DNA of 64,000 nt. Source: Thermosediminibacter oceani DSM 16646 (GTDB taxonomy: Bacteria; Bacillota; Thermosediminibacteria; Thermosediminibacterales; Thermosediminibacteraceae). Within the stretch, counting starts at the first letter, position 1; the number at the start of each line of letters is the position of its first letter. Positions 1 through 64,000 of the stretch are shown piece after piece. A program made the position numbers and the translations under genes. The notes beneath the pieces are model-generated. The model was not told where the DNA came from. It saw only the letters and a program-made list of their open reading frames with translations, and did no database searches. The DNA lies in NCBI RefSeq assembly GCF_000144645.1, contig NC_014377.1, positions 1-64,000 of the forward strand. The letters run 5' to 3'.

Positions 1-26
1 TAATTGTCAAGAAAATATGTTTCTTA

Positions 27-55
27 TTGAATGTGCTGTGGTATTTTGCTATCAT
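27..55 (+). promoter_or_regulatory. Probable sigma-A promoter of dnaA
   Basis: TTGAAT (27-32) and TATCAT (50-55) are separated by 17 bases, giving a transcript start near 62. A GAGGAGG ribosome-binding site follows just before the dnaA ATG. Only 101 bases upstream of dnaA are visible, so further promoters or DnaA boxes may lie outside the window. Confidence 0.55.
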
Positions 56-101
56 GTTATTAGCCAGTGACTTTCTTTTTTGTTTTTGAGGAGGTTATTA
101 T

Positions 102-1451
102 ATGACCCATAATCTTCCCGACCTCTGGCAGCAGGTTTTAAAGACACTTGGCAGCGAGCTCAATAACGATGTCTCCTTTAATACCTTCTTAAAACCTACT
201 AAACTTGTGAGTATTGAAGACGACATCGCAATTGTGGAGGTCCCAAACGAGTTTTTAAAAGGGATACTGGAAAAAAGATACGCCAACCTCTTGAAGGATA
301 TACTGGGTTCAATTCTGAACCGTAGTGTCAGTATTTTCTTTAAAATCGACCCCCTCGCCTCTGAAGAGCAGGCTTCGACAGTGGACACTGCTGAAAAAGA
401 CATCAAGCCGGTTGCCGAGGAAGGTCAAAGTACGCTCAATTCCAAGTACACTTTCGACACCTTCGTCGTAGGCAACAGCAACCGTTTCGCCCACGCGGCC
501 TCATTGGCCGTAGCTCAAGCTCCTGCCAAGGCCTATAATCCCTTCTTTATTTACGGCGGTGTGGGACTCGGCAAGACCCACCTGATGCACGCCATAGGTC
601 ACTACATACTGCAGCACAACCCGTCATGCAAGGTAGTGTACGTATCTTCTGAAAAGTTTACCAATGAGCTTATTAACTCCATCCGCGACGACAAAAACGT
701 GGAGTTCAGGAATAAATATAGGAACATCGATGTGCTCCTGATAGACGACATCCAGTTCATCGCCGGAAAGGAGCGCACCCAGGAAGAGTTCTTCCATACC
801 TTCAACGCCCTTTATGAAGCCAATAAACAGATAATCATATCCAGCGATCGTCCCCCAAAGGAAATTCCGACCCTCGAAGAACGCCTGCGGTCCCGCTTCG
901 AATGGGGGCTCATCACGGATATACAGCCTCCGGACTTCGAGACGCGGATCGCAATCCTCAGGAAAAAGGCGATGATGGAAAACCTTACAGTGCCCGACGA
1001 CGTAATCAACTTCATCGCTACGAAGATAGAGACGAATATCCGGGAACTGGAAGGCGCTCTGATCAGGATAGTGGCATTTTCGTCCCTTACAAATAAGCCC
1101 ATCGACCTTGACCTGGCCGAGCACGTGTTGAAGGACCTGCTCCCCAATAACAAGCCCAAGACCGTCACCGTGATGGACATACTTCAGGTCGTGGGCGGTC
1201 ATTTCTCTATAAAGATCGATGACTTTAAATCCAAAAAGCGCACCAAGGAACTGGCTTATGCCCGGCAGATTGCCATGTACCTTTGCCGGGAACTCACCGA
1301 TTACTCGCTGCCGAAGATCGGGGAGGAATTCGGCGGGCGCGACCATACTACGGTACTGCACGCCTGCGAAAAGATATCCAGGGATATTCAAAGAGACGCC
1401 CAGCTTTCGTCCCTTATCGAAAACCTGAAGAAAAAAATCCTTCACGGCTGA
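102..1451 (+). CDS. dnaA: Chromosomal replication initiator DnaA
   Basis: DnaA binds DnaA boxes at oriC and, as an ATP-bound filament, opens the origin and helps load the replicative helicase. The 449-residue protein has the standard four-domain layout: an N-terminal protein-interaction domain (about 1-80), a variable linker (80-115), and an AAA+ core with Walker A GGVGLGKT (152-159) and Walker B LLIDD near 212-217. The C-terminal DNA-binding domain carries the signature [11 protein letters not shown] (from about 411). Length is normal for Firmicutes. The ATG start follows GAGGAGG. oriC and dnaN lie immediately downstream, the typical order in this phylum. Confidence 0.98.
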
Positions 1452-1701
1452 GCGTGTGGAAAAACTTATTGATAAGTTATTGATATCCTGTTGATATATG
1501 TGTATAACTTTGGCCATATATTCAATTTTGTGTAATAAGTGGACAACATTATTTACATTCTTCACAGGTTATCCACATGGGAAAAACCTTGATCTGAGTT
1601 ATTCACACAATTTATCCACATATCCACAAGCTGTACTACTACTACTGCTAGTTTAAAAAATTCACCGGCATAGCTTAATTTTTACCTTCGGGGGTATCAT
1701 T
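1452..1701. other. oriC: Replication origin (oriC) between dnaA and dnaN
   Basis: This 250-base non-coding stretch is AT-rich and holds several DnaA boxes. Exact TTATCCACA copies are at 1569-1577 and 1612-1620. Near matches are TTATTCACA (1599-1607), ATATCCACA (1620-1628), TGTGGAAAA (1455-1463, reverse) and AGTGGACAA (1539-1547, reverse). The last boxes run into a short GC segment, a TAC/TGC trinucleotide run (1634-1651) and an A-rich stretch, which matches the box, trio, unwinding-site layout known for Bacillus subtilis. The call as the working origin is inferred from this layout and from gene context. Confidence 0.85.
1634..1651. promoter_or_regulatory. DnaA-trio element in oriC
   Basis: Five repeated trinucleotides (four TAC and one TGC, then TAG) follow the DnaA boxes at 1612-1628 after a short GC spacer and precede a TTTAAAAAA tract. 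On the complementary strand they read as TAG/CAG repeats, the form described for the DnaA-trio, on which DnaA assembles along single-stranded DNA during unwinding. Confidence 0.75.
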
Positions 1702-2814
1702 ATGCAATTTTTAATAGAAAAAGACCAACTTTTGTCGGGCGTTTCGGTGGCCGAAAGGTTTATCGCGAGCAAGACAACCATGCCTATTCTTTCGGGGATC
1801 AAATTTTCGGCTTACGGCAGCACTCTTGAGCTTTCGTCAACGGACCTGGAAATGGGTATAGAATGCAGGTTACCTGCGCAAATTATGGAAGAAGGTGACG
1901 CGGTAATATCCACCAAGGTTTTCAGCGACATCGCCAGGAAACTGCCCCAGGGACAGGTCTTGTTCAGGCGTCAGGAGGGGCAGATCACCGTTGAAGCCGG
2001 AGATTTTCGCCTCAACATGCCGGTGCTTGAAGCCGGGGATTTTCCTGAAGTAGTCCCGCCGGAGACCAATCCCATACTTAAATTTCCCAAAGAGACTTTT
2101 AAGAATATGGTAAAGCAGACCATCTTCGCCAGGGCTGAGGACTCGATCGCAAGGCCGGTGCTCACCGGTGAACTTTTGGAAGCGAGAAACGGCAGGTTCC
2201 ACGTGGTAGCCCTGGACGGCTTCAGAATAGCCTGGAGGTGGGAAGAGGCCGAAGTGCCCGATTTCAGCGTTGTAGTCCCGGGCAGGGCGCTTCTTGAATT
2301 GACCAGGGCTCTCTCGGATACCGGGGAGGATACTTTCGAAATACATACCGGAAGAAACCGTGTGGTCTTCTGTACGGAAAACCTGGTGATGGCTACCCGC
2401 GTGCTGGAGGGCAAATTCATAGATTACGAACAGGTGGTTAAGGTGGATCCTAAGATCACCGTGGTCGCCAAAACCGATGCACTGCTTTCCAGCATAGAGC
2501 GCGCTTTTATCGTAGCTAGGGAGGGGAGTAAGAACAACCTGGTTAAATTCAGAATAGGCAATGGCCGTATGGAGGTAAGCTCCGAGACCGAGATGGGCAG
2601 CGTCTACGAAAAGGTGGAGTGCGAGACCAGCGGTGACGATCTGGTGGTTGCCTTCAACGCCCGTTTCTTTATAGAAGCCCTCAGGTCCGTGGAACAGCCG
2701 GAGATAGAGCTTAAATTTGCCGGCGAAGTGGGTCCCTGTGTGATAAGGCCGCGGAATGTGGAAAACCATATAAACTTCATCCTGCCCGTAAGGCTGAGGA
2801 GTGAGGATTATTGA
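1702..2814 (+). CDS. dnaN: DNA polymerase III beta sliding clamp
   Basis: The beta clamp forms a ring dimer around DNA and tethers polymerase III and other replication and repair proteins. The 370-residue product has the family length and the three repeated clamp folds, beginning MQFLIEKDQLL and ending with the conserved ILPVR segment before a short tail. The ATG at 1702 is the first start after oriC; the ribosome-binding site is weak (a GGGGGT near 1690). The TGA stop overlaps the TTG start of the next gene, suggesting translational coupling. Confidence 0.97.
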   Translation: MQFLIEKDQLLSGVSVAERFIASKTTMPILSGIKFSAYGSTLELSSTDLEMGIECRLPAQIMEEGDAVISTKVFSDIARKLPQGQVLFRRQEGQITVEAGDFRLNMPVLEAGDFPEVVPPETNPILKFPKETFKNMVKQTIFARAEDSIARPVLTGELLEARNGRFHVVALDGFRIAWRWEEAEVPDFSVVVPGRALLELTRALSDTGEDTFEIHTGRNRVVFCTENLVMATRVLEGKFIDYEQVVKVDPKITVVAKTDALLSSIERAFIVAREGSKNNLVKFRIGNGRMEVSSETEMGSVYEKVECETSGDDLVVAFNARFFIEALRSVEQPEIELKFAGEVGPCVIRPRNVENHINFILPVRLRSEDY

Positions 2815-3029
2815 GGGAAGTCTTTATAAAAACCGAGTCCATAAACCTGGACCAGTTTTTGAAATGGGCCGGAGCGGTTTTCACCGGGGGTGAGGCCAAA
2901 ATCAAGATAAGGCAAGGCCTAGTAAAGGTTAACGGCCAGGTGGAGACCAGGAGGTCCAGAAAACTTTTTCCCGGGGACACGGTGGAGTTCCATGGCGAGA
3001 CCTTTGTGGTAAAGGGCGGGAGTGAATGA
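2811..3029 (+). CDS. yaaA: S4-domain RNA-binding protein YaaA
   Basis: A 72-residue protein made almost entirely of an S4 RNA-binding domain, with the motif LDQFLKWAGAVFTGGEAK followed by VKVNGQVETRR. The family is conserved between dnaN and recF in Firmicutes; its exact role is uncertain, and links to ribosome assembly have been suggested. The TTG start at 2811 overlaps the dnaN stop in a TTGA arrangement, and the stop lies inside the start of recF. The three genes therefore form one tightly coupled unit. Confidence 0.9.
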   Translation: MREVFIKTESINLDQFLKWAGAVFTGGEAKIKIRQGLVKVNGQVETRRSRKLFPGDTVEFHGETFVVKGGSE

Positions 3030-4134
3030 TTTGCACCTTACTAAAATACGGCTTTTCGATTTTCGCAACTTCCGGGAAGCGGAGGTGGAATTTTCAGGGG
3101 GTCTGAACGTACTTTACGGGGACAACGGCCAGGGCAAGACCAACCTTTTGGAGGCTATCCATTTCCTCTGCAACCTGAGGCCGGTTCGAACCACTAGGGA
3201 ACAGGACGTCATCGCGTGGGACAAAACTAAGGCTTACTTGAAGGGAGTTTTTGACACCTCCTCCGGCCCCGTCGACAGGGAATTGCTGCTTGTAGCGGGC
3301 GACAGGAAGAAGGTCAGGGAATGCGGTGTAGAAAGGCACCGGCTGTCGGAACTTTACTGGCAGATCCACGCGGTGTTTTTTTCACCCGATGACCTGAGCC
3401 TGGTTAAAGGGAGGCCTTCCGAGAGGAGGAGGTTTCTGGACCTCATCATCGCTAGGTTAAAACCCCAGTACGGCCGGTATCTTTCCGAATACAACCGGGC
3501 CCTTTTTCACAGGAACAGGCTGCTGAAGGACCTCAAGAAGAACAGGACCCTCATCACAGCGCTGGATGCCTGGGACGAGCAGCTCTCTTCGCTGGGCACG
3601 GTTATACTCAAAACCAGAGCGGCTTTTACGGAAAAGCTCTTTCCCCTGGTGAGGAAATATTATCTTTATTTTTCCAGAGAGGAAAGGGAGATAGAGATAA
3701 AGTATGCTGGCAGCATAGTTTCTACCGGAACGTCCCCGGAATCCATCCATGAGGCGTTTCTTGCAGCCTTAAGGAAATCCCTGCCGCAGGATCTTGCAAG
3801 CGGTTATACCCGGGTAGGTCCCCACAGGGACGATTTGCAGTTTCTGCTGGGAGGAAGGGATTTGAGGTACTTCGGTTCCCAGGGAGAACAGAGGACCTTA
3901 AGCCTTAGCCTGAAGTTCGCCGAACGACGGGTTTTTTTTGAGACCACAGGCGTTTATCCCATCCTTCTCCTGGACGACGCTATGTCGGAGCTGGACGCGA
4001 ACAGGAGGAGGTGGATCCTGGAAGGAGAGGAACCCTGTCAGGTGTTCGTCACTACCGTTGATCTTTCGGCGATCCCGGAGGATATTCTGAAAAAAAGCAG
4101 GGTTTACAGGGTTCGGGCCGGCTCTGTGGGGTGA
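3022..4134 (+). CDS. recF: DNA replication and repair protein RecF
   Basis: RecF is an SMC-like ATPase that helps load RecA at gaps in single-stranded DNA. The 370-residue product has Walker A GDNGQGKT (33-40), the ABC-type signature GSQGEQRTLSLSLK in the C-terminal third, and Walker B ILLLDDAMSELD. Length is normal. The GTG at 3022 overlaps the yaaA stop; a TTG at 3031 is a possible alternative start. It sits in its usual place downstream of dnaN and yaaA. Confidence 0.97.
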   Translation: MNDLHLTKIRLFDFRNFREAEVEFSGGLNVLYGDNGQGKTNLLEAIHFLCNLRPVRTTREQDVIAWDKTKAYLKGVFDTSSGPVDRELLLVAGDRKKVRECGVERHRLSELYWQIHAVFFSPDDLSLVKGRPSERRRFLDLIIARLKPQYGRYLSEYNRALFHRNRLLKDLKKNRTLITALDAWDEQLSSLGTVILKTRAAFTEKLFPLVRKYYLYFSREEREIEIKYAGSIVSTGTSPESIHEAFLAALRKSLPQDLASGYTRVGPHRDDLQFLLGGRDLRYFGSQGEQRTLSLSLKFAERRVFFETTGVYPILLLDDAMSELDANRRRWILEGEEPCQVFVTTVDLSAIPEDILKKSRVYRVRAGSVG

Positions 4135-4138
4135 TTAT

Positions 4139-4604
4139 ATGGAAAAAATAAAAAATATTCTACTGAAAATTCTCAAAAAAACCGATCTGGAACGCAGGTT
4201 AAGGGAAGCTATGGTCTTTGTGCACTACGAAGAAATGGTAGGGGAAAAGATAGCCAGAGTATCAAAACCCGTATTTTTTAGAGGCGATACGCTTTTTATA
4301 GGAGTAGAAAGCCCCATATGGGCCCACCAGCTCTTATTTTTTAAATCGGATATTATAAACAGGATTAATTCTAGATTTTCCCCACCGCTGGTAAAGGACA
4401 TCCGGTTTCAGGTTTGCCGGGTGGATGGGAGGCCTGAAAGCCACAAAAAGGACGTTAAAGAGGATGTTGAAGTAAAAATCCCTGACAAAAAAAAGCAAAT
4501 GGTTTATAATATTACTTCGAACATCAAAGACGAAAAGCTCAGGCAGAAGTTTACGGAGCTCATGTTAAAGGACCTGGAATTCAAGATAAAAAGAGGTGAA
4601 TCAC

Positions 4605-4624
<20 letters not shown>
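4139..4624 (+). CDS. DUF721/DciA-like protein
   Basis: A 161-residue basic protein whose first 95 residues match the DUF721 (DciA-like) pattern: an amphipathic start, then WAHQLLFFKSDIINRIN. The rest is charged and probably disordered or helical. DciA proteins in other phyla act with the DnaB replicative helicase, and in actinobacteria the gene also lies between recF and gyrB. Whether this one loads helicase is not shown by the sequence. The ATG lies 4 bases after recF, and its 3' end overlaps the next gene, so it is in the same operon. Confidence 0.75.
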
Positions 4625-6792
<2,168 letters not shown>

Positions 6793-6806
6793 CGGAGGTT
6801 TTGTAA

Positions 6807-9236
6807 ATGTCAGAATTAGGCGGCAAGGTAGTGCCGGTAACCATAGAAGACGAGATGAAAAAATCCTATATAGACTACGCCATGAGCGTAATAGTCGGCA
6901 GGGCTCTGCCGGACGTGAGGGACGGGCTCAAGCCCATCCACCGCAGGATCCTTTACGCCATGAGTGAGCTCAACCTCACCCCGGACAGGCCTCACCGCAA
7001 ATCAGCCACCATCGTAGGCGACGTCATGGGTAAGTACCATCCTCACGGCGACGCGGCCATATACGATGCCATGGTGAGGTTGGCCCAGGATTTTTCCATC
7101 CGCTACCCCCTTATCGACGGCCATGGCAACTTCGGCTCCATCGACGGAGACCCACCGGCTGCCATGAGGTACACCGAGGCCAGGCTCTCCAGGATAGCCC
7201 TGGAGATGCTTTCGGATATAGACAAAGATACCGTAGACTTCATACCCAACTTCGACGACACCCTAAAGGAGCCGGCGGTGCTGCCGTCCCGCTTTCCGAA
7301 CCTGCTCGTCAACGGGTCTTCGGGTATAGCGGTGGGTATGGCTACCAACATTCCGCCCCACAACCTCTCAGAGGTTATCGACGGGGTGGTCATGATGATA
7401 GAAAACCCCGACGTCACTTCCCAGGAACTTATGGCCGCCATAAAAGGGCCGGACTTTCCCACGGGAGGTATCATCCTGGGCAGGGAAGGCATCAGGGAAA
7501 TGTATACTACCGGCCGGGGCTCGATAATAGTCAGGGCTAAAGCTACGATAGAGCCCATGGAAGGCGGAAAGCAGCGCATAGTTGTGACGGAAATTCCCTA
7601 CATGGTCAACAAAGCCCGTTTGATAGAGAAAATCGCCGAGCTCGTGCGCGATAAGCACCTGGACGGCATTTCCGACCTCCGGGACGAGAGCGACCGCAAT
7701 GGTCTTCGGATCGTCATAGAGCTGAAGAGGGACGCCAACGCCCATGTAATACTGAACCAGCTTTACAAACACACCCAGATGCAGGTCACCTTCGGCGCTA
7801 TAATGCTGGCCCTGGTGGAAAATAAGCCCCAGGTACTGACCCTCAGGGAAATGATATACCACTACCTGAGGCACCAGCAGGAAGTGGTGGTAAGAAGGAC
7901 CAAATACGAACTGGCCCGGGCGGAAGAAAGGGTCCACATACTGGAGGGACTGAGGATAGCCCTCAACCACCTGGACGAAGTAATAGCCCTGATCAGAAAG
8001 TCCAAAGACGTACCTACCGCCAGGGAAGGGCTCATGAAGAACTTCGGACTGACGGAAAAACAGGCCCAGGTCATCCTGGATATGAGGCTGCAGAGGCTCA
8101 CCGCTCTGGAACGCCAAAAGATTGAGGACGAGTACAGGGAGCTTTTAGAGAAGATCGATTACTACAAAAGGGTGCTGGGCGATGAGAAACTGGTATTCGC
8201 TATAATAAAAGAGGAGCTTTTGAAGATAAAGGAGCGCTTCGGCGACGAGCGAAGGACCAGAATAGTCGCTGAAGTTAAGGATTTCGACGAACAGGACCTG
8301 ATACCCGAAGAAGACGTGGTAATAACAATGACATACATGGGATACGTCAAGCGCATGCCCCTTTCCTCTTACCGGAGCCAGAAGCGGGGCGGCAAAGGGG
8401 TTACCGGCATCACCACCAGGGAGGAGGATTTCGTAGAGCGGATCTTGGTTGCCACCACTCACCACGTGGTGCTGTTCTTCACAAATCAGGGCAACGTCTA
8501 CAGGCTCAAAGCCCACGAAATCCCCGAAGCCGGGCGCACGGCTAAAGGCACGGCCATCGTAAACCTCCTGCCATTGAAGCCCCAGGAAAAGGTAAATGCG
8601 GTCATACCGATTAAGGACTTCGGGGAGGCCAGTTATCTGGTGATGGTGACCAAAAGGGGCCTGGTGAAGAAGACTTTGCTTTCGGAATACGAGAGCTCCC
8701 GCAAAACGGGTATCATAGCTATAACCCTTACCTCAGGTGACGAGCTTATCGGGGTAAAACTGGTGGGCAAAAAGGACGAGCTTATCCTCGGTACTTCTCA
8801 CGGGATGAGCATAAGGTTTTCCGTGGAAGACGTTACCCCCACGGGCCGCACCGCCCGCGGCGTCAAGGCCATAACCCTGGGAGAGGGCGACGAGGTGGCC
8901 TCGATGGATGTAACTTCGGTGGGCAGTGATGTGCTGGTCATAACCGAAAAGGGATTCGGCAAGCGCACCCCCCTCGATGAGTACAGAATTCAGACCCGGG
9001 GCGGAAGGGGGATCATCACCCAGAGGGTTACCGATACGACGGGCAGACTGGTGGGCTTAAGGGTGGTGGCCGAAGGCGATGATATCATCCTGTGCACCGC
9101 CTCCGGCATGATGATAAGGCTGGAGGTTTCCGGAATATCCAGCATGAGCCGCAACACCCGCGGGGTGACCCTGATGAAGCTGGAAGAAGGGGATCAGGTG
9201 TCGGCGGTGGCGGTCATCCGGGAAAGCGAGGATTAA
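6807..9236 (+). CDS. gyrA: DNA gyrase subunit A
   Basis: GyrA cuts and rejoins DNA in the gyrase heterotetramer. The 809-residue protein has the winged-helix breakage domain with catalytic Tyr122 in [11 protein letters not shown], the coiled-coil tower, and the six-bladed C-terminal DNA-wrapping domain with the GyrA-box-like QKRGGKG near residue 530. In the quinolone-interacting region (78-87) the sequence is [10 protein letters not shown], so position 83 is alanine instead of serine or threonine. The ATG follows ACGGAGG. Its stop overlaps that of the converging small gene downstream. Confidence 0.98.
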
Positions 9237-9481
9237 GGGGCTATCACCTGGTTCACCACCAGCCTGGTATCGCGCCCGCACTGCGGGCACTTGAAGAGGT
9301 GAACGCACTTCTTTTCGCGCTGTTCACCCGGGGCGGTGGTATTCATATCCAGGTAGGGGTGGTAAGGATCCAGGTAGTCCTGAACCCTTCCCCAATCCTC
9401 CATTAAGCTGCCGCACTCAGGACATGTTTCCCGGACGGAAATAAGGCCGTTACAAAGGGGACAGTTAAATTGAAATTCCAT
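9233..9481 (-). CDS. Small zinc-ribbon protein, function unknown
   Basis: An 82-residue protein with three CxxC pairs (CPLC, CPEC, CPQC), so probably one or two zinc-bound ribbons, separated by an acidic and tyrosine-rich middle ([11 protein letters not shown]). No enzyme motif is visible and I do not recognise a named family. The ATG at 9481 is preceded by AAAGGTG; an in-frame GTG nine bases upstream lies inside that site. It converges on gyrA with overlapping stop codons. Its own promoter must lie in the short gap before the speA-like gene, which is divergent. Confidence 0.7.
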
Positions 9482-9510
9482 TATTATCACCTTTATTTAT
9501 TCTTTCCCTT

Positions 9511-9538
9511 TTGACGGCTGCGTAATTTATGGTATTAT
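9511..9538 (+). promoter_or_regulatory. Probable sigma-A promoter of the speA-like gene and tmk cluster
   Basis: TTGACG (9511-9516) and TATTAT (9533-9538) with a 16-base spacer. The predicted transcript start, near 9545, lies downstream of an in-frame ATG at 9529 and so supports ATG 9559 as the true start. Confidence 0.5.
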
Positions 9539-9558
9539 ATTCTAAAAAGGGAACACCT

Positions 9559-10998
9559 ATGGGGACAAAAGTTTCAATGCCGCTGGTCGAAAAATTAATT
9601 TTATATTCCGGCAAAAGCCCGGTCAGGTTTCACATGCCCGGCCATAAAGGCGGACGGGGCGTCCCGAAAAACTTAAGGCTTATGATGGAGAAAAACCTTT
9701 TCCGGTGGGATGTGACGGAAATCCCGGGCCTGGACAACTGGCACGACCCGGAAGGTGCCATCGAGGAAGCCCAAAGGCTGCTCGCCGAACTTTACGGAGC
9801 CGACAGGTCTTACTTCTTGGTGAACGGCTCCACTTCGGGCGTGATGGCCATGCTGGGAGCAGCCCTGGAAAAGGGCGACGAAGTGCTGCTTCCCCGTAAC
9901 AGCCACAAAGCTGCCTTAATGGGCATAATCCTGACCGGTGCAAAACCGGTTTACTTAAAGCCCCAAGTGGACGAAGAACTAGGCGTTGCCACTGGTGTGC
10001 CCCTTTCCGAGTGGAGGAAGGCTCTGGAGCAGCACCCGGATGCCAAAGCGCTTTTCATCACTAACCCGACCTACCAGGGGTTCTGCCCGAACCTTTCCGG
10101 AATATCGTCGGAAGCCAAAGCCCGCGGCATGAAGGTGCTGGTGGATGAAGCCCACGGGCCCCATCTTGCCTTCAGTAAAAGGCTCCCTTCCTCGGCGGGG
10201 GAGTGCAAGGTGGATGTGTGGGTGCAGAGCCCCCACAAGATGCTGTGCTCCCTCACCCAGAGCGCCTGGCTCCACTTGAAAGGCCGGGACCTCGACCGGG
10301 AGCGGCTACGGTCGTACCTTTCGCTCTTGACGAGCACCAGCCCCTCTTACATCCTGATGGCCTCCCTGGACGTAGCCAGGGCCGTCATGGAAACCCGGGG
10401 CAGGTACTGGGTGGAAAGGGGCCTGGAGCTTGCCGAAAGGGCGAGAAGGAGCATAAACGAAAAAACACCTTTTTACTGCGTCGGCCGGGAGGTCAGGGGG
10501 CGGCGAGGTGTTTACGACGTCGACCTTTCCCGCCTGATGGTCAACGTTTCATCGGCCGGTTACACCGGTTTCTTCGTAGAAAAGGTGCTGAGGAAAAGGT
10601 TTCACATATACGCCGAATACGCTGATTTTTCCAACGTATATTTTCTATTGACAGGGGGAAATACCCGGGACGATGTGGCAAAGCTCGTCAGAGCTTTAAA
10701 GAGATTTCCCGCCCGCAAGAAAAAAATAAAATCGGTCTGCTTTCCCGGCGACCTGCCAGAAAGGGCTATGGATCCGGGCAAAGCTTACTTTTCACCGGCA
10801 GAATGGATACACCTTGATGCAGCTTTCGGCAGGATAACGAGCGATGCGGTGGTCCCTTATCCCCCGGGAGTACCCCTGCTGTATCCGGGGGAGGTAGTGG
10901 AAAAACAGCATATCGAAGTAATCCGGGAAATACAAAAGGCGGGAGGATACTGCCAGGGAATAAAAAACGGTCGTATAAAGGTGGTGAAAAATGGCTAG
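9559..10998 (+). CDS. Orn/Lys/Arg decarboxylase-family protein (YaaO-like)
   Basis: A PLP-dependent fold-type I decarboxylase of the short (about 480-residue) SpeA/YaaO type, which makes polyamine precursors such as agmatine or cadaverine. The 479 residues show the N-terminal FHMPGHKGG motif (25-32), DEAHGPH (196-202) and the PLP lysine in SPHKMLC (Lys227). The C-terminal domain ends with PYPPGVPLLYPGE. The substrate (arginine, lysine or ornithine) cannot be told from sequence by eye. The start ATG 9559 follows AAGGGA. It overlaps tmk by 8 bases, as does B. subtilis yaaO-tmk in order. Confidence 0.88.
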   Translation: MGTKVSMPLVEKLILYSGKSPVRFHMPGHKGGRGVPKNLRLMMEKNLFRWDVTEIPGLDNWHDPEGAIEEAQRLLAELYGADRSYFLVNGSTSGVMAMLGAALEKGDEVLLPRNSHKAALMGIILTGAKPVYLKPQVDEELGVATGVPLSEWRKALEQHPDAKALFITNPTYQGFCPNLSGISSEAKARGMKVLVDEAHGPHLAFSKRLPSSAGECKVDVWVQSPHKMLCSLTQSAWLHLKGRDLDRERLRSYLSLLTSTSPSYILMASLDVARAVMETRGRYWVERGLELAERARRSINEKTPFYCVGREVRGRRGVYDVDLSRLMVNVSSAGYTGFFVEKVLRKRFHIYAEYADFSNVYFLLTGGNTRDDVAKLVRALKRFPARKKKIKSVCFPGDLPERAMDPGKAYFSPAEWIHLDAAFGRITSDAVVPYPPGVPLLYPGEVVEKQHIEVIREIQKAGGYCQGIKNGRIKVVKNG

Positions 10999-11626
10999 GA
11001 ATCTTAGAAAAGGTAAGTTCATAACCATCGAAGGCCCCGACGGGGCGGGTAAGACTACCCAGGCCGAAAAAATAGTCCAGTACCTGAAATCCAAGGGCAA
11101 GAGGGTGATTTCCACGCGGGAACCGGGTGGAACGGCTTTGGGAGAGCAGCTAAGGAAGGTACTGCTGGATCCTGAAGGAAGCCCTGTTTCCAATGCCGAA
11201 GCCCTCATATACGCGGCCTGTAGGGCCCAGCTTCTGGAACGGATGGTGATTCCGGCACTTAGGGAAGGCTTCACCGTGGTTTGCGACCGATTCGTGGACT
11301 CCAGCCTGGCGTACCAGGGTTGGGCAAGGGGTATCGGTATCAACCGCATACTGCAGCTCAACAAGTGGGTTATCGGGAGCTACTGGCCCGATATCACGAT
11401 ACTGCTGGACGTGGATCCTGCCGTGTCCCTTGGGCGGCTCGTCGGAGGGCGCAAGGACAGGTTGGAGAGCGAGGCTCTTGAATTCCATCAAAAAGTCAGG
11501 GAAGGGTATATGAAGGTAAGGGAAATGTTTCCCGACAGAATCAGGATTATAGACGCCTCCCAACCGGCCGACGAGGTTTTCAGGCAGATAGTTGCTGAAC
11601 TTGAAAAGGCGGGCGTGGTGGAGTAA
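10991..11626 (+). CDS. tmk: Thymidylate kinase
   Basis: Phosphorylates dTMP to dTDP for DNA synthesis. The 211-residue protein has the P-loop GPDGAGKTT (15-23), the dTMP-binding DRFVDSSLAYQG near 97-108, and the LID region LGRLVGGRKDRLE. The ATG at 10991 follows AAAGGTGG and lies inside the end of the upstream decarboxylase gene. It heads a tmk-darA-yaaR-holB-ricT cluster that is conserved across Firmicutes. Confidence 0.96.
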   Translation: MARNLRKGKFITIEGPDGAGKTTQAEKIVQYLKSKGKRVISTREPGGTALGEQLRKVLLDPEGSPVSNAEALIYAACRAQLLERMVIPALREGFTVVCDRFVDSSLAYQGWARGIGINRILQLNKWVIGSYWPDITILLDVDPAVSLGRLVGGRKDRLESEALEFHQKVREGYMKVREMFPDRIRIIDASQPADEVFRQIVAELEKAGVVE

Positions 11627-11654
11627 TAATTTGATTGTAAAGGAGCGGTGCCCT

Positions 11655-11978
11655 GTGAAGATGTTAATGGCGGTGGTCCAGGATATCGATGCGCCGAAGC
11701 TGGTGGAAGAGCTCACCAAAAACAACGTCGGCGTGACGAGGCTTACCAGCACGGGCGGCTTTCTAAAGCGGGGCAATACCACTCTCATGATCGGCGTGGA
11801 AGAGGAAAGGCTGGAAGATGTAATGAAAATGATCGAAAGAATCTGCCGACCGAGGAAACAGGTGGTCACTCCTTTCCCGGCGGCGCCGGGAGATACTATG
11901 ATTCCGTATCCGATAGAAGTGACGGTGGGCGGTGCCACCGTGTTTGTCATGAATGTGGAGAGGTTTGAAAAAATATGA
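11655..11978 (+). CDS. darA: Cyclic di-AMP receptor DarA/PstA (YaaQ)
   Basis: A PII-like trimeric signalling protein that binds cyclic di-AMP in this family. The 107-residue product has AVVQD near the N-terminus, RLTSTGGFLKRGNTTLMIGVEEE, and the C-terminal GGATVFVMNVERFE, all hallmarks of DarA. The GTG start at 11655 is 9 bases after AAAGGAG and gives an N-terminus like known members. An upstream in-frame extension would overlap tmk and is unlikely. Its partner proteins are not known. The stop overlaps the yaaR start (ATGA). Confidence 0.92.
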   Translation: MKMLMAVVQDIDAPKLVEELTKNNVGVTRLTSTGGFLKRGNTTLMIGVEEERLEDVMKMIERICRPRKQVVTPFPAAPGDTMIPYPIEVTVGGATVFVMNVERFEKI

Positions 11979-12418
11979 TAAAGGTAAGGGGTCTATCTTC
12001 CGAAGAAGTATCGACGGCATCCGGGTACGTATCCCATAGGGCGGCCTCGGGTGGCAGCCGGTTTCAGGAAATTTTGAGAAGCGCCCGGGAGGTGTGCGCA
12101 AAGGAGCAGCTGGAGGGAATGCTGGCGTCCATCGAGGAACAGGGTAGGCGCCTTGTCAAAACCATGAGCCTCGCCGACCTGAAAAAATACAGGGAAATGC
12201 TGGCCAGGTTCCTCAGGCAGTGCGTGGAATCGGGACTTGACCTGAAAGAAGAGAGGTTTTTCACCCGCTACGGCCGCCAGAAGGTGCTGACCGCTGTCAA
12301 AATAGTGGACCGAAAGCTGATGGAACTTGCCGAACTCATCCTTTCAAAGAGCGATGCGGTGAAGGTCCTGGCGATAGTCGACGAGATAAGAGGGCTGCTC
12401 CTTGACCTGTATGCGTAA
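11975..12418 (+). CDS. yaaR: YaaR-family (DUF327) protein
   Basis: A 147-residue, mostly helical protein of the DUF327 family, recognised by RFQEILRSAREVCAKEQLEGML and the later DLKKYREMLARFL and RFFTRYGRQKVLTAVKIVDRKL. No catalytic motif is apparent and the molecular function is unknown. It is co-conserved with tmk, darA and holB. The ATG overlaps the darA stop, and its last bases overlap the start of holB. Confidence 0.85.
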   Translation: MIKVRGLSSEEVSTASGYVSHRAASGGSRFQEILRSAREVCAKEQLEGMLASIEEQGRRLVKTMSLADLKKYREMLARFLRQCVESGLDLKEERFFTRYGRQKVLTAVKIVDRKLMELAELILSKSDAVKVLAIVDEIRGLLLDLYA

Positions 12419-13217
12419 CGTTTTTCACGCTTATATTCTTATAGGATCCGAAGAGGAAACGACAGAAAAAGCCCTGGAGCTGGCTCAAGCCGCTAACTGT
12501 AATGATGACGGCCTCCCATGCGGCTTTTGCGACTGCTGCCGCCGTATAAGGGAGGGCAGCCATCCGGACCTTTTCCACGTATTTCCCGATGGGTCGTCGA
12601 TTAAAATTGAAAAAATAAGGAACGTGATTTTGAGCGCGTCACAGCCTCCCATCGAAGGGAGGAGAAAGATCTACGTAATCCACGAAGCGGGCAAAATGAC
12701 GCAGGACGCCCAGAATACGCTGTTAAAGACCCTGGAAGACCCACCTACAGCCAGCATCTTTCTGCTTCTCACGCAGAACATCAAAAACTTACTCCCGACA
12801 GTGGTTTCTCGGTGTCAAATTTTGGATTATTCGAAATTAGACGAAAGCGAAATCCCAATTCCCGGTGACGTAAAAGAAACCCTTATGGATATAATTTTTT
12901 CCCGGCCTGATCTTTCTAAAATACATTTTTACGTGCAAAAACTTACCGGAACCGAAATAGACCCTGACGTCCTGATGGAATTTATGGCGGGCGTGTATAG
13001 AGATCTCCTGGTGATTAAGACTAAAAGTAGGGCGTCGATAAAGAACCGGGAATTTTTGAATAGACTGAAGGAACAAGCTGCTAAATTCTCACCCCGGGCC
13101 CTGGTAGCCGCTATCGATACCCTGTACTCGCAGATAGAAGCAGTAAAATCCAGGGGAAATGCGAATCTGGTGTGGTTTAATTTGCTCCTCAGGCTCCAGG
13201 AGCAGGAGGTGATATAG
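12411..13217 (+). CDS. holB: DNA polymerase III delta' subunit
   Basis: The clamp-loader delta' subunit places the beta clamp on DNA. The 268-residue protein begins with the family pattern HAYILIG, has a cysteine cluster CGFCDCC for zinc, the segment HEAGKMTQDAQNTLLKTLEDPP and the SRC motif (VVSRCQ). The region where other loader subunits carry a P-loop reads GSEEETTEKA, so it probably does not bind ATP. ATG 12411 is chosen over the in-frame TTG nine bases earlier. It overlaps yaaR by 8 bases. Confidence 0.93.
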   Translation: MRNVFHAYILIGSEEETTEKALELAQAANCNDDGLPCGFCDCCRRIREGSHPDLFHVFPDGSSIKIEKIRNVILSASQPPIEGRRKIYVIHEAGKMTQDAQNTLLKTLEDPPTASIFLLLTQNIKNLLPTVVSRCQILDYSKLDESEIPIPGDVKETLMDIIFSRPDLSKIHFYVQKLTGTEIDPDVLMEFMAGVYRDLLVIKTKSRASIKNREFLNRLKEQAAKFSPRALVAAIDTLYSQIEAVKSRGNANLVWFNLLLRLQEQEVI

Positions 13218-13218
13218 C

Positions 13219-14052
13219 ATGGTCAAAGTTGTGGGAGTGAGGTTCAAGAGAGCCGGCAAGATATATTATTTCAATCCAGGGACCATAGAACTCTCGGTGG
13301 GAGATAAGGTCATAGTAGAAACAGCCAGGGGCATCGAATACGGCGAAGTAGTTATCGGGCCAAAAGATGTAAGGGAAGAGGATGTGATAACTCCCCTCAA
13401 GGATGTCATCCGAAAGGCCACCCCGGAGGACAAAATGGTGGCCGAGGAAAACCGGGTCAAGGCCAGAGAAGCGGCTGATATAGCGGTTAAGAAGATACAG
13501 GAGCACGGCCTCGAAATGAAGCTGGTGGACGTGGAATACACCTTCGATAGATCCAAGCTCATCTTTTACTTTACGGCCGACGGCAGAGTGGATTTCAGAG
13601 AACTGGTAAAAGACCTGGCCAGCATATTCCGTACCCGAATAGAGCTTCGCCAGATAGGGGTTAGGGACGAAGCCAAGATGGTGGGGGGCCTTGGCCCCTG
13701 CGGTAGGGTCGCGTGCTGCCATACGTTTCTGGGGGAGTTTGATCCCGTATCCATAAAGATGGCCAAACAGCAAAATCTGTCCCTGAACCCGGGCAAGATT
13801 TCGGGCCTCTGCGGTAGGCTAATGTGCTGCCTGAGGTTCGAATACGACGGCTACTGTGAAGCCGCAAAATGCTGCGAATCCTGTAAGGAAGCCGGCGGAT
13901 TGCCCGAGGTGGACTCCGAAGTAATCACCCCCGATGGGGAGGGCACGGTGGTTTCCGTAAATAAGGACAAAGGTGCTGTGACGGTCCGCCTTGCCGAGAA
14001 CGGCGAAAAAAAGGAGTTTCCTGCGGAGGAAGTGGAACTGAAAGGTTCTTGA
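13219..14052 (+). CDS. ricT: PSP1/RicT-like protein (YaaT)
   Basis: RicT acts in the RicA-RicF-RicT complex that affects mRNA processing by RNase Y, sporulation and biofilm formation in B. subtilis. The 277-residue protein has the PSP1 domain with RDEAKMVGGLGPCGRVACC and LCGRLMCCLRFEYD; the many cysteines (CGRVACC, MCC, CCESC) fit the known Fe-S binding of the Ric complex. The ATG lies 2 bases after holB's stop, behind GCAGGAGGTGATA. No ricA or ricF is visible in the window. Confidence 0.92.
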   Translation: MVKVVGVRFKRAGKIYYFNPGTIELSVGDKVIVETARGIEYGEVVIGPKDVREEDVITPLKDVIRKATPEDKMVAEENRVKAREAADIAVKKIQEHGLEMKLVDVEYTFDRSKLIFYFTADGRVDFRELVKDLASIFRTRIELRQIGVRDEAKMVGGLGPCGRVACCHTFLGEFDPVSIKMAKQQNLSLNPGKISGLCGRLMCCLRFEYDGYCEAAKCCESCKEAGGLPEVDSEVITPDGEGTVVSVNKDKGAVTVRLAENGEKKEFPAEEVELKGS

Positions 14053-14134
14053 CCGGTATAAACTTGCGGTTTAATATATTTATTAGATGGGTGTAATACC
14101 CGGACAGGGTATATTTCCATCAGGAGGTGCGGAT

Positions 14135-14836
14135 ATGTTTCCCATCTGGTTTTTCGATCCGACGTTGATTATATTGTTACCGGCGCTGGTGCTGGCTTTT
14201 TACGCCCAGGCCAAGGTAAGCACCACCTTTGAGAGGTACCTCCGGGTCCCGGCCAGGGTAGGACTGACCGGTGCTGAAGTGGCCAGGGAGCTTTTAAGGA
14301 GGAACGGTATATACGACGTAACGGTGGAGATGACCGGCGGCAGGCTGTCGGACTATTACGATCCGCGCCGCAAAGTACTGAGGCTCTCGCCGGATGTTTA
14401 TAACGGAAGGTCACTGGCGGCCCTGGGCGTTGCCGCCCATGAATGCGGCCACGCTATCCAGCACAACATCGGCTATGTGCCACTGGTTTTCAGAAATACC
14501 ATAGTGCCTCTGGCTGGCATCGGATCTCAGATGGCCTTCCCCCTTTTCTTCATAGGGCTGCTGTTTAGTTCCGAATTCCTGGCGACGCTCGGCATACTGT
14601 TTTTCAGCGCCGCTGTTATCTTTCAGTTGATAACACTGCCCGTTGAATATAACGCCAGCAGCAGGGCGGTGGCCGCCCTGGAAGGTGCGGGATTTATCTA
14701 CCCGGACGAGGTGGGGCCCGTTCGAAGCGTCCTGAGCGCCGCGGCACTCACCTATGTGGCTGCCACCCTTATGGCCGTACTGCAGCTTTTAAGGCTGATC
14801 GCGTTATTCGGGCTTTACAACAGGGACGACAGGTAG
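14135..14836 (+). CDS. yugP: Membrane zinc metallopeptidase (YugP-like)
   Basis: A 233-residue integral membrane protein of the YugP family (PF04298). It has an N-terminal hydrophobic helix (8-24), the zinc-protease motif HECGH (102-106) and three further hydrophobic segments in the second half. A third ligand may lie in EYNASSRAVAALE. The substrate is unknown. The ATG at 14135 follows AGGAGGTG; an earlier in-frame ATG at 14087 has no ribosome-binding site. A terminator follows directly. Confidence 0.85.
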   Translation: MFPIWFFDPTLIILLPALVLAFYAQAKVSTTFERYLRVPARVGLTGAEVARELLRRNGIYDVTVEMTGGRLSDYYDPRRKVLRLSPDVYNGRSLAALGVAAHECGHAIQHNIGYVPLVFRNTIVPLAGIGSQMAFPLFFIGLLFSSEFLATLGILFFSAAVIFQLITLPVEYNASSRAVAALEGAGFIYPDEVGPVRSVLSAAALTYVAATLMAVLQLLRLIALFGLYNRDDR

Positions 14837-14862
14837 GGGTGGTAAACCCGCCCCTTTTTTTT
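14835..14862 (+). terminator. Rho-independent terminator after yugP
   Basis: An 8-bp GC-rich stem (14835-14842 with 14848-14855, one G-U pair) and a 5-base loop are followed by eight T. The left arm overlaps the yugP stop codon. Confidence 0.8.
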
Positions 14863-14958
14863 ATATTGGACCGTTCACACCCGGCACCCGGGTGAATATA
14901 ATAAAATAAAATAGGCACGGGTACGGTTTTTTTAAAATAATATGGGGAGGAATTTATT

Positions 14959-15834
14959 ATGGACTTCGGCCGAGTCATAACCGCCATGGTCACCCCTTTT
15001 GACGGGGACTTGAACGTGGACTACGCCGCCTTCGAGAACCTGGTGGACCACCTCATTAAAAACGGCAGCGACGCTCTGGTAGTCACCGGCACCACCGGAG
15101 AATCCCCCACCCTTTCCGACGAAGAGAAACTCACCCTCTACAAGCTGGCAAAGGAAGTAGCCGGGGGAAGGGCAAAGATAATCGCGGGCACGGGTTCGTA
15201 TAATACCCGCCACAGCATCGAGCTGTCGCTGAAGGCTCAAGAAATAGGGGTAGACGGCCTGTTGCTGGTGAGCCCCTACTACAACAAACCCACGCAGGAG
15301 GGCCTCTATCAACACTTCAAGATGATAGCCGAGGCTGTGGACATACCGGTCATGCTGTACAACGTCCCCGGCAGGACTGCGGTCACCATCGAACCCGAGA
15401 CTTTGATGAAACTGTCCAAAGTGAAAAATATCGTTGCCGTAAAGGATGCGGGTGGCAACCTGGATAAGACCAGCAAGACCAGGCTTCTGGCACCAGATCT
15501 TACTGTCTACAGCGGGGATGACAGTTTAACGTTGCCGATGCTCGCCCTCGGGGCAAAAGGCATAGTCAGCGTCGCCTCCCACATCGTGGGCCGGGAAATA
15601 AAAGAGATGATCGAGTCCTTCGAAAAGGGCGATGTGAACAGGGCCCGTGAAATTCACCTGAAGCTTTTCGACCTCTTCAAGGTTCTCTTTATAGTTACAA
15701 ACCCCATCCCGGTGAAGGAAGCCATGAACATGATCGGCGTTAAAGTCGGGGGACTGCGGCCGCCGCTTACCCCGGCCGATGAAAAGACGAAAGAGGCTAT
15801 AAAGGAAACCCTGCAGGCGCTGGGACTGGTGTAA
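14959..15834 (+). CDS. dapA: 4-hydroxy-tetrahydrodipicolinate synthase
   Basis: Condenses pyruvate with aspartate semialdehyde in the lysine and diaminopimelate pathway, which also feeds dipicolinate for spores. The 291-residue TIM barrel shows GTTGESPTLS (44-53), the catalytic Tyr134 in MLYNVPGRT, Arg139 and the Schiff-base Lys162 in AVKDAGG. The ATG follows GGGGAGGA. It stands alone, bounded by terminators on both sides. No lysine riboswitch is recognisable in the 122-base gap upstream. Confidence 0.95.
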   Translation: MDFGRVITAMVTPFDGDLNVDYAAFENLVDHLIKNGSDALVVTGTTGESPTLSDEEKLTLYKLAKEVAGGRAKIIAGTGSYNTRHSIELSLKAQEIGVDGLLLVSPYYNKPTQEGLYQHFKMIAEAVDIPVMLYNVPGRTAVTIEPETLMKLSKVKNIVAVKDAGGNLDKTSKTRLLAPDLTVYSGDDSLTLPMLALGAKGIVSVASHIVGREIKEMIESFEKGDVNRAREIHLKLFDLFKVLFIVTNPIPVKEAMNMIGVKVGGLRPPLTPADEKTKEAIKETLQALGLV

Positions 15835-15848
15835 TCCTTTGCTGCGAA

Positions 15849-15893
15849 AATTGAGAGGCTGTCCTAAAAATTCAGGACAGCCTCTTAATTTTT
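15849..15893. terminator. Bidirectional terminator between dapA and hslO
   Basis: A 17-bp stem (15849-15865 with 15874-15890; one G-U pair) has an 8-base loop, with A-rich sequence on the left and T-rich on the right. It can stop transcription of dapA from the left and of hslO from the right. Confidence 0.88.
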
Positions 15894-15925
15894 GACCTGG
15901 TGCGGTACTTAACGTCTTAATCTCC

Positions 15926-16828
15926 TCAAGAAGCCGGGTTTTCAGCGGACTCAAAGATCCGCCTCACATCTTCGCCGGTGAATTCGTACTTTTCCCTGCA
16001 GTACTGGCAGACGAACTCCACCCGGCCTTGGGCTTTGAGGATTTCCTCCGCCTCTTCCCGGCCCAGGTTTAAAAGTACACCTTCCAACCTTTCCCTGGAA
16101 CAGGAGCAACTGTAATTTACAGGCTGGCTTGCCAGGAATCTCAGCTTAAATCCGGGGAGTATCAAGTTTATCAGGTCCTCCGGAGAATTTTTCTCATCCA
16201 GGAGTTCGGTGACCGGCTTCATGCCTTTAATTTTTTCCTCGATGAAAATTGCGGTTTCTTCCGTCGAGCCGGGCATAAGCTGTATGATAAATCCGCCCGC
16301 CGCCCTTACCCTCCGGTCCCTGTCTACAAGTACGCCCAGGCTGACCGCCGAGGGCACCTGCTCGGACCGGGCAAAGTAATAGGTGATGTCTTCGGCAATT
16401 TCCCCAGAAATCAGGGGGACCCGTCCCACGAAAGGTTCTTTGAGCCCCAGGTCCTTTATAACCGTAAGCGTACCTTCCCTGCCGACTATACCGCCCACGT
16501 CCAGCTTGCCCTTTTCGTTAAGGGGGAGGTCCGCCGAGGGGTTACCTATGTATCCCTTCACGTTCCCCCTGGAATCCGAAAAGGCAATAAGGGGTCCTGC
16601 GGGGCCGCCGCCGTCCACCCTCACGGTCACCGTATCCCCTTCGCCCTTGAGCATGGAACCCATCATGGCCGCGGCTGTGAGCAGCCGGCCCAGGGCTGCC
16701 GTGGCTGTAGGAGAACAGCCGTGGATGGTCCTGGCCTTCTCCACCAGTTCCGTAGTGCGGGCGGCAAAGGCCAGAATTCCGGCCTCTTCGTCGATAGCCC
16801 TGACCATATAGTCTTTTAGTCCTGTCAA
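15926..16828 (-). CDS. hslO: Hsp33 redox-regulated chaperonin
   Basis: Hsp33 is a cytosolic holdase activated by oxidation of a C-terminal zinc centre. The 300-residue protein has the N-terminal motif LKDYMVRAID, the substrate-binding core with GGGPAGPL, and the zinc site CSC and CQYC near residues 242-244 and 275-278. The start is set at TTG 16828, 8 bases after AAAGGAGG on the minus strand; the in-frame ATG at 16858 lacks a ribosome-binding site. It is a single gene with direct repeats around its promoter (see findings). Confidence 0.93.
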   Translation of the reverse strand: MTGLKDYMVRAIDEEAGILAFAARTTELVEKARTIHGCSPTATAALGRLLTAAAMMGSMLKGEGDTVTVRVDGGGPAGPLIAFSDSRGNVKGYIGNPSADLPLNEKGKLDVGGIVGREGTLTVIKDLGLKEPFVGRVPLISGEIAEDITYYFARSEQVPSAVSLGVLVDRDRRVRAAGGFIIQLMPGSTEETAIFIEEKIKGMKPVTELLDEKNSPEDLINLILPGFKLRFLASQPVNYSCSCSRERLEGVLLNLGREEAEEILKAQGRVEFVCQYCREKYEFTGEDVRRIFESAENPAS

Positions 16829-16857
16829 ATGCGCTGCCTCCTTTAGTTCACTTCGCA

Positions 16858-16911
16858 TTGCACTACAGTATTATATCATATTTTCGCCGGAGCATCAGTT
16901 GTACTACAGTA
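16858..16911. repeat. Direct repeat pair flanking the hslO core promoter
   Basis: TTGCACTACAGTA (16858-16870) and TTGTACTACAGTA (16899-16911) differ at one base. A reverse-strand TATAAT (16875-16870) lies between them, so one copy overlaps the predicted hslO transcript start and the other is just upstream of the -35 region. This position suggests an operator; no known regulator was matched. Confidence 0.4.
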
Positions 16912-16982
16912 GGAAAAAGACTTTCCGAATGCAAGAGTAATAATACCGGGAAATTATGGCAAACTATACCTGAGGTGGGAAA

Positions 16983-17840
16983 ATGAGAAAACCGCTGATC
17001 GCCGGGATCTTAATAGCAATTGGTATCCTGCTTTTATGGGCGCATATCAACGGTTATGAACTCCGGTTAGTCCCCAACAGGCGGGAGTTTCAAACGCCTA
17101 AATATCAATCCCGTTCCCCTAAGGAGATAACGGAACACTTTAAACTGGCCGGAGGCTCGGAGCGGGACAACCGGGGTTTTCCCCAGCGCAAAATCGATGA
17201 TCTGAGTTCCAAACTACCGGAGTTGTTTTACCGGGAAGGCCCCAGGAATGTCAAGATGGTAGCCCTGACCTTCGACGACGGTCCGGATTCGGTCTACACC
17301 CCGCAAATCCTGGATGTTTTGAAGGAACAAAACGTAAAGGCCACATTTTTTCTGGTAGGCAAAAGGGCGGAACTCTTTCCCGACGTGGTAAGGAGAATGG
17401 TGCGCGAGGGGCACGTGGTAGGCAACCATACCTGGAGCCACCCCAATATAATCAAAATGAACAATGAGGATATGGTCCGGGAAATACTGAGGGCGGAAGA
17501 GACTTTGAGCAAACTTACCGGATATCGCCCTGCCCTCTTCCGTTCCCCCTACGGATCCATCGATGAAGCAAGGGTAAAAGAGATAGCCAAATTAAACTAT
17601 AAGGTCATCGCCTGGAGCGTGGATTCCCTGGACTGGAAAAGTCTTACCGCCGAACAGGTGAAAACCAACATCCTGGAAAACGTCAGGGAAGGCAGCATAA
17701 TACTGCAACATTCCGCAGGCGGCGGGGAAGACCTCAGCGGGTCCGTAGCCGCCCTGAAGGATGTCATCGTAACGCTGAAAAAGGAAGGCTACCGGTTCGT
17801 GACGATCCCGGAACTGTTAAAAATCCCCTATAAAAAATGA
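16983..17840 (+). CDS. Membrane-anchored polysaccharide deacetylase (NodB domain)
   Basis: A 285-residue carbohydrate esterase family 4 protein that probably removes acetyl groups from peptidoglycan or another surface polysaccharide. It has an N-terminal hydrophobic anchor (5-20), a linker, then the NodB domain with TFDDG (96-100), the metal-binding HxxxH pair His149 and His153, RSPYG (187-191) and a C-terminal LQH histidine (243). All usual catalytic residues are present. The PdaA/PdaB subtype cannot be decided by eye. The ATG follows TGAGGTGGG. Its end overlaps the converging thiE gene by 24 bases. Confidence 0.85.
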   Translation: MRKPLIAGILIAIGILLLWAHINGYELRLVPNRREFQTPKYQSRSPKEITEHFKLAGGSERDNRGFPQRKIDDLSSKLPELFYREGPRNVKMVALTFDDGPDSVYTPQILDVLKEQNVKATFFLVGKRAELFPDVVRRMVREGHVVGNHTWSHPNIIKMNNEDMVREILRAEETLSKLTGYRPALFRSPYGSIDEARVKEIAKLNYKVIAWSVDSLDWKSLTAEQVKTNILENVREGSIILQHSAGGGEDLSGSVAALKDVIVTLKKEGYRFVTIPELLKIPYKK

Positions 17841-18455
17841 TTGGGATATCGCCCGTCTCAAGGCTCGGACGTTTTCGGTTATGTCACCGCAGAACACCGC
17901 CGAAATGCAGCAGATGCCATCGACTCCTGTTGCCATAACTTCATTGGCGTTTTGCACGGTGATGCCCCCTATGGCAACCACCGGAATTTTAACCGCGTTT
18001 TTGATTTTTATCAGGCCTTCCAGGCCGATTGCCTCTGACGAAGGCTTGGTGGGGGAAGGGAAGATCGCGCCGACTCCCAGGTAATCGGCCCCGTCTTTTT
18101 CGGCTCTTATAGCTTCTTCCACGGTTTTAGCAGAGACGCCCAGGATTTTGCCGGGTCCTATGATTTTTCTCGCCACATCCGCCGGGATGTCTTCCTGGCC
18201 CACGTGGACGCCGTCGGCGTCCACCGCCAGGGCTATGTCCACCCGGTCGTTAATAATAAAGGGGATACCGTAAACTCTGGTGAGCTCCCTGAGCCGGAGG
18301 GCCAGCTCGTAAAACTCCCTCCCCGGCGCGTCCTTTTCCCTGAGCTGCAGCACCGTTATTCCGGCTCTTATGGCTTCCTCCACGGCTTCGACCAGGTCCC
18401 TTCCATGAAGGTAAGACCTTTCGGTAACGGCATAGAGTGTAAAGTCCGGTTTCAA
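17817..18455 (-). CDS. thiE: Thiamine-phosphate synthase
   Basis: Joins HMP-PP and the thiazole phosphate to give thiamine phosphate. The 212-residue TIM barrel shows LYAVTERSY, VLQLREKDAPGREF, FIINDRVDIALAVDADGVHVGQED and the phosphate loop AIGGI. The start is TTG 18455, 8 bases after AAGGGAGG; the GTG at 18464 falls inside that site. It follows thiD on the same strand, 19 bases downstream, under the TPP riboswitch. The gene converges on and overlaps the deacetylase gene. Confidence 0.93.
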   Translation of the reverse strand: MKPDFTLYAVTERSYLHGRDLVEAVEEAIRAGITVLQLREKDAPGREFYELALRLRELTRVYGIPFIINDRVDIALAVDADGVHVGQEDIPADVARKIIGPGKILGVSAKTVEEAIRAEKDGADYLGVGAIFPSPTKPSSEAIGLEGLIKIKNAVKIPVVAIGGITVQNANEVMATGVDGICCISAVFCGDITENVRALRRAISQSFFIGDF

Positions 18456-18474
18456 AACCTTCACCTCCCTTCGG

Positions 18475-19278
18475 CTAAACGTTCAGTCCCGCCCTGCGGT
18501 ACAGCTCGTAGAAGTGGTGGACGGGTCCGGCGCCGCCGCCTATGTCCATGGAATTTTTTATAGCGCCGGTGATGTACTCCTTTGCGAGCTTGACGGCTGT
18601 AAAAAGGTCACGGCCCAGAGCCAGGTTTGCCGCTATCGCCGAGGAAAAGGTGCAACCGGTGCCGTGAGTGTTTCTCGAAAAGATTCTCTCAGATTTGAGC
18701 CTGTGAAATTCCCGGCCGTCGAAGAAAACGTCCACGGCATCGCCTTCCAGGTGGCCTCCCTTGACTACAACCGCCCGGCAGCCGTAAGACATAATTTTCT
18801 CAGCGGCCCTTTCCATATCCTCGACGCCCTTTATACTCATTCCTGTCAGAGCTTTTGCCTCGGGTATGTTAGGAGTAACAACAAGACACCTGGGAAGCAG
18901 CTCCCTCTTCAGGGCCTCGACGGCGTCGGGCTTCAAAAGGGCGTGCCCGCTTTTCGAGATCATGACCGGGTCCAGCACCACCTTTTCCGGCCCGAATTCG
19001 TCAAGGCCTTTCGCAACGGACCTTATTATGCTCGCAGAGGATACCATTCCTATTTTAACCGCATCGGGCGGAAGGTCCTCGAACACGGCCTTTATCTGCA
19101 GGTAAACCATTTCCGGAGAGATGTCCTCGACGCCTATCACCGCTTTCGTGTTCTGGGCGGTGACGGAGGTTATGACGCTCATCCCGAATACTCCGTGGGC
19201 GCTGAAAGTCTTAAGATCAGCCTGAATTCCGGCTCCCCCTCCGGAATCGGAGCCGGCGATCGTAAGGGCGAGTTTCAT
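18475..19278 (-). CDS. thiD: Hydroxymethylpyrimidine/phosphomethylpyrimidine kinase
   Basis: Phosphorylates HMP and HMP-P to HMP-PP for thiamine synthesis. The 267-residue ribokinase-fold protein has the N-terminal AGSDSGGGAGIQADLKTF and the C-terminal anion-hole and base motif GTGCTFSSAIAANLA. ATG 19278 follows GAGGAGGAAAG; earlier in-frame codons run into the riboswitch leader and lack a ribosome-binding site. It is first in a two-gene thiD-thiE unit. No thiC, thiM or thiG is present here, so the organism either has them elsewhere or salvages HMP and thiazole. Confidence 0.94.
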   Translation of the reverse strand: MKLALTIAGSDSGGGAGIQADLKTFSAHGVFGMSVITSVTAQNTKAVIGVEDISPEMVYLQIKAVFEDLPPDAVKIGMVSSASIIRSVAKGLDEFGPEKVVLDPVMISKSGHALLKPDAVEALKRELLPRCLVVTPNIPEAKALTGMSIKGVEDMERAAEKIMSYGCRAVVVKGGHLEGDAVDVFFDGREFHRLKSERIFSRNTHGTGCTFSSAIAANLALGRDLFTAVKLAKEYITGAIKNSMDIGGGAGPVHHFYELYRRAGLNV

Positions 19279-19305
19279 AAATCTTTCCTCCTCAAAATAA
19301 ATTGA

Positions 19306-19347
19306 CCCACCTGTATAGGTGGGCAAAGTTCGATTCGTGCCCCGGAA
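19306..19347 (-). promoter_or_regulatory. Expression platform hairpins of the thiD-thiE riboswitch
   Basis: Downstream of the aptamer, reading the minus strand, a GTGCCC/GGGCAC hairpin is followed by a 7-bp CCCACCT/AGGTGGG stem with loop ATAC (19306-19323). The tract after the second stem is only moderately U-rich (TCAATTTATTTT), and the thiD ribosome-binding site follows it. Weak termination or control of ribosome access are both possible. Confidence 0.45.
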
Positions 19348-19366
19348 TCAGGGCACCGCTACCGGA

Positions 19367-19456
19367 CTGCTTCCCTACGCAGGCATTACCCTGGTCAGGT
19401 CCAAGGGGTCGAAACCCGAAGCCCGGGTTTCCTCTCAGCCGAAGCTCCCCCAGCAG
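19367..19456 (-). ncRNA. TPP riboswitch (THI element)
   Basis: On the minus strand the aptamer has all conserved blocks: CTGAGAGGA in the first arm, ACCCCTTGGACCTGA, GGGTAATGCCTGCGTAGGGA, and closing P1 arms CTGCT (19456-19452) and AGCAG (19371-19367). Binding of thiamine pyrophosphate is known to turn such elements off. It stands directly before thiD-thiE and so forms a feedback loop. Confidence 0.95.
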
Positions 19457-19576
19457 GTATATATGTTTTTGGGTGCATTATTATATATATATATTCTACG
19501 GAAAATAACTTTTTCCTTTTAATTTTAAGCGGAGCGGTCGAAGCTGATATTTCATCAGCTAATGCTTTCAAGCAAA

Positions 19577-20122
19577 TTACTTTTTATTTCCGGCGCCGAA
19601 CCACTCGCTGCGCAGAATCCCCATGGCCAGCTCGTCGTGGTAGCGGCCGTCCCGGTATATCTCCTGCCGCAGCACTCCCTCCACTTTGAAACCGCATTTT
19701 TCGTAGCACCGGATTGCCCTCTTGTTGAAGTCGTAGACGAAGAGTTTGACTTTATTTATGTTCATCTGCTCGAAGATGAACCGCAAAAGGACCCGCATGG
19801 CGTCGGTGCCGTATCCCTTTCCCCAGTAGTCTTTATTGCCGATAAAGATTCCCACTACTGCGACGCTGTTCTTCCAGTCGGTACTATTTATGCCGCAGCC
19901 GCCTATATACTCTCCTTCCAGGGTTTCGATGGCAAAAGAATAGGCATCGGTGTTGAAGCCGCTCTGCTTTGAGATAAATTTTTCTTCATCGGATTCCGTC
20001 AGCGGGAACGGAATGCCGGGAGCAAGAAAACGCTTCACTTCAGGGTCATTGATAAATTGAAGCGCTTTTTCGAGGTCTTCCTTTCGATAAGCCCTCAACC
20101 TCACCTTTTCACCGGTGAACAT
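19577..20122 (-). CDS. GNAT-family N-acetyltransferase (RimJ/RimL type)
   Basis: A 181-residue GNAT protein with the RimJ/RimL-like start KVRLRAYRKEDLEKAL, the central strand EYIGGCGINSTDWKN, the acetyl-CoA pyrophosphate loop around GKGYGTDAMRVLL, and NKVKLFVYDFNKRAIRCYEKCGF. The acceptor (ribosomal protein, other protein or small molecule) is unknown. ATG 20122 follows GAGGAGGGG. It stands alone, with a good promoter of its own upstream. Confidence 0.85.
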   Translation of the reverse strand: MFTGEKVRLRAYRKEDLEKALQFINDPEVKRFLAPGIPFPLTESDEEKFISKQSGFNTDAYSFAIETLEGEYIGGCGINSTDWKNSVAVVGIFIGNKDYWGKGYGTDAMRVLLRFIFEQMNINKVKLFVYDFNKRAIRCYEKCGFKVEGVLRQEIYRDGRYHDELAMGILRSEWFGAGNKK

Positions 20123-20171
20123 GCAAGACCCCTCCTCATAACATGCAAAATATGGGTATAAAATTTTCACT

Positions 20172-20200
20172 ATTATACCCGTTCGGTGCTCAATTGTAAA
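20172..20200 (-). promoter_or_regulatory. Probable sigma-A promoter of the GNAT gene
   Basis: On the minus strand TTTACA (20200-20195) and TATAAT (20177-20172) are 17 bases apart. The 5' leader to ATG 20122 would be about 40 bases. Confidence 0.55.
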
Positions 20201-20224
20201 GAGATGTACACAATTTCCACAGAT

Positions 20225-20233
20225 TTATCCACA
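20225..20233 (+). promoter_or_regulatory. Single exact DnaA box in the GNAT-rsmI divergent gap
   Basis: TTATCCACA matches the DnaA-box consensus exactly and lies in the 277-base gap between divergent genes, about 18.6 kb from oriC. A TTCCACA heptamer lies just upstream. The rest of the gap holds a weak hairpin (near 20246-20264) and a TATAAT at 20350-20355 before rsmI. Confidence 0.5.
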
Positions 20234-20399
20234 ATAAGAAAGACTGCGGACTCCGCGGTTCTCTTTCAATATCTGGATTTACAAGGGTGAAAATTATCTT
20301 GCGCTTTCTTTGCAGGAAAAGCCCATTTTATTTTGTCCGGGAAAAATATTATAATTATTTTATCGGATTGCTTGCCATAAAAGAAAGGAATGTCCGCTT

Positions 20400-21275
20400 A
20401 TGGCTGAAAAAAAAGAGCCCGGGATCCTTTACCTTTGCCCGACGCCCATAGGAAACCTTGAAGACATTACCCTTCGAGTTTTAAGGGTTTTAAAGGAAGT
20501 CGATTACATCGCCGCCGAGGATACGAGGGTTACCAGAAAGCTTTTAAACCATTACGACATAAAAACGCCGCTCACCAGCTACCGGGAGCACAACAGGGCT
20601 AAAAAAGGCGACGAAATCATAACGGATCTTCTTGCTGGCAAAAGCGTAGCTCTGGTTTCGGATGCGGGCACGCCGGGAATTTCCGACCCGGGGGAAGACC
20701 TGGTAAAAAAAGCGGTAGAAGCGGGGATCAGGGTCGTGCCGCTTCCCGGGCCGTCGGCGGTGATATGCGCCGTCGCCGCGTCGGGGTTGAGCACGGGCAA
20801 ATTCGTTTTCGAGGGCTTTCTCCCGCAAAAATCCACAGAGAGGCAAAAAAGGCTGGCGGAGCTCAAAGAGGAGGAAAGGACCATAGTTATTTATGAAGCG
20901 CCCCACCGGCTTTTAAAGGCTCTTTCGGACATCCGGGAGATCCTCGGCAACAGGAGAATAACCGTAGCCAGGGAGATGACCAAGGTTCACGAGGAATTTT
21001 TCCGGGGTTCGATCGAGGAGGCTATAATAAGGTACCAAAGTGCGCCCCCCCGGGGTGAAATCGTGCTGGTGCTGGAAGGCTCCAGCTGTGACAAAGGTGA
21101 AACGGGCGGTCTTGACCTGGAGGATGAAGGATCGAGGCGGTTGCTTTTGGAAAAGATAAAGACTTACATGAGCCGTGGAATGGACAAAAAACAGGCGCTG
21201 AAGACAGCAGCGAAAGAACTGGGGGTTCCGAAAAGGGAAGCGTACAAGCTGCTGGTGAAAAGTGAAAGAGAGTGA
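20400..21275 (+). CDS. rsmI: 16S rRNA (cytidine1402-2'-O)-methyltransferase
   Basis: RsmI methylates the ribose of C1402 in the decoding centre of 16S rRNA. The 291-residue protein has the TP-methylase fold with LCPTPIGNLEDITLR near the start, AAEDTRVTRKLL, SDAGTPGISDPGEDL and GFLPQK, and a C-terminal helical domain ending in KREAYKLLV. The ATG follows AAAGGA. A proC gene follows 81 bases later, probably in the same transcript. Confidence 0.94.
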   Translation: MAEKKEPGILYLCPTPIGNLEDITLRVLRVLKEVDYIAAEDTRVTRKLLNHYDIKTPLTSYREHNRAKKGDEIITDLLAGKSVALVSDAGTPGISDPGEDLVKKAVEAGIRVVPLPGPSAVICAVAASGLSTGKFVFEGFLPQKSTERQKRLAELKEEERTIVIYEAPHRLLKALSDIREILGNRRITVAREMTKVHEEFFRGSIEEAIIRYQSAPPRGEIVLVLEGSSCDKGETGGLDLEDEGSRRLLLEKIKTYMSRGMDKKQALKTAAKELGVPKREAYKLLVKSERE

Positions 21276-21356
21276 TGTTAAGGCGCCGGCCTGAGGTCTG
21301 CTTTTTGTGGGGAGGGGTTTTTGGTTTATGCGGGATATACGGGGAGGTGATACCTT

Positions 21357-22187
21357 ATGTACAACAGGCTTGGATTTTTTGGAGCCGGTTCCATGGCAGA
21401 AGCGCTTTTGAAGGGGATATTGAGCGCTTCGGTGCTTGCGCCGGAGGATATCTTCGTTCTAAACAGGAAAGACGATGACCGCCTGAAATTTTTTGAAAAA
21501 ACCTACGGTGTAAACACTACTAGAGACTACGGCAGACTGGTTGGAGAATGCGAAACGCTTATTATCGCTGTAAAACCCTCAGATGTAAAAGGCGTCATGC
21601 TGAAGATAAGAGATTTTTTGAAGGAGCAGCACACAATAATTTCGGTGGCCGCCGGCATCACCACATCCCGGATTGAGGAATTTGCCGGGAAGCGGATAAG
21701 GGTGATCAGAGCCATGCCAAACACATCGTGTCAGGTGAAGGAGTCGGCCACCGCTATCACTGCCGGACGTCATGCGGGACGGGATGACCTGGAAAAGGCC
21801 TTCAGGATTTTTTCCTCGGTAGGCCAGGTCATAGAAGTGGACGAAGAGTGGATGGATGCGGTTACCGCCCTTTCGGGCAGCGGGCCCGCCTATGTATACC
21901 TTATGATGGAAGCCCTCACCGAAGCCGGCGTGAAGGTGGGTCTTCCCCGGGAGGTTTCGTATGAGCTTGCGGTTCAGACGGTCCTTGGGGCTGCCAAGAT
22001 GGTAAAGGAGACGGGAGAACACCCCGCGAGCCTTAGGAAAAAGGTTACGTCGCCGGGAGGCACGACGATGGCGGGTATAGAAACCCTGGAGAAGATGGGC
22101 TTTACCAATTGCATAATACAGGCGGTGAACAGCGCCGCCCGCCGCTCTAGGGAGCTCATGGAGGGCGGAAGTTACGGAAATTGTTGA
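21357..22187 (+). CDS. proC: Pyrroline-5-carboxylate reductase
   Basis: Catalyses the last step of proline synthesis with NAD(P)H. The 276-residue protein has the Rossmann motif GFFGAGSMAEALLKG at the N-terminus, the MPNTSCQVKESATA segment, and the dimerisation domain with SGSGPAYVYLMMEALTEAGVKVGL and SPGGTTMAGI. The ATG follows GGGGAGGTGATA. A bidirectional terminator lies about 50 bases downstream. Confidence 0.95.
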   Translation: MYNRLGFFGAGSMAEALLKGILSASVLAPEDIFVLNRKDDDRLKFFEKTYGVNTTRDYGRLVGECETLIIAVKPSDVKGVMLKIRDFLKEQHTIISVAAGITTSRIEEFAGKRIRVIRAMPNTSCQVKESATAITAGRHAGRDDLEKAFRIFSSVGQVIEVDEEWMDAVTALSGSGPAYVYLMMEALTEAGVKVGLPREVSYELAVQTVLGAAKMVKETGEHPASLRKKVTSPGGTTMAGIETLEKMGFTNCIIQAVNSAARRSRELMEGGSYGNC

Positions 22188-22236
22188 CAATTCTCCAAAT
22201 TTAAGGTAGTATAGTTTTGGCTAAAAATAAAAAAGA

Positions 22237-22270
22237 GAAGAGACAGAAGTCTCTTCTTTTAATTTTTTTT
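22237..22270. terminator. Bidirectional terminator between proC and the abrB-like gene
   Basis: An 8-bp stem, GAAGAGAC/GTCTCTTC with an AGAA loop (22237-22256), is flanked by an A-rich tract on the left and TTTTAATTTTTTTT on the right. It serves converging proC and abrB; the abrB stop codon lies in the right-hand T tract. Confidence 0.85.
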
Positions 22271-22510
22271 CGTTTGTTCTATTTGACCTGCGCACTTTTC
22301 GCATATATTCTTGCCCTTGAAGGAGATTACATTCTCTGCGCTTCCGCAGAATATACAACCGGGCTGGTATTTCTTCAGGATTATCTTATCGGTATCCACA
22401 TAGATTTCAAGAGCGTCCTTTTCGCTGATATCCAGGGTGCGCCTGAGCTCTATGGGGATAACGACCCGGCCCAGTTCATCTACTTTTCTGACAACACCCG
22501 TTGATTTCAT
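22259..22510 (-). CDS. abrB: AbrB-family transition-state regulator with zinc knuckles
   Basis: A DNA-binding regulator of the AbrB/SpoVT swapped-hairpin family. The 83-residue form starts at ATG 22510 with the family sequence MKSTGVVRKVDELGRVVIPIEL and RRTLDISEKDALEIYV. The C-terminal half has paired cysteines (CIFC and CEKC), so it probably binds zinc and differs from B. subtilis AbrB. An in-frame ATG at 22546 would add 12 residues, but it lies only about 8 bases from the predicted transcript start. The targets are unknown. Confidence 0.85.
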   Translation of the reverse strand: MKSTGVVRKVDELGRVVIPIELRRTLDISEKDALEIYVDTDKIILKKYQPGCIFCGSAENVISFKGKNICEKCAGQIEQTKKN

Positions 22511-22560
22511 CTTTGTTTTATGCCCCCTTTTTACTTTTTTCGACATTGCCCCCTCAGAAA

Positions 22561-22589
22561 ATGATACCAAAGCTGCCAATAAAAGTCAA
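22561..22589 (-). promoter_or_regulatory. Probable sigma-A promoter of the abrB-like gene
   Basis: On the minus strand TTGACT (22589-22584) and TATCAT (22566-22561) are 17 bases apart, pointing to a start near 22554. Confidence 0.55.
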
Positions 22590-22639
22590 TATTGTATGAA
22601 AATTGATGGGAGATTTTTTATCCCGCAGGAGTGATCAGA

Positions 22640-23596
22640 TTGCAGGAGCTAAACGAAGGCTTGAAAAACGAATTCCGGCAAGCGGCTGGAGCCCTTAGAA
22701 AAAGGCTGGAACAAAGGCCCAATAGGGCTGCGATGAGGGCATATATAGCCGGGAGCGGCATGGGAAGGTTTACAAAAAGTCGAAAAATGTCTAACATCGA
22801 GCTGGAGCAAATAGCGGAAAAGGGCGGTATTGCCGGTGTGGACGGTTCCACCAACAGTGCAGGGGGGATATTTCCGTACGTCATAACCCTGCAGCAGGCT
22901 ATGGCGAAAAGTACCGTTGCGCAAGAGGAAATATATTTTCAGCGAGTAATGTGCCCGCTTCTTTTTGAGGAAGCCTTGGACGAAGCCGGATACCAGGAGA
23001 TGGTGAAATCCAGCCTGGCAGGGCTGGAAGCCCGGGCGGCGCTTTCGGCTATAGAAAAATTCAGCCCTGCGGTGCTGCTCATCGACGGTTCGCTGGTGAG
23101 GCTGAAAATAGAGGCAAAACATCTCTGGGAAAAGCTAAAGGAAGCGGCGCTGGATTCGGGCACTTTACTTGCCGGAGTGGTGGAAGGTATATCCACGCGG
23201 GTCATAAGCTCGGCGCTCAAGGGCGTCCTGCCCGAGGCCGTGACCGGGGCCTGCGACTGGGAGCTACTCTTCGGCGTGATGGACGTAGGCGAAGGGCTGG
23301 AGGTGGCGCCGGGCTGCTTTAAGGAGGGATTCCGCACCGTATTTATGCGCACCTCCGGTGACCCCAAGCCCATCGGCATCGATCTTTTAGAGGAACAGTA
23401 CGAGCACCTGGAGCTCGTGGAAAACCTGATATATACCCTTACCCCTGAATCCGGCAGAGGGATACCCCTCTGGCTTGACCTTATTGACAAAAAGGTGAAG
23501 ATATCGGACGCGACCATAGAGGGGCTTTTAAAGACGTACCTGGGGCAAGATTACGCCGAATTCCTGACGCCCAAGCGGGCGAAACGCAGTCCGTAG
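22640..23596 (+). CDS. nurA: NurA-domain nuclease
   Basis: NurA nucleases degrade DNA ends and work with the HerA translocase in archaea and some bacteria. The 318-residue protein shows the two signature acidic motifs, GVDGSTNSAG (about 73-82) and LLIDGSLVRLK (about 152-162), plus the C-terminal block GRGIPLWLDLIDKK. The start is TTG 22640, 8 bases after GCAGGAG; the GTG at 22631 overlaps that site. The herA gene follows. The pair has no mre11 or rad50 beside it here. Confidence 0.85.
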   Translation: MQELNEGLKNEFRQAAGALRKRLEQRPNRAAMRAYIAGSGMGRFTKSRKMSNIELEQIAEKGGIAGVDGSTNSAGGIFPYVITLQQAMAKSTVAQEEIYFQRVMCPLLFEEALDEAGYQEMVKSSLAGLEARAALSAIEKFSPAVLLIDGSLVRLKIEAKHLWEKLKEAALDSGTLLAGVVEGISTRVISSALKGVLPEAVTGACDWELLFGVMDVGEGLEVAPGCFKEGFRTVFMRTSGDPKPIGIDLLEEQYEHLELVENLIYTLTPESGRGIPLWLDLIDKKVKISDATIEGLLKTYLGQDYAEFLTPKRAKRSP

Positions 23597-23689
23597 GTGT
23601 TGGTTTCAAACGAAAAGGCATACGGCGCCGGGTTCGGATCCCATCGGTCACGGCTTACTTTTGAAACTATGGTGAAAGGAGAAACCAAG

Positions 23690-25522
23690 ATGCAGGTGGT
23701 GGGTCTTACTACTCCTCAGGAAATTTTTGTGGCTTCCAAGGAAAGGAAGTTTAGGATAAACGAGATACTGGTGATAGACGACCCCTACCAGGGCCCGCTT
23801 ATAGGCGAGGTGGTGGAGGCCAATTCTTACAACCGCTTCATACCCCTTTCCATAAACCACGACTTTATCGACGCCCGGGTGCTGGAGTCCCTGGAGCGCC
23901 TGGGATACTCCATCAGCGAGGACGAGATAAATATAGCGAGGGTCAAGCTTATGACCGAGGCCAGCTTCCCGGTGACTACCGGGGCTAAAGCGCATCTCCC
24001 GGAGTTTTCGGAGGTGAGGGATTTTCTGGTCAGGTCTGACGCAGAAGGCGGGCTTGCCCTGGGGGAGATAAAAAACACCGAGGAAACGGCTTCAACCATG
24101 GACGAAAACTTAAAGGGCCTTTTTTACGTCTACTCCAGAGGGGAAAGGTACAGGACCAGAAACGTGCCCTTCCTGCTGGACCTGAAGTCCTTCCAGCAGT
24201 ACCCGCACATTGGTATTTTCGGCGGGTCCGGTTCTGGCAAATCCTACGGACTTCGGGTCATAATGGAAGAGCTCATGATGAAAGGAATCCCCTCGATAAT
24301 TCTGGATCCCCATTACGAGATGGATTTTTCTGCGATGGAAGAAGGGCTGGAAGGCGCGCCCGATTTCAGGGGCGCTTTTAGAAAATTTCAGATCGGCGAA
24401 GATATCGGCGTGGAATTCCTGGCTCTCGGGAAAAGGGACCTTTTGGACCTACTGTCCGCTGTAAAGCCCCTGACCGAGGCCATGAGCAGCGCCGTGGAGA
24501 TCCTGCACCGCAGGGGTGACACTTTCATTAGCTTTTCTTCACGCCTGGAGCTGCTGGCCGAGGCCCTTGAGCTGGGGCGGATCAGGATAGAAAAGATGCT
24601 GCAGCAGGATTTGGAGCCGGCGGAGAGGGAAAAATATAAAAAAATGAAGGAGCTCATAGAGGAATACCCCAACATACCGCTGGTGTCGGTGCAGGGTATA
24701 GCCTGGAGGCTGAGGCGGCTCCACGCTTCGGGCATATTCAATTACGACATAAAGCCGGTGAAGGAAGCACTGCTGTCGGGCAAGCTGGCGGTTATACAGG
24801 GTCCCATCTGGCTGCTGCAGGTGTTCTCTACATACCTCCTTTCCAACCTTTACAGGGCGAGGCGGGATTACAAGGACGGCGAGCTCAGGGGACAGAACAC
24901 TGCCGATTACTTCCCGCCCTTTGTGATAGCCACCGATGAGGCCCACAATTTCGCCCCCAAGGGGAGGGATGCCGCCAGCAAGGGCGTGATAACCGAGATT
25001 GCTCAAGAAGGCAGGAAATACGGGGTCTTTCTGGTGCTGGCCACCCAGAGGCCGACGCTGCTGGATGAGACGGTGACCGCCCAGCTCAACACGAAAATAA
25101 TCTTCAGGACGGTGAGGGGCCACGACATTGCCACCATCACCGAAGAGACCGATATAGGAGCGGAAGAGGCGCGGCGGCTCCCGTACCTGCCGTCCGGCGA
25201 CGCCTTCGTTTCCTCGCCGCTTTTCGGGAGGACCGTGGCCATAAGGGTGAGGTACCCGTATACCAGGAGCCCGCATACCCTGAACCCCTTCGACGAGCTA
25301 AAGCGTTACAGGGTGAGCGCCGAAGAAAAGCTTTTCGGACTTTTAGAGCCGCATCTTCCCGTTTACGACACAAACCTGTTGCAGGTGCTCCAGGCCATAA
25401 ATACCGATGCGCCGGAATTAAAATTGGAGGTAAAGACACTTAAGGAAAGCCTTGACAACCTGGTGAAGAGCGGCAGGCTAAAAAAGACGGAAACCCCCTT
25501 TGGGGCAATGTACCACTCCTGA
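23690..25522 (+). CDS. herA: HerA-like hexameric DNA translocase ATPase
   Basis: A FtsK/HerA-superfamily ATPase that pumps DNA, partnered with NurA. The 610-residue protein has an N-terminal HAS-like barrel (1-110), Walker A GGSGSGKSYG (178-187), a helical insertion, Walker B with IATDEAHNF (Asp/Glu near 416-417), then ATQRPTLLDETVTAQLNTKI, the usual HerA sensor region. ATG 23690 is 8 bases after AAAGGAG. An in-frame GTG at 23597 directly after the nurA stop is an alternative with no clear ribosome-binding site. Confidence 0.87.
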   Translation: MQVVGLTTPQEIFVASKERKFRINEILVIDDPYQGPLIGEVVEANSYNRFIPLSINHDFIDARVLESLERLGYSISEDEINIARVKLMTEASFPVTTGAKAHLPEFSEVRDFLVRSDAEGGLALGEIKNTEETASTMDENLKGLFYVYSRGERYRTRNVPFLLDLKSFQQYPHIGIFGGSGSGKSYGLRVIMEELMMKGIPSIILDPHYEMDFSAMEEGLEGAPDFRGAFRKFQIGEDIGVEFLALGKRDLLDLLSAVKPLTEAMSSAVEILHRRGDTFISFSSRLELLAEALELGRIRIEKMLQQDLEPAEREKYKKMKELIEEYPNIPLVSVQGIAWRLRRLHASGIFNYDIKPVKEALLSGKLAVIQGPIWLLQVFSTYLLSNLYRARRDYKDGELRGQNTADYFPPFVIATDEAHNFAPKGRDAASKGVITEIAQEGRKYGVFLVLATQRPTLLDETVTAQLNTKIIFRTVRGHDIATITEETDIGAEEARRLPYLPSGDAFVSSPLFGRTVAIRVRYPYTRSPHTLNPFDELKRYRVSAEEKLFGLLEPHLPVYDTNLLQVLQAINTDAPELKLEVKTLKESLDNLVKSGRLKKTETPFGAMYHS

Positions 25523-25524
25523 AC

Positions 25525-25553
25525 TTGACAATATATTCCGGCCGTGCTATTAT
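25525..25553 (+). promoter_or_regulatory. Strong sigma-A promoter of the metG T-box leader
   Basis: TTGACA (25525-25530) and TATTAT (25548-25553) with a 17-base spacer, immediately after the herA stop. The transcript would start near 25560. Confidence 0.75.
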
Positions 25554-25559
25554 ATTATG

Positions 25560-27780
<2,221 letters not shown>

Positions 27781-27791
27781 GGGGTGATATA

Positions 27792-28568
27792 ATGCTGGTC
27801 GATGTTCACGCCCACCTGGACGATGAGGCTTTTGACGGTGACAGGGACCAGCTGCTGGAAGAAATAAAAAGCCAGGGTATAAAGGTCATAAATGCCGGCA
27901 CGGACCTGGAGACCAGCCGCTTTTCCCTGCAGCTTGCCCGGGAGTACGGGTTCGTGTACGCCTGCGTCGGTGTGCACCCTCACGAGGCCTCCCGGGTTCC
28001 TGCCGATTACCTCGATGCCTTACGGGAAATGGCCCGGGATCCGAAGGTGGTGGCCATAGGGGAAATCGGCCTGGACTACCACTACAATTTTTCCCCCGGG
28101 GATGTGCAAAAAGAAGTTTTCGAGGAACAGCTTTCCCTGGCCCGGGAACTGGGTCTCCCGGTGGTTGTGCACAGCCGGGAGGCTGATTGCGACACCCTGG
28201 AAATTTTGAAAAAATCGGGTGTTCGAAAGAGTCTCATGCACTGTTATTCCGGAAGCCCGGAAATGGCGGCGGAGCTTGCAGAGCTCGGATTTTACTTCTC
28301 CTTCGGCGGCCCCCTGACCTTCAAAAACGCCGCGAAAACGAGAGAGGTGGCCGCCGGCCTTCCCCGCGACCGGGTTCTTATAGAGACCGACTGTCCCTAC
28401 CTCACGCCGGAACCCTTCCGGGGGAAGAGAAACGATCCCACCCGTTTGCCTTATATAGCCGCGGCCCTGGCCCAAATCTGGAGGGTACCGGTGGAAGAGG
28501 TGGTGGAAATCACCTGCCGCAATGCGGTGAGCCTGTTTAATATTGATCTTAAGCCGGGGCGCCGTTAA
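27792..28568 (+). CDS. tatD: TatD-family metal-dependent deoxyribonuclease
   Basis: TatD-type enzymes are metal-dependent hydrolases with DNase activity. The 258-residue barrel has the HxH pair in DVHAHLDD (His6, His8), EIGLDYHY, VVHSREAD, HCYSG and ETDCPYLTP, so all metal ligands are present. The ATG follows AAGGGGTGATATA. It matches B. subtilis yabD next to metS. The next gene is a radical SAM protein of the kind found with TatD genes. Confidence 0.93.
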   Translation: MLVDVHAHLDDEAFDGDRDQLLEEIKSQGIKVINAGTDLETSRFSLQLAREYGFVYACVGVHPHEASRVPADYLDALREMARDPKVVAIGEIGLDYHYNFSPGDVQKEVFEEQLSLARELGLPVVVHSREADCDTLEILKKSGVRKSLMHCYSGSPEMAAELAELGFYFSFGGPLTFKNAAKTREVAAGLPRDRVLIETDCPYLTPEPFRGKRNDPTRLPYIAAALAQIWRVPVEEVVEITCRNAVSLFNIDLKPGRR

Positions 28569-28662
28569 GCCAAAACAACTCGGGCGTATTTTAATTTTGC
28601 TGCGTTTGTGTTAAAATAACAGCGTTGCATCAAAATCAAACTTAATGGACGGTGTAATGGAT

Positions 28663-29268
28663 ATGATAGCTTATCCCATAGGAGATTCTCTATACCTTAA
28701 CATCACCAACCGGTGCCCCAACAGGTGCTCCTTCTGCATAAGGCAGTTGGGCGACGGGATCGAAGGGTACAACCTGTGGCTGGATAAGGAGCCTACGACG
28801 AAGGAGATTATCGAGGCTATAGGGGATCCTAGCGGGTACAGGGAAGTGGTGTTCTGCGGCTACGGGGAACCGCTCATGCGCCTGCAGGTGGTCCTCGACG
28901 TGGCCCGCTACCTTAAAAAGAATTATCCGAACCTGCCGATAAGGATAAATACCAACGGCCTGGCCAACCTAATATACGGCGAGGACATTACCCCGCAGTT
29001 CAAGGGGCTCATTGATACGGTTTCCATAAGCCTCAATGCGGAAAACGCCCAAAAGTACCACGAACTGTGCCGTTCGGATTACGGAGAGGATGCCTTTTTC
29101 TCCGTGCTGGAATTTGCGAGAAGGTGCAAGAACTACGTGCCCAAGGTGGTACTGACGGTGGTAGACGTCCCGGGGATCGATATAGAAAAATGCAAAAGGA
29201 TTGCCGAGGAACTCGGCGTTGGTTTCAGAGTGAGGCATTACGAGGGTAAGGACGGGGAAGAGAATTGA
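28663..29268 (+). CDS. TatD-associated radical SAM protein
   Basis: A compact 201-residue radical SAM enzyme with CxxxCxxC at Cys18, Cys22 and Cys25 for a [4Fe-4S] cluster, then GYGEPLMR (the GGE-like SAM-binding motif) and RINTNGLANL. It resembles the family described as radical SAM proteins linked to TatD, whose reaction is unknown. The start is uncertain among ATG 28645, 28657 and 28663; the last sits 8 bases after GGTG. Its TGA stop overlaps the rsmA TTG start, so the two genes are probably coupled. Confidence 0.8.
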   Translation: MIAYPIGDSLYLNITNRCPNRCSFCIRQLGDGIEGYNLWLDKEPTTKEIIEAIGDPSGYREVVFCGYGEPLMRLQVVLDVARYLKKNYPNLPIRINTNGLANLIYGEDITPQFKGLIDTVSISLNAENAQKYHELCRSDYGEDAFFSVLEFARRCKNYVPKVVLTVVDVPGIDIEKCKRIAEELGVGFRVRHYEGKDGEEN

Positions 29269-30113
29269 ACGCCAGGGCTATAATGAGAGAGTTCGGCATA
29301 AGGCCCAGCAAACGCCTGGGCCAGCACTTTCTCATTGATGAGGCTCCTTTATATAAGATGCTGGAAGCCGCACGGCTGAATGAGAGCGACGAGGTCCTGG
29401 AGATAGGTCCGGGCCTCGGGGTGCTCACCCTTGAACTTTGCCGGCGTGCAAAGAAAGTGGTAGCCGTGGAAAAGGATCCGAACCTTATCCCGGTGCTGGA
29501 AAAATTGACAAAAAGTTATAATAATATTTGTTTATTGCGGGAAGATGTGTTAAAATTAGATATGGAAAAGCTATGGCGGGAGTACTTCGACGGGAAGTTC
29601 AAGGTCGTGGCTAATCTCCCCTATTATATAACCAGTCCGGTGATAATGAAGATAATAAATAACCGCCATTTGATCGAAATGGCGGTTATTATGATACAAA
29701 AGGAAGTGGCTCACCGGCTGGTGGCCGCGCCGGGCAATAAGGACTACGGCATACTATCCGTGGCTGTGCAGCTTTACGCCGACGTGGATCTGGTATGCCA
29801 TGTGGGAAGGTCGGCCTTCCTGCCGCCTCCGAAGGTGGATTCGGCGGTGGTAAGGCTGGTGTTGAAGGAGGGGTCCGCAGTACCCCTTGAAGACGAAAGG
29901 CTGTTTTTCAAGGTTGTGGAGGCCGCCTTCGGCGAAAGGCGAAAGACCGTCAAAAACTCCCTCAGGAGCAGGCTTTCGCTTTTCGCCGGCGATGTGGAAG
30001 AAGCGCTCGAAAGGGCGGGAATCGACGGCTCCCGCCGGGCCGAAACGCTGACCATAGAGGAGTTTGCAGCCTTGGCGCGGGAAATAAAAGACTATTTAAA
30101 GGACTGTTCATAA
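29265..30113 (+). CDS. rsmA: 16S rRNA adenine dimethyltransferase (KsgA)
   Basis: Dimethylates A1518 and A1519 in the 3' helix of 16S rRNA. The 282-residue protein has KRLGQHFLIDE, the SAM motif EIGPGLGVLTLEL, LREDVLKLD and the catalytic NLPYYITSPVI, followed by the helical C-terminal domain. The TTG at 29265 overlaps the previous stop; ATG 29283 is the alternative. A perfect 14-bp inverted repeat lies within the coding sequence (29658-29690). Confidence 0.95.
   Translation: MNARAIMREFGIRPSKRLGQHFLIDEAPLYKMLEAARLNESDEVLEIGPGLGVLTLELCRRAKKVVAVEKDPNLIPVLEKLTKSYNNICLLREDVLKLDMEKLWREYFDGKFKVVANLPYYITSPVIMKIINNRHLIEMAVIMIQKEVAHRLVAAPGNKDYGILSVAVQLYADVDLVCHVGRSAFLPPPKVDSAVVRLVLKEGSAVPLEDERLFFKVVEAAFGERRKTVKNSLRSRLSLFAGDVEEALERAGIDGSRRAETLTIEEFAALAREIKDYLKDCS
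29658..29690. repeat. Perfect 14-bp inverted repeat inside rsmA
   Basis: AATAACCGCCATTT (29658-29671) and its exact complement (29677-29690) flank a GATCG loop. It codes for part of the protein just after the NLPYY motif. No T tract follows, so it is not a standard terminator. Confidence 0.7.
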
Positions 30114-30204
30114 AGCGTAAGTGGATGGGCTTTAGGCGCATATAATTTGAAGATGGGGGCCTCTGTACATATATTGAGTTTTATTTCTTGAGGATGTGAT
30201 TTAT

Positions 30205-30675
30205 ATGTACTTTATCAGCCCTACAAAAGGAAGGATTCCCATCGAAGAAGTTGTAAAGGACATCATCGCCTTTATGGAAGAGGAACCCAATGCGCCTTAC
30301 AAGCTCATTATCGGTACCGACTCTCAAGCCCGGGACAACGTTTGCTTCGTGACGGCAATTATAGTTCACCGGGTGGGGAAGGGCGCCCGGTATTATTACC
30401 AGCGGAAGATTATGCCCCAGGTGAAGAGCCTGCGGCATAAGGTATATACCGAGACGTCCCTCTCCCTGGAAGCGGTGAGTTTACTGAAGGGAGAACTGTC
30501 AAAGACCAGCTACCGCAACATGGACGTGGAAATCCACGTAGATATAGGTCAGAACGGAGATACGAAGGAACTGATCCGCGAGGTGGTGGGGTGGGTCATG
30601 AGCAGTGGTTACAAGGTGAAGATAAAGCCCCAGGCCTTCGGCGCCACCAAGGTTGCGGATAAATACACTAAGTAG
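30205..30675 (+). CDS. YkuK-like (DUF458) RNase H-fold protein
   Basis: A 156-residue protein of the YkuK family, thought from fold prediction to be RNase H-like. It carries the acidic pattern LIIGTDSQARDN near residue 36, later VEIHVDIGQNG and PQAFGATKVADKYTK near the C-terminus. The substrate is unknown. ATG 30205 follows GAGGATGTGA; the GTG at 30196 overlaps that site. Its end overlaps the converging glycosyltransferase gene by 8 bases. Confidence 0.75.
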   Translation: MYFISPTKGRIPIEEVVKDIIAFMEEEPNAPYKLIIGTDSQARDNVCFVTAIIVHRVGKGARYYYQRKIMPQVKSLRHKVYTETSLSLEAVSLLKGELSKTSYRNMDVEIHVDIGQNGDTKELIREVVGWVMSSGYKVKIKPQAFGATKVADKYTK

Positions 30676-31486
30676 ACGGATTGAAATCAAAATTTCTGCC
30701 GTAAAGGGCTATAAATCTTTCCAGCAGGTCGAAGCGCCGCCGGGGATTATAGCCCTGGTATTCTTTCTGAAGCAAAATACGCTTCCGGGGCTTACCTTCG
30801 AAAAAGGCCAGAGCCTCGAGAATATCGCCGATGATGGTATCGGCGATTTTTTTTGCGTGTGAAAACCCCCGCACTTTTGAACCCAGTTCCCTGCTGTGCA
30901 TCTCGACGGGGGCTTCCACGCGCAGGTCATTTTTTACCGCAAACGCCAGGATCACGGGAGGAACGGCGAAATCCCTTATATCGGCCTTTTCCATGAGCCT
31001 TCTTGAAACCGCGCAGGGTCCGTGGGAGGGGATTGCGACTCCCACCTTCTTGTATAACCCCAGGCGCTCGTTAAGGACCCTGCGGAATAAATAAAGCTCT
31101 CTGGCGAGCTCATTTTCCGAAATCATCTCGGGCTGGATCCGCGTCATGGCTAGATCCACTTTTTCACTGACAACGGCGTCGACGAGCCTGTTTACCGCTG
31201 GCAGCAGATTACCGGTCATGTCGCCGTCGACGAAGACCACGCATTCGGCTCCTTTTTTAAGGGCGTAATAAACTCCTACGGCCCTGGGGATGTCATACCC
31301 CAGCGGTTCCCTGAAACTCAGGACTTCTACCTTCGGGAGTTTCTGGGTCTTTATCTCTTTTAGTGTTCCGTCCCTGCTGCCGTTCAGTACCACGACTATC
31401 CGGTCTACTGCGGTATCGCTAAGATTATCCAGTACTTTGCCTATCCTACCCTGCTCGTTCTTTGCGGGAACTACAGCTATATTCAA
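30668..31486 (-). CDS. Family 2-like glycosyltransferase
   Basis: A 272-residue GT-A fold protein with the N-terminal AVVPAKNEQGRIGKVL, VVLNGSRDGT, the acidic DxD-like VFVDGDMTG, and a C-terminal catalytic-type segment SHGPCAVSRRLM. Without membrane helices it is probably cytosolic. The acceptor is unknown. The start is TTG 31486, 8 bases after GAAGGGG; the GTG at 31495 overlaps the site. It is divergent from yabG, so a role in spore or envelope sugars is possible but not shown. Confidence 0.75.
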   Translation of the reverse strand: MNIAVVPAKNEQGRIGKVLDNLSDTAVDRIVVVLNGSRDGTLKEIKTQKLPKVEVLSFREPLGYDIPRAVGVYYALKKGAECVVFVDGDMTGNLLPAVNRLVDAVVSEKVDLAMTRIQPEMISENELARELYLFRRVLNERLGLYKKVGVAIPSHGPCAVSRRLMEKADIRDFAVPPVILAFAVKNDLRVEAPVEMHSRELGSKVRGFSHAKKIADTIIGDILEALAFFEGKPRKRILLQKEYQGYNPRRRFDLLERFIALYGRNFDFNPST

Positions 31487-31587
31487 TTTTTTCACCCCTT
31501 CTAGATGTTAACACACCCATTTCTGCTAACATATTATGTAGTAAACTCTAAAAGATTTCATGCCGCTGGAACGAGGAGAGATGTGGG

Positions 31588-32445
31588 ATGGCTATGATAA
31601 AAGTGGGGGATGTGGTAGCGCGGCTGTCTTACGGTAAGGATATTTACTTTAAAGTGGTTGATATAAGAGAAGAACAGCACATCGCATTGCTGAGAGGCAT
31701 AAACGTGAGAATATTTGCCGACGCCCCGCTGGAGGACCTGGTGTTTCCTTCGGCTTCGGAAATACGCGAGTACAAAAAGGAATATATAAGAAAATACAAC
31801 GAGTGCCTGGAGAGGATTTTTTACCGCAGAGAAGTGGAGATGAACAGGCTGAAGAGGGGAGATTCCGATGAAAACGGTTTTTTTTATATTCCCGGGAAGG
31901 TGCTCCATGTGGATGGCGATGAGGAATACCTGGAACTTTGCCTGACCACTTACAGGCAGTTAGGCATCGAGGCCCACGGTGTGAAGTTGTCCGAGAAAGA
32001 TCAGCCCGGGAAGATAAGGAAGCTCGTCATGGAATACAATCCCGATATCCTTGTAATAACCGGACACGACGGACTTTTAAAAAACCGCAGTGACTTCAAC
32101 AACGTAGAGGCTTACAGGAATTCCAAGTTTTTCATAGAAGCGGTCAAGGAAGCTAGAAAATACGAACCCTCTCTGGATGACCTGGTTATATTCGCCGGCG
32201 CCTGCCAGTCCCACTACGAAGGGCTTATCAAAGCTGGAGCGAATTTTGCCAGTTCACCCCACCGGGTTTTCATCCACGCTCTCGACCCGGTGTTCGTCAT
32301 AGAAAAAATAGCCTTTACTCCCATCGACAAGATAGTCTCCGCGAAAGATGTGATAGAAGCCACTATAACCGGTATAAAGGGTATAGGCGGTATAGGAACC
32401 CGGGGCAAGCTGCGGGAGGGGCTGCCGCGTTCTCCATACGATTGA
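31588..32445 (+). CDS. yabG: Sporulation peptidase YabG
   Basis: YabG is a mother-cell cysteine-type protease that trims spore coat proteins late in sporulation. The 285-residue protein begins with the KVGDVVARLSYGKDI barrel and has the conserved ITGHDGLLK and FAGACQSHYEGL segments, where the histidine and cysteine are likely catalytic. Length is as in B. subtilis. The ATG is 10 bases after GAGGAG. A CATATTATG hexamer-like site at 31530-31538 resembles a sigma-K -10 element, but the match is weak. Confidence 0.92.
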   Translation: MAMIKVGDVVARLSYGKDIYFKVVDIREEQHIALLRGINVRIFADAPLEDLVFPSASEIREYKKEYIRKYNECLERIFYRREVEMNRLKRGDSDENGFFYIPGKVLHVDGDEEYLELCLTTYRQLGIEAHGVKLSEKDQPGKIRKLVMEYNPDILVITGHDGLLKNRSDFNNVEAYRNSKFFIEAVKEARKYEPSLDDLVIFAGACQSHYEGLIKAGANFASSPHRVFIHALDPVFVIEKIAFTPIDKIVSAKDVIEATITGIKGIGGIGTRGKLREGLPRSPYD

Positions 32446-32461
32446 TCCGGGTGGTGATGAT

Positions 32462-33901
32462 ATGGCGGAAGAATGCGACGGACTTAAAGTCAGAGTATTT
32501 GACGTGGAGAAAAAGAGGCACCTTGTACTCGAAATGGAAGAATACGTGGCCGGAGCGGTAGCCTACGCCATGCCGGCGGAGTTCCCGCCGGAAGCCCTCA
32601 AAGCCCAGGCTATATGCGCCAGAACCATAGCCGTGCGGAGAATGAGGGCTTTCGGCGGCACCGGATGCCGCAGGTACCCGGATTACGACCTGTGCAGCGA
32701 CCCCCTCCACTGCCAGGGTTTTCTCGATGAAGATGACCGCAGGAAGCTCTGGGGGGCAAGGTTCGGGGAGTACATGCAAAGGATTAAAAAAGCGGTGGAG
32801 GACACTTTTGGGATCATACTCACCTTTAACGGCAAGCCCATAGAGGCGGTATACCACCGCGCGTGCGGCGGGTACACCGAGGATTCCGAGAGCGTATGGG
32901 GTAACAGGGTGGCCTACCTCAGGCGGGTGGAGTGCAATTACTGCAAGGACTCTCCCTACTGGCGGGTCACCCGGACCTTCTCCATAAGACAGCTTAAAAA
33001 GCGGCTGGGCATCAAATTGGACGAAAATTGCTTCGATAAAAGGGAATTGCCCGGCCTGGTGGATGAAGTCCAGAGTACCCCTTCCGGCAGGGTCAAAAGA
33101 ATGAGGATAGGCGATAGGGTATTCGACGGCACCGACGTGAAAAAACTGCTGGACCTACCGTCCACCCGTTTCGGCTGGAAAGTGTCCAGCATTACCTTCG
33201 AGGCCTTAGGGACTGGCCACGGATTGGGGATGTGCCAGTGCGGCGCTATGGGAATGGCCCTGCTGGGATTCCCTTTTGACGAGATACTGAAGTTCTACTT
33301 TACGGGCGTGGAGCTGTCCGATGTAGTAAAACCTACCGCGGCCAAACCCCTTTCCGGCAAGGTGGTGGCCGTCGACCCCGGCCGGGGAGGAGAGGCCGAC
33401 CACTGCGGACCCATGGGGCTTTCCGAGGGCTACGTAAACCTGGAGATAGCGAGGGTCCTCGCGGCAATGCTTGTTCGGGAAGGGGCCCAGGTGGTCATGA
33501 CCAGGGAAAAAGACGAATACAAAAGCCTCTCCGAAAGGGTGAAGATAATCAACCAGAACAAGGCCGACATCGCCATGAGCATCCACCAAAGCTTCCACAG
33601 CGACGAAAGCATGGGGGGGACGGAGGTATTTTATTTTCCCGGGGACAAAAAAGCAAGGATGCTTTCACTCTGCGTTCACAGGGAGTTAATTTCCGCCCTG
33701 AACCTAACGGACCACGGCGTGAAGGAAGCCGACCTTTATATTCTGAGGGAGACCAACATCCCCTGTATCGTTGTAAACGTAGCTCACCTCAGCAATCCCG
33801 AGGAGGAGAGGCTGCTCTCGGAACGCGAATTTAGGGAAAAGGCGGCCAGAGCCATTTTATCCGGAATAAAATCATATTATCAGGGCCTTTTAAAAGAATA
33901 G
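32462..33901 (+). CDS. SpoIID-like / amidase_3-like fusion, probably catalytically dead
   Basis: A 479-residue fusion. Residues 1-285 resemble the SpoIID/LytB lytic transglycosylase (EEYVAGAV, FPPEALKAQA, YHRACGGYTEDSESVWG, GTGHGLGMCQCGAMGMA). Residues 300-475 resemble N-acetylmuramoyl-L-alanine amidase (Amidase_3/CwlD type). Key residues are replaced: SpoIID's catalytic Glu is Ala36 (AYAMP), the first zinc His is Arg308 (DPGRGG) and the catalytic amidase Glu is Asn439 (VVNVAHLSNPEEE). Glu328 and His375 remain. There is no signal peptide or membrane helix. It follows yabG by 16 bases, which suggests a spore structural or binding role (inference). Confidence 0.78.
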   Translation: MAEECDGLKVRVFDVEKKRHLVLEMEEYVAGAVAYAMPAEFPPEALKAQAICARTIAVRRMRAFGGTGCRRYPDYDLCSDPLHCQGFLDEDDRRKLWGARFGEYMQRIKKAVEDTFGIILTFNGKPIEAVYHRACGGYTEDSESVWGNRVAYLRRVECNYCKDSPYWRVTRTFSIRQLKKRLGIKLDENCFDKRELPGLVDEVQSTPSGRVKRMRIGDRVFDGTDVKKLLDLPSTRFGWKVSSITFEALGTGHGLGMCQCGAMGMALLGFPFDEILKFYFTGVELSDVVKPTAAKPLSGKVVAVDPGRGGEADHCGPMGLSEGYVNLEIARVLAAMLVREGAQVVMTREKDEYKSLSERVKIINQNKADIAMSIHQSFHSDESMGGTEVFYFPGDKKARMLSLCVHRELISALNLTDHGVKEADLYILRETNIPCIVVNVAHLSNPEEERLLSEREFREKAARAILSGIKSYYQGLLKE

Positions 33902-33908
33902 GCCTTTT
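33882..33908 (+). terminator. Weak terminator overlapping the end of the fusion gene
   Basis: AGGGCC (33882-33887) can pair with GGCCTT (33901-33906), including one G-U pair, before a run of T. The stem is short and the loop long. Confidence 0.35.
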
Positions 33909-33927
33909 TTTTCCCGGGAAAAATCTG

Positions 33928-33956
33928 TTGACAAAAGACATCAGGGTTGCTAAAAT
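33928..33956 (+). promoter_or_regulatory. Upstream tandem promoter of veg
   Basis: TTGACA (33928-33933), 17-base spacer, TAAAAT (33951-33956). It lies directly upstream of a second, consensus promoter. Confidence 0.7.
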
Positions 33957-33966
33957 ATTATAATAT

Positions 33967-33995
33967 TTGACATACAGAAGCATAAATGTTATAAT
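33967..33995 (+). promoter_or_regulatory. Consensus sigma-A promoter of veg
   Basis: TTGACA (33967-33972), 17-base spacer, TATAAT (33990-33995): an exact match to the vegetative consensus. The transcript would start near 34002, with a GGGGTGAGG ribosome-binding site before the ATG. Confidence 0.85.
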
Positions 33996-34038
33996 AATTA
34001 TCATGAATTTTGTATTTTTCTTAGCGGGGTGAGGTTGC

Positions 34039-34302
34039 ATGGCCACCGAGAACACTCTTCTCAGGATCAGGAAGAGCATCGAGCCCTACGTGGGTCAAAA
34101 GGTGAGGGTAAGGGCCAACCGGGGCCGTAAGAAGACCTTTGAGAAAGAAGGTATACTGGAGAAGGTTTATCCCAGTATATTCGTTATCAGGGTCGAGGAA
34201 TCCCCCGACTTCGTAAGGCGAATTTCCTACAGTTACTCGGATATACTTACCGAGACTGTCCAGCTTACGCTGTGCCAGAAAGAAAAGAGTGGGTCAAAAT
34301 AG
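34039..34302 (+). CDS. veg: Veg protein
   Basis: An 87-residue protein of the Veg family (DUF1021), with the family pattern VGQKVRVRANRGRKK and EGILEKVYPSIFVIRVEE. In B. subtilis Veg is very highly expressed and is reported to stimulate biofilm gene expression; its molecular activity is unknown. The ATG follows GGGGTGAGG. Two tandem near-perfect promoters and a terminator enclose it, so it is transcribed alone at a high level. Confidence 0.93.
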   Translation: MATENTLLRIRKSIEPYVGQKVRVRANRGRKKTFEKEGILEKVYPSIFVIRVEESPDFVRRISYSYSDILTETVQLTLCQKEKSGSK

Positions 34303-34327
34303 TCCTTTTTAAAAAGGGCTTTTTTTT
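34301..34327 (+). terminator. Terminator after veg
   Basis: AGTCCTTT (34301-34308) pairs with AAAGGGCT (34313-34320) over a TTAA loop, with one G-U pair, and is followed by seven more T. Confidence 0.82.
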
Positions 34328-34340
34328 ACCCTTTTTTAAA

Positions 34341-34403
34341 CAAAGACCCCCTGCCTGAATATTATATATTAAAGCGGCTAGCGGCAGTAAAGGGGGGTCT
34401 TTG
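34341..34403. repeat. Bulged inverted repeat covering the ribosome-binding site of the trypsin-like gene
   Basis: CAAAGACCCC (34341-34350) pairs with GGGGTCTTTG (34394-34403), and CTGCC (34351-34355) with GGCAG (34383-34387), leaving a TAAAGG bulge on the right. The right arm takes in the AAAGGGGGG ribosome-binding site and the first base of the GTG start. A transcript reading through both arms would hide the start. Confidence 0.55.
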
Positions 34404-35407
34404 TGTTAAGAGCCGAGAGAATTTTGCGGCGTTACGAAAGAAAGCTTTTAAGGCTGGAAAATGTGGTAGGCACAGGCCTGGGATATAAGATTATTGAGGG
34501 AAGGATCACCAACGAGCCGGCAGTAATAGTCCTGGTGAGGAAGAAAAAACCTGAAAGAGAGCTTCCGGCAAGCCAAGTGGTGCCAAAAAAGCTGGACGAG
34601 GTGTACACGGATATAATCGAGGTAGGCGATGTTAGGCTTCTTACGGCCAGGACTCAGAAGACCAGGCCCGCCATGCCCGGGATGAGCATCGGGCATTACA
34701 AAATCACCGCAGGCACTTTTGGAGCCGTGGTGAGGGACCAAATCACCGGCGAACCCCTGATTCTATCGAACAATCACGTCTTGGCCAACGCCAGCAACGG
34801 ACGCGATGGCAGGGCGGCAGTGGGTGACCCCATCATGCAGCCGGGCCCCTATGACGGCGGCGGGCCCGAGGATGTCATCGCCCACCTTTACAGGTTTATT
34901 CCCGTAGAAAAGGACGTAACCCACAGCCGGTGTCCCATAGCACGCCGGGGGGAGAATCTCCTGAACTTTTTTGTCAGAATGATAAGGCCCGATTACCGGG
35001 TCGCCTTTATGAAACACAGAGCCGCCTATAACCTGGTCGATGCAGCGGTGGCAAAGCCTATAAATCCCGACTACATTTCTCCGGAGATACTGGACCTCGG
35101 TGAAATCAGGGGTATCGCGGAGCCCCGCATCGGTATGACTCTTGTCAAGAGCGGGCGCACCAGCGGAGTCTCCAAAAGTGAAGTAAAAGCCCTCAACGTC
35201 AAGATTAGAGTGATGATGGGAGCCGGTGAAGAGGCGACCTTTTACGACCAGATCCTGACGGGACCGATGGCACAGCCGGGTGACAGCGGTTCCCTGGTTC
35301 TCAACGAAAATATGGAAGCGGTAGGTCTTTTGTTTGCTGGATCCGACTTGGTCACGCTTATTAACCCCATATCCGCCGTGCTGAAGCTGTTAAAAGTGAC
35401 CTTTTAA
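34403..35407 (+). CDS. Trypsin-like serine peptidase, intracellular
   Basis: A 334-residue protein with a chymotrypsin-fold catalytic triad: His125 in LSNNHVLAN, Asp213 in LVDAAVAKP and Ser295 in GDSGSLVLN. An N-terminal domain of about 100 residues precedes it (VVGTGLGYKI, AVIVLVRKKKP). There is no signal peptide or membrane anchor, unlike HtrA-type proteases, and no PDZ domain. The natural substrate is unknown. The GTG start follows AAAGGGGGG, which lies within an inverted repeat. It is bounded by terminators and is probably a single-gene transcript. Confidence 0.8.
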   Translation: MLRAERILRRYERKLLRLENVVGTGLGYKIIEGRITNEPAVIVLVRKKKPERELPASQVVPKKLDEVYTDIIEVGDVRLLTARTQKTRPAMPGMSIGHYKITAGTFGAVVRDQITGEPLILSNNHVLANASNGRDGRAAVGDPIMQPGPYDGGGPEDVIAHLYRFIPVEKDVTHSRCPIARRGENLLNFFVRMIRPDYRVAFMKHRAAYNLVDAAVAKPINPDYISPEILDLGEIRGIAEPRIGMTLVKSGRTSGVSKSEVKALNVKIRVMMGAGEEATFYDQILTGPMAQPGDSGSLVLNENMEAVGLLFAGSDLVTLINPISAVLKLLKVTF

Positions 35408-35456
35408 AAAACTGCCATTACAGGACATATCAGCCATGTATGCGATATTTACCGCT

Positions 35457-35508
35457 TTGCCGGTAACCCGGCAAGAGAGGGGAGAGTCATCCCTCTTATT
35501 TTGTTTTT
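35457..35508 (+). terminator. Two hairpins after the trypsin-like gene, probable terminator
   Basis: A 7-bp stem TTGCCGG/CCGGCAA with TAAC loop (35457-35474) is followed by AGAGGG/CCCTCT (35476-35481 with 35491-35496) and a T-rich tract (TATTTTGTTTTT). The double structure could be simple termination. It does not match a riboswitch class I know. Confidence 0.55.
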
Positions 35509-35525
35509 AAGGGACTATTGAGAGT

Positions 35526-35554
35526 TTGTCTTATTCGTCATATACAGATATAAT
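35526..35554 (+). promoter_or_regulatory. Probable sigma-A promoter of the CAP-domain gene
   Basis: TTGTCT (35526-35531), 17-base spacer, TATAAT (35549-35554). Confidence 0.6.
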
Positions 35555-35589
35555 TATAGCAAATTTTAAAACCAAGGAGGCGAAAAAGC

Positions 35590-36270
35590 ATGAGAAAGCC
35601 TTTAAGGAACCTAATCGTACTCACACTGCTCGCGGCTCTGGTGTTGCTGCCGGGAGTCGCCTCTGCGGCCGGCTGGATAACCGTTAATCTCAATTACAAC
35701 GGTAAAGTCCAGACCTTCCGTATTCCCATTGAGGGCTTAGAAGGCGGGACCTATAAGTGCAACATTACCATCCCGAAACTACCGGGGCAGACCCTCAGCA
35801 AGCCCGCTCCGCAGCCCGCACCCCAGCCTAAACCCCAGCCCGCACCGGGGGATGACAAACCCATAACACCTCCGGTTAAAGGCCTGACAGCCGATGAACA
35901 GCAAATGCTGAACCTGGTGAACGCTGAGAGAGTGAAAGCAGGATTGAAGCCCCTGGAAATAGACATGAGACTTGTGGACATATCGAGGAAGAAGAGCAAG
36001 GATATGATAGAAAACAATTACTTCGGCCATACATCGCCCACGTACGGTACACCCTTCGATGCTCTAAAGGCGGCAGGAATTTCTTACAGGTACGCCGGTG
36101 AAAACATAGCCGGGGCCCCCACCGTCCAGAGAGCCCACGAAGGATTAATGAACAGCCCCGGCCACAGGGCGAATATATTGAACCCCAACTACAACCGTAT
36201 CGGCATAGGCATCGTAGACGGTGGCCCCTACGGTAAGATGTTCACACAGACCTTCATAGGTACGAACTAA
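35590..36270 (+). CDS. Secreted CAP/SCP-domain protein (YkwD-like)
   Basis: A 226-residue exported protein. It has a signal peptide (1-26, ending ASA), a small N-terminal region (27-72), a proline-rich linker of PAPQP repeats (75-97) and a C-terminal CAP domain (about 103-226). The CAP motifs are LNLVNAERVKAGLKPL, FGHTSPTYGTP, AGENIAGAP and NSPGHRANILNPNYNRIGIG. The SafA-like YkwD family is common in spore formers; no enzymatic activity can be assigned. The ATG follows AAGGAGGCG. Confidence 0.88.
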   Translation: MRKPLRNLIVLTLLAALVLLPGVASAAGWITVNLNYNGKVQTFRIPIEGLEGGTYKCNITIPKLPGQTLSKPAPQPAPQPKPQPAPGDDKPITPPVKGLTADEQQMLNLVNAERVKAGLKPLEIDMRLVDISRKKSKDMIENNYFGHTSPTYGTPFDALKAAGISYRYAGENIAGAPTVQRAHEGLMNSPGHRANILNPNYNRIGIGIVDGGPYGKMFTQTFIGTN

Positions 36271-36271
36271 A

Positions 36272-36323
36272 TTATTCACAATGTGTGTATTTCCTGTGGA
36301 TAATTTGTGCATATTGTGAATAG
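36272..36323. promoter_or_regulatory. DnaA-box cluster distant from oriC
   Basis: Three DnaA-box-like sites occur in 52 bases: TTATTCACA (36272-36280), an exact TGTGGATAA (reverse box, 36295-36303) and TGTGAATAG (reverse, 36315-36323). The outer two form an inverted repeat. The cluster lies in a gap between the CAP gene and its terminator. Confidence 0.55.
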
Positions 36324-36336
36324 TTATTCGAGATGA

Positions 36337-36367
36337 CCCGCGGAAAATTCCGCGGGTTTTATTTTTG
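36337..36367 (+). terminator. Terminator after the CAP-domain gene
   Basis: CCCGCGG (36337-36343) pairs with CCGCGGG (36350-36356), loop AAAATT, followed by TTTTATTTTTG. Confidence 0.85.
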
Positions 36368-36469
36368 TCACTTTTTGACCTGAATTAATATACTGTTATT
36401 ACCGGAATGAAGGTTTCTTTTACAGTAACCCTTCGGAAAAATCCGCATAGTATAGAAAGGGGGATTCTC

Positions 36470-36889
36470 ATGTTATTGCTCGGATTAACGGTGGGGCTTG
36501 GAGTTGCAATTGTCGTCTTGTACTTTTTCGCAAGAAAGTATTTCATCGGCAAAAAAGGCTGCATAAAAGAGCCACCGAAGGAGAAAAAGAAGCCTGTAAA
36601 ACCGTTGCCGGCCGAAGAAAACCCGGTTGGAGTTCCGGAACCGCCTGAAGGTCAAAAGCCCGAACAATCGGAAGATCAGAAAACCGAACAACCGGAAGAT
36701 CAGAAACCCGAACAGCCGGAAGGCCAGAAACCCGAGCAGGCGGAAGGTCAAAAACCAGAACAGCCGGAAAGCCAGGAACCGGAACAGCCGGAAGATAAAA
36801 AGGCCGAACAAGAACAGCCGGTGGAGCCGGTTCCGAGTGATAAAGCCAAAGACGGTACCGACACGCCCGAAGCTCACCCTCTTCCCTGA
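36470..36889 (+). CDS. Single-span membrane protein with PEGQKPEQ repeats
   Basis: A 139-residue protein with one N-terminal membrane helix (about 2-22), a lysine-rich stretch, then seven eight-residue repeats of the form P-E-G/D-Q-K-P-E-Q (59-114) and an acidic tail. No domain is recognised. The charge pattern suggests an extended, disordered tail, either outside or inside the membrane. ATG 36470 is 6 bases after AAAGGGGG; an earlier in-frame ATG at 36407 lacks a ribosome-binding site. The next gene encodes a spore-coat-type protein, but no link is shown. Confidence 0.65.
   Translation: MLLLGLTVGLGVAIVVLYFFARKYFIGKKGCIKEPPKEKKKPVKPLPAEENPVGVPEPPEGQKPEQSEDQKTEQPEDQKPEQPEGQKPEQAEGQKPEQPESQEPEQPEDKKAEQEQPVEPVPSDKAKDGTDTPEAHPLP
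36644..36811 (+). repeat. Tandem 24-base repeats in the PEGQKPEQ gene
   Basis: Seven in-frame units of eight codons encode PEGQKPEQ, SEDQKTEQ, PEDQKPEQ, PEGQKPEQ, AEGQKPEQ, PESQEPEQ and PEDKKAEQ. The units have diverged but keep the eight-residue period. Confidence 0.85.
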
Positions 36890-37029
36890 GTGCGCTGGAT
36901 TTTTTAGGACGGGTGTCGAAAGATGCCTGTCTTTGTTTTTTGCTGTAACATATTCGTCAAGCCATTCATATATATTATTAGGAGTAGTATAAAGAATTTT
37001 CCATTTGTTAAGAAAGGGGGAGAAGCCTC

Positions 37030-38652
37030 ATGGGAGTTAAGCTCTCTAAGGAACTGGTTAGAGTGGACCAGGTGGTCGGGGAAGACAGGGCTCAGACCGT
37101 GGTCGAAGGCATCATACTGCTCCCGGGCGGAAAACCCGATATCGAGCGGGTGCTGTCGGTTGAAGCTGAAGTCAACCCTCAGAGCCTGGAGATAAACATC
37201 CTCGACGGCAAGGTAATGGTGGAAGGATCCATCGATGTCCAGGCCCTGTACGTGGGATGCGTTCCCTCGGGATCTCAACCGGTCCACTTCGTAGAAGGCA
37301 CGGTGGACTTCAGCTTTTTCGTGAAGATCCCCGGTGCCAAGAAGAACATGGACGTCCGCGTCAAGTCCAGGGTAGAGCACGTACAGTTCTCCTGTAAGGA
37401 GAACAGGCCCAGGGAAATAGAAGTACGGATAGTAGTGGAATTCTTCGTAAAGGTTACCCAGAGGGTGCAGATCGAGATAGTAGTCGATGCAACCGGTCCC
37501 GCTGACCTGCAGGTTCTCAGGGAGAACATTAGGGTAGACAACGTGGTAGGTGAAGCCAGAACCCAGGCGATTGTAAAAAGCGACGTTTCGGTGCCCGAAA
37601 AGAAACCCGATATCCTGGAGATCATAAAGGTCGAGGGCAAAGCAAGGATAAACGAAACCAAGCTTCTCGACGGCAAGATAATAGTCGAAGGTGTACTGGA
37701 AATCAGTGTGCTTTACGTGGCGGATGTACCCTGCGACAAACCCGAGCAGCCGGTTCACTTCATGGAGGCCGAGGTACCGTTTACCCAGTTTATAGAGGTC
37801 GAGGGCGCCCGGGAAGACATGTCTAAGTTTGTAAAAGTACAGGTGGAGCACATAAGGGCCCGCAAAAAGGACGAAAGGACTCTGACCGTTGAGGCAGTAC
37901 TGGACATAAAAGCCAGGGTGTTCGAGCCAAAGATGATAGAAGTGGTACAGGACCTCTTCAGTCCGTCCCAGATGCTGGACGTCCAGAAGACCCGCCTGAA
38001 GGTGGACCAGGTCATAGGAGAAGACGAAAACCAGGTCGTTGTTAAAGAGGCGCTTACCGTACCCTTGGAAAAACCGCCGATAGAACAGATCTTCAAGACC
38101 AATGCGAAAGCCAAGGTCACCGATACCCGCATCATTGACGACAAGGTAATAGTTGACGGTGTTTTGAAGCTCGAGACCCTGTATGTAGCATCGGTGCCGC
38201 CCCATCATCCGCAGCAGCCGCTGCATTTCGTAGAACACGAGGTGCCCTTCACCGTCTTTGTGGAGATCCCCGGAGCCAGAGAAGACATGATGCTGGACTT
38301 CGACGTAGAAGTGGAGCACGTTTCTTCAAAGGTCGAACCGAATGATTGCCGCAGGTTTGAGGTAAGGGTTGTCGTAAGGCTGTTCGCCAAGGTCACCAAG
38401 ATGGTCCAGCTGGACGTGGTGGTGGATGTAAAGCAAATCGAAAAAGGTGCGAAAGAAGAAAAAGAGGAAAAGGAGAAAAAGGACAGTTCCCCCACCATGA
38501 CCATATACATCGTCCAGAAGGGAGATACTCTGTGGAAGATCGCAAAACGCTACAATGTGACCCTGGAGGCCATCATCCAGGCCAACAACCTGGAAAACCC
38601 GGACCTCATATATCCTGGCCAGCGGCTTATAATCCCAAGAAGGATGTATTAA
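37030..38652 (+). CDS. sipL: Three-repeat SPOCS (DUF3794) and LysM protein (SipL-like)
   Basis: A 540-residue protein of the SipL type, which in Clostridioides difficile binds SpoIVA and is needed for spore coat assembly. It has three repeats of about 155 residues (starts near 8, 165 and 320), each with VDxVVGE, a PxxKPDI motif, LDGKIIVEG and a HF-E-VPF pattern. A KE-rich linker (465-487) precedes one C-terminal LysM (about 492-537). The ATG follows AAAGGGGGAGA. The 140-base gap upstream shows no clear promoter. Naming as sipL is by domain layout only. Confidence 0.82.
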
Positions 38653-38660
38653 TGGGATTT

Positions 38661-38690
38661 TCCCGCGTTAGCGCGGGATTTTTTATTTTT
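38661..38690 (+). terminator. Terminator after the SPOCS/LysM gene
   Basis: TCCCGCG (38661-38667) pairs with CGCGGGA (38672-38678) over a TTAG loop, followed by TTTTTTATTTTT. Confidence 0.9.
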
Positions 38691-38727
38691 GCGCTTTTAA
38701 GGGGATAATAACCCTGAGGTGATTTTT

Positions 38728-39570
38728 TTGGGAGAAAAAGTTAAGGGGTTTTTGATAATCATAGGAGGGGCGGAAGACCGGAAGGGAGAGTGTAAAATTT
38801 TAAAAAAATTTATAAATATTTCCGGCGGAAAGGACGCCCGTATCACCGTAATTACGGCGGCGGCCCAGGATCCACAACAGGTAGGGGCCGAGTACATCGA
38901 GATTTTTTCCGAACTGGGGGCCCATGACGTACAGGCCCTCAACATAGAAAGCCGCAAAGAGGCTGACAGGGAGGAGATCGCGGACCGAATTTTAGATTCC
39001 ACGGGGATTTTTTTTACCGGCGGTGACCAGTTGCGCATAACCAGCCTCCTCGGAGGAACCAGGGTCTACAATGCCCTGCACAGGGCATACCGGGAAGGCG
39101 TTATCGTGGCGGGAACCAGCGCCGGAGCCTCAGCAATGAGCGACACAATGATAATAGGTGGTAGCGGAGACCAGGCGCCCAAGGGCAGCACGGTCAGCAT
39201 GGCCCCGGGGCTGGGGCTTCTGGAGGAGGTGGTGGTGGACCAGCATTTCGCCCAGCGGGGCAGGATGTCGCGGCTTTTGCTGGCAGTGGCCCAGAACCCG
39301 TACATCCTGGGGGTTGGTATAGACGAGGACACGGCAATACTCGTGAGCCCCGATGGGAAATTCCGGGTCATAGGCTCCAACACGGTAACCGTTGTAGACG
39401 GGAGCATCGTGGATTTCACCAACGTTTCCGAGCTCGAATCGGGCGAACCTCTGGCGATGTTCAACGCCAAAATCCACATACTTTCACCGGGTTTCGGATT
39501 CGACATGAAAAACAGAAAGCCGCTAAAAGGTGAAGCAACCGGGACGTATATACGCTCCGGAAATGGATAG
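38728..39570 (+). CDS. cphB: Cyanophycinase
   Basis: Cyanophycinase is a serine-type peptidase that breaks cyanophycin (aspartate-arginine polymer) into beta-Asp-Arg dipeptides. The 280-residue protein has FFTGGDQLRI (95-104) and the nucleophile Ser131 in the GTSAGASA elbow, followed by GLGLLEEVVVDQHF. TTG 38728 is 6 bases after TGAGGTG; the GTG at 38719 overlaps that site. It lies 45 bases upstream of the synthetase gene on the same strand, so both likely share a transcript. Confidence 0.9.
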   Translation: MGEKVKGFLIIIGGAEDRKGECKILKKFINISGGKDARITVITAAAQDPQQVGAEYIEIFSELGAHDVQALNIESRKEADREEIADRILDSTGIFFTGGDQLRITSLLGGTRVYNALHRAYREGVIVAGTSAGASAMSDTMIIGGSGDQAPKGSTVSMAPGLGLLEEVVVDQHFAQRGRMSRLLLAVAQNPYILGVGIDEDTAILVSPDGKFRVIGSNTVTVVDGSIVDFTNVSELESGEPLAMFNAKIHILSPGFGFDMKNRKPLKGEATGTYIRSGNG

Positions 39571-39615
39571 TATATTTTTAAGAGTTTCTGTGAAATTTTT
39601 GAGGGAGGAAAATGA

Positions 39616-42243
39616 ATGGATATCGTTGACATAAAGGCTATTGAAGGGCCCAATATTTACAGCCCAAAGCCTGTGATAAGAATGCTGGTGGATGTAGGAG
39701 AATACGAGGACATACCCACCAAAGATATCGAGGGGTTCAACCGGAGGCTTCTGGAAAAACTACCCGGGCTTGCTATGCACCACTGCTGCTTCGAGGAGCC
39801 CGGCGGTTTTCTGATGAGACTTCAAGAAGGCACCTATATTCCCCACGTAATAGAGCATGTGGCCCTGGAGATTTTGAACCTTCTGGGGCAGGACGTAAAG
39901 TTCGGGCGGGCGCGCAGGCTGGAGAAAACCACATACAATATAGTTTTCAGCTATAAGGGCAAATTCGCGGCTCTTGAAGCCGGTAGGCTTGCGTTCAGGC
40001 TGGTGAATGCCCTGGCCCGGGGATCCGACCTCGACCTGGAAGGGGAGCTTGAAAGAATCAAGCGCTATTGTGCCGAAATGGAGCTGGGACCAAGCACAGC
40101 CGCAATCGAAAGGGAAGCGAAAAGCCGCGGCATACCCGTCACCAGGGTGGGGGACGAAAGTCTGCTCATCCTGGGTTACGGAGCTTACCAGAAAAGGGTA
40201 AAGGCTACTATAACCGGAGAAACCAGTTGCGTTGCGGTGGATATAGCCTGCGACAAAACCCTCACAAAAAAGATGCTCACCCTGGCCGGTATTCCGGTAC
40301 CGGAAGGCACCGTGGTATGTAGCGAGGAAGAAGCCGTCCGGGCTGCCAGAGAGCTGGGGTTTCCGGTGGTCATAAAGCCCGTTGACGGCAATCAGGGCAA
40401 CGGCGTAAGCCTGAATCTAGAAAATGAAGCCGAAGTTGCCGAAGCCTTCCGACTGGCTGCCGGGTACAGCCCCAGGGTGATCGTAGAAAAGTACATCAGG
40501 GGTAGGCATTACCGGGTGCTGGTAGTGGGCGGAAAATTTGTGTGTGCTGCCGAAAGGATACCGGCCCACGTCGTGGGCGACGGCATCCGCAGCATAAGAG
40601 AGCTGATAGAGGAAGTCAACCGGGATCCGGTGAGGGGTGAAAAACACGAAAAGCCCCTGACAAAAATAAAAGTTGACCCTGTCGTCCTGAGGGTTCTGGC
40701 CCGCAGGGGCTATACGCTGGATACGGTCCCCGGGAAAGGAGAGCTCGTGTTCCTCAGGGAAAACGGTAATCTGAGCACCGGCGGCACCGCCGTGGACGTG
40801 ACGGATCTGGTATGCCCGGAAAACCGGATGCTGGCCGAGAGGGCCGCAGCCATGATAGGCCTGGACGTAGCCGGCATAGATATCACCACCGAAGACATAT
40901 CAATACCGGTGGAAAAAAGCGGCGGTGCCGTGATAGAAGTCAACGCGGCGCCGGGCATAAGGATGCACCTTTACCCCTCCATGGGAGAATCAAGACCTGC
41001 GGCGAGGGCGATAGTAGACATGCTCTTCCCGCAGGAACCCCCGAGGTTCCCGCTGGTGGCGGTTACCGGCACCAACGGAAAGACCACCACCGTGAGGATG
41101 GTAGCAAACATTCTGTCGGCTCACGGCCTAAAAGTCGGCATGACGTGTACCGACGGGGTTTACGTCGGCAGTATGTGCATAAGAAGGGGCGACTGCAGCG
41201 GCCCCGAAAGCGCAAAAATGGTGCTGCTGGACCCATCCGTGGAGGCCGCGGTACTGGAAATCGCAAGAGGTGGCCTCATCCGCGGAGGGCTTGCCTACGA
41301 ATACGCCGATGTGGGCATAATTACAAATATAACCGGCGATCACCTGGGGCAGGACGGTGTCAACACCCTGGAGGACCTGATGTTCGTCAAGTCCCTGGTG
41401 GCGGAGCAGGTAAAACCCGAAGGGTACGCCGTGCTGAACGCCGACGATATTACGTCGGTGGAGGTGAAAAAAAGGGTAAAAAGCAGGGTCATCTTTTTCA
41501 GCCTGCAGGAGGATAATCTGGTGCTCAGAAAGCACATAGCTGAAGGCGGCCGTGGCGTATACGTGAAGGACGGTTTTATCTTTTTCCAGGAAGGCGATAA
41601 ATCCGTTTCCCTGATGAAAGTGGCCGATATACCCGCTGCCATGAACGGAAGGGCCAGGCATAACGTCCAGAACGCGCTGGCTGCTGCGGCAGCCGGATGG
41701 GCGCTGGACGTGCCCGCTGAAACCATACGCCGGGCTCTTTCGGACTTTAGGTGCGATGAAAGTACGAATCCAGGCCGCCTGAACATCATCTCCGAAGGCA
41801 ATATAAGGATAATCCTGGACTACGGCCATAACCCGGCGGCCCTGGAAGCCATTATAGGCACCGCCAGGTCCATGAACCCCGCGCGAATGGTGGGCGTGAT
41901 AGCCAGCCCCGGAGACCGTCGTGACGAGGCCATCGTGAAGCTGGGCCAGGTAGCGGGCAGGGGCTTTCAGCGGCTTATAATTAAAGAGGACGAAGACCCG
42001 CGTGGCAGGAAGCCCGGCGAGGTAGCGTCGCTTCTCCTGGAGGGGGCTTTGAGTGCCGGATTGAAAAAAGATCAGATTGATGTTATCTTAAAGGAAGAAG
42101 AAGCTATAACCTTTGCTCTGGAAAACGCCCAGGACGGCGACCTTATAGTGATATTTTACGAACACTATGACAGCGCAATTGAGGCCATCCGGGAGTCTTT
42201 AAAGCGCCGCAGAAAAACGCCGGCGGCCGCGCGGATAGTTTAA
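39616..42243 (+). CDS. cphA: Cyanophycin synthetase
   Basis: Makes the nitrogen-storage polymer cyanophycin from aspartate and arginine using ATP. The 875-residue protein has the N-terminal CphA domain (1-160), an ATP-grasp domain (about 215-475) and a C-terminal Mur-ligase-like domain with GTNGKTT (485-491) and ITGDHLGQDG. Length matches known CphA1. The ATG is 7 bases after GGGAGG. With cphB it forms a storage and use module. It is outside the cyanobacteria, where the pathway was first known, but is found in some Firmicutes. Confidence 0.94.
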   Translation: MDIVDIKAIEGPNIYSPKPVIRMLVDVGEYEDIPTKDIEGFNRRLLEKLPGLAMHHCCFEEPGGFLMRLQEGTYIPHVIEHVALEILNLLGQDVKFGRARRLEKTTYNIVFSYKGKFAALEAGRLAFRLVNALARGSDLDLEGELERIKRYCAEMELGPSTAAIEREAKSRGIPVTRVGDESLLILGYGAYQKRVKATITGETSCVAVDIACDKTLTKKMLTLAGIPVPEGTVVCSEEEAVRAARELGFPVVIKPVDGNQGNGVSLNLENEAEVAEAFRLAAGYSPRVIVEKYIRGRHYRVLVVGGKFVCAAERIPAHVVGDGIRSIRELIEEVNRDPVRGEKHEKPLTKIKVDPVVLRVLARRGYTLDTVPGKGELVFLRENGNLSTGGTAVDVTDLVCPENRMLAERAAAMIGLDVAGIDITTEDISIPVEKSGGAVIEVNAAPGIRMHLYPSMGESRPAARAIVDMLFPQEPPRFPLVAVTGTNGKTTTVRMVANILSAHGLKVGMTCTDGVYVGSMCIRRGDCSGPESAKMVLLDPSVEAAVLEIARGGLIRGGLAYEYADVGIITNITGDHLGQDGVNTLEDLMFVKSLVAEQVKPEGYAVLNADDITSVEVKKRVKSRVIFFSLQEDNLVLRKHIAEGGRGVYVKDGFIFFQEGDKSVSLMKVADIPAAMNGRARHNVQNALAAAAAGWALDVPAETIRRALSDFRCDESTNPGRLNIISEGNIRIILDYGHNPAALEAIIGTARSMNPARMVGVIASPGDRRDEAIVKLGQVAGRGFQRLIIKEDEDPRGRKPGEVASLLLEGALSAGLKKDQIDVILKEEEAITFALENAQDGDLIVIFYEHYDSAIEAIRESLKRRRKTPAAARIV

Positions 42244-42322
42244 TATTTTTCGTGCCGTAGCAGGATTTAAGTATTTTGTGTGAAATATATAATTAATATT
42301 TGGTTTGAAAAGAGGGAGAGAT

Positions 42323-43177
42323 TTGGATAAGGTTGAACTGGAGGCCAGGGCAAAAATCAACCTAACCCTTGATGTACTTTACAGAAGGTCCGACGGGTAC
42401 CACGAGGTCGAAATGATAATGCAGACCATATCCCTGAAGGACCGCATCGTAATTACGCTCATTCCGGAAAAGGGTATCAGGATAGTGAACAGCTGCCGGG
42501 AACTCCCCGACGGCGAAGATAACCTTGCTTTCAAGGCCGCAAAGTTGATGATGGATGAATACGGCCTGGACGCCGGAGTTGAAATAAAGCTCTTTAAAGA
42601 GATTCCCATCGCCGCGGGCCTGGCGGGCGGAAGCGCCGACGCTGCGGCGGTGCTGGAAGGATTGAACGAACTCTTCGGGCTGGGGCTGCCGAAGGAAGCC
42701 CTCATGCGACTGGGCGAGATGATAGGGGCCGACGTACCCTTCTGTACAATGGGAGGTACGGCTCTGGCCCGCGGGAAGGGGGAAAAGCTCACCCCCCTTC
42801 CGCCCGTCCCGCCTATGAACCTGCTGCTGGTGAAACCTCCTTTTGCGGTTTCGACAAGAGAGGTATATAATAGACTGAAAATTGATTCTATTACAAAAAG
42901 ACCCGATACGGAGGCCGTGATAAGGAGCATCGAGAAGGGGGATGTGGACGGAATATCCCGGGGGCTGTGCAACGTGCTGGAAGAGGTCACCTTTGCCCAG
43001 CACCCGGAGCTCGGGATTATCAAGGCCTGGCTCGTGGAAAGAGGAGCCATGGGCAGCCTTATGTCGGGCAGCGGTCCTACCGTATACGGCATTTTTGAAA
43101 ACCGGCGGGATGCCGAAAGGGCTGCTGCGTCGATGCCGCTATCAGGGTGCAGGATTTTCATATCCCAGGTGGATTAG
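42323..43177 (+). CDS. ispE: 4-diphosphocytidyl-2-C-methyl-D-erythritol kinase
   Basis: Phosphorylates CDP-methylerythritol in the MEP isoprenoid pathway. The 284-residue GHMP kinase has the start ELEARAKINLTLDVL, the ATP loop PIAAGLAGGSADAAA (about 98-112) and the C-terminal GSLMSGSGPTVYGIF. TTG 42323 follows AGAGGGAG; an in-frame TTG at 42305 overlaps that site. It sits in the B. subtilis-like ispE-purR-spoVG order, with two extra genes in between. Confidence 0.94.
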   Translation: MDKVELEARAKINLTLDVLYRRSDGYHEVEMIMQTISLKDRIVITLIPEKGIRIVNSCRELPDGEDNLAFKAAKLMMDEYGLDAGVEIKLFKEIPIAAGLAGGSADAAAVLEGLNELFGLGLPKEALMRLGEMIGADVPFCTMGGTALARGKGEKLTPLPPVPPMNLLLVKPPFAVSTREVYNRLKIDSITKRPDTEAVIRSIEKGDVDGISRGLCNVLEEVTFAQHPELGIIKAWLVERGAMGSLMSGSGPTVYGIFENRRDAERAAASMPLSGCRIFISQVD

Positions 43178-43189
43178 GAGGGGAGAAAC

Positions 43190-43891
43190 TTGGCAGGAAA
43201 ACTAAAGTCCATAAGACTTGACAATTATAAACCCTTAAGGGAGATTGTATTTGAAGCCCTGAGGGAGGCTATAATAACCGGAGAGTTAAAGCCCGGGGAA
43301 AGACTGATGGAAGTCCAACTGGCCGAAGAAATGGGCGTTTCGCGCACTCCGGTGCGGGAAGCTATACGCAAACTGGAACTGGAAGGCCTGGTGGTGATGA
43401 TTCCCAGGAGGGGAGCCTATGTGTCGGGACTTTCCCTCAAGGACGCTGCCGACGTCTTCGAGGTAAGGCAGAGCCTTGAAGGCCTGGCTGCCGCCCTGGC
43501 GGCGGAGCGCATAACCGACGAGGAATTGGAAAGTCTCGAGAGAATACTGGTGGAGATCAGCGAGGCGGCGGAAAAGGATGACGTGGACACGGTCATCAAA
43601 AAAGATTCCGAATTCCATCAGATCCTGTTCAAGGCCACCAGGAATGACAGGCTGGTGCAGATAATAAACAACCTGAAGGAGCAGATAGACCGGTTCAGGC
43701 TCCAGTCCTTTACCAACAGGGCCAGGGTCAGGAGCCTGCTGGAAGAACATAAAAAGATTGTCGAGGCCATATCCGACAGGAACGTGGAGCTGGCGAAAAA
43801 GCTGGCTGAGGAACATATAGAAAGGGTGGAGAATAACGTCATGAACATACTGAGAAAGCAGATGGACTTTGAGGAGGAATTATCATGCTGA
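43190..43891 (+). CDS. GntR-family transcriptional regulator (FadR subfamily)
   Basis: A 233-residue regulator with the N-terminal winged helix (MEVQLAEEMGVSRTPVREAIRKLELEGLV, written in part; residues about 42-72) and a C-terminal FadR/FCD all-helical ligand domain. The FCD metal-type residues appear in DSEFHQILF and EEHKKIVEAI. The ligand and targets are unknown. The TTG start is 4-5 bases after AGGAGGGGAG. The gene is 12 bases after ispE and overlaps the next gene by 7, so it may control this operon. Confidence 0.85.
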   Translation: MAGKLKSIRLDNYKPLREIVFEALREAIITGELKPGERLMEVQLAEEMGVSRTPVREAIRKLELEGLVVMIPRRGAYVSGLSLKDAADVFEVRQSLEGLAAALAAERITDEELESLERILVEISEAAEKDDVDTVIKKDSEFHQILFKATRNDRLVQIINNLKEQIDRFRLQSFTNRARVRSLLEEHKKIVEAISDRNVELAKKLAEEHIERVENNVMNILRKQMDFEEELSC

Positions 43892-44643
43892 AGGCCCTCG
43901 TTTTGGCCGGAGGCGACGGTGACGAAAAACTCCAAGAATCCGAAGGCACAAAAGCCCTGGTCAGGATCAACGGCCGGGAGATGATTCTCTACATCCTGGA
44001 TGCGCTGAAGAAACTGGACTATATCGAAAAAATCGCCATAGTGGGTCCGAAGGAAAAGCTGAGCTCCATAAAGGTCGGACCCAATGTTGTCGTCGTCGAG
44101 GAATCGGATTCCATCGTCGGGAACATATTGCGGGGTCTGGAGCTTTTTTCCGACGACGATGAAATCCTTATCATGACCTGCGACATACCCATGGTAACCG
44201 CCGAGGCCATAGATGATTTCGTGAAAAAGGCAAAAGGCCTGAATGCCGATTTTTGTTACCCTATAATTCGCAAGGAAGATACGGAAAAGAAGTACCCGGG
44301 CATAAAGAGAACCTACGCCAGAGTAAGGGAAGGCACCTTCACCGGTGGCAACGTGGCGCTGGTCAAGGTGGGCAGCGCAAAGAGGTGCATAAAGAAGGCC
44401 GAGGAGTTCTTCACCTATAGAAAAAATCCCTTGAAACTGGCCAGCATCCTGGGCTTTTCGGTAGTCCTGAAATTTCTACTGGGGAAGCTTTCCATACCGG
44501 AACTGGAAAAAAGGGTCTACGACATCTTCGGCATCAAAGCCCGGGCTGTAATAAGTGATTTTCCCGAAATAGGAAACGACGTCGACAAAAAGAGCGACTT
44601 GGAGCTAGTCCGGGAAGTACTCGGCCGGGAGGTTGTTCAATGA
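43885..44643 (+). CDS. MobA-like nucleotidyltransferase-family protein
   Basis: A 252-residue Rossmann-type nucleotidyltransferase with the N-terminal ALVLAGGDGDEKLQESEGTK variant of the nucleotide loop and the acidic motif MTCDIPMVTAEAI. Such folds move NMP to sugars, alcohols or cofactors; the loop differs from the usual AAGxGxR and the substrate cannot be inferred. A C-terminal region (about 170-252) has no recognised motif. It overlaps the GntR gene upstream and purR downstream (ATGA), so it belongs to the same operon. Confidence 0.72.
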   Translation: MLKALVLAGGDGDEKLQESEGTKALVRINGREMILYILDALKKLDYIEKIAIVGPKEKLSSIKVGPNVVVVEESDSIVGNILRGLELFSDDDEILIMTCDIPMVTAEAIDDFVKKAKGLNADFCYPIIRKEDTEKKYPGIKRTYARVREGTFTGGNVALVKVGSAKRCIKKAEEFFTYRKNPLKLASILGFSVVLKFLLGKLSIPELEKRVYDIFGIKARAVISDFPEIGNDVDKKSDLELVREVLGREVVQ

Positions 44644-45464
44644 GGCGCAGCAAACGGCTCGTACTGCTATCCAAATTTCTTAGCGAAAACCCTAACAGGA
44701 TTTTCACCCTTAAGTATTTCGGAGACAAATACGATGCTGCTAAATCCTCGATAAGCGAGGACCTAAATATAATCAAGGATGCTTTTCACGAAGCCGGGGA
44801 GGGCACGCTGGAGACCATCCCCGGGGCCGCCGGAGGGGTGAGGTTCAGGATAAAAAGGCCGGCACAAGCTATCGAGAAGTTCGTCTTGGAGCTCTCGAGT
44901 ATCCTTTCCGACAGGTCCAGGATAATCCCCGGCGGATACCTTTACATGACCGATGTTATATTTTCACCCGAGTATTCTTCGAAAATCGGCGAGATTTTCG
45001 CACAGCTTTTTGTGGATGAAGAGCCGACTTGCGTCCTCACCGTAGAGACAAAGGGCATACCCCTTGCCCTTATGACCGCGAGAGCCCTGGGCGTGCCCCT
45101 GGTGGTGGCGCGCCGGGACAGTAGGGTTACCGAAGGGCCGTCGGTGAACATAAGCTACATATCCGGCTCCAGCCGGAGGATCCAGAATATGGCGCTGCCG
45201 ACCCGAGCCCTGTCCGAGAAGGCCCGGGTGCTCATCGTCGACGATTTCATGAAGGGCGGAGGTACCGCCCGGGGCATGAGCGAGTTGGTGCGGGAGTTTA
45301 GAGCCGAAGTGGTCGGGGTGGCGGTGCTGGTGGCTACAGCCTACCCGGAAGAAAAACTCGTGAAAAATTATACCTCCCTGCTGGTGCTTGAAAAAATCGA
45401 CGCCGAACGAGGCGAGGTAAGGCTGAAACCGGTCAAAATTCCAATAAAAAAAGAAGGAGTTTAA
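44640..45464 (+). CDS. purR: Purine operon repressor PurR
   Basis: PurR represses purine genes and is released by PRPP. The 274-residue protein has an N-terminal winged helix (about 1-73, with FGDKYDAAKSSISEDL) and a PRTase-like domain with the PRPP loop VLIVDDFMKGGGTA (about 198-211). No PRTase activity is expected in this family. The ATG overlaps the upstream stop. A sigma-H-like promoter for spoVG overlaps its 3' end. Confidence 0.94.
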   Translation: MRRSKRLVLLSKFLSENPNRIFTLKYFGDKYDAAKSSISEDLNIIKDAFHEAGEGTLETIPGAAGGVRFRIKRPAQAIEKFVLELSSILSDRSRIIPGGYLYMTDVIFSPEYSSKIGEIFAQLFVDEEPTCVLTVETKGIPLALMTARALGVPLVVARRDSRVTEGPSVNISYISGSSRRIQNMALPTRALSEKARVLIVDDFMKGGGTARGMSELVREFRAEVVGVAVLVATAYPEEKLVKNYTSLLVLEKIDAERGEVRLKPVKIPIKKEGV

Positions 45465-45481
45465 AATTTTTTATAGAATTT
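45453..45481 (+). promoter_or_regulatory. Sigma-H-like promoter of spoVG
   Basis: GAAGGAGTT (45453-45461) fits eight of nine positions of the RNAGGAWWW -35 consensus; ATAGAATTT (45473-45481) fits the RNNGAATWW -10 fully, and the spacer is 11 bases. In B. subtilis spoVG is a known sigma-H gene. Confidence 0.6.
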
Positions 45482-45515
45482 TTATAAAAATATATAACCG
45501 GGGAGGTTCAATGTC

Positions 45516-45776
45516 TTGGAGGTCACCGATGTCCGTATAAAAAGGGTGGAGAATGAGGGCAGGATGAAGGCTATAGTCTCGGTAACTTTTGACGACGAAT
45601 TTGTGGTCCACGACATACGGATTATAGAAGGAGACAAAGGCCTCTTCATAGCCATGCCCAGCCGTAAGACTTCGAGCGGACACTTCAGAGATGTGGCTCA
45701 CCCGATAAATTCGGCCGCGAGGGCCAAAATCGAGGAAGCAGTACTGAAGCAATACAACGGTGAGGATAGCAAGTAG
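45516..45776 (+). CDS. spoVG: SpoVG regulator
   Basis: SpoVG is a small regulator of sporulation and other stationary-phase processes that binds nucleic acids in several Firmicutes. The 86-residue protein begins [10 protein letters not shown] and has [22 protein letters not shown], the family hallmark. The TTG start at 45516 is 9 bases after GGGGAGG; the ATG at 45511 is in another frame and soon stops. A strong terminator follows. Confidence 0.95.
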
Positions 45777-45810
45777 ATATAGGGCAGATCCTGTCCTATA
45801 TTTTTTCTTT
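45777..45810 (+). terminator. Terminator after spoVG
   Basis: ATATAGGGCAG (45777-45787) pairs with CTGTCCTATAT (45791-45801) over a 3-base loop, with one G-U pair, then TTTTTCTTTT. Confidence 0.9.
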
Positions 45811-45895
45811 TATAAAGAGGATTTCATTAAAAAAATGTCGAAATATGAGTAGGGTTTCGGCCTGTTTTATGTTAAAATATGGGAGGTAGCAAACA

Positions 45896-47296
45896 ATGGA
45901 TTTTACGGCGGTTATTCTCGCTGCCGGTGAAGGTACGAGAATGAAATCCAACACCCCAAAGGTGCTGCATAAAGTATGCGGAATTCCCATGCTGGGACAC
46001 GTAGTTTCGGCCGCCAGGGGCGCCGGTGCAAAGAGGATAGTTGTGGTCGTGGGCAGGGGTTCCGATGAGGTAAAAAGGGCTTTCGAAGGGGAAGAAGTGG
46101 AATTCGTACTGCAGGCCGAGCAAAAGGGCACCGGCCATGCCCTGAAACAGGCACAGGAGGCTGTAAAAGGCGAAGCTGCCATTCTGGTGCTCTACGGGGA
46201 TATGCCCCTGGTGAAGAGCGAGACCCTCAGGGCTATGGCCGATTTTCACTGGAAAAACGGGGCAACCGCCACGGTTATGACGGCGAGGGTAAAAGATCCT
46301 ACAGGGTACGGCCGGATAATAAGGAAGGGCCTTGAGGTTCTGGCGATAAGGGAGGAAAAGGACGCCACGCCGGAAGAAAAGGCCATCGACGAGATTAACT
46401 CGGGGATATACTTCTTTCAGGCTGAAAAGGTCTTTGATGCATTGAACCAGGTAAATAATAACAACAAGCAGGGAGAATACTATCTAACGGACGTGATAGA
46501 AATCTTAAACGCCGGGAAGGAAAAGGTGCTGGCCTACGAGGTACAGGACCCCGACGAGGTTCAGGGCGTCAACGACAGGTTTCAGCTCTCGGTCGCCCAG
46601 GCCATTATGCAGAGGAGGATAATTCACCGCCTGATGGCTCAGGGCGTAACATTTTTGAGTCCCGAGACCTGTGTGGTCGACGCCGGAGTAAAGATAGGAA
46701 GGGATACGGTAATTTACCCGGGCGTCTTCCTGGAAGGCGATACCTGGATAGGCGAGGGCTGCACGATAATTGGTACAAGCCGCATAATAGACTCCCGAAT
46801 CGGCAACGGCGTGGAAATAACCATGTGCCACATTCAGGAGAGCGTAGTAGAGGACGGCGTAAAGATCGGACCTTTTGCCAACCTGCGGCCCGGTTCTCAC
46901 GTAATGGCGGGTGCCAAGATAGGGGACTTCGTCGAGGTTAAAAACAGCAGGGTCGGCGAGGGTTCAAAGATACCGCATCTTGCGTACGTGGGCGACGCCG
47001 AGATAGGCCGCAGGGTAAACATCGGCGCCGGAGTGATTTTCGTAAATTACGATGGATTCGAAAAGCACCGGACGGTGGTCGAGGACGACGCCTTTATAGG
47101 ATGCAATTCCAACCTCATAGCCCCGGTTACCATAGGGGCAGGTTCCTATGTGGCCGCCGGTTCCACGATCAACATGGACGTGGAAAAGGGCGCCCTGGCC
47201 ATTGCCCGGGAACGGCAGGTGAATAAGCCGGAATGGGTGGAAAAAAGGCGAAGAAAACGCGAAGGAGGAGACAAAACCGATGGAAAACAGGCTTGA
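45896..47296 (+). CDS. glmU: Bifunctional UDP-GlcNAc pyrophosphorylase / GlcN-1-P acetyltransferase
   Basis: Makes UDP-GlcNAc for peptidoglycan. The 466-residue protein has an N-terminal uridylyltransferase ([19 protein letters not shown], written in part; [17 protein letters not shown]) and a C-terminal left-handed beta helix of hexapeptide repeats with the acetyl-CoA sites [12 protein letters not shown] and [10 protein letters not shown]. The ATG follows GGGAGGTAGC. Its end overlaps prs by 17 bases, as usual for glmU-prs in Firmicutes. Confidence 0.96.
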
Positions 47297-48218
47297 GATT
47301 TTTACGGGCAATGCTAATCCTGAGCTTGCCCGGGAGATTGCCCGGAACCTTGGGATCATGGTTGGGGACGCCGTCGTAAACACCTTCAGCGACGGAGAGA
47401 TCCAGGTCAAGATAAATGAAAGCGTAAGGGGCGCCGACGTTTTCGTGATCCAGCCCTTGTCTTATCCGGTCAACGACCACCTAATGGAACTCCTCATAAT
47501 GCTGGACGCCCTCAAGAGGGCTTCGGCCTGGCGCATTACCGCCGTCATGCCCTATTACGGTTATGCCCGCCAGGACAGAAAGATCCGGGCCCGCGATCCC
47601 ATTACGGCCAAGCTGGTGGCCGACCTGATTTCCACCGCGGGAGCCCATAGGGTGCTGACTATGGACCTGCACGCCGGACAGATTCAGGGATTTTTCAACT
47701 TCCCCGTAGACCACCTGATGGCGGTGCCGATTCTGGCGGATTATTTCAGGAAAAAGGAGTTGGAGGACCCGGTGGTGGTATCCCCGGACCTGGGCGGCGT
47801 TACCAGAGCCAGGGAGTTGGCAAACAGGATAGGGGCATCCATCGCCATAATAGACAAGCGCAGGCCCGAGCCCAATAAGGCCGAGGTCATGAACATCATA
47901 GGCGATATCAGGAATAAAACAGTTATAATGATAGACGATATGATAGATACGGCTGGGACCATCACCCTGGGGGCCCAGGCGCTGCTGGACAAGGGTGCCA
48001 AAGAGGTATACGCCTGCTGTACCCACCCGGTGCTCTCCGGTCCGGCCATAGAAAGGCTCAACGCATCGCCGATTAAGGAAGTGGTGGTGACCAACACCAT
48101 ACCGCTCAGAGATCACCAGAAAATAGAGAAAATAACAGTGCTGTCGGTGGCGCCGCTTTTTGCCGAGGCCATAAGGCGCATACACCTGCACCAGTCGGTG
48201 AGCACACTTTTTGATTGA
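47280..48218 (+). CDS. prs: Ribose-phosphate pyrophosphokinase
   Basis: Makes PRPP for purine, pyrimidine, histidine and tryptophan synthesis. The 312-residue protein has the class I PRS blocks [22 protein letters not shown] and the PRPP loop [11 protein letters not shown]. The ATG follows GGAGGAGACAAA and lies within the 3' end of glmU. It makes the ligand sensed by PurR, encoded 3 kb upstream. Confidence 0.96.
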
Positions 48219-48281
48219 TATTGATTTGTGGCGATAAAAAGGTTATACTAATGTTCGTAATTTTAGAAAGGAGGAATAAAG

Positions 48282-48914
48282 TTGGCTCAGGTTACTCTTA
48301 CAGCTGAAGAAAGAAAACTCGCCGGGAAAGGTACTCTGAACGAACTTCGTAGAAACGGAAAAGTGCCCGCCGTATTTTACGGTAAGAACATAGAGAACAG
48401 GACCATCGCCGTGGATGCCAAGGAATTACACAAGTTACTCAAGACCCACGGAGAAGGCGTACTTATCGACCTGGTTCTGGGCGGGGAAAAGCACACGGTA
48501 ATCATAAAAGAGATCCAGAGGGATGCACTCAAAGGCGACATCACCCATGTGGATTTCTTCAGGGTATCCATGACCGAGAAAATCGAGGTGGACCTGCCCA
48601 TTGTGCTCAAGGGCGAACCCGAGGGCGTCAAGGCCGGTGGAGTTCTGCAGCACCAGCTGCACGAGCTGACCATAGAAGCCCTTCCGGCCGATATTCCGGA
48701 GCAAATCGAGGTAGACATCTCTCACCTCCAGATCGGCGATGTGCTCATGGTGAAGGATATCAAGCTGAGCGATAAAATTACGGTAATTGATGATCCGGGA
48801 GAAGTGGTGGTTACCGTGCTTGCCCCGACGAGCGGAGAAGAGCTCGAGTCCACCGCCGGCGAGACTAACGAACCCGAAGTAGTGGCAAAAGGCAAGGAGA
48901 AAGAGGGAGAATAA
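48282..48914 (+). CDS. ctc: 50S ribosomal protein bL25 (Ctc-type)
   Basis: A 210-residue bL25 of the long Ctc type, which binds 5S rRNA; the N-terminal domain (1-95, GKGTLNELRRNGKVPAVFYGK, written in part) is followed by the C-terminal TL5-like domain (ALPADIPEQIEVDISHLQIGD) and an acidic tail. The TTG start is 6 bases after AAAGGAGG. A terminator follows and may limit read-through to pth. Confidence 0.94.
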   Translation: MAQVTLTAEERKLAGKGTLNELRRNGKVPAVFYGKNIENRTIAVDAKELHKLLKTHGEGVLIDLVLGGEKHTVIIKEIQRDALKGDITHVDFFRVSMTEKIEVDLPIVLKGEPEGVKAGGVLQHQLHELTIEALPADIPEQIEVDISHLQIGDVLMVKDIKLSDKITVIDDPGEVVVTVLAPTSGEELESTAGETNEPEVVAKGKEKEGE

Positions 48915-48919
48915 TTTTG

Positions 48920-48946
48920 GCGCAACGCATGTTGCGCTTTTCTTTT
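48920..48946 (+). terminator. Terminator or attenuator between ctc and pth
   Basis: GCGCAAC (48920-48926) pairs with GTTGCGC (48931-48937) over a GCAT loop, then TTTTCTTTT. It ends just before the pth ribosome-binding site. Confidence 0.75.
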
Positions 48947-48962
48947 CCCGGAGGTGAGGATA

Positions 48963-49526
48963 TTGTTTCTAATAGTAGGCCTGGGGAATCCGGGCAGGGA
49001 ATACGAAGAAACACGCCACAACGTGGGCTTTATGGTGCTGGACAGCCTGGCGGCCGAGCTGGGTATAAAAGTCGATAAGGTAAAATTCAAGGGTCTTTTA
49101 GGAGAAGGAGTTTACGAAGGTAAAAAACTCCTGCTCTTAAAGCCCATGACCTACATGAACAATTCCGGCCAGAGCGTGGTCGAAGCCGTGAAGTTCTATA
49201 AAATACCTCCCGAGAACCTGGTGGTGATCTACGACGATATGGATCTGCCCGTGGGGAGGCTGAGGGTCCGGGGAAGCGGCAGCTCGGGCGGCCAAAAGGG
49301 GATGGAATCCATAATATACCACATCGCCACCGAGGGCTTCCCGCGGATAAGGATAGGCATAGGGAGGCCGAAGGGTGACGTGATCAACCACGTGCTGGGC
49401 AGGTTCGACAAGGAAGAGAGAAAGAAGATTGACGCCGTTATCGACGCCGCGGTGGGAGCCGCCCTTACGATAGTGCAACACGGCGTGCAGGAGGCCATGA
49501 ACCGGTATAACGGTTTCGAAGCGTAA
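48963..49526 (+). CDS. pth: Peptidyl-tRNA hydrolase
   Basis: Releases tRNA from dropped-off peptidyl-tRNA. The 187-residue protein has GNPGREYEETRHNVGF with catalytic His19, MTYMNNSGQSV and YDDMDLPVG with the key Asp, then GSSGGQKGMESI. TTG 48963 is 8 bases after CGGAGG; a GTG at 48954 overlaps that site. This matches spoVC in B. subtilis, in the same order after ctc. Confidence 0.95.
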   Translation: MFLIVGLGNPGREYEETRHNVGFMVLDSLAAELGIKVDKVKFKGLLGEGVYEGKKLLLLKPMTYMNNSGQSVVEAVKFYKIPPENLVVIYDDMDLPVGRLRVRGSGSSGGQKGMESIIYHIATEGFPRIRIGIGRPKGDVINHVLGRFDKEERKKIDAVIDAAVGAALTIVQHGVQEAMNRYNGFEA

Positions 49527-49611
49527 AACCTGCCGTGTGGCATATAACAGTAACGATCGGGGCAGATTAAAGCATGAGGGAAATAAATACGGCACACGGG
49601 AGGTAATGCTT

Positions 49612-49899
49612 TTGACGAAACTGAGGTCTTTTCTCTTAGGCGTAGGGGCTGCGGCGCTGGCTTACGGGCTTTTAACACGCCGAAAGAGAGCGGTGGCGGA
49701 AATAGAAACGGACGCCGAGGGAGGCATAAGGGTTCGCCCCATTAAAAGGGTGGAACTCGTAACTCCCGGCTTGGGTCAGGCATACCGCGGGGTGAATCCC
49801 GAGGAGCAGGGGCTTGTGAGACTTTCAGACGAATTGAGCAACCTGAAAGATGCCATTACCAGGCTGCAAAGCGAAATAGAAGAACTCAAGAAAAAATAG
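49612..49899 (+). CDS. Small membrane protein with coiled-coil tail, function unknown
   Basis: A 95-residue protein with one N-terminal hydrophobic helix (about 5-20: RSFLLGVGAAALAYGLL), a basic patch after it (TRRKR), a middle of about 40 residues and a C-terminal coiled-coil (SDELSNLKDAITRLQSEIEELKKK, residues about 71-95, given in part). The topology suggests an anchor in the membrane with a cytosolic tail. TTG 49612 is 8 bases after CGGGAGG. It follows pth by 85 bases and a terminator ends the unit. Confidence 0.65.
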   Translation: MTKLRSFLLGVGAAALAYGLLTRRKRAVAEIETDAEGGIRVRPIKRVELVTPGLGQAYRGVNPEEQGLVRLSDELSNLKDAITRLQSEIEELKKK

Positions 49900-49925
49900 A
49901 GCTTACCGGGCTCTATTTTTTCTTT
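49895..49925 (+). terminator. Terminator after the small membrane-protein gene
   Basis: AATAGAGC (49895-49902) pairs with GCTCTATT (49910-49917) with a 7-base loop, followed by TTTTTCTTT. Confidence 0.85.
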
Positions 49926-50059
49926 AATTTTGTCACCGGATGCTCGGTCCAAGGCTTAATATCTTTTCCTTGAACGGCATGACGGAGGCCTGTATAATTA
50001 AATCAGAAAATAAAAAATTACTAAAAAAATATAGTCACTAATCTTATGGTGACAAAATT
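49926..50059. promoter_or_regulatory. Paired operator-like arms around the mtlA promoter
   Basis: AATTTTGTCACC (49926-49937) and its exact complement GGTGACAAAATT (50048-50059) flank the mtlA promoter. A local GTCAC...GTGAC palindrome (50034-50053) overlaps the right copy. The layout suggests MtlR or another mtl regulator; no experimental site is known to me for this organism. Confidence 0.5.
49970..49998 (+). promoter_or_regulatory. Probable sigma-A promoter of the mtl operon
   Basis: TTGAAC (49970-49975), 17-base spacer, TATAAT (49993-49998). An 80-base leader precedes mtlA. Confidence 0.65.
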
Positions 50060-50082
50060 TAAAATTTGGGGGAGGTCAGATT

Positions 50083-51447
50083 ATGAGGGCTAAAATTCAG
50101 GCCTTCGGTAGGTTTTTAAGCGGTATGGTTATGCCCAACATAGGCGCCTTTATAGCCTGGGGTTTGATTACCGCTTTCTTCATCCCTACCGGGTGGACAC
50201 CCAACGAACACCTGGGCAAGCTCGTCAACCCCATGATAGTATACCTCCTGCCGTTGCTCATAGGTTACACCGGCGGCAGGATGGTTCACGGAGTAAGGGG
50301 CGGCGTGGTAGGAGCTATAGCTACCATGGGCGTAATTGTGGGCGCCGATATACCCATGTTCATGGGCGCCATGATAATGGGTCCTCTGGGCGGTTACGCC
50401 ATAAAGAAGTTCGACGAAGCCGTTCAGGATAAGATCCCGCCCGGTTTCGAAATGCTCGTAAACAACTTTTCAGCCGGAATCATAGGTATGATAGTAACCC
50501 TGCTGGCGTACTTGGCCGTAGGACCGGTAGTTCAGGGGCTCAACAAAGTCCTGGCCGCCGGAGTGCAGGCCATAGTCAACGCGGGCCTTTTGCCCCTGGC
50601 GTCGATATTCATCGAGCCGGGCAAGATACTGTTCCTTAACAACGCCATAAACCACGGCATCCTGGCGCCGCTGGGTGTGGCCCAGGTTGCGGAACAGGGA
50701 AAATCTATTTTCTTCCTTCTGGAGACGAACCCCGGACCGGGCCTCGGCGTGCTTTTAGCCTACTGGCTGGTGGGAAGAGGCACGGCGAAGCAGTCGGCAC
50801 CGGGCGCAATAATAATCCATTTCTTCGGAGGAATTCACGAGATCTACTTCCCGTATGTGCTCATGAATCCGATACTGATCGTTGCGGTTATCCTGGGCGG
50901 CTTTACCGGCGTATTCACCTTTACGGTTCTCGGGGCGGGCCTTGTGGCAACCCCGTCGCCGGGCAGCATCTTTGCTGAAATGGCTATGGCGCCGAAGGGC
51001 GGCCTCTTGCCGGTGCTGGCCGGTATTACGTTGTCCGCCGTTGTATCCTTCCTGGTGTCTTCGGTGCTGCTGAGGCGGTTTGCCCAGGAAGAGGAAGATT
51101 TCCAGGCAGCACAGCAGTTGGTGAACGAGCTTAAAGGCGGTCAGGCTGCCGGTGCTTTAAAAAATCGGCCGGCGGTCAGGAAGATAGTTTTTGCCTGCGA
51201 CGGCGGCATGGGATCTTCAGCTATGGGAGCTTCGGTTTTGAGGAGAAAGATCCGGGAGGCGGGTCTTGACGTAGAGGTGGTGCACGCGGCAATCAACGAA
51301 ATTCCCGGTGACGCCGATATAGTCATCTCCCACCGGGAACTCACCGCGAGGGCAAAGGCTGAAGCGCCTAACGCGGAGCATATATCCATCGAAGCCTTTG
51401 TGAACAACCCGGTATACGACGAGATAGTGGAAAGGTTGAAAAAATAA
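50083..51447 (+). CDS. mtlA: Mannitol PTS permease, EIICB component
   Basis: Imports and phosphorylates D-mannitol. The 454-residue protein has eight or so membrane helices with the mannitol-type motif NNFSAGIIGM and HEIYFPYVLM (residues 1-340), and a C-terminal EIIB domain with phospho-Cys372 in ACDGGMGSSAMGA. EIIA is not fused here but encoded by mtlF in the same operon. The ATG follows GGGGGAGG. A terminator-like hairpin separates it from mtlR. Confidence 0.95.
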   Translation: MRAKIQAFGRFLSGMVMPNIGAFIAWGLITAFFIPTGWTPNEHLGKLVNPMIVYLLPLLIGYTGGRMVHGVRGGVVGAIATMGVIVGADIPMFMGAMIMGPLGGYAIKKFDEAVQDKIPPGFEMLVNNFSAGIIGMIVTLLAYLAVGPVVQGLNKVLAAGVQAIVNAGLLPLASIFIEPGKILFLNNAINHGILAPLGVAQVAEQGKSIFFLLETNPGPGLGVLLAYWLVGRGTAKQSAPGAIIIHFFGGIHEIYFPYVLMNPILIVAVILGGFTGVFTFTVLGAGLVATPSPGSIFAEMAMAPKGGLLPVLAGITLSAVVSFLVSSVLLRRFAQEEEDFQAAQQLVNELKGGQAAGALKNRPAVRKIVFACDGGMGSSAMGASVLRRKIREAGLDVEVVHAAINEIPGDADIVISHRELTARAKAEAPNAEHISIEAFVNNPVYDEIVERLKK

Positions 51448-51467
51448 CGTAAAAAGGAAATAATAAG

Positions 51468-51500
51468 GAGTAACGGCAGCAGCTGTTACTCTCATTTTTT
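51468..51500 (+). terminator. Terminator or attenuator between mtlA and mtlR
   Basis: GAGTAACGGC (51468-51477) pairs with GCTGTTACTC (51482-51491) over an AGCA loop, with one G-U pair, then TCATTTTTT. It probably lowers expression of mtlR relative to mtlA. Confidence 0.8.
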
Positions 51501-51516
51501 AAAGATGGTGATACCG

Positions 51517-53574
51517 GTGGACTTAAAAAGACGCGAAAGGGAAATCCTGAAGATACTGCTTGAAGGACCGACCACGACCGAAAGGATTGCCTCCCTTTTA
51601 GGAGTCAGCAGGCGAACGGTCCTAAGAGGCCTGCCGGAGCTTTCGGAGAAGCTGAAGTCCCTTGGTATTAACCTGGTGAAAAAAGCGGGGACCGGAGTCA
51701 GCCTCGAGGGTCGCAAAGATTCCATGGAAAAATTGGAATGTTTGATAGAGCGGCCTTCAAAGCGGGTCGAGATGACCCCCGATGAAAGGCAGCAGCTTAT
51801 TATACTTTCCCTGCTGGAGCAGAAGGGCCCCAGGAAGCTGTACACCTTCGCCAGGGAATTCAATGTGACCGATGCCACGATTAGCAACGATTTGGACAAA
51901 ATAGAAGAAATCCTTTCGCGGTACGGTATAAAGCTCCTGCGAAGGCCGGGGCTGGGAGTGTGGATTGAGGGACACGAAAAGAACATCAGAGCCCTGGTAA
52001 CGGAGCTTTTTTACGAGAACTTTGACGAGGCCCAGCTGGTCAGGCTTATAAAGGACAACCTCCGGTGCGAAATAATATCCGGCCGGGGCGTTAGGGCCCA
52101 GGTGAAAGATAGACTTCTCGGGCTCATTGACCGGAACCTGGTAGAGGAGATAGAACATGCCTTAAAAGAGGTGGTCGAAGAAAGCGGTTTGCACCTGGCG
52201 GACAGCGCCTACGCCGGCCTGCTGGTTCACATAGCCCTTGCCCTGGAGAGGTTAAAAAGCGGCGAAATCATAACGATGGATGAACCCTTCCTGGCAAACT
52301 TCAAAAATACTAAAGAATTCGACCTGGCCCGCCGGCTCGGTTCCAAATTGGAGGCTGCCTTCGGGATAAGTATCCCGGAAGGGGAACTGGGCTACATCAC
52401 CATGCACCTTTTGGGGGCTAAGCTCCGGATGGGTGATAATTTGGACGAATTGTTCCTGCTGGATCACCGCGATGCAGCCCAAGCGGCAAGGGAAATTTTG
52501 AAAGAAGCGGGCCGGGAGCTGAAGAAGGACCTCCTGGAAGACGGTAGGGTCCTGGAAGACCTGGCGCTGCACCTGAAGCCAGCCCTGGTAAGGTTGAAAC
52601 TGGGGATGGAAATCAGAAACCCGCTCCTTTCGCAGATAAAAGAAAGCTATCCGCGGCTCATGCAAGTGGCGGGACGGGCCGCCCGGCTGCTGGAGAAAAG
52701 GTTCGGCGTTACGGTGCCCGAATCGGAGATAGGTTACATCGCCATGCACATTGGAGCCGCTCTGGAGCACGGAGGGGGCGCCGAAAGGGCCGGTGTGGTG
52801 CTGGTCTGCCCCAGCGGCATAGGCAGCGCTAGAATGCTGGCCAGCCGCATAAAAAAGGAACTGCCCGAACTGGAAGTGCTGGAAGTAGTGTCGGCTCTGG
52901 ACTTGGAAAAGGCCCTTGAAAAACACCCGGATGCCGAAGCGGTGATTTCCACGGTGCCCATGGAAGTTTCCAAAGCTCCGGTGCTGCTGGTGTCACCGCT
53001 TCTAAACGACGATGATGTGGAAAAAATCCGGGCTTACTTCAGGGCAAGGAGGCTGAAGGAGCGGGAAAGCTCCGGGGTGGTTACCGGCCGGGGAAGGCCG
53101 GAAGAAAGGCGGGAACTGGTATTTGAGATCCTGGAGGAATTCGTGATAGAGGAAGTCGATGCCGACAATTTGGAAGAACTGCTCGACGTCCTCGTGGAAA
53201 AAATTCGGAAAAAGCCGGGCATAACTTCTGCAGGCCGGATAAAACAGGACCTTTATTCCAGGGAGATAAAAGCCGGGACTGCGGTCCCCGGCCTGGGGCT
53301 TTCGGTGCTCCACGCTAGGACCGGCGGGGTGGAAAAACCCTTTTTGGGGCTTTTTCGCCTGAAAAAATCCCTCAAAATGAAAAACATGGATGGGGATACC
53401 GAAGAAGTGAAGGCGTGCCTGGTAATGCTCCTTTCCCCGAGACCATCTCCCGGAGAAATAGAAGTCATGGGGCGCATAAGCGCGGGGCTGGTGGAAGACC
53501 CGACCCTGGCGGGCGTTCTAAAAAGTGGTTCCGGCGAAGATGTAATAAAGGCACTGCTTCGGATTTTAAAGTAA
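51517..53574 (+). CDS. mtlR: Mannitol operon activator MtlR
   Basis: A PTS-controlled transcription activator of about 685 residues. It has two N-terminal HTH segments (about 1-120), two PRD domains with the phosphorylatable histidines in LLVHIALALE, GYITMHLLGA, LHLKPALVRLKLG and GYIAMHIGAA, an EIIB-like domain with CPSGIGSARM, and a C-terminal EIIA-like domain with LSVLHAR. It is expected to activate mtl genes when mannitol is being taken up. GTG 51517 is chosen; an ATG at 51505 is possible, and neither has a strong ribosome-binding site. Confidence 0.93.
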   Translation: MDLKRREREILKILLEGPTTTERIASLLGVSRRTVLRGLPELSEKLKSLGINLVKKAGTGVSLEGRKDSMEKLECLIERPSKRVEMTPDERQQLIILSLLEQKGPRKLYTFAREFNVTDATISNDLDKIEEILSRYGIKLLRRPGLGVWIEGHEKNIRALVTELFYENFDEAQLVRLIKDNLRCEIISGRGVRAQVKDRLLGLIDRNLVEEIEHALKEVVEESGLHLADSAYAGLLVHIALALERLKSGEIITMDEPFLANFKNTKEFDLARRLGSKLEAAFGISIPEGELGYITMHLLGAKLRMGDNLDELFLLDHRDAAQAAREILKEAGRELKKDLLEDGRVLEDLALHLKPALVRLKLGMEIRNPLLSQIKESYPRLMQVAGRAARLLEKRFGVTVPESEIGYIAMHIGAALEHGGGAERAGVVLVCPSGIGSARMLASRIKKELPELEVLEVVSALDLEKALEKHPDAEAVISTVPMEVSKAPVLLVSPLLNDDDVEKIRAYFRARRLKERESSGVVTGRGRPEERRELVFEILEEFVIEEVDADNLEELLDVLVEKIRKKPGITSAGRIKQDLYSREIKAGTAVPGLGLSVLHARTGGVEKPFLGLFRLKKSLKMKNMDGDTEEVKACLVMLLSPRPSPGEIEVMGRISAGLVEDPTLAGVLKSGSGEDVIKALLRILK

Positions 53575-53589
53575 ACGGGAGGTTTTAAA

Positions 53590-54072
53590 GTGGCATTCAA
53601 CTGGTTTAAAAAAAGAAAAGAAAACGAAAAAAAGGAAGAGTTACTGACGGAGGGCTCTATAGTGATAGGTGCCAGGGCCCGGGATAAATACGAGGCCATA
53701 GAAATAGTCGGCGGCCTCCTGGTCAAGGAGGGGCGGGTGGAACCGGCTTATATAGACGCCATGAAGCAGCGGGAGGATATGCTGACGACCTATATAGGCA
53801 ACGGTATCGCTATTCCTCACGGAGTCGGTGACGCCAAAGAAAAGATTAAAAAAAGCGGGCTCGCAGTAGCCCAGTTCCCCGAAGGGGTCGACTTCGGAGA
53901 AGGCGATAAGGCGTATATCGTCATAGGTATCGCAGCAAAGGGAGAAGAACACCTGGATATACTGGCGAACATAGCCTCGGCCTGCGAAGACGAAAAGAGG
54001 GTTAAAAAACTCGTGGAAAGTAAGGACCCGCGGGAAATTCTCCGGCTGCTGACGGAGGGGTTTGCAAGATGA
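53590..54072 (+). CDS. mtlF: Mannitol-specific PTS EIIA component
   Basis: Passes phosphate from HPr to the MtlA EIIB domain. The 160-residue protein has a basic N-terminal extension (FNWFKKRKENEKK, residues 3-15) before the EIIA fold, with active His77 in GIAIPHGVGD. The GTG start follows CGGGAGG. It lies between mtlR and mtlD and overlaps mtlD by 4 bases (ATGA). Confidence 0.94.
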   Translation: MAFNWFKKRKENEKKEELLTEGSIVIGARARDKYEAIEIVGGLLVKEGRVEPAYIDAMKQREDMLTTYIGNGIAIPHGVGDAKEKIKKSGLAVAQFPEGVDFGEGDKAYIVIGIAAKGEEHLDILANIASACEDEKRVKKLVESKDPREILRLLTEGFAR

Positions 54073-55202
54073 AAAAAGCAGTCCATTTCGGTGCGGGCAA
54101 CATAGGCCGGGGCTTTATAGGGTTTTTGCTTTCCCGGGCCGGATACCGCGTGGTGTTCGTTGATATTAACGCCGAACTCATTGAAACGCTCAATGAAAAG
54201 GGATTTTACCGGGTGATGGAAAAGGGCGAGGATGAAAAGGTTTATAGGGTAGAAGGAGTAACCGGAATCCTTTCGACGGAGGAACAAAAGGTGGCCGAGG
54301 CGGTGGCCCATGCACATATAGTAACCACCGCCGTCGGGCCAGGCGTCCTGGGTTCCATTGCCCCCCTCATAGCCGCCGGTATTTCCCGGAGGCTTCAGCA
54401 TTCTCCCGAGCCGCTCAACGTGATTGCCTGCGAAAATATGGTGGGAGCATCCACGTTCCTGAAGGAAAAGGTCATGGAACATCTTTCCCCCAGCGAGAGG
54501 GAAAAGTTAGAGAAGACGGTGGGTTTTCCCGACGCCGCCGTGGACAGGATCGTGCCACCGCAGAGCGGGACAGACCCCCTCGGCGTAGCTGTGGAGCCCT
54601 ATTTCGAATGGGTTGTGGATATCGGAGGGTTTAAGGGCGCGGTACCAGAAATTCCGGGCATGAAGGCGGTGGAAAATCTCCAGGCCTATGTGGAGAGAAA
54701 AATCTACACCCTGAATACCGGCCACGCCGTTGCAGCTTACCTGGGCTACGAAAAAGGCTGCACCACAATCCGCGAGGCTCTCCAGAATCCCCAGATACTG
54801 GAAGCGGTTAAAGGGGCCATGGCCGAGTCGGGCGTTTACCTCAGGGCGTGTTTCGGTTTTAGCGAAGAAGAACACGAAGTGTATATAGAAAAGACGCTGC
54901 AGCGCTTTTTAAATCCGGCGCTGGAAGACCCGGTGGTGCGAGTGGGGCGAAATCCGGTGAGAAAGCTGGGGCCGAAGGACCGGCTGGTCTACCCGTCGGT
55001 CAGGGCTCTGGAGCTCGGCGTAAAACCGGTGAACCTGGCGCGGGGAATAGCTGCAGCCCTGAAATTCGATTATGAGGAAGACCAAGAAGCCCGCAAGCTG
55101 CAGCAAATGTTAAGGGAGCAGGGGATAGATGTGGTTTTAAATAAAGTATGCGGTATCCCGGATGAAAGTCCGCTGAGAGATATTATAAAAGCGACTTTAT
55201 AA
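54069..55202 (+). CDS. mtlD: Mannitol-1-phosphate 5-dehydrogenase
   Basis: Oxidises mannitol-1-phosphate to fructose-6-phosphate with NAD. The 377-residue protein has the N-terminal Rossmann loop FGAGNIGRGFIG, the ACENMVGAS segment, and the catalytic-domain lysine region of the family. Length is normal. It ends the operon, with a strong terminator 14 bases downstream. Confidence 0.95.
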   Translation: MKKAVHFGAGNIGRGFIGFLLSRAGYRVVFVDINAELIETLNEKGFYRVMEKGEDEKVYRVEGVTGILSTEEQKVAEAVAHAHIVTTAVGPGVLGSIAPLIAAGISRRLQHSPEPLNVIACENMVGASTFLKEKVMEHLSPSEREKLEKTVGFPDAAVDRIVPPQSGTDPLGVAVEPYFEWVVDIGGFKGAVPEIPGMKAVENLQAYVERKIYTLNTGHAVAAYLGYEKGCTTIREALQNPQILEAVKGAMAESGVYLRACFGFSEEEHEVYIEKTLQRFLNPALEDPVVRVGRNPVRKLGPKDRLVYPSVRALELGVKPVNLARGIAAALKFDYEEDQEARKLQQMLREQGIDVVLNKVCGIPDESPLRDIIKATL

Positions 55203-55215
55203 AGAACTAAATCAT

Positions 55216-55265
55216 AAAAAGAGAGCACACATATACTGCATGAGCAATAGGTGCTCTCTTTTTTT
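55216..55265 (+). terminator. Terminator after mtlD
   Basis: AAAAAGAGAGCAC (55216-55228) pairs perfectly with GTGCTCTCTTTTT (55251-55263) over a 22-base loop, and the T tract continues. Confidence 0.88.
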
Positions 55266-55443
55266 GTCTATCGAGCGAACCCATTAACGGAAATATTTGT
55301 AGATCCGATAAATTGTCGCTCCATCTTTGAATTATTACATTCTCAAAGTATAATAAATTAAAAAATTTCCCTACAGAGTTGTATACTTTTTTAAAGCTAA
55401 ACCGTTATATAAGTGAGTAACACAAAACATCCGGGAGGCGAAG

Positions 55444-55958
55444 ATGAGTAATGAAATATTAGAAAAACTGTTTGCAAGCAAAATGAAAATTATTTACAAA
55501 TACCTCGTTAAGATAGGTTGTAGTCACGATGATGCAGAAGATATCGTGCAGGATACCCTTTTGCAAGCCATTATTCACCTGGAGGTTCTTGACCCAGATA
55601 AAATCGTTTCATGGCTTTTTAAGTAGCCTTAAATCGTTATTATGACCTGTGCAGAAAAAATAAGAAGCTTCCGCTTTATTCGATGGAAACCGAGGGTATT
55701 TTAGAAAATATGCCGGCTGTAGATTGCCTTCCTGAAAATTATATTTTGGACGGTGAGAAGAAGAAACAGGTCTACCGGGTGCTGGAAGAATTAAATCCGA
55801 TATATAAAAACCTATTGGTTTTAAAGTATGAAGTAGGACTTTCCTATCGGGAAATAGCAGAGGTTCTGGACATTAATGAGCAAACAGTGAAAACCTACAT
55901 TTACAGGGCCAAACAAAAATTCAAGGATGCCTGGAGGGAGTTAAACCATGAACGATGA
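55444..55958 (+). pseudogene. ECF-type sigma-70 factor, broken by a frameshift
   Basis: The first frame (55444-55626) encodes the sigma region 2 part: LVKIGCSHDDAEDIVQDTLLQAI. It then stops at TAG 55624. Region 4 continues in another frame (to 55958): VALNRYYDLCRKNK, then LNPIYKNLLVLKYEVGLSYREIAEVL and INEQTVKTYIYRAKQKF. Both halves are well preserved and meet at CTTTTTAAGTAGCC (about 55614-55627), which fits loss of one base. A simple -1 slip would meet TAA, so programmed frameshifting is unlikely. The gene is AT-rich relative to its neighbours. A sequencing error cannot be excluded. Confidence 0.78.
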
Positions 55959-56932
55959 GAAAAAATTGGCGGATATATTTGATTTTAACAACAGTAAAAT
56001 CAAAAAGGTGTTACAGAAGGCTAAGGTACTTACTTTACTCAGGACGGTTGCTGTCAGTTTGTTTGTCTTTTTACTATTGAGTGCAGCAATTGTCATTATC
56101 AACGCGGTGATGTTAAACCGTATTGGCAATAATGAATTGACAAATGAACTTATTTTTGATTTGGTGGCAAGGCCGAATACATACATGAGTCAGTATCAGA
56201 ACAATGACGGTTTCCTTACAGGAGAGTTAGAATATGTTACTCACAGGATTGTCGGGCAACAGGCCGGTATATAATGGAACCTACACGATCAAATATGAAA
56301 TTATTCCGATTACCCCGGGCATTAGCGGTCATTCAGAGCGAGGTCAATTGATCCGGGTTGAAGCTGAAGACCAGTATAATTATTATAACAGAGTCGGTAA
56401 TAGAGAAATGAAATTTTATCATCCCTATATCGAATATAAAACCTATGAAAACGACCTTGCCCTGCTGGAGGAGATTGGAGAAGATAAATACCTAGAAATG
56501 GCCCTTTCCTTTGACCGGGATTACAGCCTCGAAGAAGTACAGGCAATGCTCCCTGCTGAAGTGAAACCTGTTTGGTACTGGGTGAATACTTATAATAATG
56601 AAGATTTGAACAGGAAAAAAAACGGTGAGACAATTTTTTTTGCCAATGAGGTCTACGGAATGAAAGGGGCTAATTCCGACGGAACAACGATAAAAGACCC
56701 CCGCAACTCTTTTATCAGTGCCATTAATTCCGGTCTAAAACGAAAAAGCCGTTATCAGCTGCAATTCCGGAGGCTCCACGAAAGGTTGAGCAATGATAAA
56801 GGAGAAATTACAAAAGATAATATTAGAGTTATAGGGGTGGTGGTTACGGGGGATACTGCTTCGATGAAACTATTAAGGGGCAAAAGTTATATTAAAGCAT
56901 CATCTTTGGGAATAGTAGTAGACAAATTTTAG
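55948..56932 (+). pseudogene. Anti-sigma factor with Sigma_reg_N and Sigma_reg_C domains, broken by a frameshift
   Basis: The first frame (55948-56274) has a cytosolic N-terminus, one membrane helix (about 32-52) and the start of the outside domain. The reading continues in the next frame (from about 56257) with NRPVYNGTYTIKYEI and later ALSFDRDYSLEEVQAMLP. The junction is at GGG (56254-56256): removing one G gives IVGNRPVYNG. The region resembles anti-sigma proteins of ECF factors such as B. subtilis YhdL. It overlaps the sigma gene by 11 bases. Two close frameshifts suggest decay. Confidence 0.75.
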
Positions 56933-56969
56933 GTTTTCACAAAATATTAATAGAAAAAACTCGTACTTA

Positions 56970-56998
56970 TTGACAGCGAAAAAATATTTAAATATAAT
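56970..56998 (+). promoter_or_regulatory. Consensus sigma-A promoter of the HesB-like gene
   Basis: TTGACA (56970-56975), 17-base spacer, TATAAT (56993-56998): an exact consensus match. The transcript would start near 57005 with GGAGGTG before the ATG. Confidence 0.85.
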
Positions 56999-57024
56999 AA
57001 AATCAAACGGTGGAGGTGAATGTT

Positions 57025-57309
57025 ATGATCAAAATAGAAATAGATGAGAAGGCAAAGGATTTTATTCGGGAGAAAAACAGTGACGCCATAACCGTCAAGC
57101 TTGAGCGCTTCGGCGGCGGATGAGCGGGGTGCCGGTACCTGCCTGCCGTGTATGTAGGCGCTCCGTCGGATGAAAACGAATATCAGGTTCAGGAAGTCGA
57201 TGGGATAAAGGTATATATAAGCCCCTTTGTCGATGCGCAAAAGGGCCTCAGGATTTACCTTTCCGGTTTTGGGATGTTCAAAAACCTGGCGGTGGCCACA
57301 CCGTATTAA
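57025..57309 (+). CDS. HesB-like selenoprotein candidate with in-frame TGA (Sec33)
   Basis: Reading through TGA at 57121-57123 gives a 94-residue protein: MIKIEIDEKAKDFIREKNS at the start, then LERFGGG-U-AGCRYLPAV and KVYISPFVDAQKGLRI. It matches the HesB/IscA-like fold, in which a conserved Cys stands at this place; a HesB-related selenoprotein family with Sec here is known. The frame is intact on both sides with no other stops, behind GGAGGTG and a consensus promoter. A hairpin, GCCTGC/GTAGGC (57141-57159), lies 17 bases after TGA as expected for a bacterial SECIS. Function is unknown. A nonsense mutation is the main alternative. SelB/SelC genes are not in the window. Confidence 0.8.
57141..57159 (+). 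other. Putative bacterial SECIS hairpin
   Basis: GCCTGC (57141-57146) pairs with GTAGGC (57154-57159), one G-U pair, with a 7-base loop CGTGTAT. It starts 17 bases after the TGA. An outer AGCG/CGCT pairing (57123-57126 with 57159-57162) could extend it. Confidence 0.4.
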
Positions 57310-58079
57310 TCCGCACTCCGGTGTTCCTTGTAAAGCTGTATGAATTTCATTATAAATTCGAACTCCTCCGGGGTGCAGTCGGCCACCATCTCCAGGAAGG
57401 ATCTCACTTTGGGGTCCACCAAAAGCCGCTTAAGTTCCGGGTTCATGGGTCTTAAAAGCGATGCTATTTCATCGTCATCGGTGACGAAATAGCAGGGCGA
57501 AAGCGAAAGGGCGTGGGCTATCTTTTCCAGAGTTTTTAGGGAGGGTTCGACCCTTCCGCTTTCGATCTGGCCGATGAGGCCGGTGGAAACTCCGGCCTTC
57601 TTTGCCAGCTCTACCTGGGTGAGGCCTCGCTCCTGGCGGATCTTCTTTATCTTATAGCCTACGTGGGAAGTCGCCACCATGAGGTCCTGAGCGGTCATGC
57701 ACAGGGCCTCAGCTAAGGCTTTGAGGGTTGAGAGCGACGGCAGGGCGTTTCCCTTTTCGATCTGGCAAAGATACGTCGCCGAGATGCCCGCCTTCTCGGC
57801 CAGTTCCGAGAGCGAAATGCCCTTTTCCTGGCGAAGGAGGGCTATCTTTTCCCCTATCGATCTGCTATTGCGGTTCTCGGTGGGTTCCGCCCCGAAGAGA
57901 GCGTTTTTCGATATATTAAGGGCATTGGCCATTTTTTCGATGGTCTCCAGGGAAGGCTGTTTTATGCCCCTTTCTATTTCGCTCAAATAGGAGACCGACA
58001 GATCCGCCCGCCGGGCCAGTTCCTGGAGGGACATATTCCTTTTTCGCCGGATGTTCCGAATAAGTTTCCCGTCGATCAT
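57306..58079 (-). CDS. Triple-HTH XRE-family regulator
   Basis: A 257-residue protein made of three Xre/Cro helix-turn-helix domains in tandem: about 6-62, 75-131 and 142-196. Each has the pattern of LSxxELAxxAGxSxxYLxxIExG. A helical C-terminal tail (205-257) has no recognised domain. The three repeats suggest internal triplication and a long or looped operator. It converges on the HesB-like gene with stop codons overlapping by 4 bases, and is divergent from trxA. The ATG follows AAGGGG. A palindrome in the divergent gap may be its operator. Confidence 0.88.
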   Translation of the reverse strand: MIDGKLIRNIRRKRNMSLQELARRADLSVSYLSEIERGIKQPSLETIEKMANALNISKNALFGAEPTENRNSRSIGEKIALLRQEKGISLSELAEKAGISATYLCQIEKGNALPSLSTLKALAEALCMTAQDLMVATSHVGYKIKKIRQERGLTQVELAKKAGVSTGLIGQIESGRVEPSLKTLEKIAHALSLSPCYFVTDDDEIASLLRPMNPELKRLLVDPKVRSFLEMVADCTPEEFEFIMKFIQLYKEHRSAD

Positions 58080-58113
58080 ACAATTTCCCCTTATTATGCT
58101 TTTATTAAAAATG

Positions 58114-58130
58114 CTATAATTACATTATAG
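58114..58130. promoter_or_regulatory. 7-3-7 palindrome upstream of the XRE gene
   Basis: CTATAAT-TAC-ATTATAG is a perfect inverted repeat with a 3-base centre. It gives a TATAAT -10 element on both strands and lies 35 bases before the XRE ATG, a good place for autoregulation. Confidence 0.5.
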
Positions 58131-58234
58131 TATATCCACATCACGCGGTCAAAATAAACTAAATGTGTATCGCATAAGGCGGATATAATAAAAAAGAGCC
58201 TGTCTTTATGAAATTTAAAAAGGAGGATTTACCG

Positions 58235-58549
58235 ATGAAACCCCTTACTCTGACCGATGATAATTTTGAACAGGAAGTTTTGAAATCCGACGTACCGGTG
58301 CTCGTGGACTTTTGGGCGCCCTGGTGCGGCCCCTGCCGCATGATGGCTCCCGTTATTGATGAGCTGGCTGCCGAATACGAAGGCAAGATCAAAGTAGGAA
58401 AGCTGAATGTGGATGAAAATCCGAACAGCGCGGCAGCTTACGGAGTCATGAGCATCCCGACACTCATACTCTTCAAGGACGGCCAACCGGACAAGAAGCT
58501 GATAGGCTTCAGGCCGAAAAGGGAAATAATCGCCGAACTCGGCATATAA
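58235..58549 (+). CDS. trxA: Thioredoxin
   Basis: A 104-residue thioredoxin with the WCGPC active site (in [13 protein letters not shown]) and the cis-proline loop [14 protein letters not shown] 58235 follows AAGGAGGATT; the in-frame ATG at 58208 lacks a ribosome-binding site. A TATAAT at 58184-58189 may be its -10 element. It stands alone and a terminator follows. Confidence 0.95.
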
Positions 58550-58562
58550 AGGTGCACTTCAT

Positions 58563-58588
58563 CCGCCCTTCGACAGGGCGGTTTTTTT
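58563..58588 (+). terminator. Terminator after trxA
   Basis: CCGCCCT (58563-58569) pairs with AGGGCGG (58575-58581) over a TCGAC loop, then seven T. Confidence 0.9.
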
Positions 58589-58589
58589 G

Positions 58590-58617
58590 TTGACAGAAAA
58601 TACCTTTGAGGTATAAT
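58590..58617 (+). promoter_or_regulatory. Sigma-A promoter of the zinc-uptake operon
   Basis: TTGACA (58590-58595), 16-base spacer, TATAAT (58612-58617), just before the Fur-like palindrome. Confidence 0.75.
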
Positions 58618-58634
58618 AGGTATTGGAGGTTAGT

Positions 58635-58649
58635 TGCAAATAATTTGCA
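58635..58649. promoter_or_regulatory. Fur/Zur-type 7-1-7 operator
   Basis: TGCAAAT-A-ATTTGCA is a perfect inverted repeat with one central base, the layout of Fur-family boxes. It lies from about +12 after the predicted transcript start and before the znuA ribosome-binding site. The Fur-family gene at the end of the operon is the obvious binder. Confidence 0.7.
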
Positions 58650-58675
58650 TTTGAAAATTTCAGGAGGTGCATTTT

Positions 58676-59635
58676 TTGAAGGGCAAAGGGGTAACCGCGG
58701 TTTTTTTGTCCCTGCTGGTGATAGTTTTAACGCTTTCGGCATGTTCTTTTAACACCGATACCCCGGCATCGCCCCATGGGCAGGAGAAAATCAGGGTATA
58801 TACCACCATTTACCCCCTTTACGACTTCGCCTTGAAGATCGCCGGAGGTCGAGCCGAGGTGGTAAACGTAACTCCCGCCGGGGTTGAAGCCCACGACTTT
58901 GAGCCGTCTCCCAGGACGGTAGCGGATATTTACGAAGCGGATGTATTCATCTATCTTGGAGGACCTATGGACCCCTGGGCCGAAAAAATCGCAAAACAGC
59001 TGGCCGAAAAGGGCGTCGTTGCCGTTGCGGCCGCCGAAGGACTTTTAGGTGATGAAGATCATGAAAATGAAGGGGACAGGGACAGGGACCGGGACCATGA
59101 CCATGACCGTGGTCCGGACCCCCACGTCTGGTTGGATCCCGTTATTTCTAAAACGCTGGCCGAAAGGATAGCACAAGCTCTGATTGCCGCCGACGGGGAA
59201 AACGCCGACCATTACAGGCAAAACTTCGAAGTGCTGAAAGCCCGGCTTGACGATCTTGATAAAAAGTTCCGGGAGGCTTTTTCGGGTGTAAAAAAGCGCG
59301 ATTTCGTGGTGAACCACGACGCCTTCGGGTATCTGGCCCGGCGATATAATCTCAACCAGATCGCCATCAGGGGGCTTTCACCCCAGCAGGAGCCTTCTCC
59401 GAGAAAGCTTGCCGAGCTTGCCCGGATTTGCCGGGAAAAGGACATAAAGTATATATTTTTTGAGACGGCTGCCGGTTCCAAATTGGCCGAAACCCTGGCC
59501 CGGGAGGTCGGAGCCGGGACCTTAGTTCTCAATCCCATCGAGAGTATGACGGAAGACGAAATGAAAGCCGGAGAAGACTACTTTTCCGCTATGGAAAAGA
59601 ACCTGGAAAACCTGAAAAAAGCCCTGGCGGAATAA
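58676..59635 (+). CDS. znuA: Zinc ABC transporter substrate-binding lipoprotein
   Basis: Binds zinc outside the cell for import. The 319-residue protein has a lipoprotein signal with lipobox LSAC (Cys23), then the cluster A-I fold with metal-ligand histidines in GVEAHDFEPSPRT, DPHVWLDP and VNHDAFGYL, and a charged, His/Asp-rich loop (DHENEGDRDRDRDHDHD) typical of zinc rather than manganese carriers. TTG 58676 is 8 bases after AGGAGG; GTG 58667 overlaps that site. Confidence 0.93.
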   Translation: MKGKGVTAVFLSLLVIVLTLSACSFNTDTPASPHGQEKIRVYTTIYPLYDFALKIAGGRAEVVNVTPAGVEAHDFEPSPRTVADIYEADVFIYLGGPMDPWAEKIAKQLAEKGVVAVAAAEGLLGDEDHENEGDRDRDRDHDHDRGPDPHVWLDPVISKTLAERIAQALIAADGENADHYRQNFEVLKARLDDLDKKFREAFSGVKKRDFVVNHDAFGYLARRYNLNQIAIRGLSPQQEPSPRKLAELARICREKDIKYIFFETAAGSKLAETLAREVGAGTLVLNPIESMTEDEMKAGEDYFSAMEKNLENLKKALAE

Positions 59636-59651
59636 CAGGCAGGTGTACAGG

Positions 59652-60407
59652 ATGAAAGAGGAAAATAAGAAAACTCCCGTAGTCGAGCTTCAGAATGTAA
59701 CCTTTTCCTATAACGGCCCGCCGGTGCTGGAAGGGGTGAGCCTCCGGGTGGAAAGGGGCGACTTTATGGCCCTCATAGGCCCCAACGGTGCCGCAAAATC
59801 CACCCTGATGAAGATCATGGTGGGACTTTTGACCCCTAATCGAGGTACGGTAAGGCTCTTCGGTGAGGATATACGGAAATTCAGGCAATGGTATAGAATT
59901 GGCTACGTGCCCCAGCAGGGAGGGCATGTTAACCTCGCCTTCCCCGCAACGGTAGAGGAAGCGGTGGCTTCGGGACTTTACGGCGGATTTATGAAGTTTT
60001 TTAAAGGGCAGGAAATCGATAAGGCTGTAAGGGAGGCCATGGCAACGGTCGGCATCGAACACCTGGCCCGCAGCCTTCTCGGGGAACTTTCCGGGGGTCA
60101 AAGGCAGAAGGTGTTCCTTGCCAGGAGCCTGGTAAAAAAACCGGAAGCTCTTTTTCTAGATGAACCTACCGCCGGAATAGACCCGGAATCCCAGGAGGAA
60201 TTTTACAGCCTCCTGAAGAATCTAAATGAACTTCACGGCATAACGGTAGTAATGATAACTCACGATATAGGTATGGCCTACGACAGGGCCACCAGGATAG
60301 GGTGTGTGGGCTCAAGGAAGGTTGACGTACACGAAAACATAAAGGATATCACCGAAGACCATATAGCCGAAGTGATGGGCTACAGAATAAAAAAGAAGCG
60401 CCATTAA
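59652..60407 (+). CDS. znuC: Zinc ABC transporter ATP-binding protein
   Basis: Powers zinc import. The 251-residue ATPase has Walker A GPNGAAKST (with Ala where most have Gly, as in several Firmicute zinc ATPases I recall), the signature LSGGQRQKVFLARSL and Walker B LFLDEPTAGID, then the H-loop THD. ATG 59652 is 7 bases after GCAGGTG; a GTG at 59643 overlaps that site. It is 16 bases after znuA. Confidence 0.93.
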   Translation: MKEENKKTPVVELQNVTFSYNGPPVLEGVSLRVERGDFMALIGPNGAAKSTLMKIMVGLLTPNRGTVRLFGEDIRKFRQWYRIGYVPQQGGHVNLAFPATVEEAVASGLYGGFMKFFKGQEIDKAVREAMATVGIEHLARSLLGELSGGQRQKVFLARSLVKKPEALFLDEPTAGIDPESQEEFYSLLKNLNELHGITVVMITHDIGMAYDRATRIGCVGSRKVDVHENIKDITEDHIAEVMGYRIKKKRH

Positions 60408-60431
60408 AAGGCGTCAGGGGAGAAGGTATAT

Positions 60432-61256
60432 ATGGAGATATTCTCGTATTCCTTCATGGTCAGGGCGTTTATCGCGGGGGTAATCGCCGCCGTCCTTACC
60501 TCCACCATCGGGGTATTCGTAGTGCTGAGGCGAATGTCAATCGTGGGCGACAGCCTTTCTCATGCCTCCCTGGCCGGAGTAGCCGCCGGGATGCTCTTCG
60601 GTTTTTACCCCTTTTACGGTGCACTGCTGTTCTCCGTCCTGGCCGCACTTCTCATCGAGGTAATGAGGGCCACCTTTAAAAGCTACGCCGAAGTCGCCAT
60701 GGCGGTGGTGATGTCGGCCGGCATGGGGACCGCGGTGGTGCTGATAAGCCTAGGAAAATCCTTCAATGCGGACCTTTTCTCGTACCTCTTCGGCAGCCTG
60801 ATGGCCGTGACGCCGGGAGACATAAAAGTTATATCGGTCCTGGGGCTTTTTGTGACAGCCTCCATAATACTCCTTCGCCGGGAGCTCTTTGCCGTCACCT
60901 TCGACGAGGATACAGCCCGCCTTTCGGGCGTACCGGTGCGGGCGGTAAATATCTACTTTTCGGTGATTACGGCACTGACGGTGGCTCTATCGGTGAGGGT
61001 GGTGGGTACCTTGCTGGTATCGGCCCTCATAGTGATACCCGCTGCAGTGAGCCTTCAGCTGGCCAGGAGCTTTAGATCGGCCTTTTTCATATCGAATATA
61101 GTGGCCATTTTCTCGGTGGTCGTGGGGCTTTATATCTCCTTTTACCTGGACCTGGCGCCCGGAGGGACCATCGTCCTTATCGCTACTTCGGTGCTGTTCC
61201 TGGTTCTTTTGCTTAAAAAGGGGGTCGGTAAGGGATGGAACTGGAAAATCTGCTGA
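60432..61256 (+). CDS. znuB: Zinc ABC transporter permease
   Basis: The membrane part of the importer. The 274-residue protein has seven to nine hydrophobic segments and the family patterns RRMSIVGDSLSHASLAGVA and DEDTARLSGVPVRAVN (the coupling-helix region). The ATG follows AGGGGAGAAGG. Its 3' end overlaps the Fur-family gene by 22 bases. Confidence 0.93.
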   Translation: MEIFSYSFMVRAFIAGVIAAVLTSTIGVFVVLRRMSIVGDSLSHASLAGVAAGMLFGFYPFYGALLFSVLAALLIEVMRATFKSYAEVAMAVVMSAGMGTAVVLISLGKSFNADLFSYLFGSLMAVTPGDIKVISVLGLFVTASIILLRRELFAVTFDEDTARLSGVPVRAVNIYFSVITALTVALSVRVVGTLLVSALIVIPAAVSLQLARSFRSAFFISNIVAIFSVVVGLYISFYLDLAPGGTIVLIATSVLFLVLLLKKGVGKGWNWKIC

Positions 61257-61672
61257 AACAGAAGGGGCTCAAAATTACGGACCAGAGAAAGGCCATAGTG
61301 AAGGTGCTGAAAGAATGCGGCTGCATGCTGAGCGCCAGGGAGATATTCGACAAAGTAAAAAAGATAATTCCCGGTGTAAACTTTTCCACCATATATAGAA
61401 ACCTGGACCTCATGAGCCAAAAAGGCATCCTGTGCGGCCTGATGGTCGATACCGGGGTGTCATTATACGGCCTGCGCTCGGAGGAAGGCCATCACCACCA
61501 CTTCGTCTGCAAGGGGTGCGGCAGGTCACTGGCGATAGATTACTGTCCGATGGGCTTGCTGGAAAAGGAGCTTGCAAAAAAGGGCTTTTCCCACACGGAG
61601 CACCAGTTTGTGGTCTACGGCTTCTGCGGCAGCTGCGGAACTTCCGGTGGCGTGAAGGCAAAAAGCTATTAA
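61235..61672 (+). CDS. zur: Fur-family metal regulator, probably Zur
   Basis: A 145-residue Fur-family repressor with the N-terminal winged helix (ITDQRKAIVKVLKECG, STIYRNLDLMSQKGI) and the metal-binding dimer domain with HHHHFVCKGCG and FCGSCG (both zinc CxxC pairs). Its position in a zinc-uptake operon with a 7-1-7 box points to Zur; PerR or Fur cannot be wholly excluded from sequence. Translation is coupled to znuB. Confidence 0.85.
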   Translation: MELENLLKQKGLKITDQRKAIVKVLKECGCMLSAREIFDKVKKIIPGVNFSTIYRNLDLMSQKGILCGLMVDTGVSLYGLRSEEGHHHHFVCKGCGRSLAIDYCPMGLLEKELAKKGFSHTEHQFVVYGFCGSCGTSGGVKAKSY

Positions 61673-61734
61673 TTTTTTTACAAAGAGTTGCAAAATCACC
61701 CTAAAAATTGATATATATATAATAATAAAAGCTA

Positions 61735-62066
61735 GCAGGGTTAAATTCGATGACGGGGAAGAGTAGCCATACCTGAAGGTCAAAGAGAGCCGCCGTCGGT
61801 GGGAGAGCGGTACCGGAAGGTACGGTGAATGGGCCCCGGAGAAGGCGCGGCGAAAGACATCGAGTAGCCGTGCCCGGAAAGTCCTCCGTTAATAAAAGGA
61901 CGGGGTATCGCATTTTATGCCGTACCCTTTATGAGAGAGCCTGTATACCGGGTGGCGAAAAGCATTTCATCCCATGGGTGAAATGCTTTTTTTATAACCT
62001 ATGCAGGCTAATCCGGGTGGCACCGCGGAGAGCATCCGTCCCGCATGGACGGGTGCTCTTTTTTTT
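61735..62066 (+). ncRNA. T-box leader specific for tryptophan
   Basis: This fills most of the 496-base gap before trpP. The specifier loop reads GAA-TGG-GCC (Trp codon at 61830-61832) and the T-box is GGGTGGCACCGCGG (62015-62028). An unusual stem III encloses a hairpin with a terminator-like U tract (61958-61993). The specifier fits the trpP gene downstream. The upstream promoter was not clearly found. Confidence 0.92.
62030..62066 (+). terminator. T-box terminator before trpP
   Basis: GAGCATCCGTCC (62030-62041) pairs with GGACGGGTGCTC (62047-62058), one G-U pair, followed by eight T. It competes with the T-box antiterminator. Confidence 0.9.
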
Positions 62067-62168
62067 ATACCTTTTACGATCCGAAGGGGGTGGTGGCCTT
62101 CTGGTTTTCGATAAGTGGTTTTGAATTTCATATAATCCTAAATTTAAATGTAAAGGAGGATAATTCCG

Positions 62169-62678
62169 ATGAAACTAAAGGATATGATCCTTACTTCCCT
62201 TTTGATGGCCATAGGCCTTGTGTTCCACCAGATAACGCCGCCTTTAGTGGCGGGTATGAAGCCGGATTTCCTGCTGACCATGCTCTTTGTGGCGCTTTTC
62301 ATAAACCCGGCTCCTAAAAATGCGCTTTTGGCCGGCATGGTAGGGGGTATCTTTGCAGCGCTTACCACCAGTTTCCCCGGAGGCCAGGTGGCGAACATCG
62401 CCGATCGCATAATAACCGCCCAGGTGGTGGCACTGCTGATCAGGCGCAGCCGTGGCGTCAGCCTGCGCATCTTCGTCCCCCTCACCGGCCTTGTAGGTAC
62501 CATCCTCAGCGGCACGGTTTTCCTTCTTGCGGCCATGATGGTGATGGGTGCCCTTCCTGCGGCCTTTCCAGTGCTGTTTACCGCCGTGGTACTGCCTACT
62601 GCGGCCATCAATTCGGTGGTGACCGGTATACTTTACGGGCTGGTTACGGCCACCGGGAAGGTAGTACGGAAAATTTAA
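62169..62678 (+). CDS. trpP: Tryptophan transporter TrpP-like
   Basis: A 169-residue membrane protein with five or so hydrophobic helices, similar to TrpP of B. subtilis, which takes up tryptophan; patterns include HQITPPLVAGMKPDFLLTML (given in part) and the C-terminal INSVVTGILYGLV. The Trp codon in the T-box upstream supports the substrate. The ATG is 7 bases after AAAGGAGGA. A terminator follows. Confidence 0.85.
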   Translation: MKLKDMILTSLLMAIGLVFHQITPPLVAGMKPDFLLTMLFVALFINPAPKNALLAGMVGGIFAALTTSFPGGQVANIADRIITAQVVALLIRRSRGVSLRIFVPLTGLVGTILSGTVFLLAAMMVMGALPAAFPVLFTAVVLPTAAINSVVTGILYGLVTATGKVVRKI

Positions 62679-62686
62679 ATCAACAA

Positions 62687-62715
62687 CCCCGGCAAGGCCG
62701 GGGATATTTATTTAA
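62687..62715 (+). terminator. Terminator after trpP
   Basis: CCCCGGC (62687-62693) pairs with GCCGGGG (62697-62703) over a 3-base loop, then TATTTATTT. Confidence 0.7.
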
Positions 62716-62847
62716 TTCGCAAGCTTTTGGAGTCGACCGCTTCCTTAGCTTTGCAAAAACGGTGCTGTAAATGTATGTATACCCTGCCAGTGAATTTTTT
62801 GATATTATTAAGAGAGGCGAAAATTTTTGGAGCGATGGAGGGTTAAT

Positions 62848-63609
62848 ATGGATTCCGGCAGCGAAAAAATGACCGAAGCCAAAATAAGGGATATATTCAA
62901 TATAGCCATCAAAAACGGAGAAAAACGAGCGGGCAACTTCCTGGACCCTGCCGAACAGCAGATTGCCGAAGCGGTGGCCAGAAATTTTCCCGGAGCCGGT
63001 TATTATTTTGAGGGAGGCCACAGTGAGGCCGAGAGGAAAGTGCTTGTGGCTTTTCCCGAATATCTAGAGGATCAGCCCTTCTTTCTCCCAATAAGGGCCA
63101 TCAGAGTGATCCCCAAGGATCCGGACGAGCACCCAAGCCACAGGGATTATCTCGGTGCGGTACTGGGGCTCGGCATCTCCAGGGATAAGGTCGGTGATAT
63201 AATCGTAACAAAGACCGGAGCGGATATAATAGTAAAAGAAGAGGTGGCGGAGTACATCGGGCTCAATCTCTCCAGGGTGGGGAACGTGCCCGTCTCCGTT
63301 GAGGAAATATCGCTGAAAGAAGTGGCCACCGTTGAGAGGTCGTACAAAGAGATAAAGGGGACGGTAGCTTCTCTACGCCTTGACGCCATAGCCAGCCTGG
63401 CCTTCGGCATTTCCAGGTCAAAAATGGCCCCTTATATAAAAGGCGAAAACGTGAGGCTCAACTTCAGGACGGTAAAGGACCCTTCCGCTGAAGTGAAGGA
63501 AGGCGACGTCATCTCCGCCGCCCGGCTGGGGAGGGCCAAGGTCGTCGAGATCGGCGGCAGCAGCAAAAAAGGCAGGATATACGTGACGGTGCATAGGTAT
63601 ACGGGTTAG
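62848..63609 (+). CDS. ylmH: YlmH-like S4-domain RNA-binding protein
   Basis: A 253-residue protein with an N-terminal RRM-like region, VGDIIVTKTGADIIVKEEVAEYI in the middle and a C-terminal S4 domain (LRLDAIASLAFGISRSKMA). Relatives (YlmH, RqcP2) bind ribosomes and are tied to ribosome quality control or cell division clusters; function here is inferred. ATG 62848 follows GGAGGG; the in-frame TTG at 62827 is not favoured. It is followed by a PlsC-like gene rather than by divIVA, as in B. subtilis. Confidence 0.88.
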   Translation: MDSGSEKMTEAKIRDIFNIAIKNGEKRAGNFLDPAEQQIAEAVARNFPGAGYYFEGGHSEAERKVLVAFPEYLEDQPFFLPIRAIRVIPKDPDEHPSHRDYLGAVLGLGISRDKVGDIIVTKTGADIIVKEEVAEYIGLNLSRVGNVPVSVEEISLKEVATVERSYKEIKGTVASLRLDAIASLAFGISRSKMAPYIKGENVRLNFRTVKDPSAEVKEGDVISAARLGRAKVVEIGGSSKKGRIYVTVHRYTG

Positions 63610-63680
63610 CGGTAAGCACCTTGAATTATGATAGATACCGGCTTTTTAAGCATAGAAATTTTGAGAAAGCGGGTGAAACG

Positions 63681-64000
63681 GTGTTTTACCTGCTGGCGAA
63701 ACTCATCCTCCGAATTTTCTTTTCCTTCACCGGCGGGGTGAAGGCGGATGGTATTTCCAATGTACCGAAAAAAGGCCCTCTCATAATCGTATCTAACCAC
63801 CAGAGTATCTTAGACCCGACGGTGCTCATGGCGTGCATCTCCAGGAGGATACACTTCCTTGCAGCGGCCTACCTTTTCAGGATACCCGTATTGAATATCC
63901 TCCTGCCAATGGCCGGCGCTATCCCGGTAAAAAGCGAGAAGGGGGACCTTGCTTCGTTTAAGAAAGCCCTTCGAATCCTGGCAAAAGGAGGGGTGATCGC
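63681..64000 (+). CDS. plsC: 1-acyl-sn-glycerol-3-phosphate acyltransferase (PlsC-like), cut by the window end
   Basis: Adds the second acyl chain to lysophosphatidate in phospholipid synthesis. About 107 residues are visible. They start with a hydrophobic anchor (MFYLLAKLILRIFFSF), have the catalytic HX4D box NHQSILDP (His40 to Asp45), then AAAYLFRIPVLNILL. The GTG start follows a weak GGGTG site. The rest lies beyond the window, so the full length and the second motif (EGTR-type) cannot be checked. Confidence 0.85.
   Translation, partial: MFYLLAKLILRIFFSFTGGVKADGISNVPKKGPLIIVSNHQSILDPTVLMACISRRIHFLAAAYLFRIPVLNILLPMAGAIPVKSEKGDLASFKKALRILAKGGVI

Follow-up and report, generated by a model that had tools for sequence, protein, structure and literature searches.

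The gene at 57025-57309 and its surroundings

The genome of the heat-loving bacterium Thermosediminibacter oceani is a single contig of 2,280,035 bp, and the window analysed here is the 64,000-nucleotide stretch at its start. Within this window, a 94-codon frame runs from an ATG at 57025 to a TAA at 57307-57309 with a single in-frame TGA, at codon 33. An earlier note on this DNA had described the frame as broken only by this TGA and as lying behind GGAGGTG and an exact TTGACA-17-TATAAT promoter; the coordinates and the translation agree, and both upstream signals were found. The features are as follows.

56970-56998, forward strand: promoter TTGACA-17-TATAAT, matching 12 of 12 consensus positions, with a conserved block, TTGACAGCGAAAA, after the -35 box
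57012-57018, forward strand: ribosome-binding site GGAGGTG, 6 nt before the ATG, read directly and present in 14 of 14 orthologues
57025-57309, forward strand: predicted selenoprotein gene, 94 residues, NF041239 CC/Se motif family with an IscA-like fold (translation, HMM, purifying selection, AlphaFold2, Foldseek)
57121-57123, forward strand: UGA predicted to be read as selenocysteine (Sec), codon 33, motif GGG-U-A-G-C (TGA in 14 of 14 full-length orthologues of the order)
57141-57159, forward strand: putative bSECIS hairpin GCCUGC-CGUGUAU-GUAGGC, starting 17 nt after the UGA, 6 bp with a 7-nt loop, conserved and covarying

The read-through translation of 57025-57309 is MIKIEIDEKAKDFIREKNSDAITVKLERFGGGUAGCRYLPAVYVG...AVATPY. 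Upstream of all 14 orthologues we found the -35/-10 pair together with GCGAAAA or a near variant, and the conserved block at the -35 box reads TTGACAGCGAAAA or a near variant. The full promoter pattern with this block occurs once in the T. oceani genome. Given a conserved block and a promoter pattern unique in the genome, these sequences suggest dedicated regulation of the gene. A block that overlaps the -35 box, ATTGACAGCGAAAA at 56968-56982, is also conserved among the orthologues; it may serve as an operator, perhaps one bound by the XRE regulator that is encoded next to the gene, at 57306-58079.

Further upstream, an ECF sigma factor gene (window 55444-55958) is split by a frameshift or stop, with a TAG at 55624, and is probably decayed. 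The overlapping frames that follow, 55948-56274 and 56234-56932, look like one frameshifted gene (window 55948-56932). Neither of the two matched a family, and a counterpart was found for 56234-56932 only, in the sister species and in none of the other relatives examined.

Conservation of the TGA, the downstream hairpin and the Sec machinery

The closest other record in a single-protein contig search came from T. litoriperuensis (90% protein identity); of the proteins that this search returned, 4 were true relatives, and another 10 weak matches, of 20 residues and in proteobacteria, were left out. Within the order, 15 of 22 genomes gave a match, 14 of them at full length, and all 14 full-length orthologues, which span several genera, carry GGG-TGA-AGC at the same codon. 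Values of pN/pS relative to T. oceani were 0.14-0.53 before the TGA and 0.13-0.51 after it, indicating purifying selection on both sides. At the DNA level, 3 of the 94 codon columns are invariant among the 14 orthologues, namely TGA, CCT and GTG. The CCT and GTG are four-fold degenerate codons inside the downstream hairpin, so their invariance directly marks a constraint at the RNA level.

These data bear on the reading of the TGA as a true stop in a gene that is decaying, whether it arose by nonsense mutation or is a sequencing error. Prodigal ends genes at TGA, and gene calling of this type would do so here. Version 1.4 of that program was the gene caller in the 2010 genome paper of T. oceani (PMC3035372). 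Decay also occurs in the region, since the frames at 55444-56932 look broken. However, 14 orthologues belonging to several genera share the TGA, the sequence beyond it is under purifying selection, and both the Sec machinery and a conserved SECIS were found. On these alignments the true-stop reading is already refuted by the conserved TGA and the conserved downstream protein, and we leave it practically no probability.

The wider family points the same way. In a sample of the phylum, 90 of 398 genomes had a match to NF041239, and among 137 matches (some from genomes that appear twice) the aligned column holds Sec in 103, Cys in 26 and something else in 8. Four of these eight have a TGA one or two columns off in a shifted alignment, while the other four are divergent paralogues outside the order with neither Sec nor Cys at the column. 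The T. oceani protein, with its TGA at codon 33, has one of the two residues usual at the motif position. According to the earlier note, another sense codon in relatives would have made the TGA a nonsense mutation; bar the four divergent paralogues, the relatives have Sec or Cys.

A hairpin 17 bases past the TGA had likewise been pointed out before, and we find it at 57141-57159, conserved in the manner of a SECIS. In the bSECISearch model, the apical loop lies about 16-37 nt from the UGA and has 3-14 nt with a G in its first two bases, on a stem of at least 4 bp. The T. oceani loop starts 23 nt after the UGA, is 7 nt long (CGUGUAU) and tops a 6-bp stem. All six pairs are kept in the 14 orthologues (100% paired), and two of them have changed on both sides, from G-C to A-U and from A-U to G-C. 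When the partner strand was slid by 1-3 columns, pairing in the 14 orthologues fell from 100% to 18-48%. In a shuffle control within these close orthologues the covariation was not significant by itself (69/500); its strength rests on the slid controls and the wider family, not on the 14-orthologue shuffles.

For the family-wide test, we aligned all 91 distinct single-TGA members at the TGA only, without gaps. Pairing was 82% at the true register, and sliding lowered it to 24-41%. Of the 91 Sec members, 70 have all five inner pairs, in 11 helix versions, as against 1 of 24 Cys members, and the loop opens with CGUG in 68 of 91 Sec members versus 2 of 24 Cys members. An Rfam scan of the locus gave no SECIS-type match and returned only a chance lncRNA at E=0.5.

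Single-sequence folding was also considered. In isolated stretches of 42-66 nt the T. oceani hairpin is not the minimum-energy fold, another structure being preferred, and shuffling the isolated RNA around the UGA gives energies just as low; we therefore rejected such folding as proof of the hairpin. When the 12-15 nt that begin with the UGA are omitted, which is the stretch that the ribosome would cover, the hairpin becomes the minimum-energy fold with all six pairs restored. Frame, TGA, promoter and hairpin are common to the fourteen orthologues, and it is these comparative data, with the same hairpin register across the family, that lift frame, promoter and hairpin above chance.

We next turn to the genes for Sec incorporation, whose absence (no selB or no selC) would, on the argument of the earlier note, have left a nonsense mutation. 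All four are in the T. oceani genome: selA (TIGR00474, 625.8 bits), selB (TIGR00475, 378.6 bits), selC for tRNA-Sec (RF01852, 81.1 bits; anticodon TCA by ARAGORN), which adjoins selB, and selD (TIGR00476, 392.3 bits). The first three are clustered at about 762-765.5 kb; selD lies apart from them, at genome coordinates 1994174-1995097. Because selD contains one in-frame TGA, T. oceani SelD is itself probably a selenoprotein. Across relatives, selB was present in 24 of 24 TGA-bearing genomes tested. Within the order it occurs in 13 of 13 genomes with the gene and is absent from 6 of 6 without it, a pattern that may reflect only two losses as these six genomes belong to two genera. Genomes with only Cys forms are uninformative on this point, since selB is also present in 10 of 11.

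Read-through of the UGA as cysteine or tryptophan by another tRNA would fit with Cys being the alternative residue of the family. Against it stand a dedicated, covarying SECIS that is present in Sec members and absent from Cys members, and a canonical tRNA-Sec, anticodon TCA, next to selB; we regard such read-through as extremely improbable.

Taken together, these data make it very probable that the frame at 57025-57309 is a genuine gene for a selenoprotein of the known NF041239 family, with its UGA at 57121 decoded as Sec via the hairpin. As the earlier note had proposed for codon 33, and with the sel genes present, Sec or Cys in relatives and a conserved SECIS, this is almost certainly Sec decoding with a bacterial SECIS rather than a nonsense mutation. 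Gene, codon, hairpin and machinery are all read from the genome sequence, and from them we infer actual Sec insertion. On reaching the UGA at 57121, the ribosome would be served by SelB, which with Sec-tRNA(Sec) would bind the hairpin at 57141-57159, and selenocysteine would be inserted at residue 33; when selenium is absent, translation would stop after 32 residues. One well-supported selenoprotein is thereby added to the T. oceani proteome, of a kind that gene calling that stops at TGA would miss.

Predicted fold, possible role and two-TGA relatives

An AlphaFold2 model built with 52 family members had a pLDDT of 90.3 and a pTM of 0.79. The top Foldseek matches in the PDB are A-type carriers or their relatives, such as SufA (2d2a, E=1.4e-5) and IscA (1s98, E=3e-4), with probability 1.00; the fold match is moderate (TM 0.59, rmsd 4 A; TM about 0.5-0.6 over the top matches). 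The predicted structure thus has the IscA/HesB fold of the PF01521 superfamily. By sequence, a PDB search gave a weak IscA-like match only (1nwb, E=0.026), and a profile search against the PDB gave no match. A sequence alignment with Aquifex AQ_1857, though weak, puts Sec33 on the cysteine of the GGC-SG turn, in keeping with the earlier proposal that the TGA stands at the HesB/IscA cysteine. In the predicted fold, Sec33 would sit in the turn where IscA-type proteins have their first cysteine, with Cys36 nearby (UxxC).

A-type Fe-S carriers have three conserved cysteines, including a C-terminal Cys-x-Cys. The T. oceani protein resembles IscA, SufA and ErpA (PF01521) in its predicted fold, with Sec in place of the first Cys, and differs from them in that their C-terminal Cys-Gly-Cys is absent; U33 and C36 are its sole candidate chalcogen ligands. 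Even with Sec decoded, a protein of this fold could in principle transfer Fe-S clusters as an A-type carrier that contains selenium; this alternative concerns the function and leaves the decoding untouched. The predicted IscA/SufA fold favours such a carrier, but with Sec33 and Cys36 as the only chalcogen ligands, no C-terminal Cys-x-Cys and no Fe-S assembly genes adjacent to the selenoprotein gene in the loci examined, we consider it unlikely. Since Cys36 is the sole other candidate ligand and the Cys-x-Cys is missing, redox chemistry or metal/chalcogen binding is favoured over cluster transfer; we infer that this small protein most likely has a selenol/thiol redox function or binds a metal or chalcogen, instead of serving as an Fe-S scaffold.

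The neighbourhood is well conserved. In all eight loci examined within the order, a convergent XRE regulator gene and then trxA come after the selenoprotein gene, and in most of the eight a gene named from its sequence as mannitol-phosphate dehydrogenase-like comes before it. The thioredoxin, encoded two genes downstream in every examined locus of the order, is a possible reductant.

Another NF041239-related gene turned up whose frame holds two TGAs side by side (...HGUUNAFYAPSG...). The genomes that carry it belong to the family, order and class of T. oceani, apart from one more distant case. No such gene was found in a search of the T. oceani genome itself; the sister species has one. In 10 of 10 distinct two-TGA sequences a hairpin scored better than at least 95% of codon shuffles. 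It has a G-containing 4-nt loop, which starts 21-24 nt after the second TGA, as in CCCCAUCA-GGUC-UGGUGGGG. In 5 of 5 loci inspected in the family and order, the two-TGA gene lies behind genes for a ferredoxin and for an aldehyde ferredoxin oxidoreductase (AOR)-like protein. At one locus a monomeric FeFe hydrogenase-like gene comes next. In a partial coverage of the literature we found no paper on adjacent Sec pairs in NF041239.

We somewhat favour a view in which NF041239 proteins use an IscA fold to carry a redox or metal site, with Sec freely replacing the Cys-Cys motif. In relatives of the same family, order and class the site would now comprise an adjacent Sec pair (UGA-UGA) with one SECIS, encoded within the order just behind the ferredoxin and AOR-like genes; the T. 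oceani gene would then be the single-Sec paralogue of the group. With the tandem-TGA paralogues one could test how a single SECIS copes with a UGA-UGA pair.

Comparison with known selenoprotein families

The T. oceani protein scores 97.7 bits against NF041239, the 'CC/Se motif family (seleno)protein' (cut-off 40), with residues 2-91 matching positions 1-89 of the 91-position model. This is a predicted selenoprotein family, first in Moorella thermoacetica, and is already known, as it is listed in a 2026 review (PMC13188914, Table 1). This hypothetical family now gains testable features, namely a predicted IscA/SufA fold, a SECIS in fixed register, Sec/Cys exchange and, at the level of the order, a thioredoxin/XRE neighbourhood.

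The earlier term 'HesB-like' holds for the predicted fold, for which SufA and IscA are the best Foldseek matches, and does not hold for the family. The HesB-related selenoprotein family that it implied, TIGR01911, shares with the T. oceani protein a HesB/IscA-type fold (here predicted), small size and a Sec near the first HesB cysteine position, where the weak sequence alignment places it. However, the protein reaches 15.1 bits against a cut-off of 66.35 and lacks the UxGP motif of TIGR01911, so far below its score for NF041239 that membership in TIGR01911 is very improbable. The Pfam HesB model, PF01521, likewise stays under its gathering cut-off (15.6 versus 26.3 bits), with weak matches at E <= 0.1 in 21 of 52 NF041239 members. 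The sequence UCGP or UGGP, which may be compared with the UxGP of TIGR01911, does occur in some distant members of NF041239.

With NF041239, in contrast, the protein shares a full-length match well above cut-off and Sec or Cys at the motif, in a family that is widespread in the phylum. In some genomes two or three NF041239 genes lie close together with differing motifs (UC, CU, CC). The review gives the family motif as CxxU with one Sec (PMC13188914), whereas the T. oceani motif is UxxC (U-A-G-C), and the protein falls into a UAGC subgroup of its order with a fixed XRE-trxA neighbourhood.
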